From Sandaracinus amylolyticus (GTDB lineage Bacteria; Myxococcota_A; Polyangia; Polyangiales; Sandaracinaceae), in contig NZ_CP011125.1 of NCBI RefSeq assembly GCF_000737325.1, forward strand, positions 4,092,001-4,156,000: a stretch of 64,000 nt of DNA, written 5' to 3'. The notes beneath the pieces were generated by a model. It ran no database searches and was not told the DNA's origin. It saw only the letters and a program-made list of their open reading frames with translations. A program made the position numbers and the translations under genes. Below are positions 1-64,000 of this stretch, piece by piece (positions within the stretch are counted from its first letter, which is position 1; each line of letters opens with the position of its first letter).

Positions 1-1
1 C

Positions 2-343
2 GCGCGAGCCGTGCTCCCGCGGTGCGGGCCCGACGGATGTCTCGCGCGGGTGTTCGTGCTGTTCCCGGATCCGTGGTGGAAGAAGCGCCACGAGAAGCGG
101 AAGGTGGTCGACGAGACGTTCCTCGATCACGTCGCGCGGCTGCTCGCGCCGGGCGGCGAGCTCTTCGTGGAGAGCGACGTCGAGGATCGCGCCGAGGGCA
201 TGCGCGAGCGCATCGCGGCGCAGGGCTCGTTCGTGATCGAGCCGTGCGAGGCGAACCCGTATGGGGCGCGCTCGAACCGCGAGGTCCGCGCCGACGAGGA
301 CGGGCTGCCGATCTACCGCGTGCTCGGTCGCAAGCGCGCCTGA
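2..343 (+). CDS. trmB: tRNA (guanine-N7)-methyltransferase, 3' part
   Basis: Only the C-terminal 113 residues lie in the window; the frame is open to the left edge, so the true start is outside. The FPDPWWKKRH stretch is the signature of the TrmB family, which methylates G46 in the variable loop of tRNA using S-adenosylmethionine. It is followed by the usual C-terminal half of the Rossmann fold (LAPGGELFVESD) and a basic end (GRKRA). TrmB acts in the cytoplasm on its own or as a dimer. The gene ends 3 bp before the convergent membrane-protein gene. The motif is clear, so the family call is firm; nothing can be said about the N-terminal SAM-binding part. Confidence 0.88.
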   Translation, partial: ARAVLPRCGPDGCLARVFVLFPDPWWKKRHEKRKVVDETFLDHVARLLAPGGELFVESDVEDRAEGMRERIAAQGSFVIEPCEANPYGARSNREVRADEDGLPIYRVLGRKRA

Positions 344-346
344 CGA

Positions 347-1141
347 TCAGAACGACGCACGCGTGAGCGCGGACGCACACGCGTGCAGCGCGATCACGAT
401 CGCGAGCACGGTGGACCAGCGGAAGCGCGAGGGCGCGCTCGTCGACGGGGCTCGCACCGGGCGCAGGCGGGACCACGCGATCGGCGCGGCCAGCGCGAGG
501 GCGGGGAGGGCGGCGATCGTCCAGAGCACGGCCTGGATCGGACCCAGGATCTCGCGCCCCCAGCGCGCCTCGACGCACGCGCCCACGATGGCGAGCGCGG
601 CGACCGCGATGCCGAGCAGCACGCCGGCCGCGCGCAACCGCAGCACCAGCAGCGCCGAGGCGACCAGCCCGGACGCGATCACGATCGACACCACGCCCTC
701 GACTTGATCGGACGAGCTCGAGATCGTTCCCACCGCGAGGACTCCTTGGACCATCGCGACTGCGAACGACGCGGTGGTCGCGGCGAGGAATGCGCGACGA
801 TAGGCGATGGGCTCGAAGCCCGCGGCGCTCGCGCGAGACTCGTGCGCGTGGGCGCCGAGCGCAGCGAGCGCGACTGCGCCGAGCAGCGTCACCCCCGCCG
901 CCTCGGCTCGGCCGCCCAGGATCGCGACCAGCCCCGCGAGCACGACGTGGAGCCACGCCACCGCGCGCACCGCCACGTGAGCGCCGAGCCACGGCGCGTG
1001 ACACGCGAACGCCGCGAGCGCCGGGCACGCGACGAAGAGCGCGTCCGTCGCGCGCCATTCGTACCGGACGTTGCACGCATGCAACGCGGCGAGGGCGAGG
1101 AACGCGAGCGAGGCGATCGACGGGCGGATGCGCGCTTTCAT
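347..1141 (-). CDS. multi-pass membrane protein of unknown function
   Basis: 264 residues, mostly hydrophobic and Ala/Leu/Val-rich, with about seven predicted membrane helices. The N terminus (MKARIRPSIASLAFLALAAL) is a positively charged start followed by a first helix, and the last helix lies near the C terminus. No catalytic or cofactor motif stands out. The ATG is preceded by a 63-bp gap to the ECF sigma gene, which reads the same way, so co-transcription from the sigma factor promoter is possible. It converges on trmB with a 3-bp gap. I do not recognise the family; the region could be a DUF-type integral membrane protein. Third-position GC is high, which supports a real gene. Confidence 0.6.
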   Translation of the reverse strand: MKARIRPSIASLAFLALAALHACNVRYEWRATDALFVACPALAAFACHAPWLGAHVAVRAVAWLHVVLAGLVAILGGRAEAAGVTLLGAVALAALGAHAHESRASAAGFEPIAYRRAFLAATTASFAVAMVQGVLAVGTISSSSDQVEGVVSIVIASGLVASALLVLRLRAAGVLLGIAVAALAIVGACVEARWGREILGPIQAVLWTIAALPALALAAPIAWSRLRPVRAPSTSAPSRFRWSTVLAIVIALHACASALTRASF

Positions 1142-1204
1142 CCGACGAGCATTGCGCGCGAGATCGGGCGTGCTCTTCTCGACGCCGAGGAGATTTCGTG
1201 GCGG

Positions 1205-2101
1205 TCAGCGCCCCATGCGCGCGTCGAGGCGCTCGAGCTTCTCGGGCGCGACGAGGTTGTGCAGCACCGCGATGCCGCCCTCCGCGTCGAGCTCGGCCCA
1301 CATGACGACGCGATTCGCGATCGGCGGCGGGCGCGGTGGCAGGCGCGCGTCGAGCGCGGGCGTGTGGTTGAGCTCGATCCAGCGCGTCTCGATCGGCGGC
1401 GGCGTGATCTTCGCGAGGTTGAAGAGGAACGTGAGGACCTTCTCGATGCCGACCACCGGGACGAGCGCAGCGCGAACGCGCCCCGCGCCGTCCTGCACGA
1501 TGCGCACGTCCACCGCGAGCAAACGACGCGTCGCTTCGACGTCGCCGCGCGCGAGCGCCTCGAGCAGCGCCGCGAGCGCGACGCCGTTCTGCACGCGCGT
1601 TTCGCGCGAGAGCGTGTGCGCGGGCGCGTGCTCCGCGATCGTCTTCCGCGCGCGGTGCAGCGCGACCTTCACGCTCCCGACGGTGGACTCGAGCGCCTCC
1701 GCGGTCTCCGCCTCGCCGAGCTCGAGCACGTCGCGCAGCACGAGCACCGCGCGCTGGTGCGGCGTCAGGTGCTCCATCGCGACGAGCAGCGCGTACGACG
1801 CGATCTCGCGCCGCTCGACCTCGTCGATGCTCGCGTCGGTGAGCGCGGGCTCGGGCAGCCACGGGCCCACGTAGGCCTCGCGCTTGCGGCGTCGCAGCGC
1901 GTCGCGCGCGAGGTTCACCGCGACGCGCACCAGCCACGGCCGCAGCGGCGCGTCGAGATCCGCAGGCGGGCGCTCCAGCGCGCGCACCAGCGTGTCCTGC
2001 GTGAGATCGTCCGCGGCGCTCGCGCTGCCGGTCATGCGGTAGCAGACGCCCCAGATCGTGGCGCGCTCGCGCTCGAGCGCCTCGCGGACGCGCGGGTCCA
2101 T
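1205..2101 (-). CDS. RNA polymerase sigma factor, ECF41-like, with fused SnoaL-like tail
   Basis: 298 residues. Sigma region 2 spans about residues 5-75 (YRMTGSASAADDLTQDTLVRA, then the NLARDALRRRKRE end), and region 4 about 95-158 with an HTH (AETAEALESTVGSVKVALHRARK). Between them sits WLPEP at residues 81-85, the linker signature of the ECF41 group. The C-terminal 125 residues form a SnoaL-like domain ending in a variant (APEKL) of the NPDKL motif. In this group the fused tail replaces a separate anti-sigma factor and tunes activity, and the factor usually activates its own promoter and one neighbour. Here the neighbour is a divergently read membrane protein 54 bp away, not the carboxymuconolactone decarboxylase or oxidoreductase usually found. 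The ATG was chosen because homology starts there. Confidence 0.88.
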   Translation of the reverse strand: MDPRVREALERERATIWGVCYRMTGSASAADDLTQDTLVRALERPPADLDAPLRPWLVRVAVNLARDALRRRKREAYVGPWLPEPALTDASIDEVERREIASYALLVAMEHLTPHQRAVLVLRDVLELGEAETAEALESTVGSVKVALHRARKTIAEHAPAHTLSRETRVQNGVALAALLEALARGDVEATRRLLAVDVRIVQDGAGRVRAALVPVVGIEKVLTFLFNLAKITPPPIETRWIELNHTPALDARLPPRPPPIANRVVMWAELDAEGGIAVLHNLVAPEKLERLDARMGR

Positions 2102-2155
2102 CGAGCGCACGATACGCGTCGATAACCTTTCGCGCCGCTCGAGCGTGGAGGGGGC

Positions 2156-2827
2156 ATGCAACGCTCTCGCAAGCGCCTGCTCCTCGTGCAGGCGATCTCC
2201 GGTGCGACGTTCGCGACGTTCGCGCTCGCGCACCTGGTGAACGTGCTGCTCGCGCCGATCCCGGGCGCATTCGACGCGGTCGCGTCGTGGATGCGGCCGA
2301 TCTACACGCACCCGCTGATCGAGTTCGGCGTGATGCTCGTGCCGCTCGTGGTGCACGTCGTGGTCGGCGTGATGCTCGCGCTCGATCGACGGCGGCGCGG
2401 CACCGCCGCGAAGCCCGACGTGTGGGCGCGTGCGCATCGCTGGTCGGGGTGGTTCCTCGCGACGGTGATCGTCGGGCACACCGCGGCGGAGCGGGGCATC
2501 GCGCTCGCGTACGGGATCGTGACCGGTGGGCCTTCGGTGTCGTTCGCGCTCTGGTGGCAGCCGGTGTTCTTCTATCCGTACTTCCTGCTGCTCGGGAGCG
2601 CGGGCCTCTATCACACGCTGTTCGGGCTCTCGCGCGCCGCGAGGCTCCTCGGCGTGCGGGTGCCGCGCGTGAGCGCGCGCGCACGGCCCCTCGCGGCGGG
2701 CGCGCTGGTCGCGTCGGTCGTGCTCGCGATCGTCGCGTGGGGCGGATGGCTCAACGACGTCGGCGATCCCACCGACAACGACTACGCGCGCGTCTACGAG
2801 TCGTGGGGCCTCGTCGAGCTGCCCTGA
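2156..2827 (+). CDS. membrane protein resembling a succinate dehydrogenase-type cytochrome b subunit
   Basis: 223 residues with about five membrane helices. Several histidines lie in or at the helix ends: HLVNVLL near residue 27, HVVVG near 61, HRWSGWF near 88 and HTAAE near 103. The HRWSGW and HxxxxG layout recalls the haem-b binding SdhC/fumarate reductase membrane subunit. This is a resemblance only; no flavoprotein or iron-sulfur subunit is nearby. A good ribosome site (GGAGGGGGC) directly precedes the ATG. The gene is divergent from the ECF41-like sigma factor with 54 bp between them, so it is the best candidate for that factor's target. Its 3' end overlaps the convergent gene by 34 bp. 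Confidence 0.6.
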   Translation: MQRSRKRLLLVQAISGATFATFALAHLVNVLLAPIPGAFDAVASWMRPIYTHPLIEFGVMLVPLVVHVVVGVMLALDRRRRGTAAKPDVWARAHRWSGWFLATVIVGHTAAERGIALAYGIVTGGPSVSFALWWQPVFFYPYFLLLGSAGLYHTLFGLSRAARLLGVRVPRVSARARPLAAGALVASVVLAIVAWGGWLNDVGDPTDNDYARVYESWGLVELP

Positions 2828-3231
2828 CGCCAGCTCGCGAGCGCAGCGCACGCCAGCGCGTAGACGACGAGCAGCGCGCCGATCGGGACGAGCCACACGA
2901 CGACGTTGGGATCGCCCTCGGGATGCGCGATGGACGAGAGCGCGAACGCGAACGGGACGATCATCGCGCCGGCGTGGAGCGCGCGCGTCGCGCCGTGATC
3001 GTCGTGCTCGAAGAGCGGCGCGCCGGCTTCGCCGAACACCAGCACCACGAGCGAGAGCCCGACGCCGTGCGCGTGCGCGAGCACGAGCAGCTCGCGCGCG
3101 AGCGCGTCGTCGAGGTACGCGCCGATCTTGAAGCCGTGCATCGCCTCCAGCGCGAGCCCGAAGAGCGCCCACGCGAGCAGCGCGCTCCACCCGAGCCGGC
3201 GACATGCGCGTCGTCGTGCGTCGATCGTCAT
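2794..3231 (-). CDS. small four-helix membrane protein
   Basis: 145 residues with about four membrane helices (roughly residues 15-30, 46-67, 85-101 and 110-134). Histidines are frequent around the second helix and loop (LAHAHG, EHDDHG). Its ATG overlaps the stop of the multihaem cytochrome gene as ATGA (3228-3231), so the two are translationally coupled. That suggests the protein is a membrane partner or anchor of the cytochrome or its redox chain. Its 3' end runs 34 bp into the end of the convergent membrane-protein gene. The family is not recognised; the histidines make haem or metal binding possible but unproven. Confidence 0.6.
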   Translation of the reverse strand: MTIDARRRACRRLGWSALLAWALFGLALEAMHGFKIGAYLDDALARELLVLAHAHGVGLSLVVLVFGEAGAPLFEHDDHGATRALHAGAMIVPFAFALSSIAHPEGDPNVVVWLVPIGALLVVYALACAALASWRQGSSTRPHDS

Positions 3232-4916
3232 TCGCCGATCTCGATCGCGACGTCGCGCGCGAGCGCGCGCAGCGCGGCGAGGCGCTCGGGGAAGGGCGGC
3301 TCGATCGGCTCGCCGATCTGCGCTTCGATGCGCGCGATCGCGGCGATGCGCGCGTCGCGGGGATCGGTCGCGGTGAACGCGCTCGCGTCGAACGGAACGA
3401 GCGCGCGAACGCTGCGCCATGCGAGGTGGCGGATCGCGGGGTACGGATCGTCGCGCATCGTCGCGAGCAGCGCCCCGAGGCGCGTCGCGCGCGGCGCCGC
3501 GCTCTCGTCGCGCCCCGCCGCGGCCGCGATCACGGCGCGCTGCACCGGGTCTCCACCGATGCCCATCGTCAGCAGCGCATCGCCGCGCTCGAGGTGACAC
3601 AGCGTGCACGCGTCGGTGCGACCGGCGTCCGCGTTCTCGATCGGACGCGGCACGTCGATGCGGTGGCTGCGATGCACGTCGCGCACGCCGTACACGATGC
3701 GCGGCATGTGGCAGTCGACGCAGCGAACGTCGGCGTGCCCTGCGTGCTGCCGTGCAGCGCTGCGATCGGCGAGCTCGGCGTGGCACGCACCCGCGCACAT
3801 CGTGTCGCCCTCGAACGCGCGCAGCTGCCCGCGCGGATCGCCCTCGTGCATGCCGTGGCAGGCGGTGCACGTCAGCGCGCCCTCGCTCGCGCATCGCGAT
3901 TGGAGCAGGCCTTGGTACTCGTAGGCCGTGAGGCGCGGCGTTCCGTCGCCCCAGAATCGCGCGGCGAACACCCCTTCGCGCTCGGCCAGCGTTCCTTCGG
4001 ACAGCACCGTGTCGTGCCAGAGCGGGCTCGAGTAGAGCGCGAGATCGTCGCCCGGCACGAACGGGTCGCCGTGCGCGAGGAACGCATCGACGTCGTCGGT
4101 GATGCGCTGCCCGTGACAGCGTCCGCACAGATCGGCGCGACGCGCGGGATCGAGGCGCGCGGGCGACACGATCGTCGGGTCCGGCTCGTCGCTTCCGTGC
4201 AGCACGTAGCGGCGCAGCGGATCGCGGTTGCGCGCGACGTGCTCGCTGCCCGGTCCGTGGCACGCCTCGCATCCGATGCCGAGCTCCGCGACCTCGGTGG
4301 TGAAGCGCCGCGTGATCGGATCGAGCCCGGGATCGGGCGCGACGTTGTGACAGAAGACGCAGTTGTCGTTCCACCGCGTGACGTGCCGGCGATGATCCTC
4401 GAGCGCGATCTCGCCTTCTTCGAGCCCCTCGGGATCGGCGGTGAGGAACGCCGCGTTCATGTGGAAGAAGCGCTGCTCCGCGACGTCCCACGCGATCGGC
4501 AGGCGCCACCACGCGTCACCGTCGCGCGCGAGGTACTGCTGGTATCGATGCGACCCGACGGTGCGATCGATCTCGACGCGCTCGATCGCTCCGCCGTCGC
4601 GCTCGCTCGTGATCACGAAGCGCGCGCCGTCGCGCTCCATGCGCGACGTGATCCCGCCGTACTCGATGCTGCGACCGTCGAACGCGCCGAGCACCGCCCC
4701 CGGCGCGCGCGCGTCCTGCGTCATCGTGCGGTGGAACGTGCGCGACCAGGACTCGTGGTGGACCGGATGACAGCGACGGCACTCGCCCGACCCGACGTAC
4801 TCGCGCTCGTGCAGATCGCGCGGCGTCGCGAGATCCGCCGCGACGCCGCGCGCTGCGAGCCCCGCGATCGCCGCGCCGCCCAGCACCACGACGGCGATCG
4901 CGAGCCGTGCCTTCAT
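3228..4916 (-). CDS. octahaem c-type cytochrome, cytochrome c554-like
   Basis: 562 residues with a signal peptide or membrane anchor at residues 1-27. I count seven CxxCH haem-binding motifs (residues 46-50, 186-190, 216-220, 264-268, 350-354, 399-403, 437-441) and one CxxxCH (CAGACH, 374-379). That gives up to eight covalently bound haems in the periplasm. Arrangement and length resemble cytochrome c554/NapC-related multihaem proteins that shuttle electrons or reduce small nitrogen or sulfur compounds. No motif fixes the substrate. The C-terminal 120 residues lack haem sites and are helical, reminiscent of a HEAT/TPR cap. It overlaps both neighbours by 4 bp, between a TPR-ATPase and a membrane protein. 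Confidence 0.85.
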   Translation of the reverse strand: MKARLAIAVVVLGGAAIAGLAARGVAADLATPRDLHEREYVGSGECRRCHPVHHESWSRTFHRTMTQDARAPGAVLGAFDGRSIEYGGITSRMERDGARFVITSERDGGAIERVEIDRTVGSHRYQQYLARDGDAWWRLPIAWDVAEQRFFHMNAAFLTADPEGLEEGEIALEDHRRHVTRWNDNCVFCHNVAPDPGLDPITRRFTTEVAELGIGCEACHGPGSEHVARNRDPLRRYVLHGSDEPDPTIVSPARLDPARRADLCGRCHGQRITDDVDAFLAHGDPFVPGDDLALYSSPLWHDTVLSEGTLAEREGVFAARFWGDGTPRLTAYEYQGLLQSRCASEGALTCTACHGMHEGDPRGQLRAFEGDTMCAGACHAELADRSAARQHAGHADVRCVDCHMPRIVYGVRDVHRSHRIDVPRPIENADAGRTDACTLCHLERGDALLTMGIGGDPVQRAVIAAAAGRDESAAPRATRLGALLATMRDDPYPAIRHLAWRSVRALVPFDASAFTATDPRDARIAAIARIEAQIGEPIEPPFPERLAALRALARDVAIEIGE

Positions 4917-7735
4917 CCCAGCTCGAGCAGCGTCCGCTCGACGCGCTCCAGCTCCGCGAGCCCGATGCGCCGCATGATCGCGCGCGCCTCGCGCAGGCGC
5001 TCCTTCGCGCTGTCGAGATCACCGCGCTCGACGAGGTGCTGGCCCAGATCCGACAGCGCGCGCGCCGCGTCCTTCTCGTTGCCGATGTCGCGGAACAGAT
5101 CGATGGCGACGAGGAAGCTCTCCTCGGCGCGACGATCGATCTGACCGGTCGCGTCGAAGATCGTCTCCGCGCGCAGCTGGCCCACCGCGCGGTGCGCGAG
5201 CGCGATGGCTTCCTTCGCGCCGTACTCCTCGGCCATCGCGAGCGCGCGCTGGAGGATCGACTCCGCGCGCTCGTCGCCGCGACGCAGCGCGACGAGCCCG
5301 AGGTTGCGCTCGATCTCCGCCATCGCGCGGCGATCCCCGAGCTCGTGCGCGAGCGCGCGCGCCTCCTCGAGCGATGCCTGCGCCTCGTCGACGCGCCCCG
5401 CCTTGCCCAGCGCCTCGCCGAGGTTGTTGAGCACGAACGTCTGGGTGCGGCGGTCGGCCATCTTGCGGCCCTCCTGCAGCGCCGCGCGCCACGCCGCCTC
5501 CGCACGATCCGCGTCGCCGCGCTCGAACGCGACGATGCCGAGCGTGTTGAACGACTGCATCACGCCCGCGCGATCGCCGATCGACTCGCGGATCTCGAGC
5601 GCGGCGCGGAAGCTCTGCTCCGCGAGATCGAGGTTGCCGCGCGCGTGCTCGATCAGGCCGAGCGTCGTCAGCGAGACCGCCTCGCCGCGCGCGTCGCCGT
5701 GGCCGCGACGGATCGCGAGCGCCTCGGTCGCGGCGTTGAGCGCGCCCTCGAGATCGCCGCGCAGTCGCTCGACCTGCGCGAGATCGTCGAGCGTGCTCGC
5801 GACGCCGCGCAGATCCTCCGCCGCGCGGAAGAGCTCGAGCGCACGGATCAGCAGCGCGCGCGCCTGCTCTTCCTCGCCGCGCATGCGGTGCACGCGCGCG
5901 ATGCGGTTGAGCGCGGCGCCGCCCTTGCCGCGCGCGCCCACGCGCCAGCTCACCTCGAGCATCTCCGCGAACGCGCTCGTCGCCTCGTCGTACCGGCCGA
6001 GCGTCGTGAGGAGCGAGCCGAGCACGTGCAGCGCGTCGATGCGCCGCGAGATCTCGTCCGCCGGGATCAGCTCGAGCGCCTTCTCGACGTGACGCAGCGC
6101 GCTCTGCGTGTGCATCGTCGCGAGCTCGTCCTTTGCGGCCTCAAGGTACGCGCGCCCCGCGCGGCTCGCCATGCCCGCTTTCTCGAGGTGCGGCGCGGCC
6201 ATCGCGGCGACTCCGTCGCGCTGCAGCTCGAGCGTCACCGTGATCCAGTGCGCGACCGTCGCGTGCCTCCGCGCGAGCAGCTCCGCGGGCTGCGCGCGAT
6301 ACACGAAGTGGCGCGTCTCGGAGTGCACGAAGCGGTACTCGTGACCGCCCGCGAGCTCGGTCTCCTCGAGCCGCTCGAGGAAGCCCTTCTCCTCGAGGCG
6401 CAGCAGCGCGGTCGCGAGCGCGACCTCGTCCTCGTCGTCCGGCCACAGCGTCGCCGGGTTCGCGCGATTGCCCGGAGGACGGCGCTCCGATCGCATCTGC
6501 GCGAGCACCGCGCGATCGCTCGCGACCTCGCCGACCACCGCCGCGCGATCGAGCGTCGCGCGCTCGAGATCGTCGAGCCGCGCGAGGCGCGCCTCGATCG
6601 CGTCCTCGATCGTCACCGGGAGCCCACCGCCCTCGAGCTGCGCGACGTCCGCGACGAGCCCCGCATCGGTGCGCTTGAAGAACCCCGCCTCGAGCAGCGC
6701 GAACACCAGCTCGCGCAGCGCGCCCGGGTTTCCGCGCGATCGGAACGCGAGCGCCGCGACGACGGGCTCGCCCGCGTGGCGCAGCGTCGGCAGGAACACG
6801 TGCAGCAGCGATCCGATCTCGCTCTCCGCGAGCGGCGCGATCGGCCCCGACACCACGCCGCCCGCCGCGCGCAGCTGCGCCGCGCGATCCCCGACCGGCG
6901 GCTCGCCCGCGATCACCGCCGCGATCGGCGCGTCGACCGAGAGCATCACCTGCAGGAGATCCCACGCGTCGTTCTCCGCGAGGTGCACGTTGTCGAGCAG
7001 CACGAGGATCGGGCGCTGCTTCGCGTCGCCCTCGACGAAGCGCGCGAACGCCTCGCGCGCGCGGCGCCGCAGCTCCTCGGGGCGATCCTCGAGCGGCATG
7101 AGGAACGGCGAGTCCGGGAACGGCACGCCCGACACGTGCCCGAGCAGGTGCGCGGTCTCGCTCACCGTGATCGCATCGGTGGAGCGCAGCGTCTCGGCGA
7201 CGATCGTCGCCATCTGCCCGCGCACCGCGCTCGGAGAGCTCGACGGAGTCACGCCGAAGCGCTCGAGGATCATGCGCGAGATCGGCGCGTTCGGGCCGTC
7301 GCCCTCGCGGCAGAGGCCGTACATCACACGGACCTCGGGCGAGATGCGCGCGGCGAGCTCGGCCGCGTGGAAGAGCAGGCGGGTGCGCCCGGATCCCGCG
7401 CCGCCCTCGAGCGCGACGAGCGTGGGCACGCCGCGCCGGAACGAGGTCTCGATGCCGGTGCGGATCGCGCCCGACGCGTCGTGCTGCCCGACCAGCGAGG
7501 GCTCGGACTCCTCGACGTGCACCGGTGGAGGCGTGCTGTCGCCGACATCCGTCGTGCGCGTGTCGATCGACGGGCCCCCGACGCCGACGATCGTGCGCTC
7601 TCCGTGCCCCCCGAGATAACCGCGACCGTTCGGCCTCGGTGCCGCGCCCAGCGCCTGGCCGCAGCCCGCGCACGCACGGAACGCGCGCGGATTCTCGAAG
7701 CCGCAGTGTCCGCAGACCTGGGTCGCGAGGTTCAT
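4913..7735 (-). CDS. zinc-ribbon, STAND-type ATPase with tetratricopeptide repeats
   Basis: About 940 residues. A zinc ribbon opens the protein (Cys8, Cys11, Cys22, Cys25). After a linker comes an AAA_16/STAND NTPase: Walker A GGAGSGRT at 111-118 and Walker B RPILVLLDNVH near 245. The C-terminal half, from about residue 500, is a long run of TPR units. The layout matches the sensory ATPase part of adenylate-cyclase- or LuxR/MalT-like regulators, but there is no cyclase, kinase or DNA-binding module, so it may act through protein contacts. The start was set at the ATG just before the zinc ribbon; another ATG lies 36 bp upstream. Its stop overlaps the cytochrome start (4913-4916), so expression of the two is coupled. 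Confidence 0.8.
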   Translation of the reverse strand: MNLATQVCGHCGFENPRAFRACAGCGQALGAAPRPNGRGYLGGHGERTIVGVGGPSIDTRTTDVGDSTPPPVHVEESEPSLVGQHDASGAIRTGIETSFRRGVPTLVALEGGAGSGRTRLLFHAAELAARISPEVRVMYGLCREGDGPNAPISRMILERFGVTPSSSPSAVRGQMATIVAETLRSTDAITVSETAHLLGHVSGVPFPDSPFLMPLEDRPEELRRRAREAFARFVEGDAKQRPILVLLDNVHLAENDAWDLLQVMLSVDAPIAAVIAGEPPVGDRAAQLRAAGGVVSGPIAPLAESEIGSLLHVFLPTLRHAGEPVVAALAFRSRGNPGALRELVFALLEAGFFKRTDAGLVADVAQLEGGGLPVTIEDAIEARLARLDDLERATLDRAAVVGEVASDRAVLAQMRSERRPPGNRANPATLWPDDEDEVALATALLRLEEKGFLERLEETELAGGHEYRFVHSETRHFVYRAQPAELLARRHATVAHWITVTLELQRDGVAAMAAPHLEKAGMASRAGRAYLEAAKDELATMHTQSALRHVEKALELIPADEISRRIDALHVLGSLLTTLGRYDEATSAFAEMLEVSWRVGARGKGGAALNRIARVHRMRGEEEQARALLIRALELFRAAEDLRGVASTLDDLAQVERLRGDLEGALNAATEALAIRRGHGDARGEAVSLTTLGLIEHARGNLDLAEQSFRAALEIRESIGDRAGVMQSFNTLGIVAFERGDADRAEAAWRAALQEGRKMADRRTQTFVLNNLGEALGKAGRVDEAQASLEEARALAHELGDRRAMAEIERNLGLVALRRGDERAESILQRALAMAEEYGAKEAIALAHRAVGQLRAETIFDATGQIDRRAEESFLVAIDLFRDIGNEKDAARALSDLGQHLVERGDLDSAKERLREARAIMRRIGLAELERVERTLLELG

Positions 7736-7807
7736 GGCCGCGATTGGGCCACGCCGCGCGAGCGGGTTCAATGCCGCAGTGCGCTGCGGGGGCTACGTTC
7801 CAGGACT

Positions 7808-8719
7808 GTGGCAGGAACGAGCCTACTCGCACTGATCGACGACATCGCCAGCTTGCTCGACGACGTCGCGACGATGACCAAGGTCGCGACGAAGAAGACG
7901 GCCGGCGTGCTCGGGGACGACCTCGCGCTGAACGCGGAGCAGGTCACCGGACTCTCGCCCGATCGCGAGCTGCCGGTGGTCTTCGCGGTCGCGAAGGGAT
8001 CCATCGTCAACAAAGCCATCCTCGTCCCGGTCGCGCTCGCGATCAGCGCGATCGCGCCGTGGGCCGTGACGCCGCTCCTGATGATCGGCGGCGCGTTCCT
8101 CTGTTACGAGGGGTTCGAGAAGGTCTGGCACAAGCTCACGCACCGCGACGAGCCCGAGCACGCCGCGCACGAGCACGCGGTCGCGGATCCCGCGGTCGAT
8201 CTCGTCGCGTTCGAGAAGGAGAAGATCAAGGGCGCGGTGCGCACCGACTTCGTGCTCTCCGCGGAGATCATCGTGATCTCGCTGGGCACGCTCACGCACG
8301 CGTCCTTCGGGCACCAGGTCGCCGTGCTCGTGGCGATCTCCGCGGTGATGACCGTCGGTGTCTACGGGCTCGTCGCCGCGATCGTGAAGCTCGACGACGC
8401 GGGGCTCGCGCTCCGCGCGAAGTCGAGCGGCGTGGCGCGCGCGATCGGCGGCGGCATCCTGCGAGGCGCGCCGTGGCTCATGCGAGGGCTCGGCGTCGCC
8501 GGGACGATCGCGATGTTCCTCGTCGGCGGCGGGATCCTCACCCACGGCATCCCGGGCTTCGAGCACATCGTCGATCTCGCGACGCACGCGGGGCCGCTCG
8601 CCTGGGCGGTCCCGACGCTGATCGACTTCGTGACCGGCGTGCTCGCGGGCGCGGTGCTCGTCGCGATCGCGACGCTCGTGCAGCGCCTGCGCGGCGGGGT
8701 GGCCGAGCAGGCCGAGTGA
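7808..8719 (+). CDS. DUF808 inner-membrane protein, YedI family
   Basis: 303 residues. The first 90 residues are the highly conserved DUF808 block (AGTSLLALIDDIASLLDD, KKTAGVLGDDLALNAEQV, RELPVV, GSIVNKAIL), followed by several membrane helices to the end. A short His/Glu-rich loop (EHAAHEHAV) sits near residue 120. Function of this widespread family is unknown. The start is a GTG at the first residue of the family alignment. It is divergent from the TPR-ATPase with a 72-bp gap and converges on the deacetylase gene, with a hairpin between them. Confidence 0.88.
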   Translation: MAGTSLLALIDDIASLLDDVATMTKVATKKTAGVLGDDLALNAEQVTGLSPDRELPVVFAVAKGSIVNKAILVPVALAISAIAPWAVTPLLMIGGAFLCYEGFEKVWHKLTHRDEPEHAAHEHAVADPAVDLVAFEKEKIKGAVRTDFVLSAEIIVISLGTLTHASFGHQVAVLVAISAVMTVGVYGLVAAIVKLDDAGLALRAKSSGVARAIGGGILRGAPWLMRGLGVAGTIAMFLVGGGILTHGIPGFEHIVDLATHAGPLAWAVPTLIDFVTGVLAGAVLVAIATLVQRLRGGVAEQAE

Positions 8720-8721
8720 GC

Positions 8722-8750
8722 GCGCTCGTCCGGGCCTTCGGGACGAGCGC
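8722..8750. terminator. hairpin between convergent genes, likely bidirectional terminator
   Basis: A perfect 10-bp stem (GCGCTCGTCC at 8722-8731 against GGACGAGCGC at 8741-8750) with a 9-nt loop. It sits in the 42-bp gap between the DUF808 gene and the convergent deacetylase gene. There is no T tract, so termination efficiency is uncertain. Confidence 0.45.
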
Positions 8751-8761
8751 TCCGGCCAGGC

Positions 8762-9802
8762 TCAGCGCATCGCGAGACGCGCGCAGCGGGCCTCGGCGTC
8801 CGCGCGCAGCCGCGCCTGGCGCGCTTCGAGCCACGCGGGCTCGGGCATCGCGGGCGGCGCCTCCTCGGACGCGCTCGCCTCGCCGCGCGTCGTGAAGAAC
8901 GGGCGCGGATCGTCGACGACGTCGTAGAGCTCCTCGCCCGCCTCGAGCAGCGCGCAGTTGCGGTCCTCGAGCTCGTGCACGATGCGCGGCAGCGCCTCGA
9001 CGCTCCACTCGTGGATGTCGTGCAGCAGCACGATCCCGCCGCGCTCGCCGTTCTCGCGCTCGCGTCGCTCGAGCACGCGCGTGAAGGTGCGCACCACGTC
9101 GTCGCTCGTGCGGACCTGGAAGTCGCCGGTGCCGAGGTTCCAGAGCACCTGCGTGTAGCCGCGCTCCGCGAGCCACGCGTCGATGCGCGGCGATCGCGAT
9201 CCGCCCGGCGGACGGATGAGCCACGGGCGCGCGCCGAGCACGTTCTCGAACACGCGCTCCGTGCCGAGCACCTGCTCCTGCAGATCCTCGTGCGAGAGGA
9301 GCGGCAGCTGCACGTGATCCATCGTGTGGCTGCCCACGATGTGCCCGCGCGCGACGATGTCGCGCGCGATGTCGGCGAGCAGGCGCTCGCGCGGCGTGGT
9401 GCCCTCGAACCGACGCGCGGTGAGGAAGAACATCGCGCGGATGCCGAGCGCGTCGAGCGTGTCGAGCAGCCCCGGCGTGTAGCGATGGTCGGGCCCGTCG
9501 TCGAAGGAGAACAGGATCATCCGATGCGGCGTGCCGCCGGTGATCACCATGCCCTCGCGCAGATCGGCGCCCATGCCGTCGAGCGGCTGGACGGGCTCGT
9601 CGTGCTCGTCGGGCGCGGGCGCGATCTCGGCCACGTCGATCGGCTCGTCGACGGGCTCGGGCGGCGTGACGTCCTCGCGGACCATCGCGTGCACCGCGGG
9701 ATGCGCCACGGGACGTGTGAAGTGCGCGAGCAGCGCGCCCCCGGCGAGCGCGCTCGCGCAGAGCAGCACGCGCCCGACGATCGGCAGTCCTCGACCCAAC
9801 AT
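8762..9802 (-). CDS. polysaccharide deacetylase family protein (CE4, NodB homology domain)
   Basis: 346 residues. An N-terminal helix (residues 8-28) acts as signal peptide or membrane anchor, then an acidic Pro-rich linker to about residue 85. The NodB domain carries all expected motifs: FSFDDGPD (Asp101/Asp102), metal-binding SHTMDH (His159, His163), RPPGG (Arg197) and LLHDIH (catalytic His261). These enzymes remove acetyl or other N-/O-acyl groups from cell-wall or exopolysaccharide sugars using a divalent metal, outside the membrane. A charged Ala/Glu/Arg tail follows the domain. The start is an ATG 62 bp downstream of the FecR-like gene on the same strand. The true substrate cannot be told from sequence. 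Confidence 0.87.
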   Translation of the reverse strand: MLGRGLPIVGRVLLCASALAGGALLAHFTRPVAHPAVHAMVREDVTPPEPVDEPIDVAEIAPAPDEHDEPVQPLDGMGADLREGMVITGGTPHRMILFSFDDGPDHRYTPGLLDTLDALGIRAMFFLTARRFEGTTPRERLLADIARDIVARGHIVGSHTMDHVQLPLLSHEDLQEQVLGTERVFENVLGARPWLIRPPGGSRSPRIDAWLAERGYTQVLWNLGTGDFQVRTSDDVVRTFTRVLERRERENGERGGIVLLHDIHEWSVEALPRIVHELEDRNCALLEAGEELYDVVDDPRPFFTTRGEASASEEAPPAMPEPAWLEARQARLRADAEARCARLAMR

Positions 9803-9864
9803 GGCGCCAGTGTAGGCGCGTGTAGGATCACAGATCCAAAAAGCGGACAGCCCGTTGCAGCGCT

Positions 9865-11427
9865 TCAGCGGCCGCCGAAGGCCAGCGGCACGTCGAACCG
9901 CACGAACCCACCGGACGGCGGCGGGAACGTCCAGCGCTCGGCGTAGTTCCGCACGCACTGCTGGAGGCCCTCGGGGACGTCCCCGCCGACCACCTCGGCC
10001 CGCGACACCGACCCGTCGAGCCCGACCGTGATGCGCACCGTGAGACGGCCCTCGAGGTCCGGCCGCTCGCGCATGCCGAGCTCGTAGCACTGCCGAAGCC
10101 GCGGCAGCCCGCGCTGCACGGTCTGTCGGATCTCCGCTTCGGGCAGCGTGCCCTCGCGCACCCGCGGCGCCTGCGGTTGCAGATCCGTCGCGTCGAGCGC
10201 GACGCCGTCCTCGCCGACCACGACGACCGTGCGGAACGCGCGCCCGGTGCTGTCGAACCCGCCGATGTTCAGCTCGCCGGGGCGCACGCGCATCGCGAGC
10301 TCGCCCGCGCCCTGCGCCTCGACGTCGCCGATCTGCCACCGCACGAGCCCGGGGTGGCGCACGTGCAGCACACCCGTGCCCGCGTCCGCGTCCGCGATGC
10401 CGTGGGGCTCGCGCACCCGCGGCACCTCACCGACCTCGGCGCTGCTCCAGCGCGCCGGCGCGCGAACGATCTCGACGCGCCCGTCGGGGCGGTGCACCTC
10501 GACCTCGCCCTCGGCGACCGCGAGCCGCACGACGCCGCCCTCGTCGAGCACCACCTCCGCGCGCGTCACGCGCAGCTCGAAGCGGTGCTCCGACGCGATC
10601 ACCACGAAGCGCGACTCTCCCTCGAAGAGCGGCCCGCCCGTCGACGCCGCGAGCGTGCCCGCGCGCAGATCGATCTCGACGTCGCGCTCGCGCAGCCGCG
10701 TCAGCAGCGCTTCGCTCGCGGGGTACGCGATCACGCCGGTGTCCTCGGCGAGCCGCACGTGGACCTCGCTCGCGTCGTCGGTGCGCAGCGTGGTCGCGTC
10801 GGCGAGCACGTCGTCGACCGCGGCGGCGCGCGTCGTCCCATCGGCCGCGACGACCTCCGCGCCGCGCCCCGCGACCAACGTCACCGTCGCGGCCAGCGGC
10901 GCCGCTTCCGCGATCACCTCGGGGTCCACCGGCTCCGGCGCGGGCGCTTCGATCATCGGCGCGGGCGGCGTCGGGCGGGCGATCTCGGGCGCGCTCGGCG
11001 GCCGCGTCGCGACGTACGCGAGCACACCCGCCGCCGCGAGCGCGGCGACGCCCCACGCTGCGCGCCGCGCGGCCGGCGACGACCTCGCGCTCAGTCCGCG
11101 CATCGGCGCCGACGGTGCGGCGGTCCGCCCGGGAGCCGACGACGAGCGCGTCGCACCCTCGGGGCTCGTCGCGCACTGCGCCTCCGCGATCTTCTCGACC
11201 TCGCGCTCGAGCGCGAGCTCCATGCGCGACCAGTCGAGCTCCGGCGGCGCCTCGTCGCGCGCTTCGTCGGCGATCCGGTCGTAGAGCGCCATCGCCGCGA
11301 GCGCCTGACGGCACACGTCGCAGCCCGCGAGGTGTCGCTCGATGCGCGCGCGCCCTGCGGCCGACAGACGTCGCTCCTGTAGCGCGAGCAGCGCTCCGAT
11401 CTTCGGCGAGTGCTCCCTCTCGCCCAT
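9865..11427 (-). CDS. anti-sigma-like zinc finger, FecR-like and AgmX/PglI C-terminal domain protein
   Basis: 520 residues. The N terminus holds a cytoplasmic anti-sigma zinc finger (His32, Cys36, Cys39 in RHLAGCDVC). One membrane helix follows at about 124-141, and the outside part has a FecR-like beta domain at about 180-330. The end (about 430-520) is an AgmX/PglI-type TonB-like domain with QCYELGMRERPDLEGRLTVR and a second Cys before the FPPPSGG segment. Its ATG overlaps the upstream ECF sigma stop as TGATG, so it is almost surely that factor's membrane-bound regulator. Joining an envelope-machine domain to an anti-sigma finger suggests that outside force or protein contact is signalled to the sigma factor; that is inference. 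Confidence 0.8.
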   Translation of the reverse strand: MGEREHSPKIGALLALQERRLSAAGRARIERHLAGCDVCRQALAAMALYDRIADEARDEAPPELDWSRMELALEREVEKIAEAQCATSPEGATRSSSAPGRTAAPSAPMRGLSARSSPAARRAAWGVAALAAAGVLAYVATRPPSAPEIARPTPPAPMIEAPAPEPVDPEVIAEAAPLAATVTLVAGRGAEVVAADGTTRAAAVDDVLADATTLRTDDASEVHVRLAEDTGVIAYPASEALLTRLRERDVEIDLRAGTLAASTGGPLFEGESRFVVIASEHRFELRVTRAEVVLDEGGVVRLAVAEGEVEVHRPDGRVEIVRAPARWSSAEVGEVPRVREPHGIADADAGTGVLHVRHPGLVRWQIGDVEAQGAGELAMRVRPGELNIGGFDSTGRAFRTVVVVGEDGVALDATDLQPQAPRVREGTLPEAEIRQTVQRGLPRLRQCYELGMRERPDLEGRLTVRITVGLDGSVSRAEVVGGDVPEGLQQCVRNYAERWTFPPPSGGFVRFDVPLAFGGR

Positions 11428-12221
11428 CACGGTCGGCTCTCCCGGCTGGTCTCGTCGTCGAGCACCTCGGGCGGAGCGCGCAGCGCGTCCTCGCCCGCCT
11501 TCGCGCGCGGCTTGCCCGGCAGCTGCGCGACGAGGACCTCCATCACCTGCGCGAGGCTCGGCTCTGCCGTCATCGCGGCGTAGAGCTCCTTGCGCGCGTA
11601 GAAGAGCCGCGTGCGCACGGTCAGCACCGGCACTCCGACGATCTCCGCGATCTCCTTCGCGGGCACTCCGTCGAAGTCGTGCATGACCAGCACTTCGCGC
11701 TTCTTGTCGCTCAGCTGATCGAGCAGGCGATAGAGCGTTCGCACACGCTCCTGGCGCTCGACGATCACGTCCGGGGTCTCGTGCGGCGCGCCGTCCTGCG
11801 GGCCCTCCGGCACCTCGACGTCGGTGAAGCGCGGCCTCGAGCGCCCCTTGCGCAGGTGCATGCGCGAGACGTTCACCGCGAGGCGATAGAGCCACGTCGA
11901 GAACCGCGACTCGCCGCGGAACGAGGGCAGCGAGCGGTACACGTGCAGGAAGACCTCCTGCACCACGTCCTCGATCTCCGGCCCGGGGCCGATCATCCGG
12001 AACACCACCCGCGACACGTCGCTGCGGTGGTTGCGGAAGATCTCGCGGAACGCTGCCGCGTCTCCCGCCTGCGCTCGCTCGATCAGCGCGCGTTCCGGAT
12101 CCATTCCAGGTGCTGCCTGCTTCGGCACCTTCGCGCGAGCGACGGCACCGTTCGCGTCGCGGGAGCCCGCGACGGGGAGGGGAAGGGCGTCGATCGGAGA
12201 CGCGTGGAGCGACGATAGCAT
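11427..12221 (-). CDS. ECF-type RNA polymerase sigma factor
   Basis: About 264 residues with this start. Region 2 contains FREIFRNHRSDVSRVVFRM, DVVQEVFLHVY and FRGESRFSTWLYRLAVN; region 4 ends with VPAKEIAEIVGVPVLTVRTRL. About 50 residues follow region 4. Start choice is open: ATGs lie at 12269, 12221 and 12104. Third-position GC becomes gene-like only just after 12221, and homology starts near 12104. The stop overlaps the following zinc finger-FecR gene by 1 bp (TGATG), the usual layout of an ECF factor with its anti-sigma partner. The regulon cannot be read from sequence. Confidence 0.87.
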   Translation of the reverse strand: MLSSLHASPIDALPLPVAGSRDANGAVARAKVPKQAAPGMDPERALIERAQAGDAAAFREIFRNHRSDVSRVVFRMIGPGPEIEDVVQEVFLHVYRSLPSFRGESRFSTWLYRLAVNVSRMHLRKGRSRPRFTDVEVPEGPQDGAPHETPDVIVERQERVRTLYRLLDQLSDKKREVLVMHDFDGVPAKEIAEIVGVPVLTVRTRLFYARKELYAAMTAEPSLAQVMEVLVAQLPGKPRAKAGEDALRAPPEVLDDETSRESRP

Positions 12222-12278
12222 GGCACCGCGGCGGGTTCGTCCCACCGTTGCGGCGCCTTCTCGCCCCATTCAGGCGGA

Positions 12279-12356
12279 TCAGCGTCGGCGGTTCGCCCAG
12301 GCGAGCAGGTCCTGCCCGAGGAGCATCACCAGGATCGCAGCAGCGACGATCGACAT
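12279..12356 (-). CDS. possible 25-residue membrane peptide
   Basis: A short frame in the 288-bp gap between the divergent ECF gene and ABC operon. It would encode one hydrophobic helix (MSIVAAAILVMLLG) followed by polar residues and a triple-Arg end, typical of small bacterial membrane peptides. 21 of 24 codons end in G or C, like real genes here, but the gap is GC-rich anyway. There is only a weak purine stretch about 10 bp upstream. Treat as a candidate only. Confidence 0.22.
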   Translation of the reverse strand: MSIVAAAILVMLLGQDLLAWANRRR

Positions 12357-12509
12357 GCGAGCGCCAGCCTCGCGTCGTCGCGCATCGCCGGTCCAGAAAA
12401 CGGCAGCGGCTCGCCCTTGCTTGCTCCGCGCGCGCGTTGTACGGGGTCGCCGCACAACCCCGCTCGCTCGCTGCGAGCAGGTCCGATCCCTGCGAACCCG
12501 AGAGGCACC

Positions 12510-13508
12510 GTGATCGAGGTCGAGCACCTCACGAAGCGATACGGACCGCGCACCGCCGTGCAGGACGTCTCCTTCCGCGTCGGGAAGGGCGAGATCGTCG
12601 GATTCCTCGGCCCGAACGGGGCGGGAAAGAGCACCACGCTGCGCATGCTGACCGGCTTCCTCGCGCCGAGCGGCGGTGCGATCCGCATCGACGGCATCGA
12701 TGCGCTCGCGAAGCCGATCGAGGCGAAGAAGCGCATCGGGTACATGCCCGAGGCGTGCCCGATCTACCCGGAGATGCGGGTGCGCGAGTACCTGCGGTAC
12801 CGCGCCGAGCTCAAGGGCGTCGCGTCGCGCGCGATCAAGGAGCGCATCGAGATCGCGCTCGATCAGGCGAGCGTGAAGGAAGCGGGCGACCGCATCATCG
12901 GGCAGCTCAGCAAAGGCACGCGGCAGCGCGTGGGGCTCGCGGACGCGCTGGTCGCGGACCCGCCGATCCTCGTGCTCGACGAGCCCACCGCGGGCCTCGA
13001 TCCGAACCAGATCCGACAGGTGCGCGACCTGGTGCGAGGGCTCGCGGGCAAGAAGACGGTGCTCGTCTCGACGCACATCCTGCCGGAGGTCGAGTCGACG
13101 TGTGATCGCGTGGTGATCATCCATCGCGGTCGCGTCGTGCGAGAGGGCGCGCCCGACCAGCTGCGCCAGGCGATCGCGGGTGGGAACGTGCTGGTGATCG
13201 AGGCGCGCGCGACGCACGACCAACTGCGCGGAGCGCTCGAAGGCGTCGAGGGCGTGGGCGCGATCGAGAGCGTCGAAGCGCTCGGCGACGGGCGGGTGCG
13301 GGCGCGCGTCGCGGTCGAGGAGCTCGGGGAGGGCGCGGAGCGCGTCTTCGCGGCGTTCGCGAGGACCGGGCTCGTGCTGCGCGAGCTGAGGCCGGAGACC
13401 GTCGGCTCGCTCGAAGAGGTGTTCGGCCGCCTGACGACCGAAGAGGCCGCGCAGCCCGAGCCGCCCGCGAGCACCGACGAGTCGAGCGATGAGGAGGCGG
13501 CGTCGTGA
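12510..13508 (+). CDS. ABC transporter ATP-binding protein, Gld-like
   Basis: 332 residues. Walker A GPNGAGKST is near residue 38 and Walker B with LVLDEPTAGLD near 155; the signature LSKGTRQRVG fits the ABC-2 class, and the switch His is in STHILPEVE. The C-terminal 110 residues form the long tail common in GldA/CcmA-type ATPases and end in an acidic Glu/Ser-rich stretch. The start is a GTG where family homology begins. It overlaps the permease gene by GTGA. With the next three genes it makes a four-gene operon of the type seen in gliding and non-gliding bacteria: ATPase, ABC-2 permease, GldG-like protein and DUF4340 protein. The transported substrate is unknown. Confidence 0.9.
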   Translation: MIEVEHLTKRYGPRTAVQDVSFRVGKGEIVGFLGPNGAGKSTTLRMLTGFLAPSGGAIRIDGIDALAKPIEAKKRIGYMPEACPIYPEMRVREYLRYRAELKGVASRAIKERIEIALDQASVKEAGDRIIGQLSKGTRQRVGLADALVADPPILVLDEPTAGLDPNQIRQVRDLVRGLAGKKTVLVSTHILPEVESTCDRVVIIHRGRVVREGAPDQLRQAIAGGNVLVIEARATHDQLRGALEGVEGVGAIESVEALGDGRVRARVAVEELGEGAERVFAAFARTGLVLRELRPETVGSLEEVFGRLTTEEAAQPEPPASTDESSDEEAAS

Positions 13509-14260
13509 GGGGGATGTGGACGATCGCGAAGCGCGAGATCGTCTCGTTCTTCGTCTCGCCGCTCGCCTACGTGGTGCTGACCGCGTGGATGGTGATCTGC
13601 GGCTTCGAGTTCTACCTGCTCGCGGCGTTCGCTGCGGGGCAGCCGCTCACCGCCGGCGCGGCGAGCGAGGGGCTGCTCGCCCAGTACTTCGGCGGCACGA
13701 CGCTCTTCTACATGCCGCTGCTGGTGATCGTGCCGCTGCTCACGATGCGCCTCATCGCCGAAGAGAGCCGCGCCGGGACGATCGAGCCGCTGCTCACCGC
13801 GCCGGTGTCCGAGACGGCGATCGTGCTCGGCAAGTTCGTCGCGGCGATGGTGTTCTGGTCCGCGCTCTTCGTGCCGACGCTGATGTACGCGTGGCTGACG
13901 AGCCGCTTCGGCGACGTCGATCTCGGCGCGCTCGGCGCGACGTACTTCGGGCTGCTGCTGCTCGGGCTCTCGTGGATGTCGGTCGGGACGCTGATGAGCG
14001 CGATCGGGCGCAACCAGATCGTCGCCGCGATGCTCACGTTCCTCGCGGTCGCGGGGCACTTCATGATCGGCCTCGGCCAGTTCGTCTTCCCCGACGACGG
14101 TGCGCGCGAGGTGTTCGAGTACGTGAGCGTGTGGGGCCAGATGAGCGCGTTCGCGACGGGCGTCGTCGACACCCGCTATCTCGTCTGGGATCTGTCGACC
14201 GCGGCGCTCGCGCTGTTCGTCGCGGTGCGCGTGCTCGAGGCGCGGAGGTACGAAGGATGA
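13505..14260 (+). CDS. ABC-2 type permease, GldF-like
   Basis: 251 residues with six predicted membrane helices. The N terminus (MWTIAKREIVSFFVSPLAYV) is typical of GldF/NosY-like ABC-2 permeases, and LIAEESRAGTIEPLLTAPV near residue 80 is the conserved coupling segment of the family. The protein would form the membrane pore energised by the ATPase encoded just before it. GTG start overlapping the ATPase stop (GTGA), and its own stop overlaps the GldG-like start (ATGA), so the three are coupled. In Flavobacterium, GldA-GldF-GldG are needed for gliding; here only the module is conserved and a gliding role is not implied. Confidence 0.88.
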   Translation: MRGMWTIAKREIVSFFVSPLAYVVLTAWMVICGFEFYLLAAFAAGQPLTAGAASEGLLAQYFGGTTLFYMPLLVIVPLLTMRLIAEESRAGTIEPLLTAPVSETAIVLGKFVAAMVFWSALFVPTLMYAWLTSRFGDVDLGALGATYFGLLLLGLSWMSVGTLMSAIGRNQIVAAMLTFLAVAGHFMIGLGQFVFPDDGAREVFEYVSVWGQMSAFATGVVDTRYLVWDLSTAALALFVAVRVLEARRYEG

Positions 14261-15846
14261 CTTCCGACAAGACGCGCACGCCCGAGCCGAAGGAGACCGC
14301 GGAGAAGAGCGCGCGCGACGACGCGGCGTCGAAGCGGCGCTTCGAGGGACGCACCAACGTCGTCGTCGCCTCGCTGCTCGTCCTCGCGATCGCGCTGATG
14401 GGCAACTACTTGTCCTTCCGCCACTACCAGCGGTGGGATTGGACGAGCGAGGGCGTGTTCACGCTGTCCGATCGCACGCGCGCGGTGCTGCGCGAGCTCG
14501 ATCACGACGTCGATGCGTGGCTCGTGCTCTCGTCGGCGGAGCCGAACTACCAGGACTTGCGCGAGCTGCTGCAGCGCTATCGCGCCGAGTCGCAGCGCAT
14601 CACGCTGCACTTCGTCGATCCCGATCGCGAGCCCGGCGAGTACCGCGTGCTCGCGGAGCGCCTTCGCCTCGGCCATGCCGACCTCGGCGGCGGCGTGCTC
14701 GGGAGCGACGTCGCGGTCGTGCTCGAGAGCGGCGATCGCCAGTGGAAGATCGGTCGCGACGATCTCGTGAGCGTCGACTTCGACGCGCTCGAGGCCGGCG
14801 AGGCGCGCGTGGACGTGCGCTCCGAGCAAGCGCTCACCGGCGGTCTGCTCGAGGTCACCGCGGGACGTCCGACGAAGGTCTGCGTCACGCAGGGCCACGG
14901 CGAGTGGACGCTCGGCCGCGGCGCGGAGCGCGATCTCGGCGCGCTGCAGGACCAGATGCGCCGCGACAACCTCGACATCCAGCCGTTCGAGACGCGCGGC
15001 GCGCAGCGCGTGCCCGAGGACTGCGACGCGCTCTTCGTGGTGGGCCCGACCACTGCGTTCACCAGCGCCGAGGCCGAGCTGATCCGCGGCTACGTGCAGA
15101 GCGGCGGCAACCTGTTCGTCGCCGCTGACCCGGAGCTGCGCGACGAGCAGATCACCGCGACGGGCCTCGAGGAGGTGCTGCGCGACTTCGGGATCCGGAT
15201 CGATCGCTCGCTCGTGCTCGAGCTCGATCCGCGCTTCCTGCCGCAGAGCGCGACGTCGCCCATCGGGCCGTACCTCGTGGCGAGCTGGGGCGATCATCCG
15301 ATCACCCGCCCGTTCCGCGATCCGCCCGCGGGTGTGCTCTTCCAGATCGCGCGCTCGGTGCGTCCCGTCGATCCCGATCGCGCGACGACGCTGCTCTCGA
15401 CGAGCGAGTCGTCGTTCGCGGAGACCGAGCTCGCGCAGATGATCCAGCGCGGCGAGCCGTCGCGCGACGACGCGGATCTCGCGGGCCCGGTCTCGATCGC
15501 GGTCGCGACGCGCGTCGAGCGTCTCGGCGAGGCCCCCGAGGGCGAGACCGAGGACGCCGCGGAAGACCGCGAGGGCGGGCGCGTCGTGGTCGTGGGTGAC
15601 GCCGACTTCCTCGACTCGCAGTATCTCGGCCTCCAAGAGGTCATGAACTACGAGCTCGCGAGCGCGATCGTCGGCTGGCTCACGGAGCGCGAAGCGCTGA
15701 TCGAGCTGCCCGGGCGGAGCGTCGAGGCGCGACCCGTGCGGATGAGCCAGGAGGACGTCGACGGGCTCGGCTTCCGGGTGGTCGTGCTGTTGCCCGCGGC
15801 GATCTTCTTCCTCGGCTTCGCCGTGTGGTGGAACCGGCGTTCCTGA
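14257..15846 (+). CDS. GldG-family ABC transporter auxiliary protein
   Basis: 529 residues. A charged cytoplasmic N terminus of about 36 residues leads to membrane helix one (about 37-55). A large outside domain (about 70-500) follows, with the GldG/ABC_transp_aux features: DWTSEGVFTLSDRTRAVLREL near 62, the YRAES/FVDPDREP stretch near 105, and VVGPTTAFTSAEAELIRGY with GGNLFVAADPE near 270-295. A final helix (LPAAIFFLGFAVWW) precedes the short NRRS tail. It is the periplasmic accessory subunit of the ABC system and likely binds the transported ligand. The ATGA overlap with the permease and a 10-bp gap to the next gene place it in the operon. Confidence 0.86.
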   Translation: MTSDKTRTPEPKETAEKSARDDAASKRRFEGRTNVVVASLLVLAIALMGNYLSFRHYQRWDWTSEGVFTLSDRTRAVLRELDHDVDAWLVLSSAEPNYQDLRELLQRYRAESQRITLHFVDPDREPGEYRVLAERLRLGHADLGGGVLGSDVAVVLESGDRQWKIGRDDLVSVDFDALEAGEARVDVRSEQALTGGLLEVTAGRPTKVCVTQGHGEWTLGRGAERDLGALQDQMRRDNLDIQPFETRGAQRVPEDCDALFVVGPTTAFTSAEAELIRGYVQSGGNLFVAADPELRDEQITATGLEEVLRDFGIRIDRSLVLELDPRFLPQSATSPIGPYLVASWGDHPITRPFRDPPAGVLFQIARSVRPVDPDRATTLLSTSESSFAETELAQMIQRGEPSRDDADLAGPVSIAVATRVERLGEAPEGETEDAAEDREGGRVVVVGDADFLDSQYLGLQEVMNYELASAIVGWLTEREALIELPGRSVEARPVRMSQEDVDGLGFRVVVLLPAAIFFLGFAVWWNRRS

Positions 15847-15856
15847 GAGCGAACGG

Positions 15857-18103
15857 ATGTCCAAGCGAACGACGATCGTGCTGGGCGTCATCGCGCTCGC
15901 GATGGCGCTCTTCATCGGGATCTTCGAGAGCGGAATGCTCTCGACCGGCGAGCTCGAGGCGCGGCGCGGGCGCGTGCTGCAGCGCTTCGTGCGGCCGCGC
16001 GTGAGCGACGTGGAGCTCGTGAGCGGCGAGACCCGCATCGTGCTGCATCGCGACCGCGAGGAGGACCTCGACGAGTTCGAGCTGGGGCACTGGCAGCTCA
16101 CCGCGCCGATCGCGAGCGATGCGGATCAGGACGCGGTCGATCAGCTGCTCTCGTCGCTCGAGTGGCTCGAGGCGCGCCGCTCGCTGAGCGGGATCTCGGA
16201 TGAGGATCGAGCGCGCTTCGGGCTCGCGGAGCCGCGCGCTACGGTGCGCTTCACCGTCGCGGGCGAGGACGTCACGGTCGTGCTGGGCGGCGAAGATCCG
16301 CGCGGAGACGGCGTCTACGTCGGCGTTTCGGATCGGCCCGGCGAGGCGTTCGTCGTCGGCCAGGACTTCGTGGAGGCGCTGCAGCACGACGTCGCGCACT
16401 TCCGCCGCAAGGAGCTCTTCGACTCGGTGCGCAGCGCGGACGTGAGCGCGGTCGAGCTCTCGACGCAGCAGGAGCGCGCGCGCGTCGAGCGCACCGAGGG
16501 TGGCTGGATGCTGCGCGAGCCGTACGAGGCGCTCGCGCGCACGGCGTCGCTCGAGGAGATCTTCTCGATGACGCGCGAGGTGCGCGCGACGCGCTTCCTC
16601 GATGACGGCGACCTCGCGCGTCACGGGCTCGATCAGCCCTCGCGCGAGCTCGTGATCCGTCGGGAGCGCGCCGAGGACGAGGCGAACCGTGCGCCGCTGC
16701 GGCTGCGCATCGGCGGTGCGTGCCCGGGCCGCGAGGCCGAGGTCGTCGCGAGGGTGGGCGACGAGGGGCCCATCGTGTGCGTGACCGCGGAGTCGATCTC
16801 GACGCTCGATCTCGGCGTCGATCGACTGCGCGAGAGCCGGCTCGTCGCGATGCGCGACGACGAGATGGAGCGCGCCGAGATCGACGGCGACGCCGACTAC
16901 CAGCTGCGCCGCGAGGACATGAGCTGGCAGATCGTGCAGGGCGAGGACGCGCGCGCGGCCGACGACGACGCCGTCGCCGACTGGACGCGCGAGATGCGCG
17001 CGCTCGAGGCGCTCGCGTACGAGCCCGCGACCGACGAAGCGCTGCGCGCGCGCGGGCTCGCGGCGCCCCGCGCCACGATCACGCTGCACCGCAGCGATCA
17101 GGAGCGCAGCGAGCGCGTGGCGCTGGGCACGACCGACGGCGATGGCGTGTGGGTCCGTCGTGGCGACGATCCGCAGATCGCACGGTTCCCGCTCGCGGCG
17201 GTCGAGCTGCTCACGGCGCCGGCGATCCGGTTCCGCGATCGCCGTCTGGTGCGCGACGTCGAGACGAACGCGCAGGACCTCGTCGTGCTCCGCGAGGGCG
17301 TCGAAGAGCGCGTGCAGAAGCGCGGGACCGAGTGGCGCGTCACGACGCCGGTCGAGATCGCGGCCGATGGCGTCGTGACGCGCGACGTGGTGCGCGCGAT
17401 CGCGTCGCTGACGGCGGTGCGGTTCGTCGCGGATCGCGCGAGCGCGGAGCACGGCCTCGAGCGGCCGCGCTTCGTGGTCACCGCGACGTTCGAGGGCGCG
17501 CTGCCCGACGAGGACGACGGAGCGGACGAGCACGACCACGAGCACGGCGAGCACGCCGACGAAGAGGAGACGCCCCCGCGCGTGCTCGTGCTGCGGATCG
17601 GCGCGGCGACCGAGGGCGGCGCGTTCGCGCAGCTCGGCGAGGATCCCGCGGTGCTCGTCGTCGCGAGCGAGCTGATCGAGAGCCTCGAGGGCCCGCTCGC
17701 GAGCCGCGATCTGCTCGCGGTCGAGTCGTCCGAGCTCGAGTCGCTCGCGCTGGTGCGCGGGGGCGAGCGCGTCGAGCTGCGCCGCGAGGGCGACGGATGG
17801 ACTGCGGGCCAGGGCCCCGCGGACGAGGCGCGCACGACGCTGATCCTCGACCGTCTCGCGTCGATGCGCGCGGTGGGGACCACGCGCTACGGCGAGCCCG
17901 CGCCCGCTGACGGCATGGCGAGCCCGGTGCTGGTCCTCGAGATCCGACGCCGCAGCGGGAGCCCCGAGCAGTACGAGCTGCGCGTCGGTGCGCCGGGCGC
18001 AGCGGGCGCGGACGGCTGGTACCACGCGCGCCGCAGCGACCTCGCCGTCGGCTTCCGCCTCGGCGCCGCGGTCGTTCGCGCGTTCCTCGACTACCAGCCC
18101 TGA
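15857..18103 (+). CDS. DUF4340 domain-containing membrane-anchored protein
   Basis: 748 residues. One N-terminal helix (residues 5-21) anchors a large outside part built of repeated beta-rich DUF4340 units. Recurrent segments of the type LVSGETRIVLHRD, WQLTAPI, ARFGLAEPRATVRF and VVLGGEDP reappear at least three times along the chain, as in other DUF4340 proteins. An acidic His-rich insert (DEHDHEHGEHADEEE) lies near residue 560. DUF4340 genes regularly sit behind GldG-like genes, so this is probably an envelope partner of the ABC system. Its end faces a convergent lipoprotein gene, with a strong hairpin between them. Confidence 0.85.
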   Translation: MSKRTTIVLGVIALAMALFIGIFESGMLSTGELEARRGRVLQRFVRPRVSDVELVSGETRIVLHRDREEDLDEFELGHWQLTAPIASDADQDAVDQLLSSLEWLEARRSLSGISDEDRARFGLAEPRATVRFTVAGEDVTVVLGGEDPRGDGVYVGVSDRPGEAFVVGQDFVEALQHDVAHFRRKELFDSVRSADVSAVELSTQQERARVERTEGGWMLREPYEALARTASLEEIFSMTREVRATRFLDDGDLARHGLDQPSRELVIRRERAEDEANRAPLRLRIGGACPGREAEVVARVGDEGPIVCVTAESISTLDLGVDRLRESRLVAMRDDEMERAEIDGDADYQLRREDMSWQIVQGEDARAADDDAVADWTREMRALEALAYEPATDEALRARGLAAPRATITLHRSDQERSERVALGTTDGDGVWVRRGDDPQIARFPLAAVELLTAPAIRFRDRRLVRDVETNAQDLVVLREGVEERVQKRGTEWRVTTPVEIAADGVVTRDVVRAIASLTAVRFVADRASAEHGLERPRFVVTATFEGALPDEDDGADEHDHEHGEHADEEETPPRVLVLRIGAATEGGAFAQLGEDPAVLVVASELIESLEGPLASRDLLAVESSELESLALVRGGERVELRREGDGWTAGQGPADEARTTLILDRLASMRAVGTTRYGEPAPADGMASPVLVLEIRRRSGSPEQYELRVGAPGAAGADGWYHARRSDLAVGFRLGAAVVRAFLDYQP

Positions 18104-18124
18104 TCCATCGACGGAGAAACGCAG

Positions 18125-18154
18125 AACGCCTCCGAGCTCGCGCTCGGAGGCGTT
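18125..18154. terminator. bidirectional hairpin terminator
   Basis: A perfect 12-bp stem (AACGCCTCCGAG at 18125-18136 against CTCGGAGGCGTT at 18143-18154) with a 6-nt loop. T-containing sequence follows on the plus side and A-rich sequence precedes it. It lies between the convergent DUF4340 and lipoprotein genes and would stop both transcripts. Confidence 0.75.
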
Positions 18155-18179
18155 CGTTCTTCATCGTCGCTCGACGCGC

Positions 18180-18833
18180 TCAGCGACGGCGCTGCGTCGC
18201 GGCGGCCTGCGCCTCCGGCGACTGCTCCAGCGTCTCGTGACCGCGGTACTCGAGGAGGCCTTCGCTCACGTTGAAGCCGCTGCCCGAGATGCGGGTGAAG
18301 CGGCCGTTGACCTTCACCTTGTTGCCGACGAAGAAGTCGGTCGGGATCGGCAGCAGGCCCGTCTCCGGATCCGGCGGCTCGTAGCGGCCACGACGCGCCT
18401 GCTCGACCGCCTCGTCGATCTGCGCCTGGTTCTCGGCGTAGCCGACGATCATCAGGCGGTTCGACTCGTCCGCCTCGCCGCGCGTGTCCGCGATCCACAG
18501 GTGCGGCGCGGCGGGCGTCGGGCAGGTACGCCCTTCTTCGCACTCCGGCGGCGTGTAGATCTCCACGATGTAGCCGGTCACCGCGACGTCCGTGTTCATC
18601 GTGACGCCTTCGCGCCGACGCACGCCGTACACGCTGTAGCTGCTGTCCGGATAGGTCACCGGATGCGGCGGCGGCGGGATGGTCGGAACGTTCGGCAGGC
18701 TCGGGCTCACGTCGGGTAGACGCTCGATCTGGAGATCCGCGGCCGCCTGCTCACCACACGCGCTCAGCCCGAGAGGGGCCAGCGTGAGGGCCAGGACGCA
18801 TCCGATCCGCGCTCGCATCGACTGACGGTTCAT
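18180..18833 (-). CDS. lipoprotein of unknown function
   Basis: 217 residues. Signal peptide with lipobox (LGLSAC, Cys at about residue 26) indicates a lipid-anchored envelope protein. A Pro-rich linker (PTIPPPPHPVTYPD) leads to a domain starting VYGVRRREGVTMNTDVAVTG. Its alternating pattern and later VGNKVKVNGRFTRISG segment look like an OB-fold that splits around a Cys-containing loop (TPPECEEGRTCPTP). The ATG at 18833 is preceded by a fine ribosome site (GGGGAAGAC). A more upstream frame exists but lacks this site and would bury the signal peptide. No family name is recognised. Confidence 0.7.
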   Translation of the reverse strand: MNRQSMRARIGCVLALTLAPLGLSACGEQAAADLQIERLPDVSPSLPNVPTIPPPPHPVTYPDSSYSVYGVRRREGVTMNTDVAVTGYIVEIYTPPECEEGRTCPTPAAPHLWIADTRGEADESNRLMIVGYAENQAQIDEAVEQARRGRYEPPDPETGLLPIPTDFFVGNKVKVNGRFTRISGSGFNVSEGLLEYRGHETLEQSPEAQAAATQRRR

Positions 18834-18915
18834 GTCTTCCCCGCTCGAGGGTGCACGCGACCCAGCGAGCGAGCCGGACGCTACCACGCACGTCAAACCG
18901 TGGGAACCCTTCACT

Positions 18916-21297
18916 TCACTCCGGACCCGCCGCGCAGGTCTCCTCGGTCGACGTGCGCGATGCCTCCACCGCGGCCCGCAGCGACTCGCCGCCGCGCATC
19001 GCGACCGTGCGTCCGTCCTCGAGCGCCGCGCCGCCCAGCCGCGTCAGCACGCGCAGCGCGAGCCCCGCGTTCTCGACGTTCGGCTCCCACGCGCCCTCGC
19101 GCGCACCGCGCCGGATCACCTCGACGAGGGCCTCACCCGCGCCGGCCACGCAGAGCTCCGACACGTACGCGAGCGCCGCGTCGATCACCATCGGCCACTC
19201 GCGCGTGTCGCGCAGTCGCTGCTCGATCGCCGGCCACGCACCGCGATCTCGCAGCCTCGTGAGGTGCTCGATGGCGCGACGCCGGACGAGCTGCGCGTCG
19301 TCGTCCAGCGCCGCGCGTGCGCGCTCGCGCCCGCCTTCCGCAGCCACGCTCGCATCGAGCACGGCGACGCGCACCATCGGCCAGCGATCGCGCGCCACGG
19401 CGCTCGCCGTCGCGCTCTCGAGCGCGCCATGACGCGCGAGCTGCTCGACCGCCGCGATGCGCACCCGCGGGTACGCGTCCGACAGCGCGCGCTCGCGCAG
19501 CACGTCGACCGAGCCTGCGCCGAGGGCGTCCACCGCGGCGCTCCGGAGCATCCACTCCTCCGCCTCGCGCGCCCACGTCTGCATCGTCGCTTCGACGCCG
19601 GCGCTCCGCTCCACGTGCGCCGCCGCGCGCGCAGTGCGCCAGCGGTCCGCGAACGTGCTCGCCTCCGCGGCCGCGCGCTCGACCAGCGGCGCGGCCGCAG
19701 CGCGTGTGGCCTCGTTCTCCGCGAGCCCGAGCGCCAACGACGCGCGCGCCGCGACCGAGAGCTCGGCCGCCTCGATCTCCCCGCGCGCGGCATCGCCGCC
19801 GAGCGCCACGCCGCGCGCCAGCGCCGCGCGCAACCGCGGCCGCTCGCTGCCACCCTCCGCGCGCACCGCGTCGAGCAGCGGCGCGATCGGGAACGCTCGC
19901 TCGCTCCGCTCCAGCCGCGCCGCCGCGTCCTCGCCGGCTGCCCCGGCGAGCGCCGCGAGGTCCGCGATCCGGCCTTCCGCGCGACGCTCCACGAGCGCTC
20001 CCAGCGCCGCCGCCCGCACTTCCTCGTTCTCGTCGGCCGCGGCGCGCGCGAGCAACGCCAAGGCCGGCTCGCTGCCCGCACCCGCGACCTCCGATGCCAC
20101 CCGCACCGCGCGCACGCGCCCGCGCGCGCCGAGGCGCTCCCACGCGCCATCGAGCGCCACCACCGCGCGCTCGCCGAGCCGTCCGAGCCACTGCGTCGCG
20201 CGATCGCCGCCCTCGCCGTCGCGCACCAGCTCCGAGACCAGCGCGTCCATCCCCGCGCCGAAATCGACGTCGGTGAACGCCTCGATCTCCGCGATCCCGG
20301 TGCGCGCGCCCGCGTCGCCTCCCGGATCCGCGAGCACGACCGCGAAGCACGACCAGGCGAGCGGCGCGGGCGGCACGATCCACGCGCGTCCCTCGAAACG
20401 CTCGGGCAGCGTCACCCGCAGCCGCGGCCCCGCATCCCCGACGATCCAGAGCGCGCGCGGCGCCCGAACGCTCTCGGCGCGCGCCGCCGTGATCGCGACC
20501 GCCCGGATCGGCATCCCGGCCCCGAAGCGCAGCGAGACGAGCTCACCGTCCCCCGCGCCGCCGCGCCCCTCGGCCCAGTACGTCTCCTCGCGTCCATCGA
20601 CCAGCGCGTTCGGCGGCCCGAGCGCCCGCGCGTCCTCGTCGACCCCGAGCGCGCTCGACGCGCCCACCGCGCGCAGCGCCCGCACCACCGGCGCGCCCGT
20701 CGGCCCCGGGCTCTCGGTCGTCGCGGTGACCGCGACCTCCTCGCCCGCGCCGACCCGCCGCAGCACCACGGGCCGCAGCGCGCCGCTCGCCGGATCGAGC
20801 GCGCGCGGATAGAGCATCGCCGCCGGCTCACCGCAGAGCCCCACGCCCTCGCGTGCTTGCCCGACCACCACGTCCGGCACGCCGTCGCCGGTCCGATCGC
20901 TCACGTCGAGCACGTCGCTCGTGCGCTCGCCGGGATCCCCGCGCATGTCGAGGCGGCCCGTCCACGAGATCTCCGGTCGACCGCGCCGCACGACGATCAG
21001 CGCCGCGACGCGTCCCCCCTCGCCGCGCCCTCGCACCAGCGCCACCGATGCGCCGCCGGAGAGCGCGACGCGCTCCACGTCCGCCTCGGCGAGCACCCCG
21101 GGCAGCGTGACCTCGGCGCCGTGCGCGCCCGCTCGGGCCCGGATCCGCGTGCCCTGGTCCGTCGCCTCGACGTGCATATGGACTCGCGTCGGCGGGAGCC
21201 CCACAGACACGGCGCCGTCGACCGGCAGGGGCGCTGCGCTCGCGGTCGCGGCGAGGGAGAGCACGAGGCCGAGCGCGAGCACGACGAGCGCCGGCAC
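18916..21297 (-). CDS. exported HEAT-repeat protein with discoidin-like glycan-binding domain
   Basis: 793 residues from this GTG, which directly begins a signal peptide (VPALVVLALGLVLSLAATASA). A beta-propeller-like segment with DVSDRTGDGVPDVVVG comes first. Then, at about 180-310, there is a domain like the NADase-type/F5-8C glycan-binding fold (ASSALGVD, then NALVDGREETYWAEG and GELVSLRFGAG). From about residue 340 to the end run HEAT-like Ala/Glu/Arg helices with EVRAAALGALVERRAEG-type units. Such proteins act as surface or periplasmic scaffolds; the ligand is unknown. An alternative GTG at 21354 exists, but it would put the strong hairpin at 21344-21369 across its start. No ribosome site is obvious for either. 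Confidence 0.7.
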   Translation of the reverse strand: MPALVVLALGLVLSLAATASAAPLPVDGAVSVGLPPTRVHMHVEATDQGTRIRARAGAHGAEVTLPGVLAEADVERVALSGGASVALVRGRGEGGRVAALIVVRRGRPEISWTGRLDMRGDPGERTSDVLDVSDRTGDGVPDVVVGQAREGVGLCGEPAAMLYPRALDPASGALRPVVLRRVGAGEEVAVTATTESPGPTGAPVVRALRAVGASSALGVDEDARALGPPNALVDGREETYWAEGRGGAGDGELVSLRFGAGMPIRAVAITAARAESVRAPRALWIVGDAGPRLRVTLPERFEGRAWIVPPAPLAWSCFAVVLADPGGDAGARTGIAEIEAFTDVDFGAGMDALVSELVRDGEGGDRATQWLGRLGERAVVALDGAWERLGARGRVRAVRVASEVAGAGSEPALALLARAAADENEEVRAAALGALVERRAEGRIADLAALAGAAGEDAAARLERSERAFPIAPLLDAVRAEGGSERPRLRAALARGVALGGDAARGEIEAAELSVAARASLALGLAENEATRAAAAPLVERAAAEASTFADRWRTARAAAHVERSAGVEATMQTWAREAEEWMLRSAAVDALGAGSVDVLRERALSDAYPRVRIAAVEQLARHGALESATASAVARDRWPMVRVAVLDASVAAEGGRERARAALDDDAQLVRRRAIEHLTRLRDRGAWPAIEQRLRDTREWPMVIDAALAYVSELCVAGAGEALVEVIRRGAREGAWEPNVENAGLALRVLTRLGGAALEDGRTVAMRGGESLRAAVEASRTSTEETCAAGPE

Positions 21298-21746
21298 GTG
21301 GGCTGCGTGCGCGTACGACGCGTGGCGGCCACGGAAGTCGCCGTCGCCGGCCACTCGCGTGGCCGGCGATCTGCGGGACCGACGGAATCGTTCGAGTGGT
21401 TGCACGAAGGTGTTGTGCTTTCGCGAGGAAAGGAGTAATCGCGCGTCGGGACCGGTTGCGACGCCGTCCCCGGCGCCGACGGATCGAGCGATCGCAATCG
21501 CCCCGTGGGGCCTGATCCGTCTGTCCTGCTCGCGCAGTGTCACGGCCCCTCCGAGCGCCTCGTCGAACGTCGGAGGCGGACCCGGAATCCAACGGGGTTG
21601 CGCTTGTTGTACGTCGATCCCCACGCACCTACCCAAGGGCGTTCCCGCCCGAAGGACGCCGAGCCTAGCTTCATGAGCCGAACCCCGCGAGCGACGCCAC
21701 TCAGAACCGAGATGTCGACCAGCTGCTCCCGCCTCGAGGTGATCCT
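21298..21746. other. divergent intergenic region between HEAT gene and sigma factor gene
   Basis: 449 bp without a convincing gene. It holds a perfect hairpin at 21344-21369 and a short frame (21673-21750) whose TGA overlaps the GTG of the sigma gene. A ribosome site (GAGGTGA, 21736-21742) serves the sigma gene. I found no clear -35/-10 pair; third-position composition over the gap is unlike the genes on either side. Confidence 0.5.
21344..21369. promoter_or_regulatory. perfect 11-bp hairpin in the leader of the HEAT-repeat gene
   Basis: TCGCCGGCCAC (21344-21354) pairs fully with GTGGCCGGCGA (21359-21369) across a TCGC loop. It lies 47 bp upstream of the chosen GTG of the minus-strand HEAT gene and about 380 bp from the sigma gene. 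It may be an mRNA leader structure or an operator; the sequence alone cannot decide. Confidence 0.4.
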
Positions 21747-23486
<1,740 letters not shown>

Positions 23487-23513
23487 TCGCGAGCGAGCGC
23501 GATCGTCCACGAA

Positions 23514-23553
23514 GAAGAAGCCCCGACCGGAGACGGTCGGGGCTTCTTCGTTT
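23514..23553. terminator. strong intrinsic terminator
   Basis: A perfect 15-bp stem (GAAGAAGCCCCGACC at 23514-23528 against its complement at 23535-23549) with a 6-nt GGAGAC loop, followed by GTTT. It ends the sigma factor transcript and, with pyrimidines on the other strand, could also serve the convergent DacB gene. Confidence 0.85.
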
Positions 23554-23627
23554 CAGCTCTGCTCGTGTTGCTTTTCACCCGTGCAAGCGGGCAGGTCTCA
23601 GCGCCGAGACGAGCGCGCCAGGAGCGC

Positions 23628-25070
23628 TCAGCGTCCAGCCCAGAGCTGCTGCGCGATCGCGCGCGCGACTCCGTCGCAGAGCCCGCGCGCCGGGCCGTGT
23701 CGGCCGCGTGCACCGTTCACGATCACGCTGAACGCGACGGCGCGATCCGGGTCCGGCCCGAGCACGTACCCGCTGAGCGCGATCGCGTCGTTCAGCGTGC
23801 CCGTCTTCGCGCGCACGATGCGCGGGCGCGGCAGATCGCGGAGGCGCCCCGCCAGCGTGCCGTCGACACCGCCGATCGCGAGGTGCGCGACGTACTCGGC
23901 GCGCAATCCGGGCTGCCGGTACATCCACGAGAGCAGCCGCGCGAGGTCGCCCGACGCGATCCGGTTTCCATCGAAGAGCCCCGAGCCGTTGACGATCTGC
24001 ACGCGATCGGGCTCGACGCCCGCGTCGCGCAGCACGTCGCGTACTGCGCCCACCGAGTCCTCGACCCGGCCCGGACGGTGCCGCTCCGCGCCGAGCACGC
24101 GGAAGACCATCTCGGCGACGAAGTTGTCGCTCTGCTTGCCCATCGCGCTCAGGATCTCCGCGAGCGGCTCCGACGAGTGCTGCGCGAGGAGCGCCGCGTC
24201 GTCGGGCGTCGCGGCGATGCGCACCGCATCGTTGCTGCGGATCCCTGCCGCCGCGAGCGCGTCGCGCGTGAGGTGCCCCGCCCACGCGAGCGGGTTCTCG
24301 ATGCGACGGCGATACGACACGCCGGTCACGCCGATCGGCATCGTTCCGCGCAGCGCGAGCTGCATGTGCTCGCCCTGATCGCGCTGGATCGCGACGATCG
24401 ACGGCTGCCCCGAGTCGCTCGTCGTGATCGTGCTCTCGAGCGCGAAGTAGCCCGCGCCGTCGAGCCGCACGCGCGCCGGCGCGCCGACCGTCGCGCCCGG
24501 GAGCACGCGCAGCGTGTACGCGTTCGCGTCGACCGACACAGCGCCCGTCGCCGCGCGGAACGGCGCGACCTCGCCCGGCTGCTGATCGAACGCGGGCGGC
24601 AGCAGGTGCCCCTCGAAGTACGTCGCGTCGACGACGACCTCGCCCACGCGACGCACGCCGTGGTCCGCGAGATCGCGCGCGAGCTCGACGAGGTCCGCCT
24701 GCGTGAGCGAAGGATCGCCGAAGCCGCGCAGCGAGAGCGTCGCGACGCCGTCGCCCTCGACGCGCCCGTAGAGCGCGGTGCGCATGCGGAACTCGGGGCC
24801 GAGCCGCGCGAGCGCAGCGGCCGCGGTGACGAGCTTCATGTTCGACGCGGGGTTCAGCGCGATCTCGCTCTGGTGCGAGAACAGCGTCTGCCCGCTCGCC
24901 GCGTCGACCACGGTCACGCTCACGGTCTCGCCGAACCCCGCGTCGCTCACCAGCTGCGAGAGCGACGTCGCGAGCGGAGAGACGATCGGCGCCTCCTGCG
25001 CGCGCACGTCGTGGCGCGCGAGGAGCGAGACGCAGAGCAGGACCGCGGCGAGGGGGATGGCACGTCGCAT
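23628..25070 (-). CDS. dacB: D-alanyl-D-alanine carboxypeptidase/endopeptidase (PBP4, S13 family)
   Basis: 480 residues with a signal peptide (cleavage likely after DVRAQ). All active-site motifs of the S13 penicillin-binding proteins are present: SNMK with nucleophile Ser76 and Lys79, SDN at 314-316 and KTG at 422-424. The long insert between the first two motifs is typical for DacB. The enzyme trims the terminal D-Ala of peptidoglycan stem peptides or cuts peptide cross-links in the periplasm. It is a single gene, convergent with the sigma factor gene and divergent from the HD hydrolase (55-bp gap). Confidence 0.93.
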   Translation of the reverse strand: MRRAIPLAAVLLCVSLLARHDVRAQEAPIVSPLATSLSQLVSDAGFGETVSVTVVDAASGQTLFSHQSEIALNPASNMKLVTAAAALARLGPEFRMRTALYGRVEGDGVATLSLRGFGDPSLTQADLVELARDLADHGVRRVGEVVVDATYFEGHLLPPAFDQQPGEVAPFRAATGAVSVDANAYTLRVLPGATVGAPARVRLDGAGYFALESTITTSDSGQPSIVAIQRDQGEHMQLALRGTMPIGVTGVSYRRRIENPLAWAGHLTRDALAAAGIRSNDAVRIAATPDDAALLAQHSSEPLAEILSAMGKQSDNFVAEMVFRVLGAERHRPGRVEDSVGAVRDVLRDAGVEPDRVQIVNGSGLFDGNRIASGDLARLLSWMYRQPGLRAEYVAHLAIGGVDGTLAGRLRDLPRPRIVRAKTGTLNDAIALSGYVLGPDPDRAVAFSVIVNGARGRHGPARGLCDGVARAIAQQLWAGR

Positions 25071-25125
25071 CGCGGTCCGACGCTAGCACGTGTGCTCGAC
25101 GCGCCCGTGCTATGACGCGCGCGCC

Positions 25126-26439
25126 ATGATCCTCCGGGATCCCGTCCACGGTCTCGTCGCGTTCGAGGGCGACGCCGAGCGCCTCGTGCAGTCGCTCCTC
25201 GACACGCGCGAGGTGCAGCGCCTGCGTCGCGTGCGTCAGCTCGGCCTCACGTCGCTCGTGTTCCCCGGCGCCGAGCACTCGCGATTCGCGCACGCGGTCG
25301 GCGCGACGCACGTGATGGCGCGCCTCCAGGAGCGCGTGCGCGCGCGACAGGACGGCGACGGAGTGCCCGCGCATCTGCGCCTCGACGAGCGTGCGTCGTG
25401 CGAGGGGCTCGCGGCGGCGCTCCTGCACGACGTGGGGCACGGGCCCTTCTCGCACCTGTTCGAAGAGGTGCTCCCGCACGCGCGTGCGCACGAGGAGTGG
25501 ACGGTCGAGATCCTCCTCGACGAGTCCACCGAGGTGCATCGCGCGCTCGTCGCGTTCGACTCCGCGATGCCCGCTCGTGTCGCCGCGCTCATCCAGGGCA
25601 CGCACGACAAGCGCTGGCTCGCGTCCTCGGTGAGCGGCGTGCTCGACGTCGATCGCTGCGACTATCTGCTGCGCGACAGCCACATGACCGGCGTCGCGTA
25701 CGGCATCTACGATCTCGACTGGCTGCTGCGCGCGCTCGCGTTCGCCGAGCTGCCCGGCGGTGGTTGGGGGCTCGCGATCGAGGGCCGCAAGGGCTTGCCG
25801 CCGATCGAGGGATTCTTCCTCGCGCGGCACTTCATGTATCAGCAGGTCTATCACCACAAAGCCACGCGCGCGGCGGAGTGCCTGGTGCGCGCGATGTTCG
25901 TGCGGGTGGCCGAGCTGATCCGCGAGGGCACGGGACCGAGCGTCGTGCCGCACGCGATGCGCGCCGCGGTGCTCGGCGAGCCGCTCTCGCTCGAGCGCTA
26001 TCTCGAGCTCGACGACAACATCCTCGTGCACTGCATCGGCGAGTGGGAGCGCGATCGCGACGCGGTGCTCGCCGATCTCGCGCGTCGGCTCCGTCGTCGC
26101 GAGCTGCCGAAGACGGTGCCGCTCCCCGACGAGCCGGGCTCCGAGCCGATCTGGGAAGAAGCGCGCCGTCGCGCCGCGGAGATCACGGAGCGCCGCGGCA
26201 TCCGCGCGGACCTCCAGGTCTTCCTCGACGTCGCGGAGGACGTGCCGTACGCGGAGGACGAGAGCGACCCCGCGAAGGGCCTCTGGGTGCTGTTGCGGCA
26301 CCAGCCGCTGCGTCGTCTCGGCGACATCTCGTTCCCGCTGCAGCGCCTCCGCGACCAAGCGATCGTGCGCCCGCGGCTCTGCTTCCCGCGCGAGGTCCGC
26401 GACGAGGTCCGGCGCGCGATCGAGGAGATCCTCAAGTGA
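25126..26439 (+). CDS. HD-domain phosphohydrolase, SAMHD1/dGTPase-like (COG1078)
   Basis: 437 residues. The N terminus (MILRDPVHGLV) and the metal site match the COG1078 family: RFAHAVG with His56, LLHDVGHGPFSH with His101-Asp102, and DVDRCDYLLRD with Asp174/Asp179. Members hydrolyse deoxynucleoside triphosphates or related phosphoesters with a divalent metal. The remaining C-terminal 200 residues are helical. The ATG was chosen because family homology starts right there. Its stop overlaps the next gene as GTGA, an unusual coupling of a cytoplasmic hydrolase to an exported protein. Confidence 0.86.
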   Translation: MILRDPVHGLVAFEGDAERLVQSLLDTREVQRLRRVRQLGLTSLVFPGAEHSRFAHAVGATHVMARLQERVRARQDGDGVPAHLRLDERASCEGLAAALLHDVGHGPFSHLFEEVLPHARAHEEWTVEILLDESTEVHRALVAFDSAMPARVAALIQGTHDKRWLASSVSGVLDVDRCDYLLRDSHMTGVAYGIYDLDWLLRALAFAELPGGGWGLAIEGRKGLPPIEGFFLARHFMYQQVYHHKATRAAECLVRAMFVRVAELIREGTGPSVVPHAMRAAVLGEPLSLERYLELDDNILVHCIGEWERDRDAVLADLARRLRRRELPKTVPLPDEPGSEPIWEEARRRAAEITERRGIRADLQVFLDVAEDVPYAEDESDPAKGLWVLLRHQPLRRLGDISFPLQRLRDQAIVRPRLCFPREVRDEVRRAIEEILK

Positions 26440-27437
26440 TCGGCAACGCGATCCCCCTCGCGCTCGTGCTCGCGATCAGCATCGCGCTGCCCTCGACGAG
26501 CAGCGCGCAGCGTCGTCGTCGCGAGCCTCCACCTCCGCCGCCCGCCGAGCTCTCGCTGGCGACGATCTCGGGCGACACGCCGTTCCGTCGCGTGCTCACG
26601 ATCCGCGCGAGCGCGCCGATCGAGCTCAACGCGGATCGACGCCTGCTGCGCATCGAGGTGCGGCCCGAGGGCGCGCGCCGTGCGCTCACGTGCGAGCACC
26701 CCGAGCGTCCGGCGCGCCTCGACGCGGACCGCGTGGTGCGCCTCGAAGCGGGGCAGACCTGGCAGGAGTGGATCGATCTGCGCGAGTACTGCTGGGGCCG
26801 CGCCCTCGATGCGCTGAGCGCGGGCGGCGACGTCGCGGTCACGTTCGGTCCGCGTCGCGCGCGTCGCGGCGACGTCACGCTGCGCGTGCTCGGTGAGCCT
26901 CCCGTCGATCACCGCGAGCTCGGTCCGACGACGGTGCACCTCGATGCGATGCCGCGTGCGCTCGAGCCCGACCCGAGCGCGCGCGTGCGTGTCGTGATGT
27001 CGGATCGCGACGCGCGCTCGATCACGACGTTCTCGGTGCGCGTGCGAGCCCGCGAAGGACGTGCTCGCGCGTACGTGCGCCCCGATCGCTTCTCGTTCCG
27101 CGTGCACGGGCCCGACGCCGACGTCGAGTGCGCGATGCCGCACGGCGGCGGCGCGGTCCCCGCGGATCTCTTCCAGCGCCTCTCGGCGCGCGGCGGGCCG
27201 AGCTTCACGCTCGATGCGCGCGCGTTCTGTCCCGAGGGCACGTTCGACGACGCCGGCATCTACGAGGTCGTGCCGGTGCTCGAGCTCGAGCACGACGGCG
27301 CGCAGTGGAACCTGGACGCGCCGACCGGCACGTTCGTGGGCGCGCCGGCGTTCGTGCGGGTGCGCCGCGACGCGCGCGGGTACGTCGAGCGCGGCGCGTC
27401 GCCGCCCGGGCGCACCCAGCCGGGCGGGGCAGGGTGA
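26436..27437 (+). CDS. exported protein of unknown function
   Basis: 333 residues. GTG start overlapping the HD gene stop (GTGA) gives a signal peptide (IGNAIPLALVLAISIALPST, cut after SSAQ) and a short Arg/Pro-rich segment (RRRREPPPPPP). The rest is beta-rich with paired Cys residues (LTCEHPE, REYCWG, VECAMPHG, RAFCPEG) that may form disulfides outside the membrane. I do not recognise a family. It overlaps the next small gene by GTGA. Codon use is normal for the region. Confidence 0.65.
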   Translation: MIGNAIPLALVLAISIALPSTSSAQRRRREPPPPPPAELSLATISGDTPFRRVLTIRASAPIELNADRRLLRIEVRPEGARRALTCEHPERPARLDADRVVRLEAGQTWQEWIDLREYCWGRALDALSAGGDVAVTFGPRRARRGDVTLRVLGEPPVDHRELGPTTVHLDAMPRALEPDPSARVRVVMSDRDARSITTFSVRVRAREGRARAYVRPDRFSFRVHGPDADVECAMPHGGGAVPADLFQRLSARGGPSFTLDARAFCPEGTFDDAGIYEVVPVLELEHDGAQWNLDAPTGTFVGAPAFVRVRRDARGYVERGASPPGRTQPGGAG

Positions 27438-27631
27438 GCCGCGATCCCCTCGCACGCGGGCTCGCCGCAGCGGCGCTCGCGATCGCGCTCGTCGCGCTCG
27501 TCCTCGCGGGCTGGAGCGCTCACCGATCCGAGCGGGAGCTCGGGGATCTGCGGCGCGCCATCGATCGCGCGGTCGACGCGCAGCAGCGCATTCCGATGGG
27601 CCCTCCGCCGACGTTCGACACCGAGGATTGA
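27434..27631 (+). CDS. small membrane-anchored protein
   Basis: 65 residues from a GTG that overlaps the previous stop (GTGA). One membrane helix (about residues 8-27, ARGLAAAALAIALVALVLAG) is followed by a short heptad-like stretch (SERELGDLRRAIDRAVDAQQ), suggesting a coiled coil, then a Pro-rich end. It is probably the third member of the HD hydrolase operon. Small size makes the call less sure, but the overlap and codon use support it. Confidence 0.55.
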   Translation: MSRDPLARGLAAAALAIALVALVLAGWSAHRSERELGDLRRAIDRAVDAQQRIPMGPPPTFDTED

Positions 27632-27667
27632 GCCGCGAGCGCGAGGGCATTACACCTAGAGGCCCTC

Positions 27668-29026
<1,359 letters not shown>

Positions 29027-29120
29027 GCGACTTTCAGAGTTGAAAGCGAAGGGTCCGCCGGGATTGCAGTCGTGCGGCGGCGATGATGTGCGCATCGCGA
29101 GATTCCATCGAATTTCCACA

Positions 29121-29136
29121 TGGCACATCACCTGCT
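29121..29136 (+). promoter_or_regulatory. sigma-54 promoter
   Basis: TGGCACATCACCTGCT matches the -24/-12 consensus TGGCAC-N5-TTGCW with GG and GC at the exact spacing and one mismatch. It lies directly behind an NtrC-type activator gene and 126 bp before the ATG of the single-domain response regulator. Transcription would start near 29147, just before a ribosome-site-like GGGAGG at 29151. Confidence 0.6.
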
Positions 29137-29261
29137 GAACGGCTGACCCAGGGAGGCCGCGCTCCGTGGCTGCCCCCCCAGACCCCCGGGGCGCGCTCCT
29201 CCCGCTACTTTCGCTCTTGCCGTCTTCCCTGACCTCTCGGGCAGCCTCGCGCCGCGAGCCG

Positions 29262-29681
29262 ATGCCCGCTGGAGAACCGCCGGACGTGGTGGGAGTCACT
29301 GCACCGCACATCCTGATCGTCGACGACGAGGAGAACCATCGTCGTAGCCTCGCGATCGGGCTTCGTCTCGAGGGGTTCGCGGTCAGCGAGGCGCGCGACG
29401 GAGAGCACGCGCTCGAGTGGCTCGAGCACAACTGCCCCGACATCGCGATCGTCGATCTGATGATGCCCGGCATCAACGGGCTCGACCTCGCGCGGCGCAT
29501 GCGCATGCGGCACCCCGAGGTCCGCGTGGTGCTGACGAGCGCGTACCACCTCACCGAGCGTCAGATCGAGCGCGCGGCCGTCGGCGCGATCGGCTTCGTG
29601 CCGAAGCCGTACTCGATGGACGAGCTCGCGGGCTTCCTGCGCGCGAAGCTCGCGCGCCGCTCCAGCATTCCCGCGGTCTGA
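29262..29681 (+). CDS. single-domain response regulator
   Basis: 139 residues from this ATG. A full receiver domain: Asp21/Asp22, phospho-acceptor Asp65 (IAIVDLMMPG), the Thr/Ser switch (VLTSAY) and Lys115 (FVPKPY). There is no output domain, so it would pass phosphate or bind partners. Start choice is uncertain: a GTG at 29166 has a good ribosome site (GGGAGG) and fits the sigma-54 start point, but the 32 extra residues have atypical codon use; GTGs at 29286/29289 also work. It lies between two NtrC-type activators and converges on the second with a 20-bp gap. Confidence 0.82.
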   Translation: MPAGEPPDVVGVTAPHILIVDDEENHRRSLAIGLRLEGFAVSEARDGEHALEWLEHNCPDIAIVDLMMPGINGLDLARRMRMRHPEVRVVLTSAYHLTERQIERAAVGAIGFVPKPYSMDELAGFLRAKLARRSSIPAV

Positions 29682-29701
29682 CGCGCTCCGTCGCAGCCGA
29701 G

Positions 29702-31102
<1,401 letters not shown>

Positions 31103-31126
31103 GAGGCCAACGTGTACCACGCCTGT

Positions 31127-31645
31127 TCAGTCGGCGCGGAGCGGCGCGAACGCGAGCCGGAAATCGCCCGAGATCGTCGTCAGCTCGCCGAAGCGCGTGC
31201 CGGTGCCGGTGAAGCTCCCCTCCACGCGCCCGTCGTCGAGATCCACCTCGCTCAGATCGAGCTCCCCGTCGTCGAGCTCGAGCGTGGTCCCGTCCGCGAG
31301 CTCGATCGCGATCGTCGCGCCGGGGCACGCGCCGACGCCGAGACGTCCCTGCGTCGCCGTCGCGTTCAGCGTCATCGTGAGGTGCATCGCGCGCGCGGCT
31401 GCGTTCTCGACGGGTCCAGTGCCCGCGAGCCGCACGCCCTCGCACGGCGTGCCCTCGAGCAGCTCGACCGTGATCGACTCGCGCGGGATCGACACGAACC
31501 CCGAGCTCGATCCACCGCCGAGACCCGCGACGTCGCCGAGCTGCAGCCGCACGCCGTGGCCCTGCGCCGCGGCGATGGTGACGCCCATGCACGCGACGAG
31601 GCCGAAGAGCGTTCCCAGCGTGCACGCGCGTCGACCTCGGCTCAT
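31127..31645 (-). CDS. exported protein of unknown function
   Basis: 172 residues. The signal peptide (RRACTLGTLFGLVACMGVTI, cut near AAAQ) leads to a mature part of about 140 residues with beta-type alternation and two Cys (GTPCEG, VGACPG) that could pair. A Gly/Ser stretch (AGLGGGSSSG) follows the leader. No motif or family recognised. It is 4 bp behind the aspartate kinase gene and 24 bp before the NtrX-like gene on the same strand. Codon use is normal. Confidence 0.62.
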   Translation of the reverse strand: MSRGRRACTLGTLFGLVACMGVTIAAAQGHGVRLQLGDVAGLGGGSSSGFVSIPRESITVELLEGTPCEGVRLAGTGPVENAAARAMHLTMTLNATATQGRLGVGACPGATIAIELADGTTLELDDGELDLSEVDLDDGRVEGSFTGTGTRFGELTTISGDFRLAFAPLRAD

Positions 31646-31649
31646 GGCG

Positions 31650-32810
31650 CTACTCCTTCGCGACGATCTCCTCGTGAAGCGTTTGCACGGCGCGATCCAC
31701 GTCGTCCTCGCGCACCAACGCCGAGATGCGCGTCGCGTTCTGGACGACGCCGCGCGCCACGATCTCGCGACGACCGAGGGCCGCGATCACGTCGAGCAGC
31801 GCCTCGCTCACCGCGCCGCCGACGATCGAGGCGGCACCGAGCCCGCTCTCCATCGCGATGCCCGGCACCTCGCGCTCGAGCCGCGCGCGCGTGGCCGCCC
31901 AGTCGGGCGCGAGCGACGTCGCGAGCACCATCGTCGCGCCTTCGCTCTCGAGCGACACGTCGCGCGCGGGAAGCGCGTACTCGCTCGCGATCGCCAGCGC
32001 ATCGCGCAGCGCGCTCGCGTCACGGACGCGCGCTCGCACGATCCCCTTCTGCCCGATGACCGCGGTCCCACCGCCGTCCACCGCGCGACGCACCACGCTC
32101 TCGCGCCCCGGCTGGAACGTCGACCGCGCGTGGATCGCGATCCCCGCGCGCCGCGCGAACTCGACCGCCTGCGCGTTGAGCACCTTCGCGCCGACGGAGG
32201 CCATCTCCTGCATCTGCTCGTACGTGAGCTCCGGCAGATGGCGCGCCTCGGGCACCACGCGCGGATCGGCCGAGTACACACCGTCCACGTCGCTGTAGAT
32301 CTCGGCGCGCGCGGCGCCGAGCGCCGCCGCGAGCGCGATCGCGGTGGTGTCGCTGCCGCCGCGCCCCAGCGTCGTGATCTCGCGCCGGTAGCTCATGCCC
32401 TGGTAGCCCGCGACGATCACGACCTTGCCGCGCGCGAGCTCGTCCTCGATGCGATGCGGCCGCACCTCGATGATGCGCGCGTCGAAATGCCGATCGTTGG
32501 TGATGATCCCGCTCTGCGATCCGGTGAACGAGATCGCGTCGACGCCGCGCTTCTGGATGGCCATCGAGAGCAGCGCCATCGACACGCGCTCGCCGGTCGT
32601 GAGCAGCATGTCCAGCTCGCGGCGTGGCGGCGTCTCGTCGACCTGCTTCGCGAGCGCGAGGAGCTGGTCGGTCGTCTTGCCCATCGCCGACACGACCACG
32701 ACGACGTCCTCGCCGGCGCGCCGCGCCGCGACGACCTTGTCGGCGACGCGCCCGAGCTTCTCGACGTCCGCGACCGAGCTGCCGCCGTACTTCTGAACGA
32801 CGATCGCCAT
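31650..32810 (-). CDS. lysC: aspartate kinase
   Basis: 386 residues. N-terminal kinase domain with KYGGSS (residues 7-12), [11 protein letters not shown] near 80, [14 protein letters not shown], and [19 protein letters not shown] near 155. Two ACT modules make up the C-terminal 120 residues, where Lys or Thr feedback would bind. It phosphorylates aspartate, the first step to Lys, Thr, Met and diaminopimelate. The ATG at 32810 has a strong ribosome site (GAGGAGGCTGGAG) and marks the start of homology. The second ACT unit is less conserved ([17 protein letters not shown] ends it), so feedback control may differ. Confidence 0.93.
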
Positions 32811-32922
32811 CTCCAGCCTCCTCGCGATCGACGCCGAAGCTAGCACGCGCGCTTCCCGGTCCGGTGTTTCTGCGCGCCCTGCTTTCTCGCCTCGTGGAGC
32901 GCGTCCCGGTACGATCGCGCTC

Positions 32923-33729
32923 GTGGCCGACGCTCTCGATCGCGCGCTCGAGATCTTCCGGCGCACGCTGCGCGTTCCGTTCCGCGAGGACGCTCGCCTG
33001 ATCGACGACCTCGCGCTCGAGGCGCGGCCGGTGATCGAAGCGCTCGAGTTCGCGATCGGCGCGGCGGGCGCGGATCCCCGCGCGCTCGAGTTCCGCGAGG
33101 CGCTCGCGCTCGGCGCGCTCCTCGGGCGGCGTGCCTCGCTCCATCGCGCGACCCCGAGCGTCGCGCTGGTGCTCGTCGACGCGCTCGAGGCCGCGCTCGT
33201 CGCGCTCGATCGCCCGCCTGCGCCCGCGGTGATCGCGTCGCTGCGCTCGGTGATCGTCGAGGGCTACTGCGCGGCGATCGAGGAGCGTGTGCACGACGAC
33301 GCCGCGACGCGCGCTGCGGACGCGCTCGCGCCCTCGCGCATCGCGCCGCGCTGCTTCGCGCTCGTCGTCGCCGGCGAGCACGACGCGGATCGTCTCTCGC
33401 CGGCGCTCGATCGCGCGGCGCGCGTGCTGCTCGACGCCGACGCGCTCGCGTGTCTCGTGCACGTCGCGATCACGCAGGAGCCCACCGAGGATCTCGCCGC
33501 GGCGGTGCTCGGGTTCGACGTCGCGGCGCGCCTCATCGGCGTCGCGTGCGTGTTCACGGGCATCGACGCGCGATGGCTCGCGGCGGCGCGCCCGCGCCTC
33601 GACCCCGCGCACCTGACGATCGCGCCGACGCTGGAAGAGGGCCTCGCGCGTGCCCTCGACGCGGCGGGCACCGAGCTGCGCGAGTCGTCGGCGCTGGTGC
33701 GTCGCTTCCGGCGTCTGCTCGGCGCGTGA
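32923..33729 (+). CDS. protein with RsbR-like STAS C-terminal domain
   Basis: 268 residues from a GTG. The first 150 residues are helical and Ala/Leu/Arg-rich. The C-terminal part lines up by eye with RsbR-type STAS domains: a hydrophobic strand (ACLVHVAIT), [29 protein letters not shown] near 200, then the end-strand and [14 protein letters not shown]. The Thr in EPTED is at the place of the phospho-acceptor. Such proteins build stressosome-like sensory scaffolds, but no kinase or RsbS partner is beside it. It is divergent from lysC (112-bp gap) and converges on the zinc-finger TPR gene with a 4-bp gap. Confidence 0.6.
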
Positions 33730-33733
33730 TGGC

Positions 33734-35026
33734 TCAGGGCGAGTCGGATGCGGTCGCCGGCGCCGCCTCGACCGCGCGCTCTTCGATCCGCATGCGGGAC
33801 AGCTCGCGCGTCGCGTCGGCGCGCACCGAGGGGATCGTCTGCGCGCGCTCGAGCGAGCGCTGCGCGTCCGCCACGCGCCCCGAGCGGCGCTGACACTCCG
33901 CGAGCTCGAGCCACGCGCGCCCCGCGTCCGCGTAGCGCGGATGACGCGAGAGCAGCGATTGGTACTGCCGCACGCACTCGCCGTACGCGCCTTGTCGCGC
34001 GGACGCCTGCGCCTGACGGTGCAGGGCTTCCGCGAGCATCGCGTCCGAGTCGGGGTCGGGCCGCGGGACCTCGTCGCGCGACTCATAGCGCGGCGTGGTC
34101 GTGGCCGGCGGCGGCGCGCTCGGCGCGACCGCCGGTGCGCGCTCGGCCTCGGTCGCGGCGTACGCGGACGTCGTTCCCTCCGCGCGCGGCTCGGGCAGCG
34201 GACCGTCGACCACCGCTCCGACCGCCTCGCCCGGCGCGACGTCTTGCTCGATGCCGGCCAGCGGCTCGCTCTCGACCCGCTGCGACCGCGCTGCGAGCTG
34301 CTGCTCGGGCGCCTCGCGCGTCGTCGTCGTCCGCCGCTCCACCGGCACGACCGGCGCCACACCGGGCCGCGTCGTGGGCGCCGGTGCCGCGGGCTCGGCG
34401 ACCTCCGGCTCGACGACCTCACCGACCGGCGCGAGACGGCGCGTGCGCGGATCGAAGTCGAACGCCAGCGGCTCCGCCGGCTCGAGCGCGCGCGACGGGC
34501 CGACCTCGCCCGCCGGATCCGGCTCGACGAGCGCGTCGGTGCTCGCGCGCTCGTTGCGCCCGCGCAGCGCGGGGAGCGACCACAGGCCGATGCCGATCAT
34601 CAACATCAGCAGCGTCGCCATCGCGACCTGCGGGCCCATCGCCATCGAGCCCAGCCACCGCAGCAGGTCCGTCCACCAGCCGCGCTCGGCGGGCGCCTCC
34701 GACGCTCTCGGGCGCCGCTGTGCCGCCGCGGCGGCCGGAGCCTCCGCCGGCGCGCTCACCCGCGCGACCGTCTCGGCCGCCTTCGCCCGCGCCGCTGCCC
34801 GCACCGCATCGAGCAGGTCCGCCCGCGGCTCGACCGGCTCCATCTTCCGCGCGAGCGCACGCCCGCCCTCGAGCCGCGCCAACGAGCGCCCGCAGCCCTC
34901 GCACCCCGACACGTGGGCACGCACGTCGCGCGCCTCGCGGTCGGGGAGCTCGCCGTACACCAGCTCGAGCAGCCGGTCCTCGACCGACTCGCACGGCAAC
35001 GGCGTCTGTTCGCTGCTGTCGGTCAC
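33734..35026 (-). CDS. zinc-finger anti-sigma-like protein with TPR tail
   Basis: 430 residues. N-terminal zinc finger (His38, Cys42, Cys45 in HVSGCEGC), a Pro/Ala-rich link, one membrane helix (about 131-152), a long disordered region rich in Pro, Ala, Glu and Thr, and two TPR-like units near 335-400 (AYGECVRQYQSLLSRHPRY, RAWLELAECQRRSGRV). Its ATG overlaps the ECF sigma stop (ATGA), the standard sigma/anti-sigma layout. TPRs outside the membrane may sense a partner protein. The membrane topology is inferred. Confidence 0.82.
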   Translation of the reverse strand: MTDSSEQTPLPCESVEDRLLELVYGELPDREARDVRAHVSGCEGCGRSLARLEGGRALARKMEPVEPRADLLDAVRAAARAKAAETVARVSAPAEAPAAAAAQRRPRASEAPAERGWWTDLLRWLGSMAMGPQVAMATLLMLMIGIGLWSLPALRGRNERASTDALVEPDPAGEVGPSRALEPAEPLAFDFDPRTRRLAPVGEVVEPEVAEPAAPAPTTRPGVAPVVPVERRTTTTREAPEQQLAARSQRVESEPLAGIEQDVAPGEAVGAVVDGPLPEPRAEGTTSAYAATEAERAPAVAPSAPPPATTTPRYESRDEVPRPDPDSDAMLAEALHRQAQASARQGAYGECVRQYQSLLSRHPRYADAGRAWLELAECQRRSGRVADAQRSLERAQTIPSVRADATRELSRMRIEERAVEAAPATASDSP

Positions 35027-35721
35027 CGCTCCAGCTCTCTGACGTAGTCCTCGTACTCCGCGAGCGCGCGCTGGAGCCGCTCCAGCGCGTACCGCATCCG
35101 GCTCTTCACCGTGTTCTCGGGGACCCCGACGATGTCGGCGATCTCCTTGAAAGCCATGTTCTGGAGCTCGCGCATCAAGAACACCTCACGCTGCTCCTCG
35201 GGGAGCTCCTCGACCGCCGCCGCGATGCGCGCCTGGAGATCCTGACCGATCACCGCGCGATCGGCCGCCGGGCCCTCGTTCGCCACCCGATCGAGCAGGG
35301 TGGCGCCCTCGGCCTCGTCGGCCTTCAGCGGGGCGTCGAGGGAACGATGCCGCCGGAAGACCATCTTCCGGCTGGTGTCGATGCAGAGATTTCTCGCGAT
35401 CGTGTAGAGCCACGTGCTGAACTTCGAGTTCCCTTGGAATTCCGAGGATCTCTGCACCACCTTCAGGAACACGTCCTGGAGGAGCTCCTCCGCGCGGTCG
35501 CGATCGCGGACCGAGCGCAGGATGAAGTTGAAGAGGGGACGTTGATACCGGCGCAGGATCTCCTCGAGCGCCGCCGCGTCCCCGTCGTTGAAGCGCCGGA
35601 CCAGCTCCTCGTCGGAGAGCCCGTCGTGCACACCGCTCACGCTCGGCCTCCGCTCTCCGGGAGGCGTCGTGTTCGCGTCCGACGCGCGAGCGGCGAGAAC
35701 GGTCTCATGGCCGGGGCGCAT
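35023..35721 (-). CDS. ECF-type RNA polymerase sigma factor, RpoE-like
   Basis: 232 residues. Region 2: LFNFILRSVRDRDRAEELLQDVFLKVV and FSTWLYTIARNLCIDTSR; a short acidic linker; region 4: LPEEQREVFLMRELQNMAFKEIADIVGVPENTVKSRMRYALERL. The layout with a zinc-finger membrane partner four bp overlapping is typical of RpoE-like factors released by proteolysis or conformational change. The ATG at 35721 gives a 35-residue variable N terminus; an internal GTG would shorten it. It is divergent from the envelope-machine operon, 305 bp away. Confidence 0.9.
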   Translation of the reverse strand: MRPGHETVLAARASDANTTPPGERRPSVSGVHDGLSDEELVRRFNDGDAAALEEILRRYQRPLFNFILRSVRDRDRAEELLQDVFLKVVQRSSEFQGNSKFSTWLYTIARNLCIDTSRKMVFRRHRSLDAPLKADEAEGATLLDRVANEGPAADRAVIGQDLQARIAAAVEELPEEQREVFLMRELQNMAFKEIADIVGVPENTVKSRMRYALERLQRALAEYEDYVRELER

Positions 35722-35772
35722 TCTAGCGATGCGCGAGACATGACCAGCACTTCCGCGCGATCCGGGAGTGCG

Positions 35773-35801
35773 TTGACCCCCTCCCGGGGCGTTGGTATAA
35801 G
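35773..35801 (+). promoter_or_regulatory. near-consensus sigma-70 promoter
   Basis: TTGACC (35773-35778), a 17-bp spacer and TATAAG (35796-35801). Five of six bases match in each box, which stands out in DNA this GC-rich. It would start a transcript near 35808 reading into the eight-gene envelope cluster. Confidence 0.75.
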
Positions 35802-35823
35802 CCGAGCACGAGTGTGTGCTCGG
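35802..35823 (+). promoter_or_regulatory. stem-loop at the 5' end of the envelope operon mRNA
   Basis: CCGAGCAC (35802-35809) pairs with GTGCTCGG (35816-35823) across a 6-nt loop. It overlaps the expected transcription start, so it could cap the mRNA against decay or be an operator. Confidence 0.4.
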
Positions 35824-36026
35824 GTGCCGATCTGCGTCTCACGGCTCACCGGGCTCGGGTCACGACTGAATTTCTGCGCTTCCCTGGACAACGGTCTCGA
35901 GGTTCCGAGCCGTGCCGTGCGCTCCACGGAAGCTGGTTCTCGACTTGCCCGCTTTCTCCAGGGGGGAGCGGGCGCTGCTGAGGGGCCGGACGCGTCGCCG
36001 CCCCGTGCGTAGAAAGAGGAGATTGC

Positions 36027-36803
36027 ATGCGCAGGGTGATGGCGCTGTGGACGTCCGTGGCGCTCGCCACGCTCGTCGCCGGGCTCGCTGTCGCGCAGGA
36101 CGGATCGCCCACGACAGGCGAGACCTCGCCGACGACCGGTACAGCCACGACCACGGCAGCCCCTGATGCCAGCGGCGAGCCCGCCGCGACCGGAACCGAC
36201 GCGGCCGCGACGACGACGGGCACCGAGGAGATGGACGCCGGCACGTATGCCGTGCGCCTGCGCGACCTGGAGCAGCGCATCGACGCGCTCAAGGAGCAGA
36301 TCTTCCGCAGCAAGGCGCGCCTCTCGCTGCTCGCCGAGACGGTCCTCGGCGGCGTCGTCGCCGGCGCGCAGGCCGTCATCATCCACGAGAACCGGATGAG
36401 CTCCTCGTACCGCCTGGTGAAGGCGGTCTACGCGCTGGACGGCGCGCGCCTCTTCAGCAAGGCGGACGAAGAGGGCACGCTGGGCGACCAGCAGGAGTTC
36501 GAGATCTACAACGGCTCGATCGTCCCCGGTGAGCACAACATCACCGTGAACCTCGAGTATCGCGGCCACGGGTACGGCATCTTCTCGTACCTCAAGGGCT
36601 ACCGCTTCCGCGTGCGCAGCAGCTACACGTTCAGCGCGCCCGAGGGCAAGCGCATGACGATCCGCGTCGTCGGCTACGAGAAGGGCGGTCCCACCGCGCC
36701 GCTCGAGGAGCGCCCCGCCGTGCGGTACGTCGAGCACGTCGAGGGGACGGGCCGCGGCGAGGAAGCCGCGCCGGCCGGTGCCGAGGGCGAAGGGGGCGAG
36801 TGA
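36027..36803 (+). CDS. exported coiled-coil protein, first gene of the envelope-machine operon
   Basis: 258 residues. Signal peptide (RVMALWTSVALATLVAGLAV, cut after AQ), a Thr/Ala/Gly-rich low-complexity region to about residue 68, a short coiled coil (LRDLEQRIDALKEQIFRSKARL, split as heptads at 78-100), then a beta domain with IYNGSIVPGEHNITVNLEYRG and RVRSSYTFSAPEGKRMTIRV. The acidic Gly/Glu/Ala tail ends at the stop. It has a fine ribosome site (GAGGAG, 5 bp spacing). Homologues are often mislabelled as acyltransferases; nothing here supports an enzyme. The stop abuts the next ATG (TGATG), so it belongs to the same machine. Confidence 0.75.
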   Translation: MRRVMALWTSVALATLVAGLAVAQDGSPTTGETSPTTGTATTTAAPDASGEPAATGTDAAATTTGTEEMDAGTYAVRLRDLEQRIDALKEQIFRSKARLSLLAETVLGGVVAGAQAVIIHENRMSSSYRLVKAVYALDGARLFSKADEEGTLGDQQEFEIYNGSIVPGEHNITVNLEYRGHGYGIFSYLKGYRFRVRSSYTFSAPEGKRMTIRVVGYEKGGPTAPLEERPAVRYVEHVEGTGRGEEAAPAGAEGEGGE

Positions 36804-39283
36804 TGACGCAGCAGCCGCGGACGTGGCTGCGCCGAGTCGCCGGGGAGCGGGCGGCCGCGAGTGAGCGGGGCCCGAGCGAGCGCGCATCGGTGCGCGTCGT
36901 GTCTCGGCGTGCGGTGTCGTTCGTCGCGAGCGCGCTGCTCGCGGGCGTGCTCTTCGCGCCAGTCGCGCAGGCGCAGGAGGACGAGGCGATCGAGCGCGAG
37001 CTCGTCGGGCTCGAGGGTCAGGTCGCGGCGCTGATGAGCGAGCCGCTGCGCAGCGAGAGCCTGCGCAGCGCGACGTTCGTCGAGGAGCGGCTGACCGACG
37101 GCGAGCTCTTCTACCGCCTCCAGGACTACATCCGCGCGTCGATCATCTTCACGGACATCGTCGACAACTACCCGCAGCACGCGGCGTTCCCCGACGCGCT
37201 CTTCCTGCTCGCCGACTCGCTCTTCCGCGCGGGCGACTACCTCGGGGCGCGCACCCGCTTCCGCGAGGTGCTCTCGCACTCGTCCGAGCCGGGGTTCCGG
37301 CCCTTCATCCAGCGCTCGCTGGGGCGCCTCATCGAGATCGCGATCCACACCCGCGACTTCGAGGGGATCGACGACGTCTTCGCCCAGCTGAACCGGCTGC
37401 CGCCCTCGGAGATCGAGGCAGCGACGACGTATTTCCGCGCGAAGTACCTCTACAATCGCGCCGTGCCCGCCGACGACGTGCTTCGCGCTCCCGGCGGCTC
37501 GCAGGACACCGGTCATCCGGCGACGACGGGCATCGATCTCGCGACGCTCGACCAGGCGCGCCAGGCGTTCGAGGCGGTCCAGGAGGGCAGCCCGTACTAC
37601 CCGCAGGCGCGCTACTTCATCGGCGTCATCCACACGCTGCGCGAGCAGTATCCGCAGGCGATCGAGGCGTTCACGCGCGTGCTGCGTGCGCCGGCCACGA
37701 CGCAGGAGCACATCCAGGTCTCGGAGCTGACGCAGCTCGCGCTCGGCCGGCTCTACTACGAGACCGATCAGCTCGAGCAGGCGGTCGAGGCGTACCAGGC
37801 GATCCCGCGTACGAGCGCGAACTTCGACGAAGCGCTCTACGAGATCGCGTGGGTGTACATCCGCATGGGCGACGCGACGCGCGCGGAGCGTGCGCTCGAG
37901 GTGCTCGCCGTCGCCGCGCCGGACTCGCACTTCCTCCCGGACGCGAAGATCCTCCGCGGCAATCTCCTGCTGCGGAACGGCCGCTTCGAAGAGGCGAACC
38001 GCGTGTTCCGCGAGGTCGCGCGCGAGTTCGGGCCGGTGCGACGCGAGCTCGACGAGATGCTCGCGGAGCACCAGGCGGACCCGATCGGCTACTTCCGTCA
38101 GCTCGTCCGCGAGAACATGCAGACGTTCGACGCGAACGCGTTCCTGCCGCCGCTCGCGCAGCGCTGGGCGAGCATGGAGGGCGACATGGATCGCGCGCTC
38201 GGCGTGCTCCAGGACCTCGCGGAGGCGCGTCAGCTCGTCACCGAGACGTCGCTGCTCGTGCAGCGCCTGACCGCGGCGCTCTCGCAGCCCAACCGCGTCG
38301 CGGTGTTCGCGGATCTGCGCCGCCAGCGCGAGCTGACGACGGGCTTCCGCAACCGCGTGCTGCGCCTGCGACAGCGCGCGATCGCGCTCGAGTCGCGCGG
38401 CGCGGCCGCCACGCCGGAGCTCGAGGAAGTGCGCGCCCGGCGTCGCGAGATCGAGCGCTTCATCGATCGGATGCCGACGCGCGAGGAGGACTTCGCCGAG
38501 ATGGACGGCGAGGTCGTCGGTCGTTATCGCCGCCTCGAGCGCGAGCTGTCGCGCATGGAGGTCGAGCTGCTCGGCATGGAGGCGCGCATCGCCGCGACGG
38601 AGCGCTACCTCGCGGACACGTCGGGCACGCGCGACGCGAGCGGTGACGAGGCGGTCGCGAACGAGCTGCGCCAGCAGCGCCAGGCGATCGACGACTACCG
38701 CACCGAGATCGGCCAGCTCCGCATCCTGATCGAGGCGGGACGCCTGCAGGTCGGCGTCGGCGACGACCGTTACCAGCGCCACGAGCGCCTGCGCGCCGAG
38801 CATGCCCGCCTGGTCGGGGAGGAGCGCCGGCTCGGTGGTGGATCGAGCCGCATGGAGCCGACGTTCCGGCGCATCGCGACGCTCGAGAGCCAGCTCGACG
38901 CGCGCGACGCGGAGATCGACCGAATCGTCGAGGAGCGCACCGCGTCCATCCGCGCGCAGGTCGACGAGGAGTCGGGGCGCATCGAGGGCTATCGACGCGA
39001 GCTCGGCCAGCTCGAGGGCGAGGCCGAAGAGGTCGTGGGCGCGGTCACGTACCAGAACTTCCGCCGCGTCCAGCAGCGGTTCTACGACCTCGTGCTGCGC
39101 GCCGACGTCGGCCGCATCGACGTGGCGTGGGCGGAGCGTGAGGAGCATCGGATGCGCGTCGAGATGCTGACGCGCGAGCGCTCGCAGGAGCTGCGCTCGC
39201 TCGACGACGAGTTCCGCGAGATCACCGACGAGGGCGGTGGCGGTGCGGCGGCCGAAGACGACGCCGAAGAGGAGACGCCGTGA
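36803..39283 (+). CDS. periplasmic TPR and coiled-coil protein
   Basis: 826 residues. A long N-terminal stretch precedes the signal helix (SFVASALLAGVLFAPVAQAQ). Residues 90-420 carry TPR units (LQDYIRASIIFTDIVDNYPQ, SPYYPQARYFIGVIHTLREQ, QLALGRLYYETDQLEQAVE and others). From about 480 to the end the chain is long Arg/Glu-rich helix, probably a coiled coil. It is likely a periplasmic scaffold of the machine. Start: ATG at 36803 in TGATG; a GTG one codon earlier also works. It overlaps the next gene by GTGA. No cofactor or catalytic motif. Confidence 0.78.
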   Translation: MTQQPRTWLRRVAGERAAASERGPSERASVRVVSRRAVSFVASALLAGVLFAPVAQAQEDEAIERELVGLEGQVAALMSEPLRSESLRSATFVEERLTDGELFYRLQDYIRASIIFTDIVDNYPQHAAFPDALFLLADSLFRAGDYLGARTRFREVLSHSSEPGFRPFIQRSLGRLIEIAIHTRDFEGIDDVFAQLNRLPPSEIEAATTYFRAKYLYNRAVPADDVLRAPGGSQDTGHPATTGIDLATLDQARQAFEAVQEGSPYYPQARYFIGVIHTLREQYPQAIEAFTRVLRAPATTQEHIQVSELTQLALGRLYYETDQLEQAVEAYQAIPRTSANFDEALYEIAWVYIRMGDATRAERALEVLAVAAPDSHFLPDAKILRGNLLLRNGRFEEANRVFREVAREFGPVRRELDEMLAEHQADPIGYFRQLVRENMQTFDANAFLPPLAQRWASMEGDMDRALGVLQDLAEARQLVTETSLLVQRLTAALSQPNRVAVFADLRRQRELTTGFRNRVLRLRQRAIALESRGAAATPELEEVRARRREIERFIDRMPTREEDFAEMDGEVVGRYRRLERELSRMEVELLGMEARIAATERYLADTSGTRDASGDEAVANELRQQRQAIDDYRTEIGQLRILIEAGRLQVGVGDDRYQRHERLRAEHARLVGEERRLGGGSSRMEPTFRRIATLESQLDARDAEIDRIVEERTASIRAQVDEESGRIEGYRRELGQLEGEAEEVVGAVTYQNFRRVQQRFYDLVLRADVGRIDVAWAEREEHRMRVEMLTRERSQELRSLDDEFREITDEGGGGAAAEDDAEEETP

Positions 39284-42200
39284 TTCGCACGCGCGTGTCG
39301 TTCCGTGTCTCGGCGGCCTTGCTCGGTGCGATGGCCGCGCTCGTGAGCGCCCCGCGCGCGCTCGCGCAGGACGGTGGTGCGCAGGACGCAGGCGCGTCCG
39401 ATGGTGGCGTGCCGCTCGGAACGGTGAGCGTCGACGGCGGCGTCACCGCGACGACCACCGGCGACGCCGCCGCGCCCTGGGCGGGCACGGTCGACGTGCC
39501 GCTCCCCGCGTTCCTCGACACCACCGATCGCCGCATCCGCGACGACCGCCCGCCGCCGAGCGCCGAGCAGGTCGCGGCGCTCCGCGAGATGGAGGCCGAG
39601 GTCGGTCGCTTCACGAAGACGGGCACGTCGTATCGCGAGGCGATCCGCTCGATCCTGCGCCGCGAGTACACGCAGCGTCGGCGCGAGCGCGAGCAGGGCT
39701 ACGCGCGCCAGATCCGCGAGGAAGAGCGCCTCCAGAACGAGGCGCGCGAGCGCGCGATCCGCCTGTTCGAGCGCTTCGTCCGCCGTTACCCGGACGACCC
39801 GACGTACACGCCGGACGCGATGTTCCGGCTCGGCGAGCTCTACTACGAGCGCAGCGCGATCGCGTTCCAGGACGCGGCGCTCGCGGGGCAGACGCCCGAG
39901 TCCGGGCACCCCGACTACATGCCGACGATCTCGCTCTATCGCGAGCTCGTGCGCCGCTTCCCGAATTACCGGCGGATCGACGGCGTCTACTATCTCATCG
40001 GCTACTGCCTGAACGAGATGGGCGAGATGGCCGAGGCGCGCCTCGCCTGGCTCAACCTCGTCTGCGCGAACCGCTACCACTACACGGGCGAGTCGCTCCC
40101 CACGCCGGACACCACGGGTGAGGGCGACGCGGGCACCGCGAGCCCGCTCGGCCCCGAGGCGCACCCGGCGCTCACGCTCGATCCGACGCCGCAGAGCGGC
40201 GCCGACGAGCCGTTCATCGATCCCTACGCCGACTGCCAGCCGGTCACCGAGGGCGCGGAGTTCGTCAGCGAGACGTGGCTGCGCATCGGCGAGTACCACT
40301 TCGACTTCGACTACGAGCCGCACGCGCTCGAGCGCGCGATCAGCGCGTATCGCAAGGTCCTCGCGGACCCCGAGGACCGCAACTACAACCTCGCGCTCTA
40401 CAAGGTCGCCTGGGCGTACTACCGCGGCAGCCGTTACCCCGAGGCGATCGAGCACTTCGTCCAGCTGATCGACTGGTCCGATCGCGAGTACGAGCGCACC
40501 GGCCGCGCGGGCTCGGAGCTGCGCGCCGAGGCGGTGCAGTACCTCGGCATCACGTTCGCGTACGACGACTGGAACGAGGACCAGATCCCGGATCCCGACG
40601 AGGGTCAGCCCACCGGGTTCCAGCGGATCCAGAACCCCGAGCTGATGCCGCAGGATCGACCGTGGACGGTCGAGATCTACTTCCAGCTCGGCCAGATCTA
40701 CTTCGAGGAAGACCGCTACGACGAGGCGATCGAGGTCTGGGAGTACGCGATCCGTCGCTGGCCGCTGCACCACCGCGTGCCCGAGATCGTGAACCAGATC
40801 GCGCGTGCCCACGAGCGTCGCGGGCGGATGCGCGAGGCGCAGGAGGAGCGCTTCCAGCTCGCCGACTACGGTCAGGGCTCGGAGTGGTGGGAGGCGAACC
40901 TCGATCATCCGATCGAGCAGCGTCGCGCGGAGCAGCTGGCCGAGGCGTCGATCATCAACGCCGCGATCCAGCACCACCAGCAGGCGCAGCGCATGCGTCG
41001 TCTCGCCCTGGAGAACCAGGACGAGCGGATGCTCCAGGAGGCGATCGCCGAGTACAACGTCGCGGCGCAGGGCTACCAGCAGTACATCGAGCAGTACCCG
41101 AACAGCCCGAACGCGTACGAGCTCCAGTACAACCTCGCGGACGCGCTCTTCTGGTCGCAGCAATACGAGCAGGCGGCCGCGCAGTACGCGGCGGTGCGCG
41201 ACTCGAACCTCGACGATCGTTACCTGAGCGAGTCGGCGCGTCGCGTGGTGCTCTCGCTGCAGTACATGCTCGAAGACGCGCAGCGTCGCGGCGAGATCGA
41301 AGTGCGCGACGAGCCGCCGGCGGTAGACCCGGGGCCGCCGCCGCGCGTCCGACCGGTCGAGATGCCGCAGCTCGTGCAGCGCGTCGCGCAGGCGCGCGAG
41401 ATCTACCTCGCGCGTGTGCCCGCGGCGCAGGACCGCGAGGGCGTGCGCGCGGCGTACGACTACAACAACACGCTGCTCCTCTACAACTACGGCTGGTGGG
41501 AGCAGGCCCGTGAGCGCTTCCGCCGCATCTACCTCGAGCGATGCCGTGGTCCGCAGGCGAGCGAGGAGGGCCAGGTCGCCTGGATCTCGCTGCGCAACAT
41601 CGCGGTCCAGCTCGGCGACACCGAGGAGGTCGAGCGCCTCGCGCGGGATCTCCAGCAGCGCCAGTGCACGTTCAGCCCCGACGCGAGCGCGCCGAGCGCC
41701 GTCGACTGCAACGACCCGGCGAACCAGGACAACCCGCAGTGTCTCGTGACGCGGGACCTCGGGAACATCCGGTTCCAGCGCGCGCTCGAGCTCTACCAGC
41801 GTGCGCGCGGTGATCTCCCGCAGGAGCAGCTCTGCCCGGAGGCGCCGACGGCCGAGCAGGTGCAGCTCTTCGAGCAGTCCGCGACCGACATGGTCAACGC
41901 GGTGAACGACGATCCGCGCCACGCGGACGCGCCGCGCGCGCTCATCCAGGCGGCGGTCGCGCTCGAGTGCACCAGCCGGTACGAGTCGGCGTCGCGCGTC
42001 TATCAGCGCGTGGTCGACGAGGTCGGTCCGGTGCGCGCACAAGAGCCCGAGCAGCAGCAGCGGCTCGACTCGATCCTCGCGACTGCGTACTTCCGCCTCG
42101 CGTACACCGCGAACCGGTTCTTCGACTACGAGCGCGCGATCGAGAGCTACCGCGTGCTCGCGGACTCGCCGCGTTTCGCGAGCTCGACGGATCCCGGGAT

Positions 42201-43236
42201 CCAAGAGACGCGGACCGACGCGCTGATCAACGCGGCGCGCATCCTCGAGTACCAGCAGGACTACAACCGCGCGGCCGACTACTACCGTCGCGCCGCCGAG
42301 GCGCAGGGCACGCCGCCCGACGTCGCGCGCAGCGCGCGCTTCCGCGTCGCGGAGATGGCGTTCAAGCGCCGCGACTGGAACGGCACCATCCGCGAGATGC
42401 GCGCGTTCATCGACCGTTACCGCGGCGATGCGGCGGCGGGCGAGCTGCTCGTGACCGCGTACTGGCGCATCGCGCAGGCGCGCCAGGAGCTGCGTCAGAC
42501 GCGCGACTACCGCACCGCGCTGCAGGACGTCGTCGACGCGTTCTCGCGCGCCGGTCAGGAGCGCGGATCGATCGCGGCGGAGTACGCCGCGCAGGCGCGC
42601 TTCACGATCGTCGACGAGAACATGGCGGCGTTCGAGACGTTCGCGATCAACCCCGGCAGCCCGGCGACGCTCGAGGCGTACGTGAACAGCGTCGCGCGTC
42701 AGATCGAAGAAGGCTCGGCGCGCGCGAACACGCTCGTGACCGGCTACGCGCCGGTGCTCGACTACGGGCGTCCGACGTGGACGATCGCGGCGTTCGTGCG
42801 ACAGGGACGCGTGTACGAGGTGCTCGCGCGCGCGGTGCTCAACACGCCGTTCGTGATGCCCGCGGACCTCCAGCGCCGGGTGCGCGGTGCGAGCGCGGAC
42901 GTCCGCGAGGAAGTGCGCGTCCAGGTGCAGGACCGCATCCAGCAGACGCTCGATCAGCGCGTGCGTCCGATCGAGTGCTTCGCGATCGCGCGTTATGCGC
43001 TCGCTGCGCGCGCGGCGCGCGCGGGCTCGATCGACAACGAGTACACGCGGCTCGCCGCCGACCGCCTCCAGGCGTACGGTGACGAGCGAATCGCCGAATG
43101 CATCGCGGCCGAGCAGCAGCGCGACCCCTCGTTCGCGGCGTACACGCCTGGCGAGTTCGCGCGTGCACGTGCGGGACGTACGCTGCCGATGACGACGGAC
43201 ATCGCGGCGCCTCCGCTCGCGCGGGAGGAGGAGTGA
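39280..43236 (+). CDS. large periplasmic TPR protein, GltD/AgmU-like
   Basis: 1318 residues. Signal peptide (VSFRVSAALLGAMAALVSAP, cut after RALAQ). At least a dozen TPR-like units follow, for example RLFERFVRRYPDDPTYTPDA near 165, YNLALYKVAWAYYRGSRYPEA near 370, IYFQLGQIYFEEDRYDEAIE near 465 and LINAARILEYQQDYNRAADY near 985. Size, export and place before a TPR lipoprotein match GltD/AgmU, the periplasmic TPR protein of the myxobacterial Glt gliding and Nfs spore-coat machines. The match is by features, not by a sequence search. GTG start in GTGA; the stop sits in TGATG with the next gene. Confidence 0.75.
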   Translation: MIRTRVSFRVSAALLGAMAALVSAPRALAQDGGAQDAGASDGGVPLGTVSVDGGVTATTTGDAAAPWAGTVDVPLPAFLDTTDRRIRDDRPPPSAEQVAALREMEAEVGRFTKTGTSYREAIRSILRREYTQRRREREQGYARQIREEERLQNEARERAIRLFERFVRRYPDDPTYTPDAMFRLGELYYERSAIAFQDAALAGQTPESGHPDYMPTISLYRELVRRFPNYRRIDGVYYLIGYCLNEMGEMAEARLAWLNLVCANRYHYTGESLPTPDTTGEGDAGTASPLGPEAHPALTLDPTPQSGADEPFIDPYADCQPVTEGAEFVSETWLRIGEYHFDFDYEPHALERAISAYRKVLADPEDRNYNLALYKVAWAYYRGSRYPEAIEHFVQLIDWSDREYERTGRAGSELRAEAVQYLGITFAYDDWNEDQIPDPDEGQPTGFQRIQNPELMPQDRPWTVEIYFQLGQIYFEEDRYDEAIEVWEYAIRRWPLHHRVPEIVNQIARAHERRGRMREAQEERFQLADYGQGSEWWEANLDHPIEQRRAEQLAEASIINAAIQHHQQAQRMRRLALENQDERMLQEAIAEYNVAAQGYQQYIEQYPNSPNAYELQYNLADALFWSQQYEQAAAQYAAVRDSNLDDRYLSESARRVVLSLQYMLEDAQRRGEIEVRDEPPAVDPGPPPRVRPVEMPQLVQRVAQAREIYLARVPAAQDREGVRAAYDYNNTLLLYNYGWWEQARERFRRIYLERCRGPQASEEGQVAWISLRNIAVQLGDTEEVERLARDLQQRQCTFSPDASAPSAVDCNDPANQDNPQCLVTRDLGNIRFQRALELYQRARGDLPQEQLCPEAPTAEQVQLFEQSATDMVNAVNDDPRHADAPRALIQAAVALECTSRYESASRVYQRVVDEVGPVRAQEPEQQQRLDSILATAYFRLAYTANRFFDYERAIESYRVLADSPRFASSTDPGIQETRTDALINAARILEYQQDYNRAADYYRRAAEAQGTPPDVARSARFRVAEMAFKRRDWNGTIREMRAFIDRYRGDAAAGELLVTAYWRIAQARQELRQTRDYRTALQDVVDAFSRAGQERGSIAAEYAAQARFTIVDENMAAFETFAINPGSPATLEAYVNSVARQIEEGSARANTLVTGYAPVLDYGRPTWTIAAFVRQGRVYEVLARAVLNTPFVMPADLQRRVRGASADVREEVRVQVQDRIQQTLDQRVRPIECFAIARYALAARAARAGSIDNEYTRLAADRLQAYGDERIAECIAAEQQRDPSFAAYTPGEFARARAGRTLPMTTDIAAPPLAREEE

Positions 43237-44729
43237 TGGCGAGGGCGCGTTCGAGCGCGATCGCGCTGTTCTGCGGGTGCCTGCTGCTGAGCGCGGGCGC
43301 GCTGCTGCCCGCGTGCGAGCAGCAGGGGGGCACCACCGCCGATCGCGACGACGAGACGTCGGGCGGCGAGGACGAGGGCCGCGACGATCGCGCCGATCGT
43401 GGCGACGTCGAGTCGCCGCCCGGCTCGCGCGAGCCCGAGGGCGACGACGAGGACGATCTCGAAGGCGGCGCCGACGAGACGCCCGCGCCGACCACCGGCG
43501 GCACCGCGCAGACGCCCACGTCGCAGCAGGAGAGCCCGTGGGGCCGCCCCGAGGTCGAGAGCGGCGAGCCGCTCCCGCCGCGGCGTCCGGTCAGCGGCTC
43601 GGCGCAGTCCGCGTACCGTCGTGGCATCGAGGCCGGCCAGCGCGGCGACACCGAGGGCTCGCGCCGCGCGTTCGAGGAAGCGCTGCGCACCGACCCCAAC
43701 GCGTTCCGCGCCGCCTACAACCTCGGCGTGCTCGCCGATCGCGCGGGCAACGCGGACGGTGCGCTCAACTACTACCGCCAGGCGCTGCGCATCCAGCCGG
43801 ACTACGAGCGCGCGGCCGAGGGCATCGTCACGATCTACGTGCGTCGCGGCCAGGCGGCGGACGCGGTCGCGTTCATGGAGCCCCTCGCGCGCCGCTGGGT
43901 GCGCAACCTCCACATCCAGGCTCTCTACGGCGAGGCGCTCATCCACGCGAACCGCCCCGAGGAAGCGATCCAGGCGGCGCGCACCGCGCTGCGCCGCGAC
44001 GAACGCTTCGTCCCCGCGATGCTCGTGCTCGTGAAGGCGAACCTGCGCCGCAACCGCACCGAGCTCGCGCAGTCGATCCTCGACCAGGCGGTCACGATCG
44101 ACCCGAACCACGCCGAGGTGCAGTTCCTCCGCGGGCGCATGCTCCAGGAGCAGAACCAGCTCGGTCAGGCGCTCCAGGCGTATCGTCGCGCGGTCGAGCT
44201 GCGCCCCGACTACGCCGACGCGCGCATGGCGCTCGCGCTCCAGCTCCTCGCGGGCGCGAACTATCCCGAGGCCGTCCAGCAGTTCGAGGCGGTCGCGCGC
44301 CTCGTCGCCGACGTGCCCGAGGTGCACCTCGGCCTCGGCAACGCGTACCGCGCGACGAAGCAGTGGGAGAAGAGCAAGAACGAGCTCGATCGCGTCGTCG
44401 CGACGAGCCCGCGCAGCCCGGAGGCGCACTACGGGCTCGCGCTGCTCTACCTCGAGGCGGGCGCGGAGATGCCGGGCAGCGACCTGCTCACCTCGCTGCA
44501 GCGCGCGCAGCAGGAGTTCCGCGCGTACCGCGACCTGATGGGACCGCGCCTCGCGCGCGACGACCCGTCCACCGCGTACCTCGAGGAGATCACGCGCCAG
44601 ATCGAGCGCGAGCAGCGCCGCATCGAGCGCGACGCCGCACGGCGTCAGCGCGAGGCCGAGCGCGCCGCGCGCCAGGCGGCCGAGGGTGGCGGCGAGGGCG
44701 GGACCACGGAAGGCGGAGGCACGGAATGA
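43236..44729 (+). CDS. TPR lipoprotein, GltE/AglT-like
   Basis: 497 residues. Signal peptide with lipobox LLPAC (Cys27), so lipid-anchored in the outer or inner membrane. An acidic disordered linker runs to about residue 110. Then TPRs to about 430, e.g. SAYRRGIEAGQRGDTEGSRR, FRAAYNLGVLADRAGNADGA and YADARMALALQLLAGANYPE. The C-terminal 60 residues are Arg/Glu-rich coiled coil ending in Gly/Glu. Order and features match GltE/AglT of myxobacterial Glt machines. It overlaps both neighbours (TGATG before, ATGA after). Confidence 0.78.
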   Translation: MARARSSAIALFCGCLLLSAGALLPACEQQGGTTADRDDETSGGEDEGRDDRADRGDVESPPGSREPEGDDEDDLEGGADETPAPTTGGTAQTPTSQQESPWGRPEVESGEPLPPRRPVSGSAQSAYRRGIEAGQRGDTEGSRRAFEEALRTDPNAFRAAYNLGVLADRAGNADGALNYYRQALRIQPDYERAAEGIVTIYVRRGQAADAVAFMEPLARRWVRNLHIQALYGEALIHANRPEEAIQAARTALRRDERFVPAMLVLVKANLRRNRTELAQSILDQAVTIDPNHAEVQFLRGRMLQEQNQLGQALQAYRRAVELRPDYADARMALALQLLAGANYPEAVQQFEAVARLVADVPEVHLGLGNAYRATKQWEKSKNELDRVVATSPRSPEAHYGLALLYLEAGAEMPGSDLLTSLQRAQQEFRAYRDLMGPRLARDDPSTAYLEEITRQIEREQRRIERDAARRQREAERAARQAAEGGGEGGTTEGGGTE

Positions 44730-44995
44730 CGCGTCTCGGACTGTTGCTCGGGCTCGGGCTCTTCGGGGCGGTGCTCTTCGCGCCGACGGATGCCGAGGCG
44801 CAGGCGCGCGGCGGCGGTCGCGCGGCGCGCCAGCCGCGCGTCATCCAGCTCGACGAGATCCGCATCGAGGGTCGCGTCCAGAAGCCGAACGCGTTCTACA
44901 TCCTCAACCGTTCGAGCATCGGCTACGAGGTGCTCGATCTCCGCACGAGCTTCACGCGCGAGGTCGTGCGCAGCGTGCAGCGAGAGCCGTTCTGA
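44726..44995 (+). CDS. small periplasmic protein, GltF-like position
   Basis: 89 residues. Signal peptide (MTRLGLLLGLGLFGAVLF, cut near DAEAQA), a Gly/Arg stretch, and a compact mature part (VIQLDEIRIEGRVQKPNAFY, then LNRSSIGYEVLDLRTSF). The phrase EGRVQKPNAFYI recurs in small proteins next to AgmX/PglI-type genes. In Glt and Nfs loci a small protein (GltF/NfsF) lies between the TPR lipoprotein and the FHA/TonB-like protein; this one has that position. ATG start in ATGA. Its TGA is part of the CTGA junction with the next frame. Confidence 0.65.
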   Translation: MTRLGLLLGLGLFGAVLFAPTDAEAQARGGGRAARQPRVIQLDEIRIEGRVQKPNAFYILNRSSIGYEVLDLRTSFTREVVRSVQREPF

Positions 44996-45558
44996 CCGTC
45001 TTCCACGCGGTCCAGATCGTCTGCTGGGTGGGCCTGGTCGCGCTCGTCGTCGAGCGCCTCCGGGCGCTCTGCGTCTCGGGGCCGGTCGACGTGGATCCGC
45101 TGGTGAAGGCGCTGCGCAGCGCGCCCGAGGAGACGCGCCCTGCGATCGTCGACGCGATCGCGGGCACGTTCGTGGGGCGGGCGCTCGCCCCGCTGTGGCG
45201 CGCCGACGCGCGCTCGATCGACGTGGAGCTCGAGGAGTCGCTCGCGGACGCACGCGCCGCGATCACCTCGCGCCTGCAGGCGATCCGGATCGGGGCGACG
45301 CTCTCGACGTTCCTCGGCTTCGTCGGCGCGGCGATCGCGCTCAGCTGGGTCCACTCCGGCGATCACGGGCTCCTCGCGCTCGATCCTCGCCGCGTCTCGG
45401 CGATCGGCCTGTCGCACGCCGCGCTCTCGATCGCGCTCGGCGTCGGTGGATCGTCGTTCGCCCTCGGCTCCTGGATGACGCTGCGCGCACATGCGCGCCG
45501 GTTGATCGACGAGTGCGACCGGGCCGTCGACCGGGCGCGCGCCGTGAGGGGCAGCTAG
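44992..45558 (+). CDS. MotA/TolQ/ExbB-like proton channel family protein
   Basis: 188 residues. Three helices in the TolQ/ExbB pattern: helix 1 at about 3-22 (TVFHAVQIVCWVGLVALVVE), a cytoplasmic loop of about 80 residues, helix 2 at about 103-120 (LSTFLGFVGAAIALSWV, the place of the family's LGLLGTVxG) and helix 3 near 140-163 (GLSHAALSIALGVGGSSFAL), then an RxxxLIDECDRAVDRA end. No ATG starts the frame; a CTG overlapping the previous stop (CTGA) gives a complete first helix, while the first GTG (45028) would cut it. It may be the AglR-like stator of the machine. A TolR/ExbD partner is not seen here. Family call is by topology and motif, not search. Confidence 0.6.
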   Translation: MTVFHAVQIVCWVGLVALVVERLRALCVSGPVDVDPLVKALRSAPEETRPAIVDAIAGTFVGRALAPLWRADARSIDVELEESLADARAAITSRLQAIRIGATLSTFLGFVGAAIALSWVHSGDHGLLALDPRRVSAIGLSHAALSIALGVGGSSFALGSWMTLRAHARRLIDECDRAVDRARAVRGS

Positions 45559-45571
45559 CCCTCTCACCAGC

Positions 45572-45601
45572 TGGACCATGCGACCGGCCGAGTGATATCG
45601 T
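45572..45601 (+). promoter_or_regulatory. possible sigma-70 promoter before the GltG-like gene
   Basis: TGGACC (45572-45577), an 18-bp spacer and TATCGT (45596-45601), four of six matches in each box. It lies in the 171-bp gap before the GltG-like gene, which is the only larger gap in the cluster, so that gene may have its own promoter. Weak on its own. Confidence 0.25.
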
Positions 45602-45729
45602 CCGGCTCGTCTCACGAGGGGCACGGGAACCTCCGTCGACATCCGTGGTCACACGCCCGAACGGGCACCGACCACACCGCCGACCGGCACCGCGAGAGGG
45701 CCGGAGCGGGGATCAGGAAGACACCAACG

Positions 45730-47205
45730 ATGACCACGCCGCAGGGACCGCAGCAGCAGGGGGGCAAGGCCGCCGGACGTCCGGGCGCGATGACGATGGC
45801 CATGCAGGCCGTCCAGGTGCGTCCCTCGGGCCCGAAGGTCCTGCGCATCGGCGTCATCCAGGGCGGCAAGATCGTCGAAGAGCGCATCATCCGGCAGCGC
45901 GAGACCGTCTCGGTCGGCAGCTCGGAGCGCAATCACTTCATCGTCCCGGGCATGCCGCCGCGCTTCGAGCTCTTCCAGCTCGTCGGCGCCGACTACATCC
46001 TGAACTTCACCGCCGACATGCGCGGCCGCGTGGGGCTGCCGGGCGGTGTCCAGGAGCTCGAGCAGCTGCGCGCGAGCGGCGCGGCGCGCAACGCGGGCCA
46101 GCACTGGCAGGTCAAGCTCAGCGACACCTCGCGCGGCAAGGTCGTCATCGGCGACACGACGCTGCTCTTCCAGTTCGTCGTGCCGCCGCCGGTGCAGCCG
46201 CGGCCTCAGCTCCCGGCGGCGGTCGTCGGCGGGTTCATCGCGGGCATCGACTGGCTGTTCACGGCCTTCGTGATGTTCTCGTTCATGAGCCACTTCGGCT
46301 TCATCATCTTCCTCGAGAACGCCGACTGGCCGATCCAGCCCACGCTCGCGACGATCGACGACCGCCTCGCGGACATGATCTTCAACGAGCCGGAGCCCCC
46401 GCCGGTCGAGGAAGAGGAAGCGCCGACCGAAGAGGCGCCCACCGAGGAGCCGACCGAGGAGGTCGCCGAGACGCCGACGCGTCAGCCGAGCGGTGATTCG
46501 TCGTCGACCCCGGGCGAGACGCAGGGCGAGCGTCAGGCGGCGGCGGACAGCGACGCGCGCATGGCGGCCGAGGCCGCGGCGGCGCAGGTCGACCAGCTCC
46601 TGCTCGGCGCGCTGAGCTCGGAGGGCGGAGCGTTCGCGGACGTGCTCGCGGGCGGCGCGGTGACCGGCAGCGCCGAGGACATCCTCGCGCAGGCGGAAGG
46701 CGTCGGCGTGGCGACGTCGAGCGGCGGCGGCACGCTGCGCGAGCGCTCGGGCGGCGGGCGCGTCGGCGGCGCGACCGAGGGCCTCGGCGGCCTCGCGGCG
46801 GTGAAGGGCGGCGCGACGACGGCGCGCGGCGAGGGCGGCGCGGTCGAGGAGCGTCAGGTGCGCGGTCGCTTCCGCGCGCCGAGCGACGTCGACGACGAGT
46901 CGGGCAGCGGCGACTTCGACCCGCGCGTGGTCATCCGCATGATCCAGACCCGCCAGTCGGCGATCCGCGCCTGCTACGAGCGCGAGCTGCGCGCCGACCC
47001 GACGCTGTCGGGGCGCGTGAAGATCTCGCTGACGATCCAGGAGACGGGCAGCGTCACCGGCGTGCGCGTCGTGGAGAACACGATCGGCAGCGACTCGGTC
47101 GGCTCGTGCGTGACGCGCGTCGTGCAGGGCTTCCGGTTCAATCCGGGCCCCGAGGGCGGCAGCGTCACGTACCAGTTCCCGTTCGTGTTCGAGCCGCAGG
47201 GCTGA
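45730..47205 (+). CDS. AgmX/PglI C-terminal domain protein, GltG-like
   Basis: 491 residues. Cytoplasmic FHA-like N-terminal domain at about 36-150 (VLRIGVIQGGKIVEERIIR, ETVSVGSSERNHFIVPG, GRVGLPGG, GDTTLLFQFV). One long hydrophobic stretch at about 162-196 spans the membrane. A Pro/Glu-rich then Gly-rich linker crosses the periplasm, and residues 400-491 are the AgmX/PglI TonB-like domain (RACYERELRADPTLSGRVKI, VGSCVTRVV, FRFNPGPEGGSV). This is the layout of GltG/PglI, which links the inner-membrane motor to the periplasmic parts in M. xanthus gliding. ATG with ribosome site AGGAAG. A terminator follows. Confidence 0.85.
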   Translation: MTTPQGPQQQGGKAAGRPGAMTMAMQAVQVRPSGPKVLRIGVIQGGKIVEERIIRQRETVSVGSSERNHFIVPGMPPRFELFQLVGADYILNFTADMRGRVGLPGGVQELEQLRASGAARNAGQHWQVKLSDTSRGKVVIGDTTLLFQFVVPPPVQPRPQLPAAVVGGFIAGIDWLFTAFVMFSFMSHFGFIIFLENADWPIQPTLATIDDRLADMIFNEPEPPPVEEEEAPTEEAPTEEPTEEVAETPTRQPSGDSSSTPGETQGERQAAADSDARMAAEAAAAQVDQLLLGALSSEGGAFADVLAGGAVTGSAEDILAQAEGVGVATSSGGGTLRERSGGGRVGGATEGLGGLAAVKGGATTARGEGGAVEERQVRGRFRAPSDVDDESGSGDFDPRVVIRMIQTRQSAIRACYERELRADPTLSGRVKISLTIQETGSVTGVRVVENTIGSDSVGSCVTRVVQGFRFNPGPEGGSVTYQFPFVFEPQG

Positions 47206-47761
47206 GTTTCTGAGGTGGGGCCCCCGTTCGCACGCTGTCGGCGTGCGGCGGGGGCTTCGTCGTCCGTCCGGTAGTCGTCGGGCACGAGCGTCGTGCCCCA
47301 CGGGCGAGCGGGGCCCCGCTCGCGATCTCGTGCGGCGGTCGGTGAGGTGACCGCGAGCGCTGGTCGGCATGCGGCGAGGGCTTCGCGCTCGGGCGCAGCG
47401 TCGTGCCCCAGGGCCGACAACATGTTCTCGACGACGGCGCGGACGTGGACGTGGTCGTGGTCGTGGTCGATCAGTCTCACGCGCGTATCGCTGGTGGGAC
47501 CGCGCGAGGCGCCAGCCTGTGTTGCGGCGCTGCAACGGCCGCCGGTGACGGCGCAAGCGTGTGTTGCAGCGCTGCGAGCGCCACCGGTGACGGCGCGAGC
47601 GTGTGTTGCAGCGCTGCGAGGGCCACCGGTGGCGGCGCGGATGTGCATCGCGGCGCCGTAACGGCCGCTGGACGAAGCGCGGGCGTGTGTTGCGGCGCTG
47701 CAACGCCCGCCAGTGACGGCGCCAGTGTGTGTTGCAGCGCCGCGACGCTCGTCCGCGACGC
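47206..47761. other. 556-bp repeat- and palindrome-rich intergenic region
   Basis: No credible gene. It holds the terminator, a diverged direct duplication (47233-47300 and 47358-47410, sharing GCGTCGTGCCCCA), two perfect palindromes (GGCACGA-GCG-TCGTGCC at 47281-47297; an 18-bp one at 47305-47322), a run of GGACGT/GGTCGT hexamers (about 47437-47470) and the 42-bp array. It separates convergent genes, so promoters are not expected. Confidence 0.6.
47220..47257 (+). terminator. intrinsic terminator of the envelope cluster
   Basis: GCCCCCG-TT-CGCACGC (47220-47235) pairs with GCGTGCG-G-CGGGGGC (47241-47255), a 14-bp stem with a small internal bulge and a 5-nt loop, followed by TT. It starts 15 bp after the GltG-like stop. 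Confidence 0.6.
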
Positions 47762-47768
47762 TCAGCGC
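47517..47768. repeat. 42-bp tandem array, five full units plus one partial
   Basis: Units begin at 47517, 47559, 47601, 47643 and 47685, each exactly 42 bp; a diverged sixth from 47727 reaches the purA stop codon. The shared part of a unit is GTGTGTTGCAGCGCTGCGAG, then a GC-rich half with CCACCGGTGACGGCGC. Units 2 and 3 are nearly identical; unit 4 is the most diverged. Since 42 is a multiple of 3, several frames stay open, but codon pattern and lack of a start argue against a gene. Role unknown. Confidence 0.8.
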
Positions 47769-49042
47769 GGGCGGAACGGCGTGTCCGTCTCGATCGTGCA
47801 GTCGCGGTCCGCGCCGACGCCGAGCATCGTGACGCGCGCGCCCGTGAGCTCCTCGATGCGCCGCACGTACGTGCGCACCGACGCCGGCAGCTCGCCGAGC
47901 GTGCGGCACGTCGACAGGTCGCCGCTCCAGCCCTCGAGCTCTTCGTAGATCGGCGTCACGTCGGCCAGCCGGTTCGGCGGCGGGAAGTCGATGCGCTTGC
48001 CGTCGAGCTCGTACGCGACGCCCAGCGCGATCTTCGGCAGGCCCGAGAGCACGTCGAGCTTCGTCACCGCGAGCTCGCTGATGCCGTTCACGCGCACCGC
48101 GTGCCGCAGCACCGCGATGTCGAGCCACCCGCAGCGACGCGGACGCCCCGTCACCGCGCCGTACTCGTTGCCCGCCTTGCGCAGCGCCTCGCCGGCCTCG
48201 CCGTGCAGCTCGGTGGGGAAGGGCCCGCCGCCGACGCGCGTCGTGTACGCCTTCGTGATGCCCATGACGCGATCGATGTGCGTCGGAGCGATGCCCGCGC
48301 CTGCGCACGCGCCGCCCGAGATCACCGTCGAGCTCGTCACGAACGGGAACGTGCCGTGATCGAGATCGAGCATCGTGCCCTGCGCGCCCTCGAGCAGGAC
48401 GTGCTTGCCCTGCTCGCGCGCCTCGGCGAGCGCCGCGCTCGCGTCCCCGACGTGCGGCCCGAGCTCCTTCGCGAGCTCGCCGTAGCGCTTCACGATCTCG
48501 TCGATCGCCGGCATCTCGCCGCCGAGCGCGACGATCACCGGGCGCCACGCCTCCAGGTTCGCCTCGAGCCGCTCGCGGAAGCGCGCCGCGTCGAGCAGGT
48601 CCGCCATGCGGATCCCACGACGGCCCGCCTTGTCCTCGTACGCCGGGCCGATGCCGCGCTTCGTGGTGCCGATCGCGCCCGGGCCGCTCTCGCGCAGCGT
48701 GTCGATCGTCGCGTGGTGCGGCAGCACGACGTGCGCGCGATCCGAGATCAAGAGGCGCCCCTCGCCGAAGAGGCCGCGCGCGCGCAGCGTCGCGATCTCC
48801 TGCACGAGCACCTCGGGATCGATCACCACGCCGGGGCCGAGCACGCACTTCGCCTTCGCGTGCAGCGCGCCCGACGGGATGAGCCGCAGCACGACCTTCT
48901 CGCCACCGACGACGAGCGTGTGGCCCGCGTTCGCGCCGCCGCCGTAGCGCACGACGACGTCGGCCTGCGCGGTCAATCGATCGACGACCTTGCCCTTGCC
49001 CTCGTCGCCCCACTGAGCGCCGACCACCACGACCATCGCCAT
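47762..49042 (-). CDS. purA: adenylosuccinate synthetase
   Basis: 426 residues, the usual length. The GDEGKGK loop (residues 12-18) binds GTP/IMP, NAGHT lies near 41, and the family segments GTTKRGIGPAYEDKAGRRGI, LEGAQGTMLDLDHGTFPFVT and GRPRRCGWLD are all present. It joins aspartate to IMP using GTP, the first committed step to AMP, in the cytoplasm. The ATG at 49042 is used; a second Met two codons on is possible. It lies 26 bp behind hisZ on the same strand, a frequent gene pair. Its 3' end runs into the 42-bp repeat array. Confidence 0.96.
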   Translation of the reverse strand: MAMVVVVGAQWGDEGKGKVVDRLTAQADVVVRYGGGANAGHTLVVGGEKVVLRLIPSGALHAKAKCVLGPGVVIDPEVLVQEIATLRARGLFGEGRLLISDRAHVVLPHHATIDTLRESGPGAIGTTKRGIGPAYEDKAGRRGIRMADLLDAARFRERLEANLEAWRPVIVALGGEMPAIDEIVKRYGELAKELGPHVGDASAALAEAREQGKHVLLEGAQGTMLDLDHGTFPFVTSSTVISGGACAGAGIAPTHIDRVMGITKAYTTRVGGGPFPTELHGEAGEALRKAGNEYGAVTGRPRRCGWLDIAVLRHAVRVNGISELAVTKLDVLSGLPKIALGVAYELDGKRIDFPPPNRLADVTPIYEELEGWSGDLSTCRTLGELPASVRTYVRRIEELTGARVTMLGVGADRDCTIETDTPFRPR

Positions 49043-49068
49043 CGGCTCACCTCGGCTCGCGCGTCGTA

Positions 49069-50421
49069 CTACCCGCGCGTCTCTCGCGCCCAGCGTTCGA
49101 TCGCGGACGCTTCGTCGGCTGCCACGCCGCGGCCCGATTGGCCCAGCGCGATCTTCCTCGTCGCTCCGTCCCGTACCCGGCGCGCGCTCGCCGCGCGCGC
49201 CGAGACCGAGACCACCACGTCGTAGCCCCACGCCCGCGCGAACGCGAGCGCCGCGTCGTCGTCGTCCGACTCCGGGAGCGCCGCGACGACGAGCCCCGCG
49301 CTGCGCAGCGCATCGGCGACGTCGGCGAGCTTGCGCGGATCGACGCCGCGCATCGCGACGCGCACCGGGCCCGCATCCTCGATGCGCGCGCCCGCGGACG
49401 CGAGCGCCCACTCGAGGTGATCGAGGTCGAGCCCGAAGCCGGTCGCAGGGAAGGGCGCGCCGAAGCGCGCGAGCAGATCGTCGTAGCGCCCGCCGCCGCC
49501 CAGCGCCTCGCCGGGCCCCTCCGCGAGCAGCGTGAAGCTCGGCCCGGTGTAGTAGCCGAAGCCGCGCACCTCGCCGAGATCGAGCACCAGGCGATCGCGC
49601 AGCCCGCGCGCCACGAGCTGCGCGTGCACGTCGGCGAGCGCGTCGAGCCGCGCCGCCGCGTCGCGGCCCGGGAAGAGCTTGCGCGCGGCGTCGAGCACCT
49701 CGCGTCCGCCCCAGAGATCGACCATCTCGACGAGCGTCGCGCGCGCACGCCCACGCAGCCCGGCGCGCTCCGCGAGCACCTCGAGCGCGCTCCGATCCTT
49801 GCGCGAGAGCGCGTCCGCGGCTTCACCACGCAGCGCCTCGGGCACGGTCGTGAGCACGGTGCGCGCGACCGGCGAGAGCCCGAGCTCGATGCGGTGCGCG
49901 ACGAGACCGAGCGCCTCGAGCGTGCGCGACGCGAGCTCGATCACCTCGACGTCGGCGCCCGGGCCCGAGAGCCCGATGCACTCGACGCCCGCTTGCGCGA
50001 TCTGTCGCTGTCGGCGCGCGCGACCGCGACGACGCCGGAACACGCTGCCCTCGTACGCGAGGCGATAGGGCGGCGGGCGATCGGCGAGGCGCGTCGCGAC
50101 GACGCGCGCGATCTGAGGCGTGATGTCGGGACGGAGCAGCGCGATCTCGCCGGTGTCGGAGTCGACGAAGCGCAGCAGCTCGCGGCGATCGACGGTGTCG
50201 AGGCCGCGCTCGATCACGTCGGCGTGCTCGAACATCGGCGTCGTGACGAGCTCGTAGCCGTAGCGCGCGAACGAGTCGGACACCGCGCGCGCGAGGCGCT
50301 TGCGCGCGCTCGCGTCGGGCGGGAGCAGGTCGCGCATGCCCGCGGGCGGCGCGAGCGGGAGCGTCGATCGTGCGGGCGCGGGGGCGTGCTCGCGCGCGCG
50401 CTTCGGGGCCGAACCGGCCAC
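49069..50421 (-). CDS. hisZ: ATP phosphoribosyltransferase regulatory subunit
   Basis: About 450 residues from a GTG. The catalytic-like core of a class II histidyl-tRNA synthetase is present (PPAGMRDLLPPDA, RPDITPQIARVVATRLAD, GFGYYTGPSFTLL, GGGGRYDDLLARFG), but key HisS histidine-binding parts and the full anticodon domain are changed, as in HisZ. HisZ partners the short form of HisG in the first step of histidine synthesis; no hisG is nearby. The exact start is unsure (50421 or 50469, both GTG). Its place right before purA supports HisZ over HisS. Confidence 0.82.
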   Translation of the reverse strand: MAGSAPKRAREHAPAPARSTLPLAPPAGMRDLLPPDASARKRLARAVSDSFARYGYELVTTPMFEHADVIERGLDTVDRRELLRFVDSDTGEIALLRPDITPQIARVVATRLADRPPPYRLAYEGSVFRRRRGRARRQRQIAQAGVECIGLSGPGADVEVIELASRTLEALGLVAHRIELGLSPVARTVLTTVPEALRGEAADALSRKDRSALEVLAERAGLRGRARATLVEMVDLWGGREVLDAARKLFPGRDAAARLDALADVHAQLVARGLRDRLVLDLGEVRGFGYYTGPSFTLLAEGPGEALGGGGRYDDLLARFGAPFPATGFGLDLDHLEWALASAGARIEDAGPVRVAMRGVDPRKLADVADALRSAGLVVAALPESDDDDAALAFARAWGYDVVVSVSARAASARRVRDGATRKIALGQSGRGVAADEASAIERWARETRG

Positions 50422-50490
50422 GTCTGCGCGCTCGCGAGGACCTCGTGACGTCTGCGATCGCGCGCCCACGGCCGTCGGCTCCGGGCGGGG

Positions 50491-50517
50491 GTTATCAGCG
50501 GGGGGGATCCTCGTCAA
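50491..50517 (-). promoter_or_regulatory. possible sigma-70 promoter of hisZ-purA
   Basis: On the minus strand TTGACG (50517-50512) is followed after 15 bp by GATAAC (50496-50491). The -35 box overlaps the kinase stop codon. Transcription would start near 50484, about 60 bp before hisZ. The short spacer makes it only fair. Confidence 0.35.
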
Positions 50518-52526
50518 GAAGCGCCGGGCCCGTCGTGCACGGACAGCGCTCCGATCGCGAGCAGCAGCGCGATCGCGCGACGCCCGGCGCGCGCATCGCG
50601 ACCGGTCGGATCGCTCAGCGAGCGATCGAGGTCGGCGATCGGCAGCGGCTGCGCGGCGCGGCGGTAGGCCGAGCGCACCGCGAGCGGCAGCCGCGCGACC
50701 TCGAGATCGTTCGGCCCCGACGCGAGCACCCACTTGCCGCGATGCGCGGCGAGCGGATCGTCCATGCCCTGCGCGAGCCGTCGATCGATGCCGTCCATCA
50801 CGATGCGCCAGGGATCGAGGCCGAGCGGGAAGCCGCTCTGCGGTCGCGCGACGCCGCGCCACAACGTCGCGCGCCCCGACGGCCACGTGAAGAGCTCGAG
50901 CAGCTTCTCCTGCACCTGCGCCGCGATCTGCCGGAAGAGGTGCACCGGCTCGACGAGCCCGAGCGCGGTGAGCGTGTCGCCGAGCCGTCCCTCGAAGCGC
51001 GGCATGACCGCGAGCGCCATGTCGAGCTCGCCGCGCGAGATGACGCCGCGCGCGACGAGGAACTCACCGAGGAGCTCGGTCGCGAGGTTCGACGTGACGA
51101 ACTCCGGCACGCCGTTGCTCAGGTAGATCTCCTTGCGCACGCCGCCCTGCTCGCAGAGCAAGAGGCCGGTCTCGCGCGCGAGCACGACGCTGGTCATCAC
51201 GCCGACGATCGAGCCGTCCTCGAGCGACCACGCGCGATCGGGCTCGCGCACCGGCTCCTGTCGCGCGGTGCGATCGCTCAGGCTCGACGTGGGCAGGTGA
51301 CGCACGAGATCGGGGTGCGACGAGAGCGGCGCGAACGCGCCTCCCTGCAGCGCGATCGCGTCGGTGAGCCCGAAGCGGCGGGTGGCGATCGCCTCGACGA
51401 GCTTCGCGTATGACAGCGGTCCTTCCGTGCGACCGTCGCTCGTGCGCACGAGGTACGCGAGCTCGGGCGCGTCGCGCGTCGCCGGTGCGTCGGCGTCATC
51501 GTCGCCGGGCGGCGCGGTCTTCGGCCCGCGCACCGCGACCTGGTACGCGCCCGAGGGCTTGCGCGAGCCGTGCGCTTCACCGACGAGCCCCGCGAGCTGC
51601 GCGCGGAGCGCGCTCACCGGCCCGGTCTCGTACGGCGCGAGCGCGTCGCGCAGGATCGCGGCGGTCGCGGTGCGCGCGTCGGGATCGGCGGCGAGCGCGG
51701 CGACGACCGCGGCGCGCAGGCCCTCGGGCAGCCCGGCGCCGTGCTCGTGGAACGCGCGGAGATCGCCGTCGCGGATCGCGAGCAGCACGGCGAGCTCCGA
51801 GCCGCCCGCGAAGAGCGGACGTCCCATCAGCAGCTCGGCTGCGATCACCGCGGCTGCGAACACGTCGGCGCGGCGATCGGCGGGCAGCCCGCGCACCTGC
51901 TCGGGCGCGAGATAGCCGAGCTTGCCCTTCGCGCGCTCGGTCAGCGTCGCCTGCGGGTACGACTCGCGCAGCAGCGCCTGCGCGATGCCGAAGTCGCCCA
52001 GCTTCACGTCGCCGTGCACCGAGAGCAGCACGTTCGACGGGCTCACGTCGCGATGCACGAGGCCGAGCGGGCGAGCATCGCGATCGTGCGTCTCGTGCAC
52101 CGCGTGGAGCCCCGCGAGCAGCTCGCGGGTCACGAACACCGCGAGCTCCGTGCCCAGCGTGCGCCCCTGGCGCGTCAGCCAGCGCGCGAGCCGCCACAGG
52201 TCGAGCCCCGGCACGTACTCGAGCGCGAGGTAGGGCTGCCCCGCTTCGTCGCCGAAGCCCAGCACGCGCACGACGTTGTCGTGCTCGACGAGACCGCCGA
52301 GGCGCGCCTCCTCTTCGAACATCGCGCGCGCACCGGGCTCGCTCGCGAGCGCGGGCAGCATCCGCTTCACGACGACGACGCGCGGATCGCCCACCGCGCG
52401 CGGCTCGTGCGCACGGAACACCTCCGCCATGCCGCCGACCGCGATGCGATCCGCGAGCGTGTAGGGCCCGAAGCGGCTGTGGGGAGGCGGCGCGGGCGGC
52501 GGAGGAGGAGGCCGGCTGATCCTCAC
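50514..52526 (-). CDS. Ser/Thr protein kinase with GYF-like and DUF4388 domains
   Basis: 670 residues from a GTG. Pro-rich lead, then a Hanks-type kinase domain at about 20-300: Gly loop IAVGGMAEVF (28-37), ATP-binding Lys54, HRDVSPSN (catalytic Asp160) and DFG (178-180), APEQV near 207. Residues 355-411 look like a GYF_2/DUF4339 module (PELAYLVRTSDGRTEGPLSY). Residues 434-565 are a DUF4388/PATAN domain (LEDGSIVGVMTSVVLARETG, VARGVISRGELDMAL). DUF4388 is found in myxobacterial and cyanobacterial regulators of motility and surface responses. There is no clear membrane helix, so it is likely cytoplasmic. Divergent from the next gene with 228 bp between. Confidence 0.87.
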   Translation of the reverse strand: MRISRPPPPPPAPPPHSRFGPYTLADRIAVGGMAEVFRAHEPRAVGDPRVVVVKRMLPALASEPGARAMFEEEARLGGLVEHDNVVRVLGFGDEAGQPYLALEYVPGLDLWRLARWLTRQGRTLGTELAVFVTRELLAGLHAVHETHDRDARPLGLVHRDVSPSNVLLSVHGDVKLGDFGIAQALLRESYPQATLTERAKGKLGYLAPEQVRGLPADRRADVFAAAVIAAELLMGRPLFAGGSELAVLLAIRDGDLRAFHEHGAGLPEGLRAAVVAALAADPDARTATAAILRDALAPYETGPVSALRAQLAGLVGEAHGSRKPSGAYQVAVRGPKTAPPGDDDADAPATRDAPELAYLVRTSDGRTEGPLSYAKLVEAIATRRFGLTDAIALQGGAFAPLSSHPDLVRHLPTSSLSDRTARQEPVREPDRAWSLEDGSIVGVMTSVVLARETGLLLCEQGGVRKEIYLSNGVPEFVTSNLATELLGEFLVARGVISRGELDMALAVMPRFEGRLGDTLTALGLVEPVHLFRQIAAQVQEKLLELFTWPSGRATLWRGVARPQSGFPLGLDPWRIVMDGIDRRLAQGMDDPLAAHRGKWVLASGPNDLEVARLPLAVRSAYRRAAQPLPIADLDRSLSDPTGRDARAGRRAIALLLAIGALSVHDGPGAS

Positions 52527-52599
52527 GCGCGCAACTCTAGTCCCTCCGCGGCTCGTTCCGCTCCGGTTTCTACCGACCCCACCGTTCGCGCAGGAGCTC

Positions 52600-52627
52600 T
52601 TGACGAACCCCGTGCGCCGGGTAGATC
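52600..52627 (+). promoter_or_regulatory. possible sigma-70 promoter
   Basis: TTGACG (52600-52605), a 16-bp spacer and TAGATC (52622-52627). The -35 box is good, the -10 box weak (three of six). It lies 128 bp before the small membrane-anchored protein gene. Confidence 0.3.
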
Positions 52628-52754
52628 GGTGCGCCGTCGCGCGTGGAACGTCGCGAATTCGCACGGCTCCGACGCGCCATTGACCGCCGCGCGGGAAGAC
52701 CCTAGCCCCCGCCCCGAGACGAGCGAGGCGCGCCCGGAGAGTGGGAGCCGAACG

Positions 52755-53258
52755 ATGTCTCCGCGTCCTCCCGACGACAGGAACGAGCCCGAGAAGGGGT
52801 GGAGCTGGTGGTACCCGCTGATCGTCCTCGTGCCTGCGATGCTCGCGCTGTTCGCGCTGATCTCCTCGATGCTGCAGGGCTCGGGGGAGACGGCGGCGAG
52901 CCTGCGCGGCGCACGGCTGGGGATGACCGCCGATCAGGTGCGACAGCGCTTCGACGAGGGCGCGCAGGCGAGCTGGCGCACCGAGATCGTCGGGCCGGAC
53001 ATGACGCTGATCCGCGGTCCGAGCGCGTCGCTCGATCGCGAGACGCGCTTCGAGTTCCACAACGGGATGCTGGTCGCGATCCGCGCCGATCTGCCGCCGA
53101 GCGCGGACGAGGCGCGCGGCGATGCGGTCGAGATCTCCCCGGCGGCGGTCATCGCACGCACGAACGACGAGCGCGGAAGAGTGCACTTGCGTGTGCTGGC
53201 GCGCGACTGCCCCACGCATGCGGAGGAGGTGTCCAGAGTTCTGTCGGACGCGCCCTGA
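52755..53258 (+). CDS. small membrane-anchored protein
   Basis: 167 residues. A polar N terminus (PRPPDDRNEPEKGWS), one membrane helix (about residues 19-41, WWYPLIVLVPAMLALFALIS), and an outside domain. LRGARLGMTADQVRQRFDEG near 50 recalls the N-terminal helix-strand of SmpA/OmlA-like or BLIP-like repeats; the rest is beta-rich, with one Cys. Function unknown. It is a single gene, 390 bp before the ACIII operon and divergent from the kinase. Confidence 0.65.
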   Translation: MSPRPPDDRNEPEKGWSWWYPLIVLVPAMLALFALISSMLQGSGETAASLRGARLGMTADQVRQRFDEGAQASWRTEIVGPDMTLIRGPSASLDRETRFEFHNGMLVAIRADLPPSADEARGDAVEISPAAVIARTNDERGRVHLRVLARDCPTHAEEVSRVLSDAP

Positions 53259-53648
53259 GGGCAAACTGCCTCGATCTCGGTTGTGCGTCGTCCGCGCTCC
53301 GCGTATATAGCGGCCGCCCCGAGGACCCCGAGGCACGGCATCCACGACGGACCGGGTGTTTCCCGGCCTTCGCGGGGCTGTTTCGCAGAGACCGCCTCTC
53401 TCCCGACATCGCCTCTCCCGAGCCCGCCACTGATGCAGTGGCGCTCTCGCGGAGGGATGGAGTCGCTCGCGCAGCGAGAGACTCCCGCTCTTCTTCGTGA
53501 AGAGACTCTTTCCTAAGGAGCACGCCCGCCGACCGGTAGTGGCGCGCTCCTCGGTCAGCTCTCCTCCAGCCAGCTCCCCTTAGCCAGCCCAGGAGCGGCC
53601 GCGGCAGCGGTCCGCTGAGCCCCGAGTCGAGGGGCGAACGAGCGCGAC
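53259..53648. other. 390-bp leader region of the ACIII operon
   Basis: No credible gene; a 77-codon frame (53283-53516) has atypical codon use and no start signal. It contains the likely promoter at 53281-53309 and two hairpins (GGAGTCGCTCGC with one mismatch near 53459-53486, and CTCTTC/GAAGAG near 53490-53507 followed by a T-rich run). A leader of about 330 nt would result, possibly with an attenuator-like element. Confidence 0.5.
53281..53309 (+). promoter_or_regulatory. likely sigma-70 promoter of the ACIII operon
   Basis: TTGTGC (53281-53286), a 17-bp spacer and TATATA (53304-53309). The AT-rich -10 stands out in the GC-rich gap. It is 340 bp before the first ACIII gene. Confidence 0.4.
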
Positions 53649-54278
53649 ATGCAGATATTCCCGAGGTCCCTCAACCTGCTGCCTCTGGTCGCCGCGGTGG
53701 CGCTCGCGGTCGGCGGCGGCGTGGTGACGTTCATCGTCGCCTACTACTTCTCGTACTGGAACACGCAGGTCGGCTACGCCCCGGTCCAGCCGGTGCCGTT
53801 CAGCCATCGCCTGCACGCGGGCCAGCTCGGGATGGACTGCCGCTACTGCCACGCGAACGTGGAGCGGTCGCCCGAAGCGATGATCCCGCCGACGCAGACC
53901 TGCATGGGCTGCCACTCGGTGGTGCGCACCGAGTCCGCGGCGCTCGCGCCGGTGCGTGAGAGCTGGGAGACCGGCGAGCCGATCGAGTGGGTGCGCGTCC
54001 ACAACCTTCCGGACCACGCGTACTTCGATCACTCGATCCACCTGAGCATCGGTGTCGGCTGCGCCACGTGCCACGGCCGCATCGATCAGATGGAAGTGGT
54101 GACGAACCAGACGCCGCTCTCGATGAGCTGGTGTCTCGACTGTCACCGCAACCCCGAGCCGAACCTCCGGCCGGTCAGCGAGATCACGAACATGGCGTGG
54201 GAGCGCGAGGAGGGCGAGGAGATCACGTACGCCCGCTACGCGCTGCCGCCGGAGACCTGTTCGGGGTGCCACCGATGA
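53649..54278 (+). CDS. actA: Alternative Complex III pentahaem cytochrome c subunit ActA
   Basis: 209 residues. One N-terminal membrane helix (about 11-34) anchors a periplasmic domain with five CxxCH motifs at 64-68, 85-89, 138-142, 162-166 and 204-208, the last at the very end. This matches ActA. In ACIII (quinol:cytochrome c/HiPIP oxidoreductase) it takes electrons from the iron-sulfur subunit and passes them on to the mono-haem subunit. Its stop overlaps the next gene as ATGA. It is the first of six act genes with the full order A-B-C-D-E-F. Confidence 0.93.
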   Translation: MQIFPRSLNLLPLVAAVALAVGGGVVTFIVAYYFSYWNTQVGYAPVQPVPFSHRLHAGQLGMDCRYCHANVERSPEAMIPPTQTCMGCHSVVRTESAALAPVRESWETGEPIEWVRVHNLPDHAYFDHSIHLSIGVGCATCHGRIDQMEVVTNQTPLSMSWCLDCHRNPEPNLRPVSEITNMAWEREEGEEITYARYALPPETCSGCHR

Positions 54279-57200
54279 GCAAGCGTCCTGCGATCACCCA
54301 CTCCAACGCTCTCCCGAAGGGCGCGCCGCTCGCGTGGCGCAGCATCGAGGAGCGCCTGGATCCGAAGCGCTTCCAGGAGCTCGCGGCGAGCGAGCCCGGC
54401 GTGCAGGTCGAGAAGAGCGACCTGATCACGATCGGGAAGAAGAGCGCCGACTCGAGCGAGAGCAAGGGCGGCGTCAATCGACGCCAGTTCCTCACGCTCT
54501 CGGGCGCGGCGGCGGCTGCGGCGGCGATGAGCGGCTGTGCGCGCCGTCCCGTCGAGCACATCCTGCCGTACACGCGCCAGCCCGAGTACGTCGTGCCGGG
54601 CGTGCCGCTGCACTACGCGACGGTGTTGCCGCGCCGCAGCGACGTCATCGGCGTGCTCGTCGAGTCGCACGAGGGGCGCCCGACGAAGATCGAGGGCAAC
54701 TCGCTGCACCCCGGCAGCCACCCCGGCGCCGAGGAGCGCGGTGAGCCGCAGCACGGCGGCACCGACCTGCAGACGCAGGCGCAGATCCTCAACCTCTACG
54801 ACATGGATCGCGGCGCCCACGTGATGCGTGGCGCGGGCGACGAGCGCGCGGCGTCGTCGTGGAGCGACTTCGACGAGTTCTTCGCGGAGCACCTCCGCGG
54901 GCTCGAGGCGAGCGCGGGCGAGGGCCTCCGTTTCCTGATGGAGCCGACGACGTCGCCGACGCTCGTCGCGGCGAAGCAGGCGCTCGCGGGCCGCTTCCCC
55001 CAGGCGCGCTTCCACTCGTACTCGCCGATCTCCGACTGGAACGCGCTCGAGGGCGCGCGCATCGCGTACGGGCGTCCGCTGCACACCGTGCCGGACTTCT
55101 CGCGCGCTCGCGTGATCGTCTCGCTCGACAGCGACTTCCTGCTGACCGAGAGCGGCAATCCGCGCTTCCAGCACCTGTTCGCCGATGGCCGCCGCTTCAT
55201 GAACGCGGAAGGCGCGCGCGAGATGAACCGCCTCTACGTCGTGGAGCCGGGCGTCTCGGTGACCGGCGCGAACGCGGATCACCGCATCCGCGTCGCGTCG
55301 CAGGACGTCGGCACCTTCGCGCGCGCGCTCGCTCGTGCGCTCGGCGCGTCGGGCGTGGACGTCTCGACGGTGCAGGGCGGGCTCGGTGAGCCGGCGGCGC
55401 TCGAGGGCGTGAACGTCGAGGCCATCGCGCGCGACCTCGCGCGCAACCGCGGCCGCTCGGCGATCGTCGTCGGCGCGCGCCAGCCCGCGTGGGTGCACGC
55501 GCTCGCGCACGCGCTCAACGCGGCGCTCGACAACCTCGGTCAGACCATCGCGCTGCACGAGGTGCTCGACGCTGCGGCTCACGGTGAAGGTGCGCAGGAT
55601 CCGAACGCGGATCTGCGCGCGCTCGTCGCCGACATGGGCGCGAACCGCGTGAGCACGCTCGTGATGCTCGGCGGCAATCCGGTCTACGACGCGCCGCACG
55701 ACCTCGGGTTCCGCGACGCGCTCGCGGGTGTCGCGAACAAGATCCACCTCTCGTCGCACGACAACGAGACGTCGATCCTCTGCGACTGGTACCTGCCGCA
55801 GACGCACGAGCTCGAGAGCTGGGGCGACCACCGCGCGCTCGATGGTGCGTACGCGATCCAGCAGCCGCTGATCGCGCCGCTCCGCGGCGGGCGCAACGCG
55901 ATCGAGCTCGTCGGGCTCGCGTCGGGTGAGCGCAGCTGGCGCGCGTACCACGCGGTGCGCCGCACCTTCGCGCAGATCGCGCCCGGCGACGCGTTCGATC
56001 GCGCGTGGCGCGCGGCGCTGCAGCGTGGTGTTGTCGCGGGCTCGCCCACGACGCTCGCGCGCGACGCGGCGCCGAACGGCGCGACGGTCTCGCAGGCCGT
56101 GCAGCAGGGCGCGGGTCAGCGCGCGGAGCTCGGTGAGTCGAGCTGGGAAGTCTCGTTCGTCCCGGACAACAAGCTCCTCGACGGCCGCTGGGCGAACAAC
56201 CCGTGGCTGCTCGAGCTGCCCGATCCGATCTCGAAGGTCAGCTGGGACAACGCCGCGCTCATCTCGTGGGGCTCCGCGCGCCAGCTCGGCGTGCGCAACG
56301 GCGACGTCGTGCGCATCGAGCGCGACGGCATCGACGCGATCGAGATCCCGGTCGTGATCGTGCCGGGCACCGCGGACCGCTGCGTCGTCCTCTCGCTCGG
56401 CTGGGGCCGCACGCGCGGCGGCACGTACGCGAACGACCACGGCGTCGACGTCTACCCGGCGCGCCTCGCCGAGACCTTCTGGTTCGGCGCGGGCTACCGC
56501 GTGTCGCGCGCGGGCCGTCGCTCCGCGATCTCGCTCCAGCAGGAGCACCACTCGATGGAAGGCCGCCCGCTCGCGATCGACGCGACGGTCGAGGAGTACA
56601 TCGCGCAGCCCGACTTCGGTCAGTGGGGCATCCCCACGCCGACGACTCCGCCGCTCTGGGAGGAGGTCGACTACACCGAGCCGCAGCCGCCCGCGCAGGG
56701 CGGCACGAGCTGGTCGCTGCTGCCCGAGGGTCGTCAGGCGCCGGACGACGCGCCCCCGCGCCACGCGTGGGGCATGACGATCGACCTCACGACGTGCACC
56801 GGCTGCAACGCGTGCGTCATCGCCTGCATCGCCGAGAACAACATCCCGATGGTCGGCAAGGAGCAGGTCGCGCGCGGTCGCGAGATGCACTGGCTGCGCA
56901 TCGATCGCTACTTCACGGAGCGCCAGATCGATCCGTGGGCCGCGCGCGACACCGTCTACGACGTCGTCGACGAGGACCACCTCGAGGTCGCGTTCCAGCC
57001 GATGGCCTGCCAGCACTGCGAAGAGGCCCCCTGCGAGAACGTGTGCCCCGTCAACGCGACGGTGCACTCGCCCGAGGGCATCAACGAGATGGCCTACAAC
57101 CGGTGCATCGGAACGCGCTACTGCGCGAACAACTGCCCGTACAAGGTCCGTCGCTTCAACTACCTCGCGTACGCGGGTGACGTGCCGGAGCTGCAGCGCA

Positions 57201-57517
57201 TGCAGTTCAATCCGAACGTCAGCGTGCGAATGCGCGGCGTGATGGAGAAGTGCACGTACTGCATCCAGCGCATCGAGTCGGTGCGCATCCACGCGCACAA
57301 CGAGGGTCGCCGCATCCGCCAGGGCGAGCTGATCACCGCGTGCGCGCAGGCGTGCCCGAGCAACGCGATCTTCTTCGGTGACCTCAACGACGCCGACGCG
57401 GAAGTGACGCGTTGGGCGCACGTGGATCGCCAGTACAAGGTGCTGGCCGACGTCGGCACGCAGCCCCGGACGACCTACGCGGGTCGCATCCGGAACCCGA
57501 ACCCGGAGATGGTGTGA
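54275..57517 (+). CDS. actB: Alternative Complex III iron-sulfur/molybdopterin-like subunit ActB
   Basis: 1080 residues. A Tat-type signal sits unusually deep ([10 protein letters not shown] at 68-77, followed by SGC), as is usual for ActB. The centre is a molybdopterin-oxidoreductase-like fold that normally lacks the cofactor in ACIII. The C-terminal third has ferredoxin-type clusters: [11 protein letters not shown] near 839, [16 protein letters not shown] near 910, [14 protein letters not shown] near 945, and CTYC and CAQACPSNA near 990-1030, giving sites for one 3Fe-4S and three 4Fe-4S clusters. It forms the electron path to ActA. TGATG overlap with actC. Confidence 0.94.
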
Positions 57518-58956
57518 TGGCTGGGAGCAAGCCCATCAGGGAGCTCGGCGAGGGCTACCTCGCGACTCCCGGCACGTCGTTCCACGACGTCACGGAGATC
57601 GTCAGTCGAGTCACCGAGACGAAGGCGCCGCGAGGATGGTGGATCCTCTTCGGCATCGCGGTCTCGATCACCGGTCTTCTCGGCGCGACGCTCGCGTACC
57701 TGCTGTGGACCGGCATCGGCGTGTGGGGCAACAACAGCCCCGTCGCGTGGGCCTGGGACATCACGAACTTCGTGTGGTGGATCGGTATCGGTCACGCCGG
57801 CACGCTGATCTCCGCAGTCCTCTTCCTGTTCCGGCAGTACTGGCGCACTGCGATCAACCGCTTCTCCGAAGCGATGACGATCTTCGCAGTCATCTGCGCA
57901 CTGATGTTCCCGACGATCCACACCGGTCGTCCGTGGCACATCTACTATCCGCTGCCGATCCCGAACGGGATGAACATCTGGCCGAACTTCAAGTCCCCGT
58001 TGCTGTGGGACGTGTTCGCCGTCTCGACGTACTTCACCGTCTCTCTGCTGTTCTGGTACGTCGGTCTGATCCCCGACTTCGCCACGCTGCGTGATCGGAC
58101 GAAGAACAAGGTTCGTCAGCTCGTGTACGGATTCCTCGCGCTCGGCTGGCGCGGCTCGAATCGTCACTGGTCGAACTACGAGCGCTCGTATCTGATCCTC
58201 GCGGCGCTCTCGACTCCGCTCGTCCTCTCCGTGCACTCGGTCGTTTCGTTCGACTTCGCGACGTCGGTCGAGCCCGGCTGGCACACGACGATCTTCCCGC
58301 CGTACTTCGTCGCGGGCGCCGTCTTCAGCGGCTTCGCGATGGTCATGACGCTCCTGCTCATCGCTCGCACGGTGTTCAACCTGCACGACCTCGTGCAGAT
58401 GCGGCACCTCGAGATGATGAACAAGATCATCCTCACGACCGGCAGCCTCGTCGGATACGCGTACGCGATGGAGTTCTTCATCGCTTGGTACTCGGGCAAT
58501 CCGTACGAGCGCTACGTCTTCCTCAATCGCGCCTTCGGCGATTACTGGTGGGCGTACTGGTCGATGATCACGTGCAACGTGCTCGTGCCGCAGACCTACT
58601 GGTTCCGGTCGCTGCGCACGAACCTGCCGTGGATGTTCGTCGCGTCGATCCTCGTCAACATCGGTATGTGGTTCGAGCGCTTCGTCATCATCGTGACGAC
58701 GCTGCACCGCGATTACCTGCCGAGCTCCTGGGGCAACTTCTCGCCCACGATCGTCGACTGGACGACGTACCTCGGGTCGATCGGCCTCTTCTTCACGCTC
58801 TTCCTGCTCTTCATCCGGTGGATCCCGATGATCGCGATCGCCGAGGTGAAGATGGTCCTGCCGCAGGCCGATCCGCACGCGGAGGACCACCACGACGATC
58901 ACGAGCACGCCCCCGCGGTGCGCGGTCCCGCGGTGATGAAGACCGGGGAGGCCTGA
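57517..58956 (+). CDS. actC: Alternative Complex III membrane subunit ActC (NrfD family)
   Basis: 479 residues with ten predicted helices. The NrfD/PsrC family segments are present: [20 protein letters not shown] with [19 protein letters not shown] near 75-110, [19 protein letters not shown] near 130, [19 protein letters not shown] near 245 and [21 protein letters not shown] near 390. This subunit holds the quinol-binding site. A His/Asp-rich C-terminal end ([15 protein letters not shown]) is extra. Codon use has more GGT/GCA than neighbouring genes, perhaps because of high expression. One-base gap to actD. Confidence 0.94.
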
Positions 58957-58957
58957 G

Positions 58958-59551
58958 ATGGCATCCGATCACGATCACGACGACGAAGGCTATCGCGAGT
59001 CGAAGCGCGCGACGCAGAAGCGTCCGCTCCTCTACCTCGCCGAGTTCGAGACCCCGGGCAAGGTGATGCACGCGGCCGAGAAGGTGCGTGACGCCGGCTA
59101 CAAGCGCTGGGACGTCCACACGCCGTTCCCGGTGCACGGGATGGACAAGGCGATGGGCATGCCCGACTCGAAGCTCGGGTGGATCGTGCTCGCGTGCGGT
59201 CTCACGGGCTGCACGGTCGCGTTCTCGCTCATCATGTGGACGAACGGCATCGACTACCCGCTCGTCATCGGCGGCAAGCCGCCGGGCGCGTTCCCGTCGA
59301 TGGTGCCGGTGATGTTCGAGCTCACCATCCTGCTCAGCGCGTTCGGCGCCGTGTTCGGGATGCTCGGGCTCAACCAGCTCCCGCGCCACCACCACCCGGT
59401 CTTCTATTCGGACCGCTTCGACCGCGCGACGGACGACCGCTTCTTCATCTCGATCGAGGCGGCGGACGAGAAGTTCGACCTCGAGGACACGCGCGCGCTG
59501 CTCGAGTCGCTCGGTGCGTCGCACCTCGAGCTCATCCAGGAGGAAGCGTGA
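58958..59551 (+). CDS. actD: Alternative Complex III subunit ActD (DUF3341)
   Basis: 197 residues. A His/Asp-rich N terminus (SDHDHDDEGY), a soluble part with YLAEFETPGKVMHAAEKVRD and YKRWDVHTPFPVHGMDKAMG, then two membrane helices (about 75-95 and 115-140) and a C-terminal soluble part (FYSDRFDRATDDRFFISIE). This is the DUF3341 layout. ActD stabilises the membrane part; it carries no cofactor. Stop and next start overlap as TGATG. Confidence 0.92.
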   Translation: MASDHDHDDEGYRESKRATQKRPLLYLAEFETPGKVMHAAEKVRDAGYKRWDVHTPFPVHGMDKAMGMPDSKLGWIVLACGLTGCTVAFSLIMWTNGIDYPLVIGGKPPGAFPSMVPVMFELTILLSAFGAVFGMLGLNQLPRHHHPVFYSDRFDRATDDRFFISIEAADEKFDLEDTRALLESLGASHLELIQEEA

Positions 59552-60189
59552 TGGTCCGCCGGATGCTCACCGCCGCGAGCCTGGTGCTCGCTCTGGGCGC
59601 GTGCCGCGGCCAGACCTCGTCGGAGCCGCCGATCGTCCCGCTCCGCGGCATGCACGAGATGCCGCGCTACGACGCGCAGGAAGCGTCGCGCTACTTCGAG
59701 GACGGACGCACGATGCGCCCGCCGGTCGAGGGCACGATCGCGCGCGAGATGGTGATCGATCCCGCGGTGGCCGAGGGCGTCGACGACGCGGGCGGCTACG
59801 TGATGACGATCCCCGAGGACGTCGTGCGCGGCGCCGGTGGTCTCGATGCGCTGCTCGAGCGCGGCCACTCGCGCTACGACATCTACTGCAGCCCCTGTCA
59901 CGCGTACACGGGTGACGGGCGCGGTATGGTCACCCAGCGCGCCGAGTCGATCGGCGCGACGTTCGCCGCCGCGAACCTCCACGACGACCGCCTGCGCCAC
60001 GCGCCCGACGGTCAGATCTACGCGACGATCACGAACGGCATCCGCACGATGCCCGCGTATCGCGCGCAGGTCCCCGTCGCGGATCGCTGGGCGATCGTCG
60101 CGTACGTTCGCGCGCTCCAGCTCAGCCAGTCGGACGCGCGCACCGCAGCGCTCGCGCCCGCGCAGGGAACGACGGAGACGGTTCGATGA
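59551..60189 (+). CDS. actE: Alternative Complex III mono-haem cytochrome c lipoprotein ActE
   Basis: 212 residues. A lipobox (LALGAC, Cys18) ends the leader, so the protein is lipid-anchored. One CxxCH (CSPCH near residue 112) binds haem c; the distal Met is probably in MPAYRAQVP near 165. The N-terminal half has RGMHEMPRYDAQEASRYFEDGRT, typical of ActE. It delivers electrons from ActA to the outside acceptor, here likely the downstream oxidase. Overlaps actF by ATGA. Confidence 0.93.
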   Translation: MVRRMLTAASLVLALGACRGQTSSEPPIVPLRGMHEMPRYDAQEASRYFEDGRTMRPPVEGTIAREMVIDPAVAEGVDDAGGYVMTIPEDVVRGAGGLDALLERGHSRYDIYCSPCHAYTGDGRGMVTQRAESIGATFAAANLHDDRLRHAPDGQIYATITNGIRTMPAYRAQVPVADRWAIVAYVRALQLSQSDARTAALAPAQGTTETVR

Positions 60190-61661
60190 GCGCCGCGAAG
60201 AAGAAGACCGGCGGTGAGCCGCCGGCGAAGCCGACCTACCGCCTGCCGCGCGACGGTGCGTGGGCGAACGCGTGGAAGCTGAGCGCTGCGCTCGGCGGCC
60301 TCGGGCTCCTCGCGAGCATCATCGGCTGGACGAGCGACCCGCATCGCTTCGCGTTCTCGTGGCTCTTCGCGGTGATGACGTTCCTCGCCATCGCGCTGGG
60401 CTCGCTCTTCTTCGTGCTCGGTCAGCACCTGACGGGCGCGGGGTGGGGCGTCAGCATCCGCCGCACCGCGGAGTTCTTCATGATGGGCCTGCCCGTCATG
60501 GCGATCCTCGCGCTGCCGATCCTCGCGCAGATGGACGAGCTCTATCCGTGGATGCACTACTGGCGCGAGTCGCAGCACGCGCAGCCCCACGGCGAAGAGC
60601 ACGGTGAGCAGCACGGCGAGAGCCTGATCGGCGCGTCGGTCGCGAGCGCGCAGGACCACGGGCACGGCGCCGGCGGTCACGGCGATGAGGGCGAGCACGG
60701 TGGCGCGGGCGAGCACGGTGGCGCGGGCGAGCACGGTGGCGCGGGCGAGCACGGTGGCGCGGGCGAGCACGGTGGCGCGGCGGCGCACGGTGACGAGCAC
60801 CACGACCCGCACCACGAGGCGCACGCGGACGTCATCCGCAGCAAGCTCGCGTACCTCAACCAGCCGTTCTTCATCGGCCGCGCGATCTTCTACGGCGTGA
60901 TCTGGGCGCTGCTCGCGTTCTTCTTCTTCTCGCGCTCGACGAAGCAGGACGTCGCGAAGGGCGACCTCACGCTCACGCAGCGCATGGAGTCGTTCGCCCC
61001 GGCCGCGACCTTCGCGTTCGGTCTGACGCTGACGTTCGCGGCGTTCGACTGGATGATGTCGCTCGAGCCGACGTGGTTCTCGACCATCTTCGGCGTGCAG
61101 TACTTCGCGGTGAGCGCGGTCTCGAGCCTCGCGACGCTCGTGCTGACGATGTACGGGCTCAAGCAGGCGGGCGCGTTCGGCGACGCGGTGACGACCGAGC
61201 ACTTCCACGACGTGGGCAAGCTGCTCTTCGGCTTCCTCGTCTTCTGGGCGTACATCAGCTTCTCGCAGTACATGCTGATCTGGTACGCGTCGATTCCCGA
61301 GGAGACGACGTACTACCACATTCGCTGGGAAGGCGGCTGGCGCACGTTCTCGCTGGTCATGGTCGTCGCCCACTTCGTGGTGCCGTTCTTCCTGCTGATG
61401 TCGCGCAACATCAAGCGACGCCTGCCGATCCTCGCGTTCGGCGCGGCGTGGCTCCTGGTGACGCACGTCGTCGAGATCTTCTGGCTCGTGATGCCGTACG
61501 TGAGCCCCGGTGAGCTCTCGGTGCACTGGGTCGATCTCGCGGCGCTCTTCGCGGTCGGCGGCATCTATCTCACGGTGGTCTTCCTCCTGATGGGTCGGCA
61601 CCCGCTGATCCCGGTGGGCGACCCGCGGCTCGAGCGCTCGATCCACCTCGAGGTCCACTGA
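60186..61661 (+). CDS. actF: Alternative Complex III membrane subunit ActF (NrfD-like)
   Basis: 491 residues with about ten helices, a diverged NrfD-type protein. Family features include FAAFDWMMSLEPTWFSTIFG near 285 and FWAYISFSQYMLIWYASIPEET near 355. ActF mirrors ActC and is thought to form part of a proton path. Between helices 3 and 4 lies a long insert of about 80 residues (about 135-215), rich in His, Gly and Glu, built partly from a GAGEHG repeat encoded by five 18-bp units. This insert is much larger than usual. A 1-bp gap to the next gene. Confidence 0.9.
   Translation: MSAAKKKTGGEPPAKPTYRLPRDGAWANAWKLSAALGGLGLLASIIGWTSDPHRFAFSWLFAVMTFLAIALGSLFFVLGQHLTGAGWGVSIRRTAEFFMMGLPVMAILALPILAQMDELYPWMHYWRESQHAQPHGEEHGEQHGESLIGASVASAQDHGHGAGGHGDEGEHGGAGEHGGAGEHGGAGEHGGAGEHGGAAAHGDEHHDPHHEAHADVIRSKLAYLNQPFFIGRAIFYGVIWALLAFFFFSRSTKQDVAKGDLTLTQRMESFAPAATFAFGLTLTFAAFDWMMSLEPTWFSTIFGVQYFAVSAVSSLATLVLTMYGLKQAGAFGDAVTTEHFHDVGKLLFGFLVFWAYISFSQYMLIWYASIPEETTYYHIRWEGGWRTFSLVMVVAHFVVPFFLLMSRNIKRRLPILAFGAAWLLVTHVVEIFWLVMPYVSPGELSVHWVDLAALFAVGGIYLTVVFLLMGRHPLIPVGDPRLERSIHLEVH
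60693..60782 (+). repeat. 18-bp tandem repeat inside actF, five units
   Basis: GAGCACGGTGGCGCGGGC is repeated at 60693, 60711, 60729, 60747 and 60765; the first four units are identical and the last differs near its end. It encodes EHGGAG units in the His-rich loop of ActF. Identity at silent sites suggests recent expansion or slippage, so copy number may vary between strains. Confidence 0.9.
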
Positions 61662-61662
61662 C

Positions 61663-62385
61663 ATGGCGCACGAAGACACGACGCCGACCCACGCGGTCCC
61701 GGCCACTCGCCCGCGTCCCGACGACACGCCGCCGCGCAACCGGGTGATCTTCACGTACACCGTGCTCGCGGTGATCACGCTCATCGGCCTCAAGTACGTG
61801 TTCGACTCGTACATGGACGTCAGCCGGCGTGATCGCCGCCGCGAGAACATCGAGGAGAGCCGGACGACCGCCGAGCTCGCGGAGTACCGCGAGTCGCAGC
61901 GGGAAGCGCTGCGCGGCGGTGCGATGCCGGTCGACCGCGCGATCGACGAGCTCGGTCGCCGTGGTCGCGGCGCGTTCCCGCTGATCCGCCCGGCGGCGTC
62001 GCAGGATCTCGATCCGCTTCGCGGGTGGCAGCAGCTCCCGCGCGAGCTCCCTGCGGCACTCGCGCCCGCCGCTGCGCCGACGCCCGAGGCGACCCCGGTC
62101 GAGGCGGTGCCTGCCGAGGGCGAGCCCGGCACTGTGCCTGCCGACGGTGCGACGCCGACCGAAGGTGCTGCGCCCGCCGAAGGTGCGGCGGCCGCCGAGG
62201 GTGCGGCGCCTGCCGAAGGTGCGGCTGCGCCGGCTCCGGCGCCCGCGGCGGAAGCTGCGGCTGCGCCCGCGGAGGCCGCTCCGGCGGCCGAGGCGGCGCC
62301 TCGCGCGCGTCGTCCTCGTCCCGCGGCGGCGCCCGCCGAAGGTGCAGCGACGCCGGCGGAAGCCGCGCCTCCCCCGGCGGAGTGA
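61663..62385 (+). CDS. single-helix membrane protein with Ala/Pro/Glu-rich tail, ACIII operon
   Basis: 240 residues. A short polar N terminus, one membrane helix (about 27-46, RVIFTYTVLAVITLIGLKYV), then a folded part of about 90 residues (RRENIEESRTTAELAEYRES, MPVDRAIDELGRRGRGAFPL). From about residue 130 the chain is low complexity, made of AEGAAP-like and PAEA-like units. Its place 1 bp behind actF and before the SCO gene suggests an accessory ACIII/oxidase subunit, perhaps like the small extra subunits found in some ACIII complexes. No named family recognised. The tail is variable-looking and probably disordered. Confidence 0.7.
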   Translation: MAHEDTTPTHAVPATRPRPDDTPPRNRVIFTYTVLAVITLIGLKYVFDSYMDVSRRDRRRENIEESRTTAELAEYRESQREALRGGAMPVDRAIDELGRRGRGAFPLIRPAASQDLDPLRGWQQLPRELPAALAPAAAPTPEATPVEAVPAEGEPGTVPADGATPTEGAAPAEGAAAAEGAAPAEGAAAPAPAPAAEAAAAPAEAAPAAEAAPRARRPRPAAAPAEGAATPAEAAPPPAE

Positions 62386-62435
62386 TTCCTTCCCTCTCCC
62401 GCTGACTGCTCTCAGAACCCGAGACTCTTCGAACG

Positions 62436-63380
62436 ATGTCGACCCGCCTGGCTGCTGCGATCGCGCTGCTGCCGCTCCTCCTCGGAGCGAGCAGCTCGAT
62501 CGCGCGCGCCCAGACGGCGCCGATTCGTCCCGAGATCCCGGCGGGCACCGTGCCTGACGAGATCCCCGGCGTCGGTGTCGACGAGCAGTTCGAGCGCGCG
62601 GTCCCGATGGACGCGGTGCTCGTCGATCACGAGGGGCGTCGCGTTCGTCTCGGCGACTTCTTCGACGGCGAGCGCCCCGTCGTGCTGACGCTCGTCTATC
62701 ACCAGTGCGCGAGCTTCTGCGACATGGCGCTCCGCGCGTTCGCGGATCAGCTCCAGCAGCAGCCGTGGACCGCGGGCGTCGAGTACGACGTCGTCACGCT
62801 GAGCATCGATCCGCGCGACACGCAGGGCGACACGCTGCGCGACGCGCGCGCGCGCATCCTCGGCCGCTACGGCCGCGACGAAGCGCAGCGCGGCTGGCAC
62901 TTCCTCGGCGGCACCGAGCAGGAGATCCGTCGCGTCGCGGACGCGGTCGGCTACCGCTACCACTGGGACGAGCGCACGCAGCAGTTCGCGCATCCCGGCG
63001 CGATGGTCATCCTCCAGCCCTCGGGCGCGCCGTCGCGATATCTCTACGGGCTCGAGATTCCGTTCAACGACGTGCGCATCGGCCTCGCGGAGGCGAGCGA
63101 GGGAAACCACCTTGCCACCGCCGAGCGCGTGATCCGCGCGACGCTCCTCTACTGCTATCGCTGGGATCACAGCGACGGTCGTTACGTCCTCGCGGCGTGG
63201 CGCATCATGCGCGGCGGCGGCGTCCTCACCGTGCTGATCCTCGGCGGGTTCCTCTTCACGTTCTGGCGCCGCGAGCGCCGACGCGGCGCCTCGAAGAAGA
63301 CGTCGACCGCCGCGCCTTCCATCTCCGACGTAGCTACGACGACCGACGCGAGCGCGGCTGCGCGCCCGCGAGAGAGCTGA
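62436..63380 (+). CDS. SCO family copper chaperone for cytochrome c oxidase
   Basis: 314 residues. Signal peptide (RLAAAIALLPLLLGASSSIA, cut near RAQ), a thioredoxin-fold domain with the CxxxC copper site (Cys91, Cys95 in YHQCASFCDM) and the copper ligand His186 (QFAHPGAMVIL). A C-terminal helix (about 265-285, GGGVLTVLILGGFLFTFW) and basic tail follow, typical of SCO proteins in caa3-oxidase operons. It delivers copper or reduces the CuA cysteines of CoxB, encoded 4 bp downstream. The usual Pro after the second Cys is replaced by Asp. Confidence 0.91.
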   Translation: MSTRLAAAIALLPLLLGASSSIARAQTAPIRPEIPAGTVPDEIPGVGVDEQFERAVPMDAVLVDHEGRRVRLGDFFDGERPVVLTLVYHQCASFCDMALRAFADQLQQQPWTAGVEYDVVTLSIDPRDTQGDTLRDARARILGRYGRDEAQRGWHFLGGTEQEIRRVADAVGYRYHWDERTQQFAHPGAMVILQPSGAPSRYLYGLEIPFNDVRIGLAEASEGNHLATAERVIRATLLYCYRWDHSDGRYVLAAWRIMRGGGVLTVLILGGFLFTFWRRERRRGASKKTSTAAPSISDVATTTDASAAARPRES

Positions 63381-63383
63381 CCG

Positions 63384-64000
63384 ATGGACGAGCAGGAATA
63401 CATCACCCATCCGACGACGCAGCTGCCCCCGCAGCTCTCGACGTTCGCGCCGGAAGTCGACTGGGTCTACGACTTCATCTTCTGGATCAGCGTCGTGTTC
63501 TTCGTCGGCATCATCGCCGCGACGCTGTATTTCATGTGGGCGTATCGCCGTCGCCCCGGCGTGAAGTCGGAGCCGACGGGGCACCACAACGCGCTCGAGC
63601 TCTTCTGGACGTTCGCACCGCTGATCCTGCTGGTGCTGATGTTCCACTGGGGCTTCCAGGCGTACATGGTCCAGGCGAACGCGCCCGACGACGCCTACAA
63701 CGTTCGCGTCCGCGCCCGTCAGTGGGCGTGGGAGTTCGAGCATCCGAACGGCATCACCGAGGACAACGAGCTGCACGTGCCCGCAGGGCAGCCGGTGCGA
63801 CTCATCATGTCGTCGTCGGACGTGCTCCACTCGTTCTACGTGCCCGACTACCGCATCAAGCGCGACGCGGTCCCCGGCATGTTCACCTCGCTGTGGTTCG
63901 AGGCGATCGAACGCACCGACGTGACGCCCGAGGGTGATCTCTCGCGTCCCGACGCGCGCCGCGTCTGGTATCGCAACCAGGTCTTCTGCACCGAGTACTG
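63384..64000 (+). CDS. coxB: cytochrome c oxidase subunit II, 5' part
   Basis: Cut by the right edge after 205 codons. Two membrane helices (about 30-52 and 73-93) are followed by the cupredoxin domain: QWAWEFEHPNG near 114, SSDVLHSFYVPDYRIKRDAVPG near 143-164, and the first CuA cysteine in QVFCTEY at the edge. The window ends in TG, fitting the second Cys of the CxExC motif. CoxB takes electrons from cytochrome c, or here from ACIII, into the oxidase. No signal peptide-like cut is apparent. Confidence 0.94.
   Translation, partial: MDEQEYITHPTTQLPPQLSTFAPEVDWVYDFIFWISVVFFVGIIAATLYFMWAYRRRPGVKSEPTGHHNALELFWTFAPLILLVLMFHWGFQAYMVQANAPDDAYNVRVRARQWAWEFEHPNGITEDNELHVPAGQPVRLIMSSSDVLHSFYVPDYRIKRDAVPGMFTSLWFEAIERTDVTPEGDLSRPDARRVWYRNQVFCTEY

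Follow-up and report, generated by a model that had tools for sequence, protein, structure and literature searches.

Seven co-directional genes, g1 to g7, are read as open reading frames at positions 36027-47205 of the window, the stretch of 64,000 nucleotides analysed here, which corresponds to positions 4092001-4156000 of the 10.33-Mb single-contig genome of Sandaracinus amylolyticus (Table 1). They encode all the proteins that the initial annotation had listed for this region, i.e., an exported coiled-coil protein, two exported TPR proteins, a TPR lipoprotein, a small exported protein, a three-helix protein (g6, termed X in the following), and a protein combining an FHA domain, a transmembrane (TM) helix, and an AgmX/PglI domain. 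That annotation had counted eight genes, seven of them joined by overlaps of 1-4 bp; there are seven genes, and the overlaps do exist but number five, all of 4 bp and linking only g1 to g6 (36800/36803, 39280/39283, 43233/43236, 44726/44729, and 44992/44995). No ATG, GTG, or TTG is situated near the start of the X gene, and the CTG at 44992, part of a CTGA overlap and giving 188 residues, is the inferred start codon. The last gene, g7, is detached from the overlapping genes and likely starts with the ATG at 45730, 171 bp after X, a GTG at 45592, 33 bp after X, being another possible start.

Table 1. Coordinates, within the window, of the operon, its neighbours, and the features discussed in the text
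Feature	Positions	Strand	Description
Anti-sigma-like protein with C-terminal TPR	33734..35026	-	Partner of the ECF factor; anti-sigma and TPR matches are weak
ECF sigma factor	35023..35721	-	Divergent neighbour of the operon; NF009166, 232 bits
Sigma70-type promoter, TTGACC-N17-TATA	35773..35799	+	Faces the operon; conserved in relatives; predicted from sequence
g1	36027..36803	+	258-aa exported protein; coiled coil and beta-rich domain; family unassigned; always first gene of the operon
g2	36800..39283	+	GltC-like, 827 aa, exported, TPR and coiled coil
g3	39280..43236	+	Exported TPR protein, 1318 aa, in the GltD/NfsD position; TPR matches
g4	43233..44729	+	GltE-like TPR lipoprotein; lipobox-like LLPACEQQ
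g5	44726..44995	+	CglF/GltF-like exported protein, 89 aa
g6 (X)	44992..45558	+	Three-helix inner-membrane protein, 188 aa, predicted TolQ/ExbB fold; orphan degenerate AglR
X Ala113	45328..45330	+	Aligned with the pore threonine of TM2 (ExbB Thr148)
X residues 123-130, GDHGLLAL	45358..45381	+	TM2-TM3 loop motif; shared by many X proteins but not by AglR
X Ile147	45430..45432	+	Aligned with the pore threonine of TM3 (ExbB Thr181)
g7	45730..47205	+	GltG-like transducer, 491 aa with ATG start
g7 FHA-fold domain	45829..46188	+	Cytoplasmic; AlphaFold model; FHA matches Z 7.6-9.3
g7 transmembrane helix	46252..46320	+	TonB/TolA-type Ser-3X-His (FSFMSHFGF); sequence and model
g7 AgmX/PglI (TonB-like) domain	46918..47193	+	C-terminal; NF033768 89.5 bits, cut-off 40; PF03544 above cut-off

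The promoter facing the operon is the single match to the pattern TTGAC-N17..19-TATA in the whole 64-kb window (0 in 100 shuffles), and TTGAC-N18-TATA recurs in relatives, in 16 of the 32 intergenic regions, the best shuffled pair reaching 5. The divergent ECF sigma factor gene adjoins the operon in most loci of the order that reach that far and in Polyangiaceae-type loci, and the anti-sigma-like gene is conserved together with it in many loci; this ECF factor, often accompanied by the TPR-tailed protein, stays beside order-level operons with or without X. Control of the operon by the conserved ECF factor is unsupported, because the promoter that faces the operon, and that is conserved, belongs to the sigma70 type. 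A box AGATC-N16-CGTC, located on the opposite strand in relatives, does not exceed chance level in the window. Gene order is kept in all 17 order-level loci (L034-L051), to the extent that their contigs reach. The g3 protein is 53-73% identical across 14 order-level orthologues, and among named relatives an uncultured Sandaracinus (L081) is the nearest to this operon (g3 identity 73%).

The relationship to Glt and Nfs machines proposed in the initial annotation is borne out by NCBIfam profiles, since g2 matches gliding_GltC (NF033756, E 8e-33, 114 bits), g4 gliding_GltE (NF033758, E 9e-34, 117 bits), g5 gliding_CglF (NF033764, E 1.2e-4, 22 bits), and g7 gliding_GltG (NF033760, E 9e-43, 147 bits). 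Homologues of GltC, GltE, GltF, and GltG are thus present in the Glt/Nfs order. All of these matches remain under the equivalog cut-offs (450, 225, 90, and 650 bits, respectively), and equivalog-level identity to the gliding proteins GltC, GltE, and GltG is not reached. No GltD model matched g3 in the NCBIfam search, and the g3 profile finds a 1295-aa TPR protein of the host's own Glt cluster with a weak score of 48 bits. In this second cluster (4843-4862 kb of the genome) the GltG is longer (438 bits), its FHA region being recognised by profiles, and is accompanied by a GltE-like and a long TPR protein. From these sub-equivalog matches and the separate Glt cluster, the operon is, as judged from sequence, a paralogous Glt/Nfs-like machine and not the only Glt-type system of its host. 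In some Sandaracinaceae (L198, L199, and L200) a second g3 copy (565-927 bits) occurs, the rest of the operon being absent from the stretch read.

With Nfs and Glt of Myxococcus xanthus the operon shares GltC-, GltE-, CglF/GltF-, and GltG-like proteins, and a protein in the GltD position, in identical order, as well as a GltG-type TonB-like transducer. It differs from them in the level of all matches, in the alignment of g7 to GltG only from model position 186, in the extra gene g1, in the presence of X between the F and G genes, and in the adjoining ECF pair; moreover, no outer-membrane barrel of the GltA/B/H type was recognised among the seven genes with Pfam or NCBIfam models. No orthologue of the operon was identified in a named Myxococcus. 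M. xanthus itself possesses Glt-like paralogous clusters, G4 and G5, which are dispensable for gliding and whose function is not known (PMC3169522).

The transducer g7 lacks the first, profile-detectable FHA region of GltG, as its alignment starts at model position 186 only. Nevertheless, the FHA domain claimed for g7, which is invisible to Pfam, emerges from the predicted structure: the N-terminal domain is modelled by AlphaFold with pLDDT values mostly above 93, and FHA domains head the VIA list (Z 7.6-9.3). Its phosphothreonine site, read by eye, looks non-canonical, with VGSSE and PRFELF in the window in place of the canonical Gly-Arg and Ser-x-x-His. The AgmX/PglI domain at the other end is common in this genome, with 38 matches, a further one of which lies within the window itself at about 9877-10140 (minus strand), in an open frame of 887 residues.

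The three-helix protein X was proposed to be TolQ/ExbB-like. In a single-sequence search, the window X by itself has no Pfam MotA_ExbB match, which would fit an unrelated three-helix membrane protein that resembles TolQ/ExbB in hydrophobicity only. However, PF01618 gives matches to 7 of the 17 X proteins (1.2e-4 at best), and an independent genome search with PF01618 recovered the X gene in each of two relatives. Comparing the X family with 27 ExbB-type proteins, hhalign gives a collinear match of 98.3% probability (E 2e-14, 176 columns), which drops to 5% when the columns are reversed. With an X profile, AglR-type proteins are retrieved from most genomes of the order, including the stand-alone AglR of the host (E 1.2e-17), and solved ExbB/TolQ sequences score about 1e-4. 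The AlphaFold model of X (pLDDT 95.6) has the three-TM fold with a cytoplasmic helical domain and matches TolQ with a Z of 14.6 over 183 of 188 residues; the first 18 VIA rows are all TolQ or ExbB (Z 12.1-14.6 over 183-185 residues), and unrelated helical proteins follow below. In addition, its slot is identical to that of canonical AglR. An unrelated protein is therefore already largely refuted and hardly credible any more. X is a true MotA/TolQ/ExbB homologue, a member of the family by descent, as far as profiles indicate, and by its predicted fold, by which no functional channel is claimed. Two loci found with the X query (L052 and L053) contain canonical ExbB/AglR types and not X.

X resembles the subunits AglR, TolQ, and ExbB in fold, topology, and its place beside the transducer gene; it differs from them by lacking both pore threonines and an adjacent ExbD and by its new GDHGLL loop, within 188 residues. 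Thr148 and Thr181 of ExbB form a polar ring opposite the ExbD aspartate (PMC7014051) and have been termed essential in a 2026 review (PMC12905483). According to the alignment, both threonines are absent from every X that covers the region, where alanine or hydrophobic residues replace them, whereas they are retained in the AglR of all seven operons with a complete AglRQS set, in L127, and in all AglR and ExbB proteins aligned. No ExbD gene exists in the operon or the window, as noted initially, or beside X in any order-level X locus. In a recent survey, the lack of a linked ExbD was rated as highly atypical (PMC12204202). The designation of X as a channel subunit is thus doubtful, since both essential pore threonines are missing. 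X might still be an active proton channel whose ExbD partner is encoded elsewhere. Its fold is kept over the full length, g7 retains the Ser-3X-His motif, and the genome search suggested earlier did reveal 15 ExbD genes in the host, four of which are remote from all ExbB-type genes found, although none beside X. Given the replaced threonines that would face the ExbD aspartate and the lack of a neighbouring ExbD throughout the order, such an active channel seems quite unlikely.

The ExbD-type genes without a nearby MotA/ExbB match lie at 1335433, 1345666, and 3441830 (minus strand) and 10148920 (plus strand) of the host genome (G000). A frame of 178 residues in another stretch (L188, 7975-8508) has a weak MotA_ExbB match and threonines in both pore positions (GICGTA and NVTAIA), by which it may possibly be a mini-ExbB.

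Seven outgroup loci (L129-L132, L172, L179, and L180) show the gene order g1-GltC-g3-GltE-CglF-AglR-ExbD-ExbD-GltG, the short CglF-like gene being sub-threshold in some of them. A core complex of gltC, D, E, and G with aglR, Q, and S in one cluster has been described (Luciano et al., 2011; PMC3169522), and the outgroup loci similarly carry AglR, two ExbDs, and GltG in one operon; in contrast, the window lineage is devoid of Q and S and its R is degenerate. In L129-L132 the first ExbD has an asparagine at the expected proton-carrying aspartate (PFMNLM) and the second keeps the aspartate (SLMDIM). The order-level loci possess X and no ExbDs. In a further 13 loci (L097, L100-L105, L112, L115, L117, L118, L124, and L125) X is missing and CglF is followed directly by GltG. 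Phylogenetic analysis of g3 places these 13 loci as one clade inside the X-bearing loci (SH-aLRT 100), and the seven AglRQS loci fall outside the group formed by X-bearing and X-less loci; L171 and L181, which also lack X, are on long branches and were left out of this count of nested loss. In one X-less genome (G012) the X profile matches only the AglR-type gene of a triad, at about 49 bits. In another lineage of the phylum, an orphan AglR-like protein (L165, 5052-5822) occupies the slot with both threonines lost and no ExbD recognised adjacent to it. As this R is situated in the AglRQS half of the g3 tree, loss of ExbD may have happened twice.

The machine had initially been considered ancestral or variant. 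An ancestral status is not supported, given the AglR-ExbD-ExbD set that fills the slot in the outgroups and the status of X as a degenerate, fast-diverging remnant that is lost in a nested clade; on the best reading, the window machine is derived and has lost the AglRQS motor of its operon step by step. X profile scores are no higher against operon-borne than against stand-alone AglR, so that the descent of X within the slot rests on its position. In operons that include ExbDs, no protein is better conserved than R (61-91% identity versus 30-70% for g3), whereas the orphan X is its least-conserved and fastest-diverging one (median identity 30% versus 56% for g3 and 60% for GltG).

This rapid divergence, the loss of X in the nested clade and apparently elsewhere too, and copies that are barely recognisable (L090, L091, L121, L190, and L191) might characterise a dying relic that became functionless after ExbD was lost and is on its way out. 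However, the X reading frame is kept across families, the predicted fold is intact with high confidence, the GDHGLL loop motif is common to X proteins, and even in Polyangiaceae-type loci, where X frames are barely recognisable, a membrane-protein frame still occupies the slot. Between the two closest Sandaracinus-type genomes, with exact limits of X, dN is 0.023 and dS 0.245, and at a dN/dS of about 0.09 X is under purifying selection like its neighbours. A mere relic is therefore unlikely.

Outside the operon, the host possesses two AglR-ExbD-ExbD triads arranged head to head (583-587 kb of G000; L184, 9010-13267), and head-to-head AglR-type pairs recur in most sampled genomes of the order. 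In M. xanthus GltG and NfsG are binding partners of AglR, and the Glt and Nfs machines alike draw their power from AglRQS (PMC3169522; PMC3858216). ExbB and TolQ hold the helix of TonB or TolA through their TM1 (PMC12905483). On the basis of this binding, the triads available in trans, and the holding of a helix by TM1, X is proposed to serve the GltG-like transducer of a derived machine as a ring or anchor that does not conduct, any power coming in trans from AglRQS, a proposal to which we give about an even chance. The wider notion of a pseudo-channel, a TolQ/ExbB fold without a channel that selection retains as a passive TonB/GltG-type scaffold, with stages from an in-operon AglRQS to complete loss, is put forward more tentatively.

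Another possibility would be a two-part motor composed of X and g7, in which the TM helix of g7 enters the X pore in place of ExbD. There is a precedent in TolQ-like genes without ExbD that are paired with transpore-helix vWA proteins and for which a two-part motor has been proposed (PMC12204202), and g7 has an N-in topology with an invariant aspartate at the cytoplasmic start of its helix. The absence of a syntenic ExbD is common to both cases, but the window operon is devoid of a vWA protein, its transducer is GltG-like, and the pore residues of X, including the threonine ring, are lost. Furthermore, the aspartate is equally invariant in operons with two ExbDs and is kept in X-less operons, which, together with the lost threonine ring, makes a two-part motor very improbable.

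The Ser-3X-His motif bears on the supply of power. Its presence in the window transducer, as in motor-bound helices, fits trans power by AglRQS. The histidine is kept in the family of the window; it is lost in the 13 X-less operons and in most other X-bearing lineages, in which the machine may lack a power supply. Trans coupling therefore cannot be general. The motif does not track the presence of a motor: L172, L179, and L180 lack it in spite of a full AglRQS, so that it is not diagnostic, and Polyangiaceae-type operons retain it, including L192 without a recognisable X.

For the preferred reading of X as an anchor, the operon would specify an envelope-spanning Glt/Nfs-like complex consisting of the GltG-like transducer in the inner membrane, TPR proteins in the periplasm, and a lipoprotein in the outer membrane. 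The transducer would comprise a cytoplasmic FHA fold, one TM helix, a periplasmic linker, and a TonB-like tip. In the ancestral form, the operon would have included an AglR-ExbD-ExbD motor, encoded between GltF and GltG; the lineage of Sandaracinus and its order would then have lost the two ExbD genes, and AglR would have become X, keeping the fold without the pore threonines. By analogy with ExbB and TolQ, TM1 of this non-conducting ring most likely binds and positions the TM helix of the GltG-like protein. If powered at all, the machine would be driven in trans by stand-alone AglRQS, as AglRQS of Myxococcus drives Glt and Nfs, and by the same analogy surface polysaccharide is the default guess for the cargo that it moves or holds.

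ExbB/TolQ-type proteins have been recognised as subunits of proton-driven motors. The loci described here present a series in which the motor is complete, degenerate, or absent within one conserved gene order, and this series makes it possible to test a Glt-like envelope bridge without a motor and to test the structural role of an ExbB-type ring apart from ion flow.
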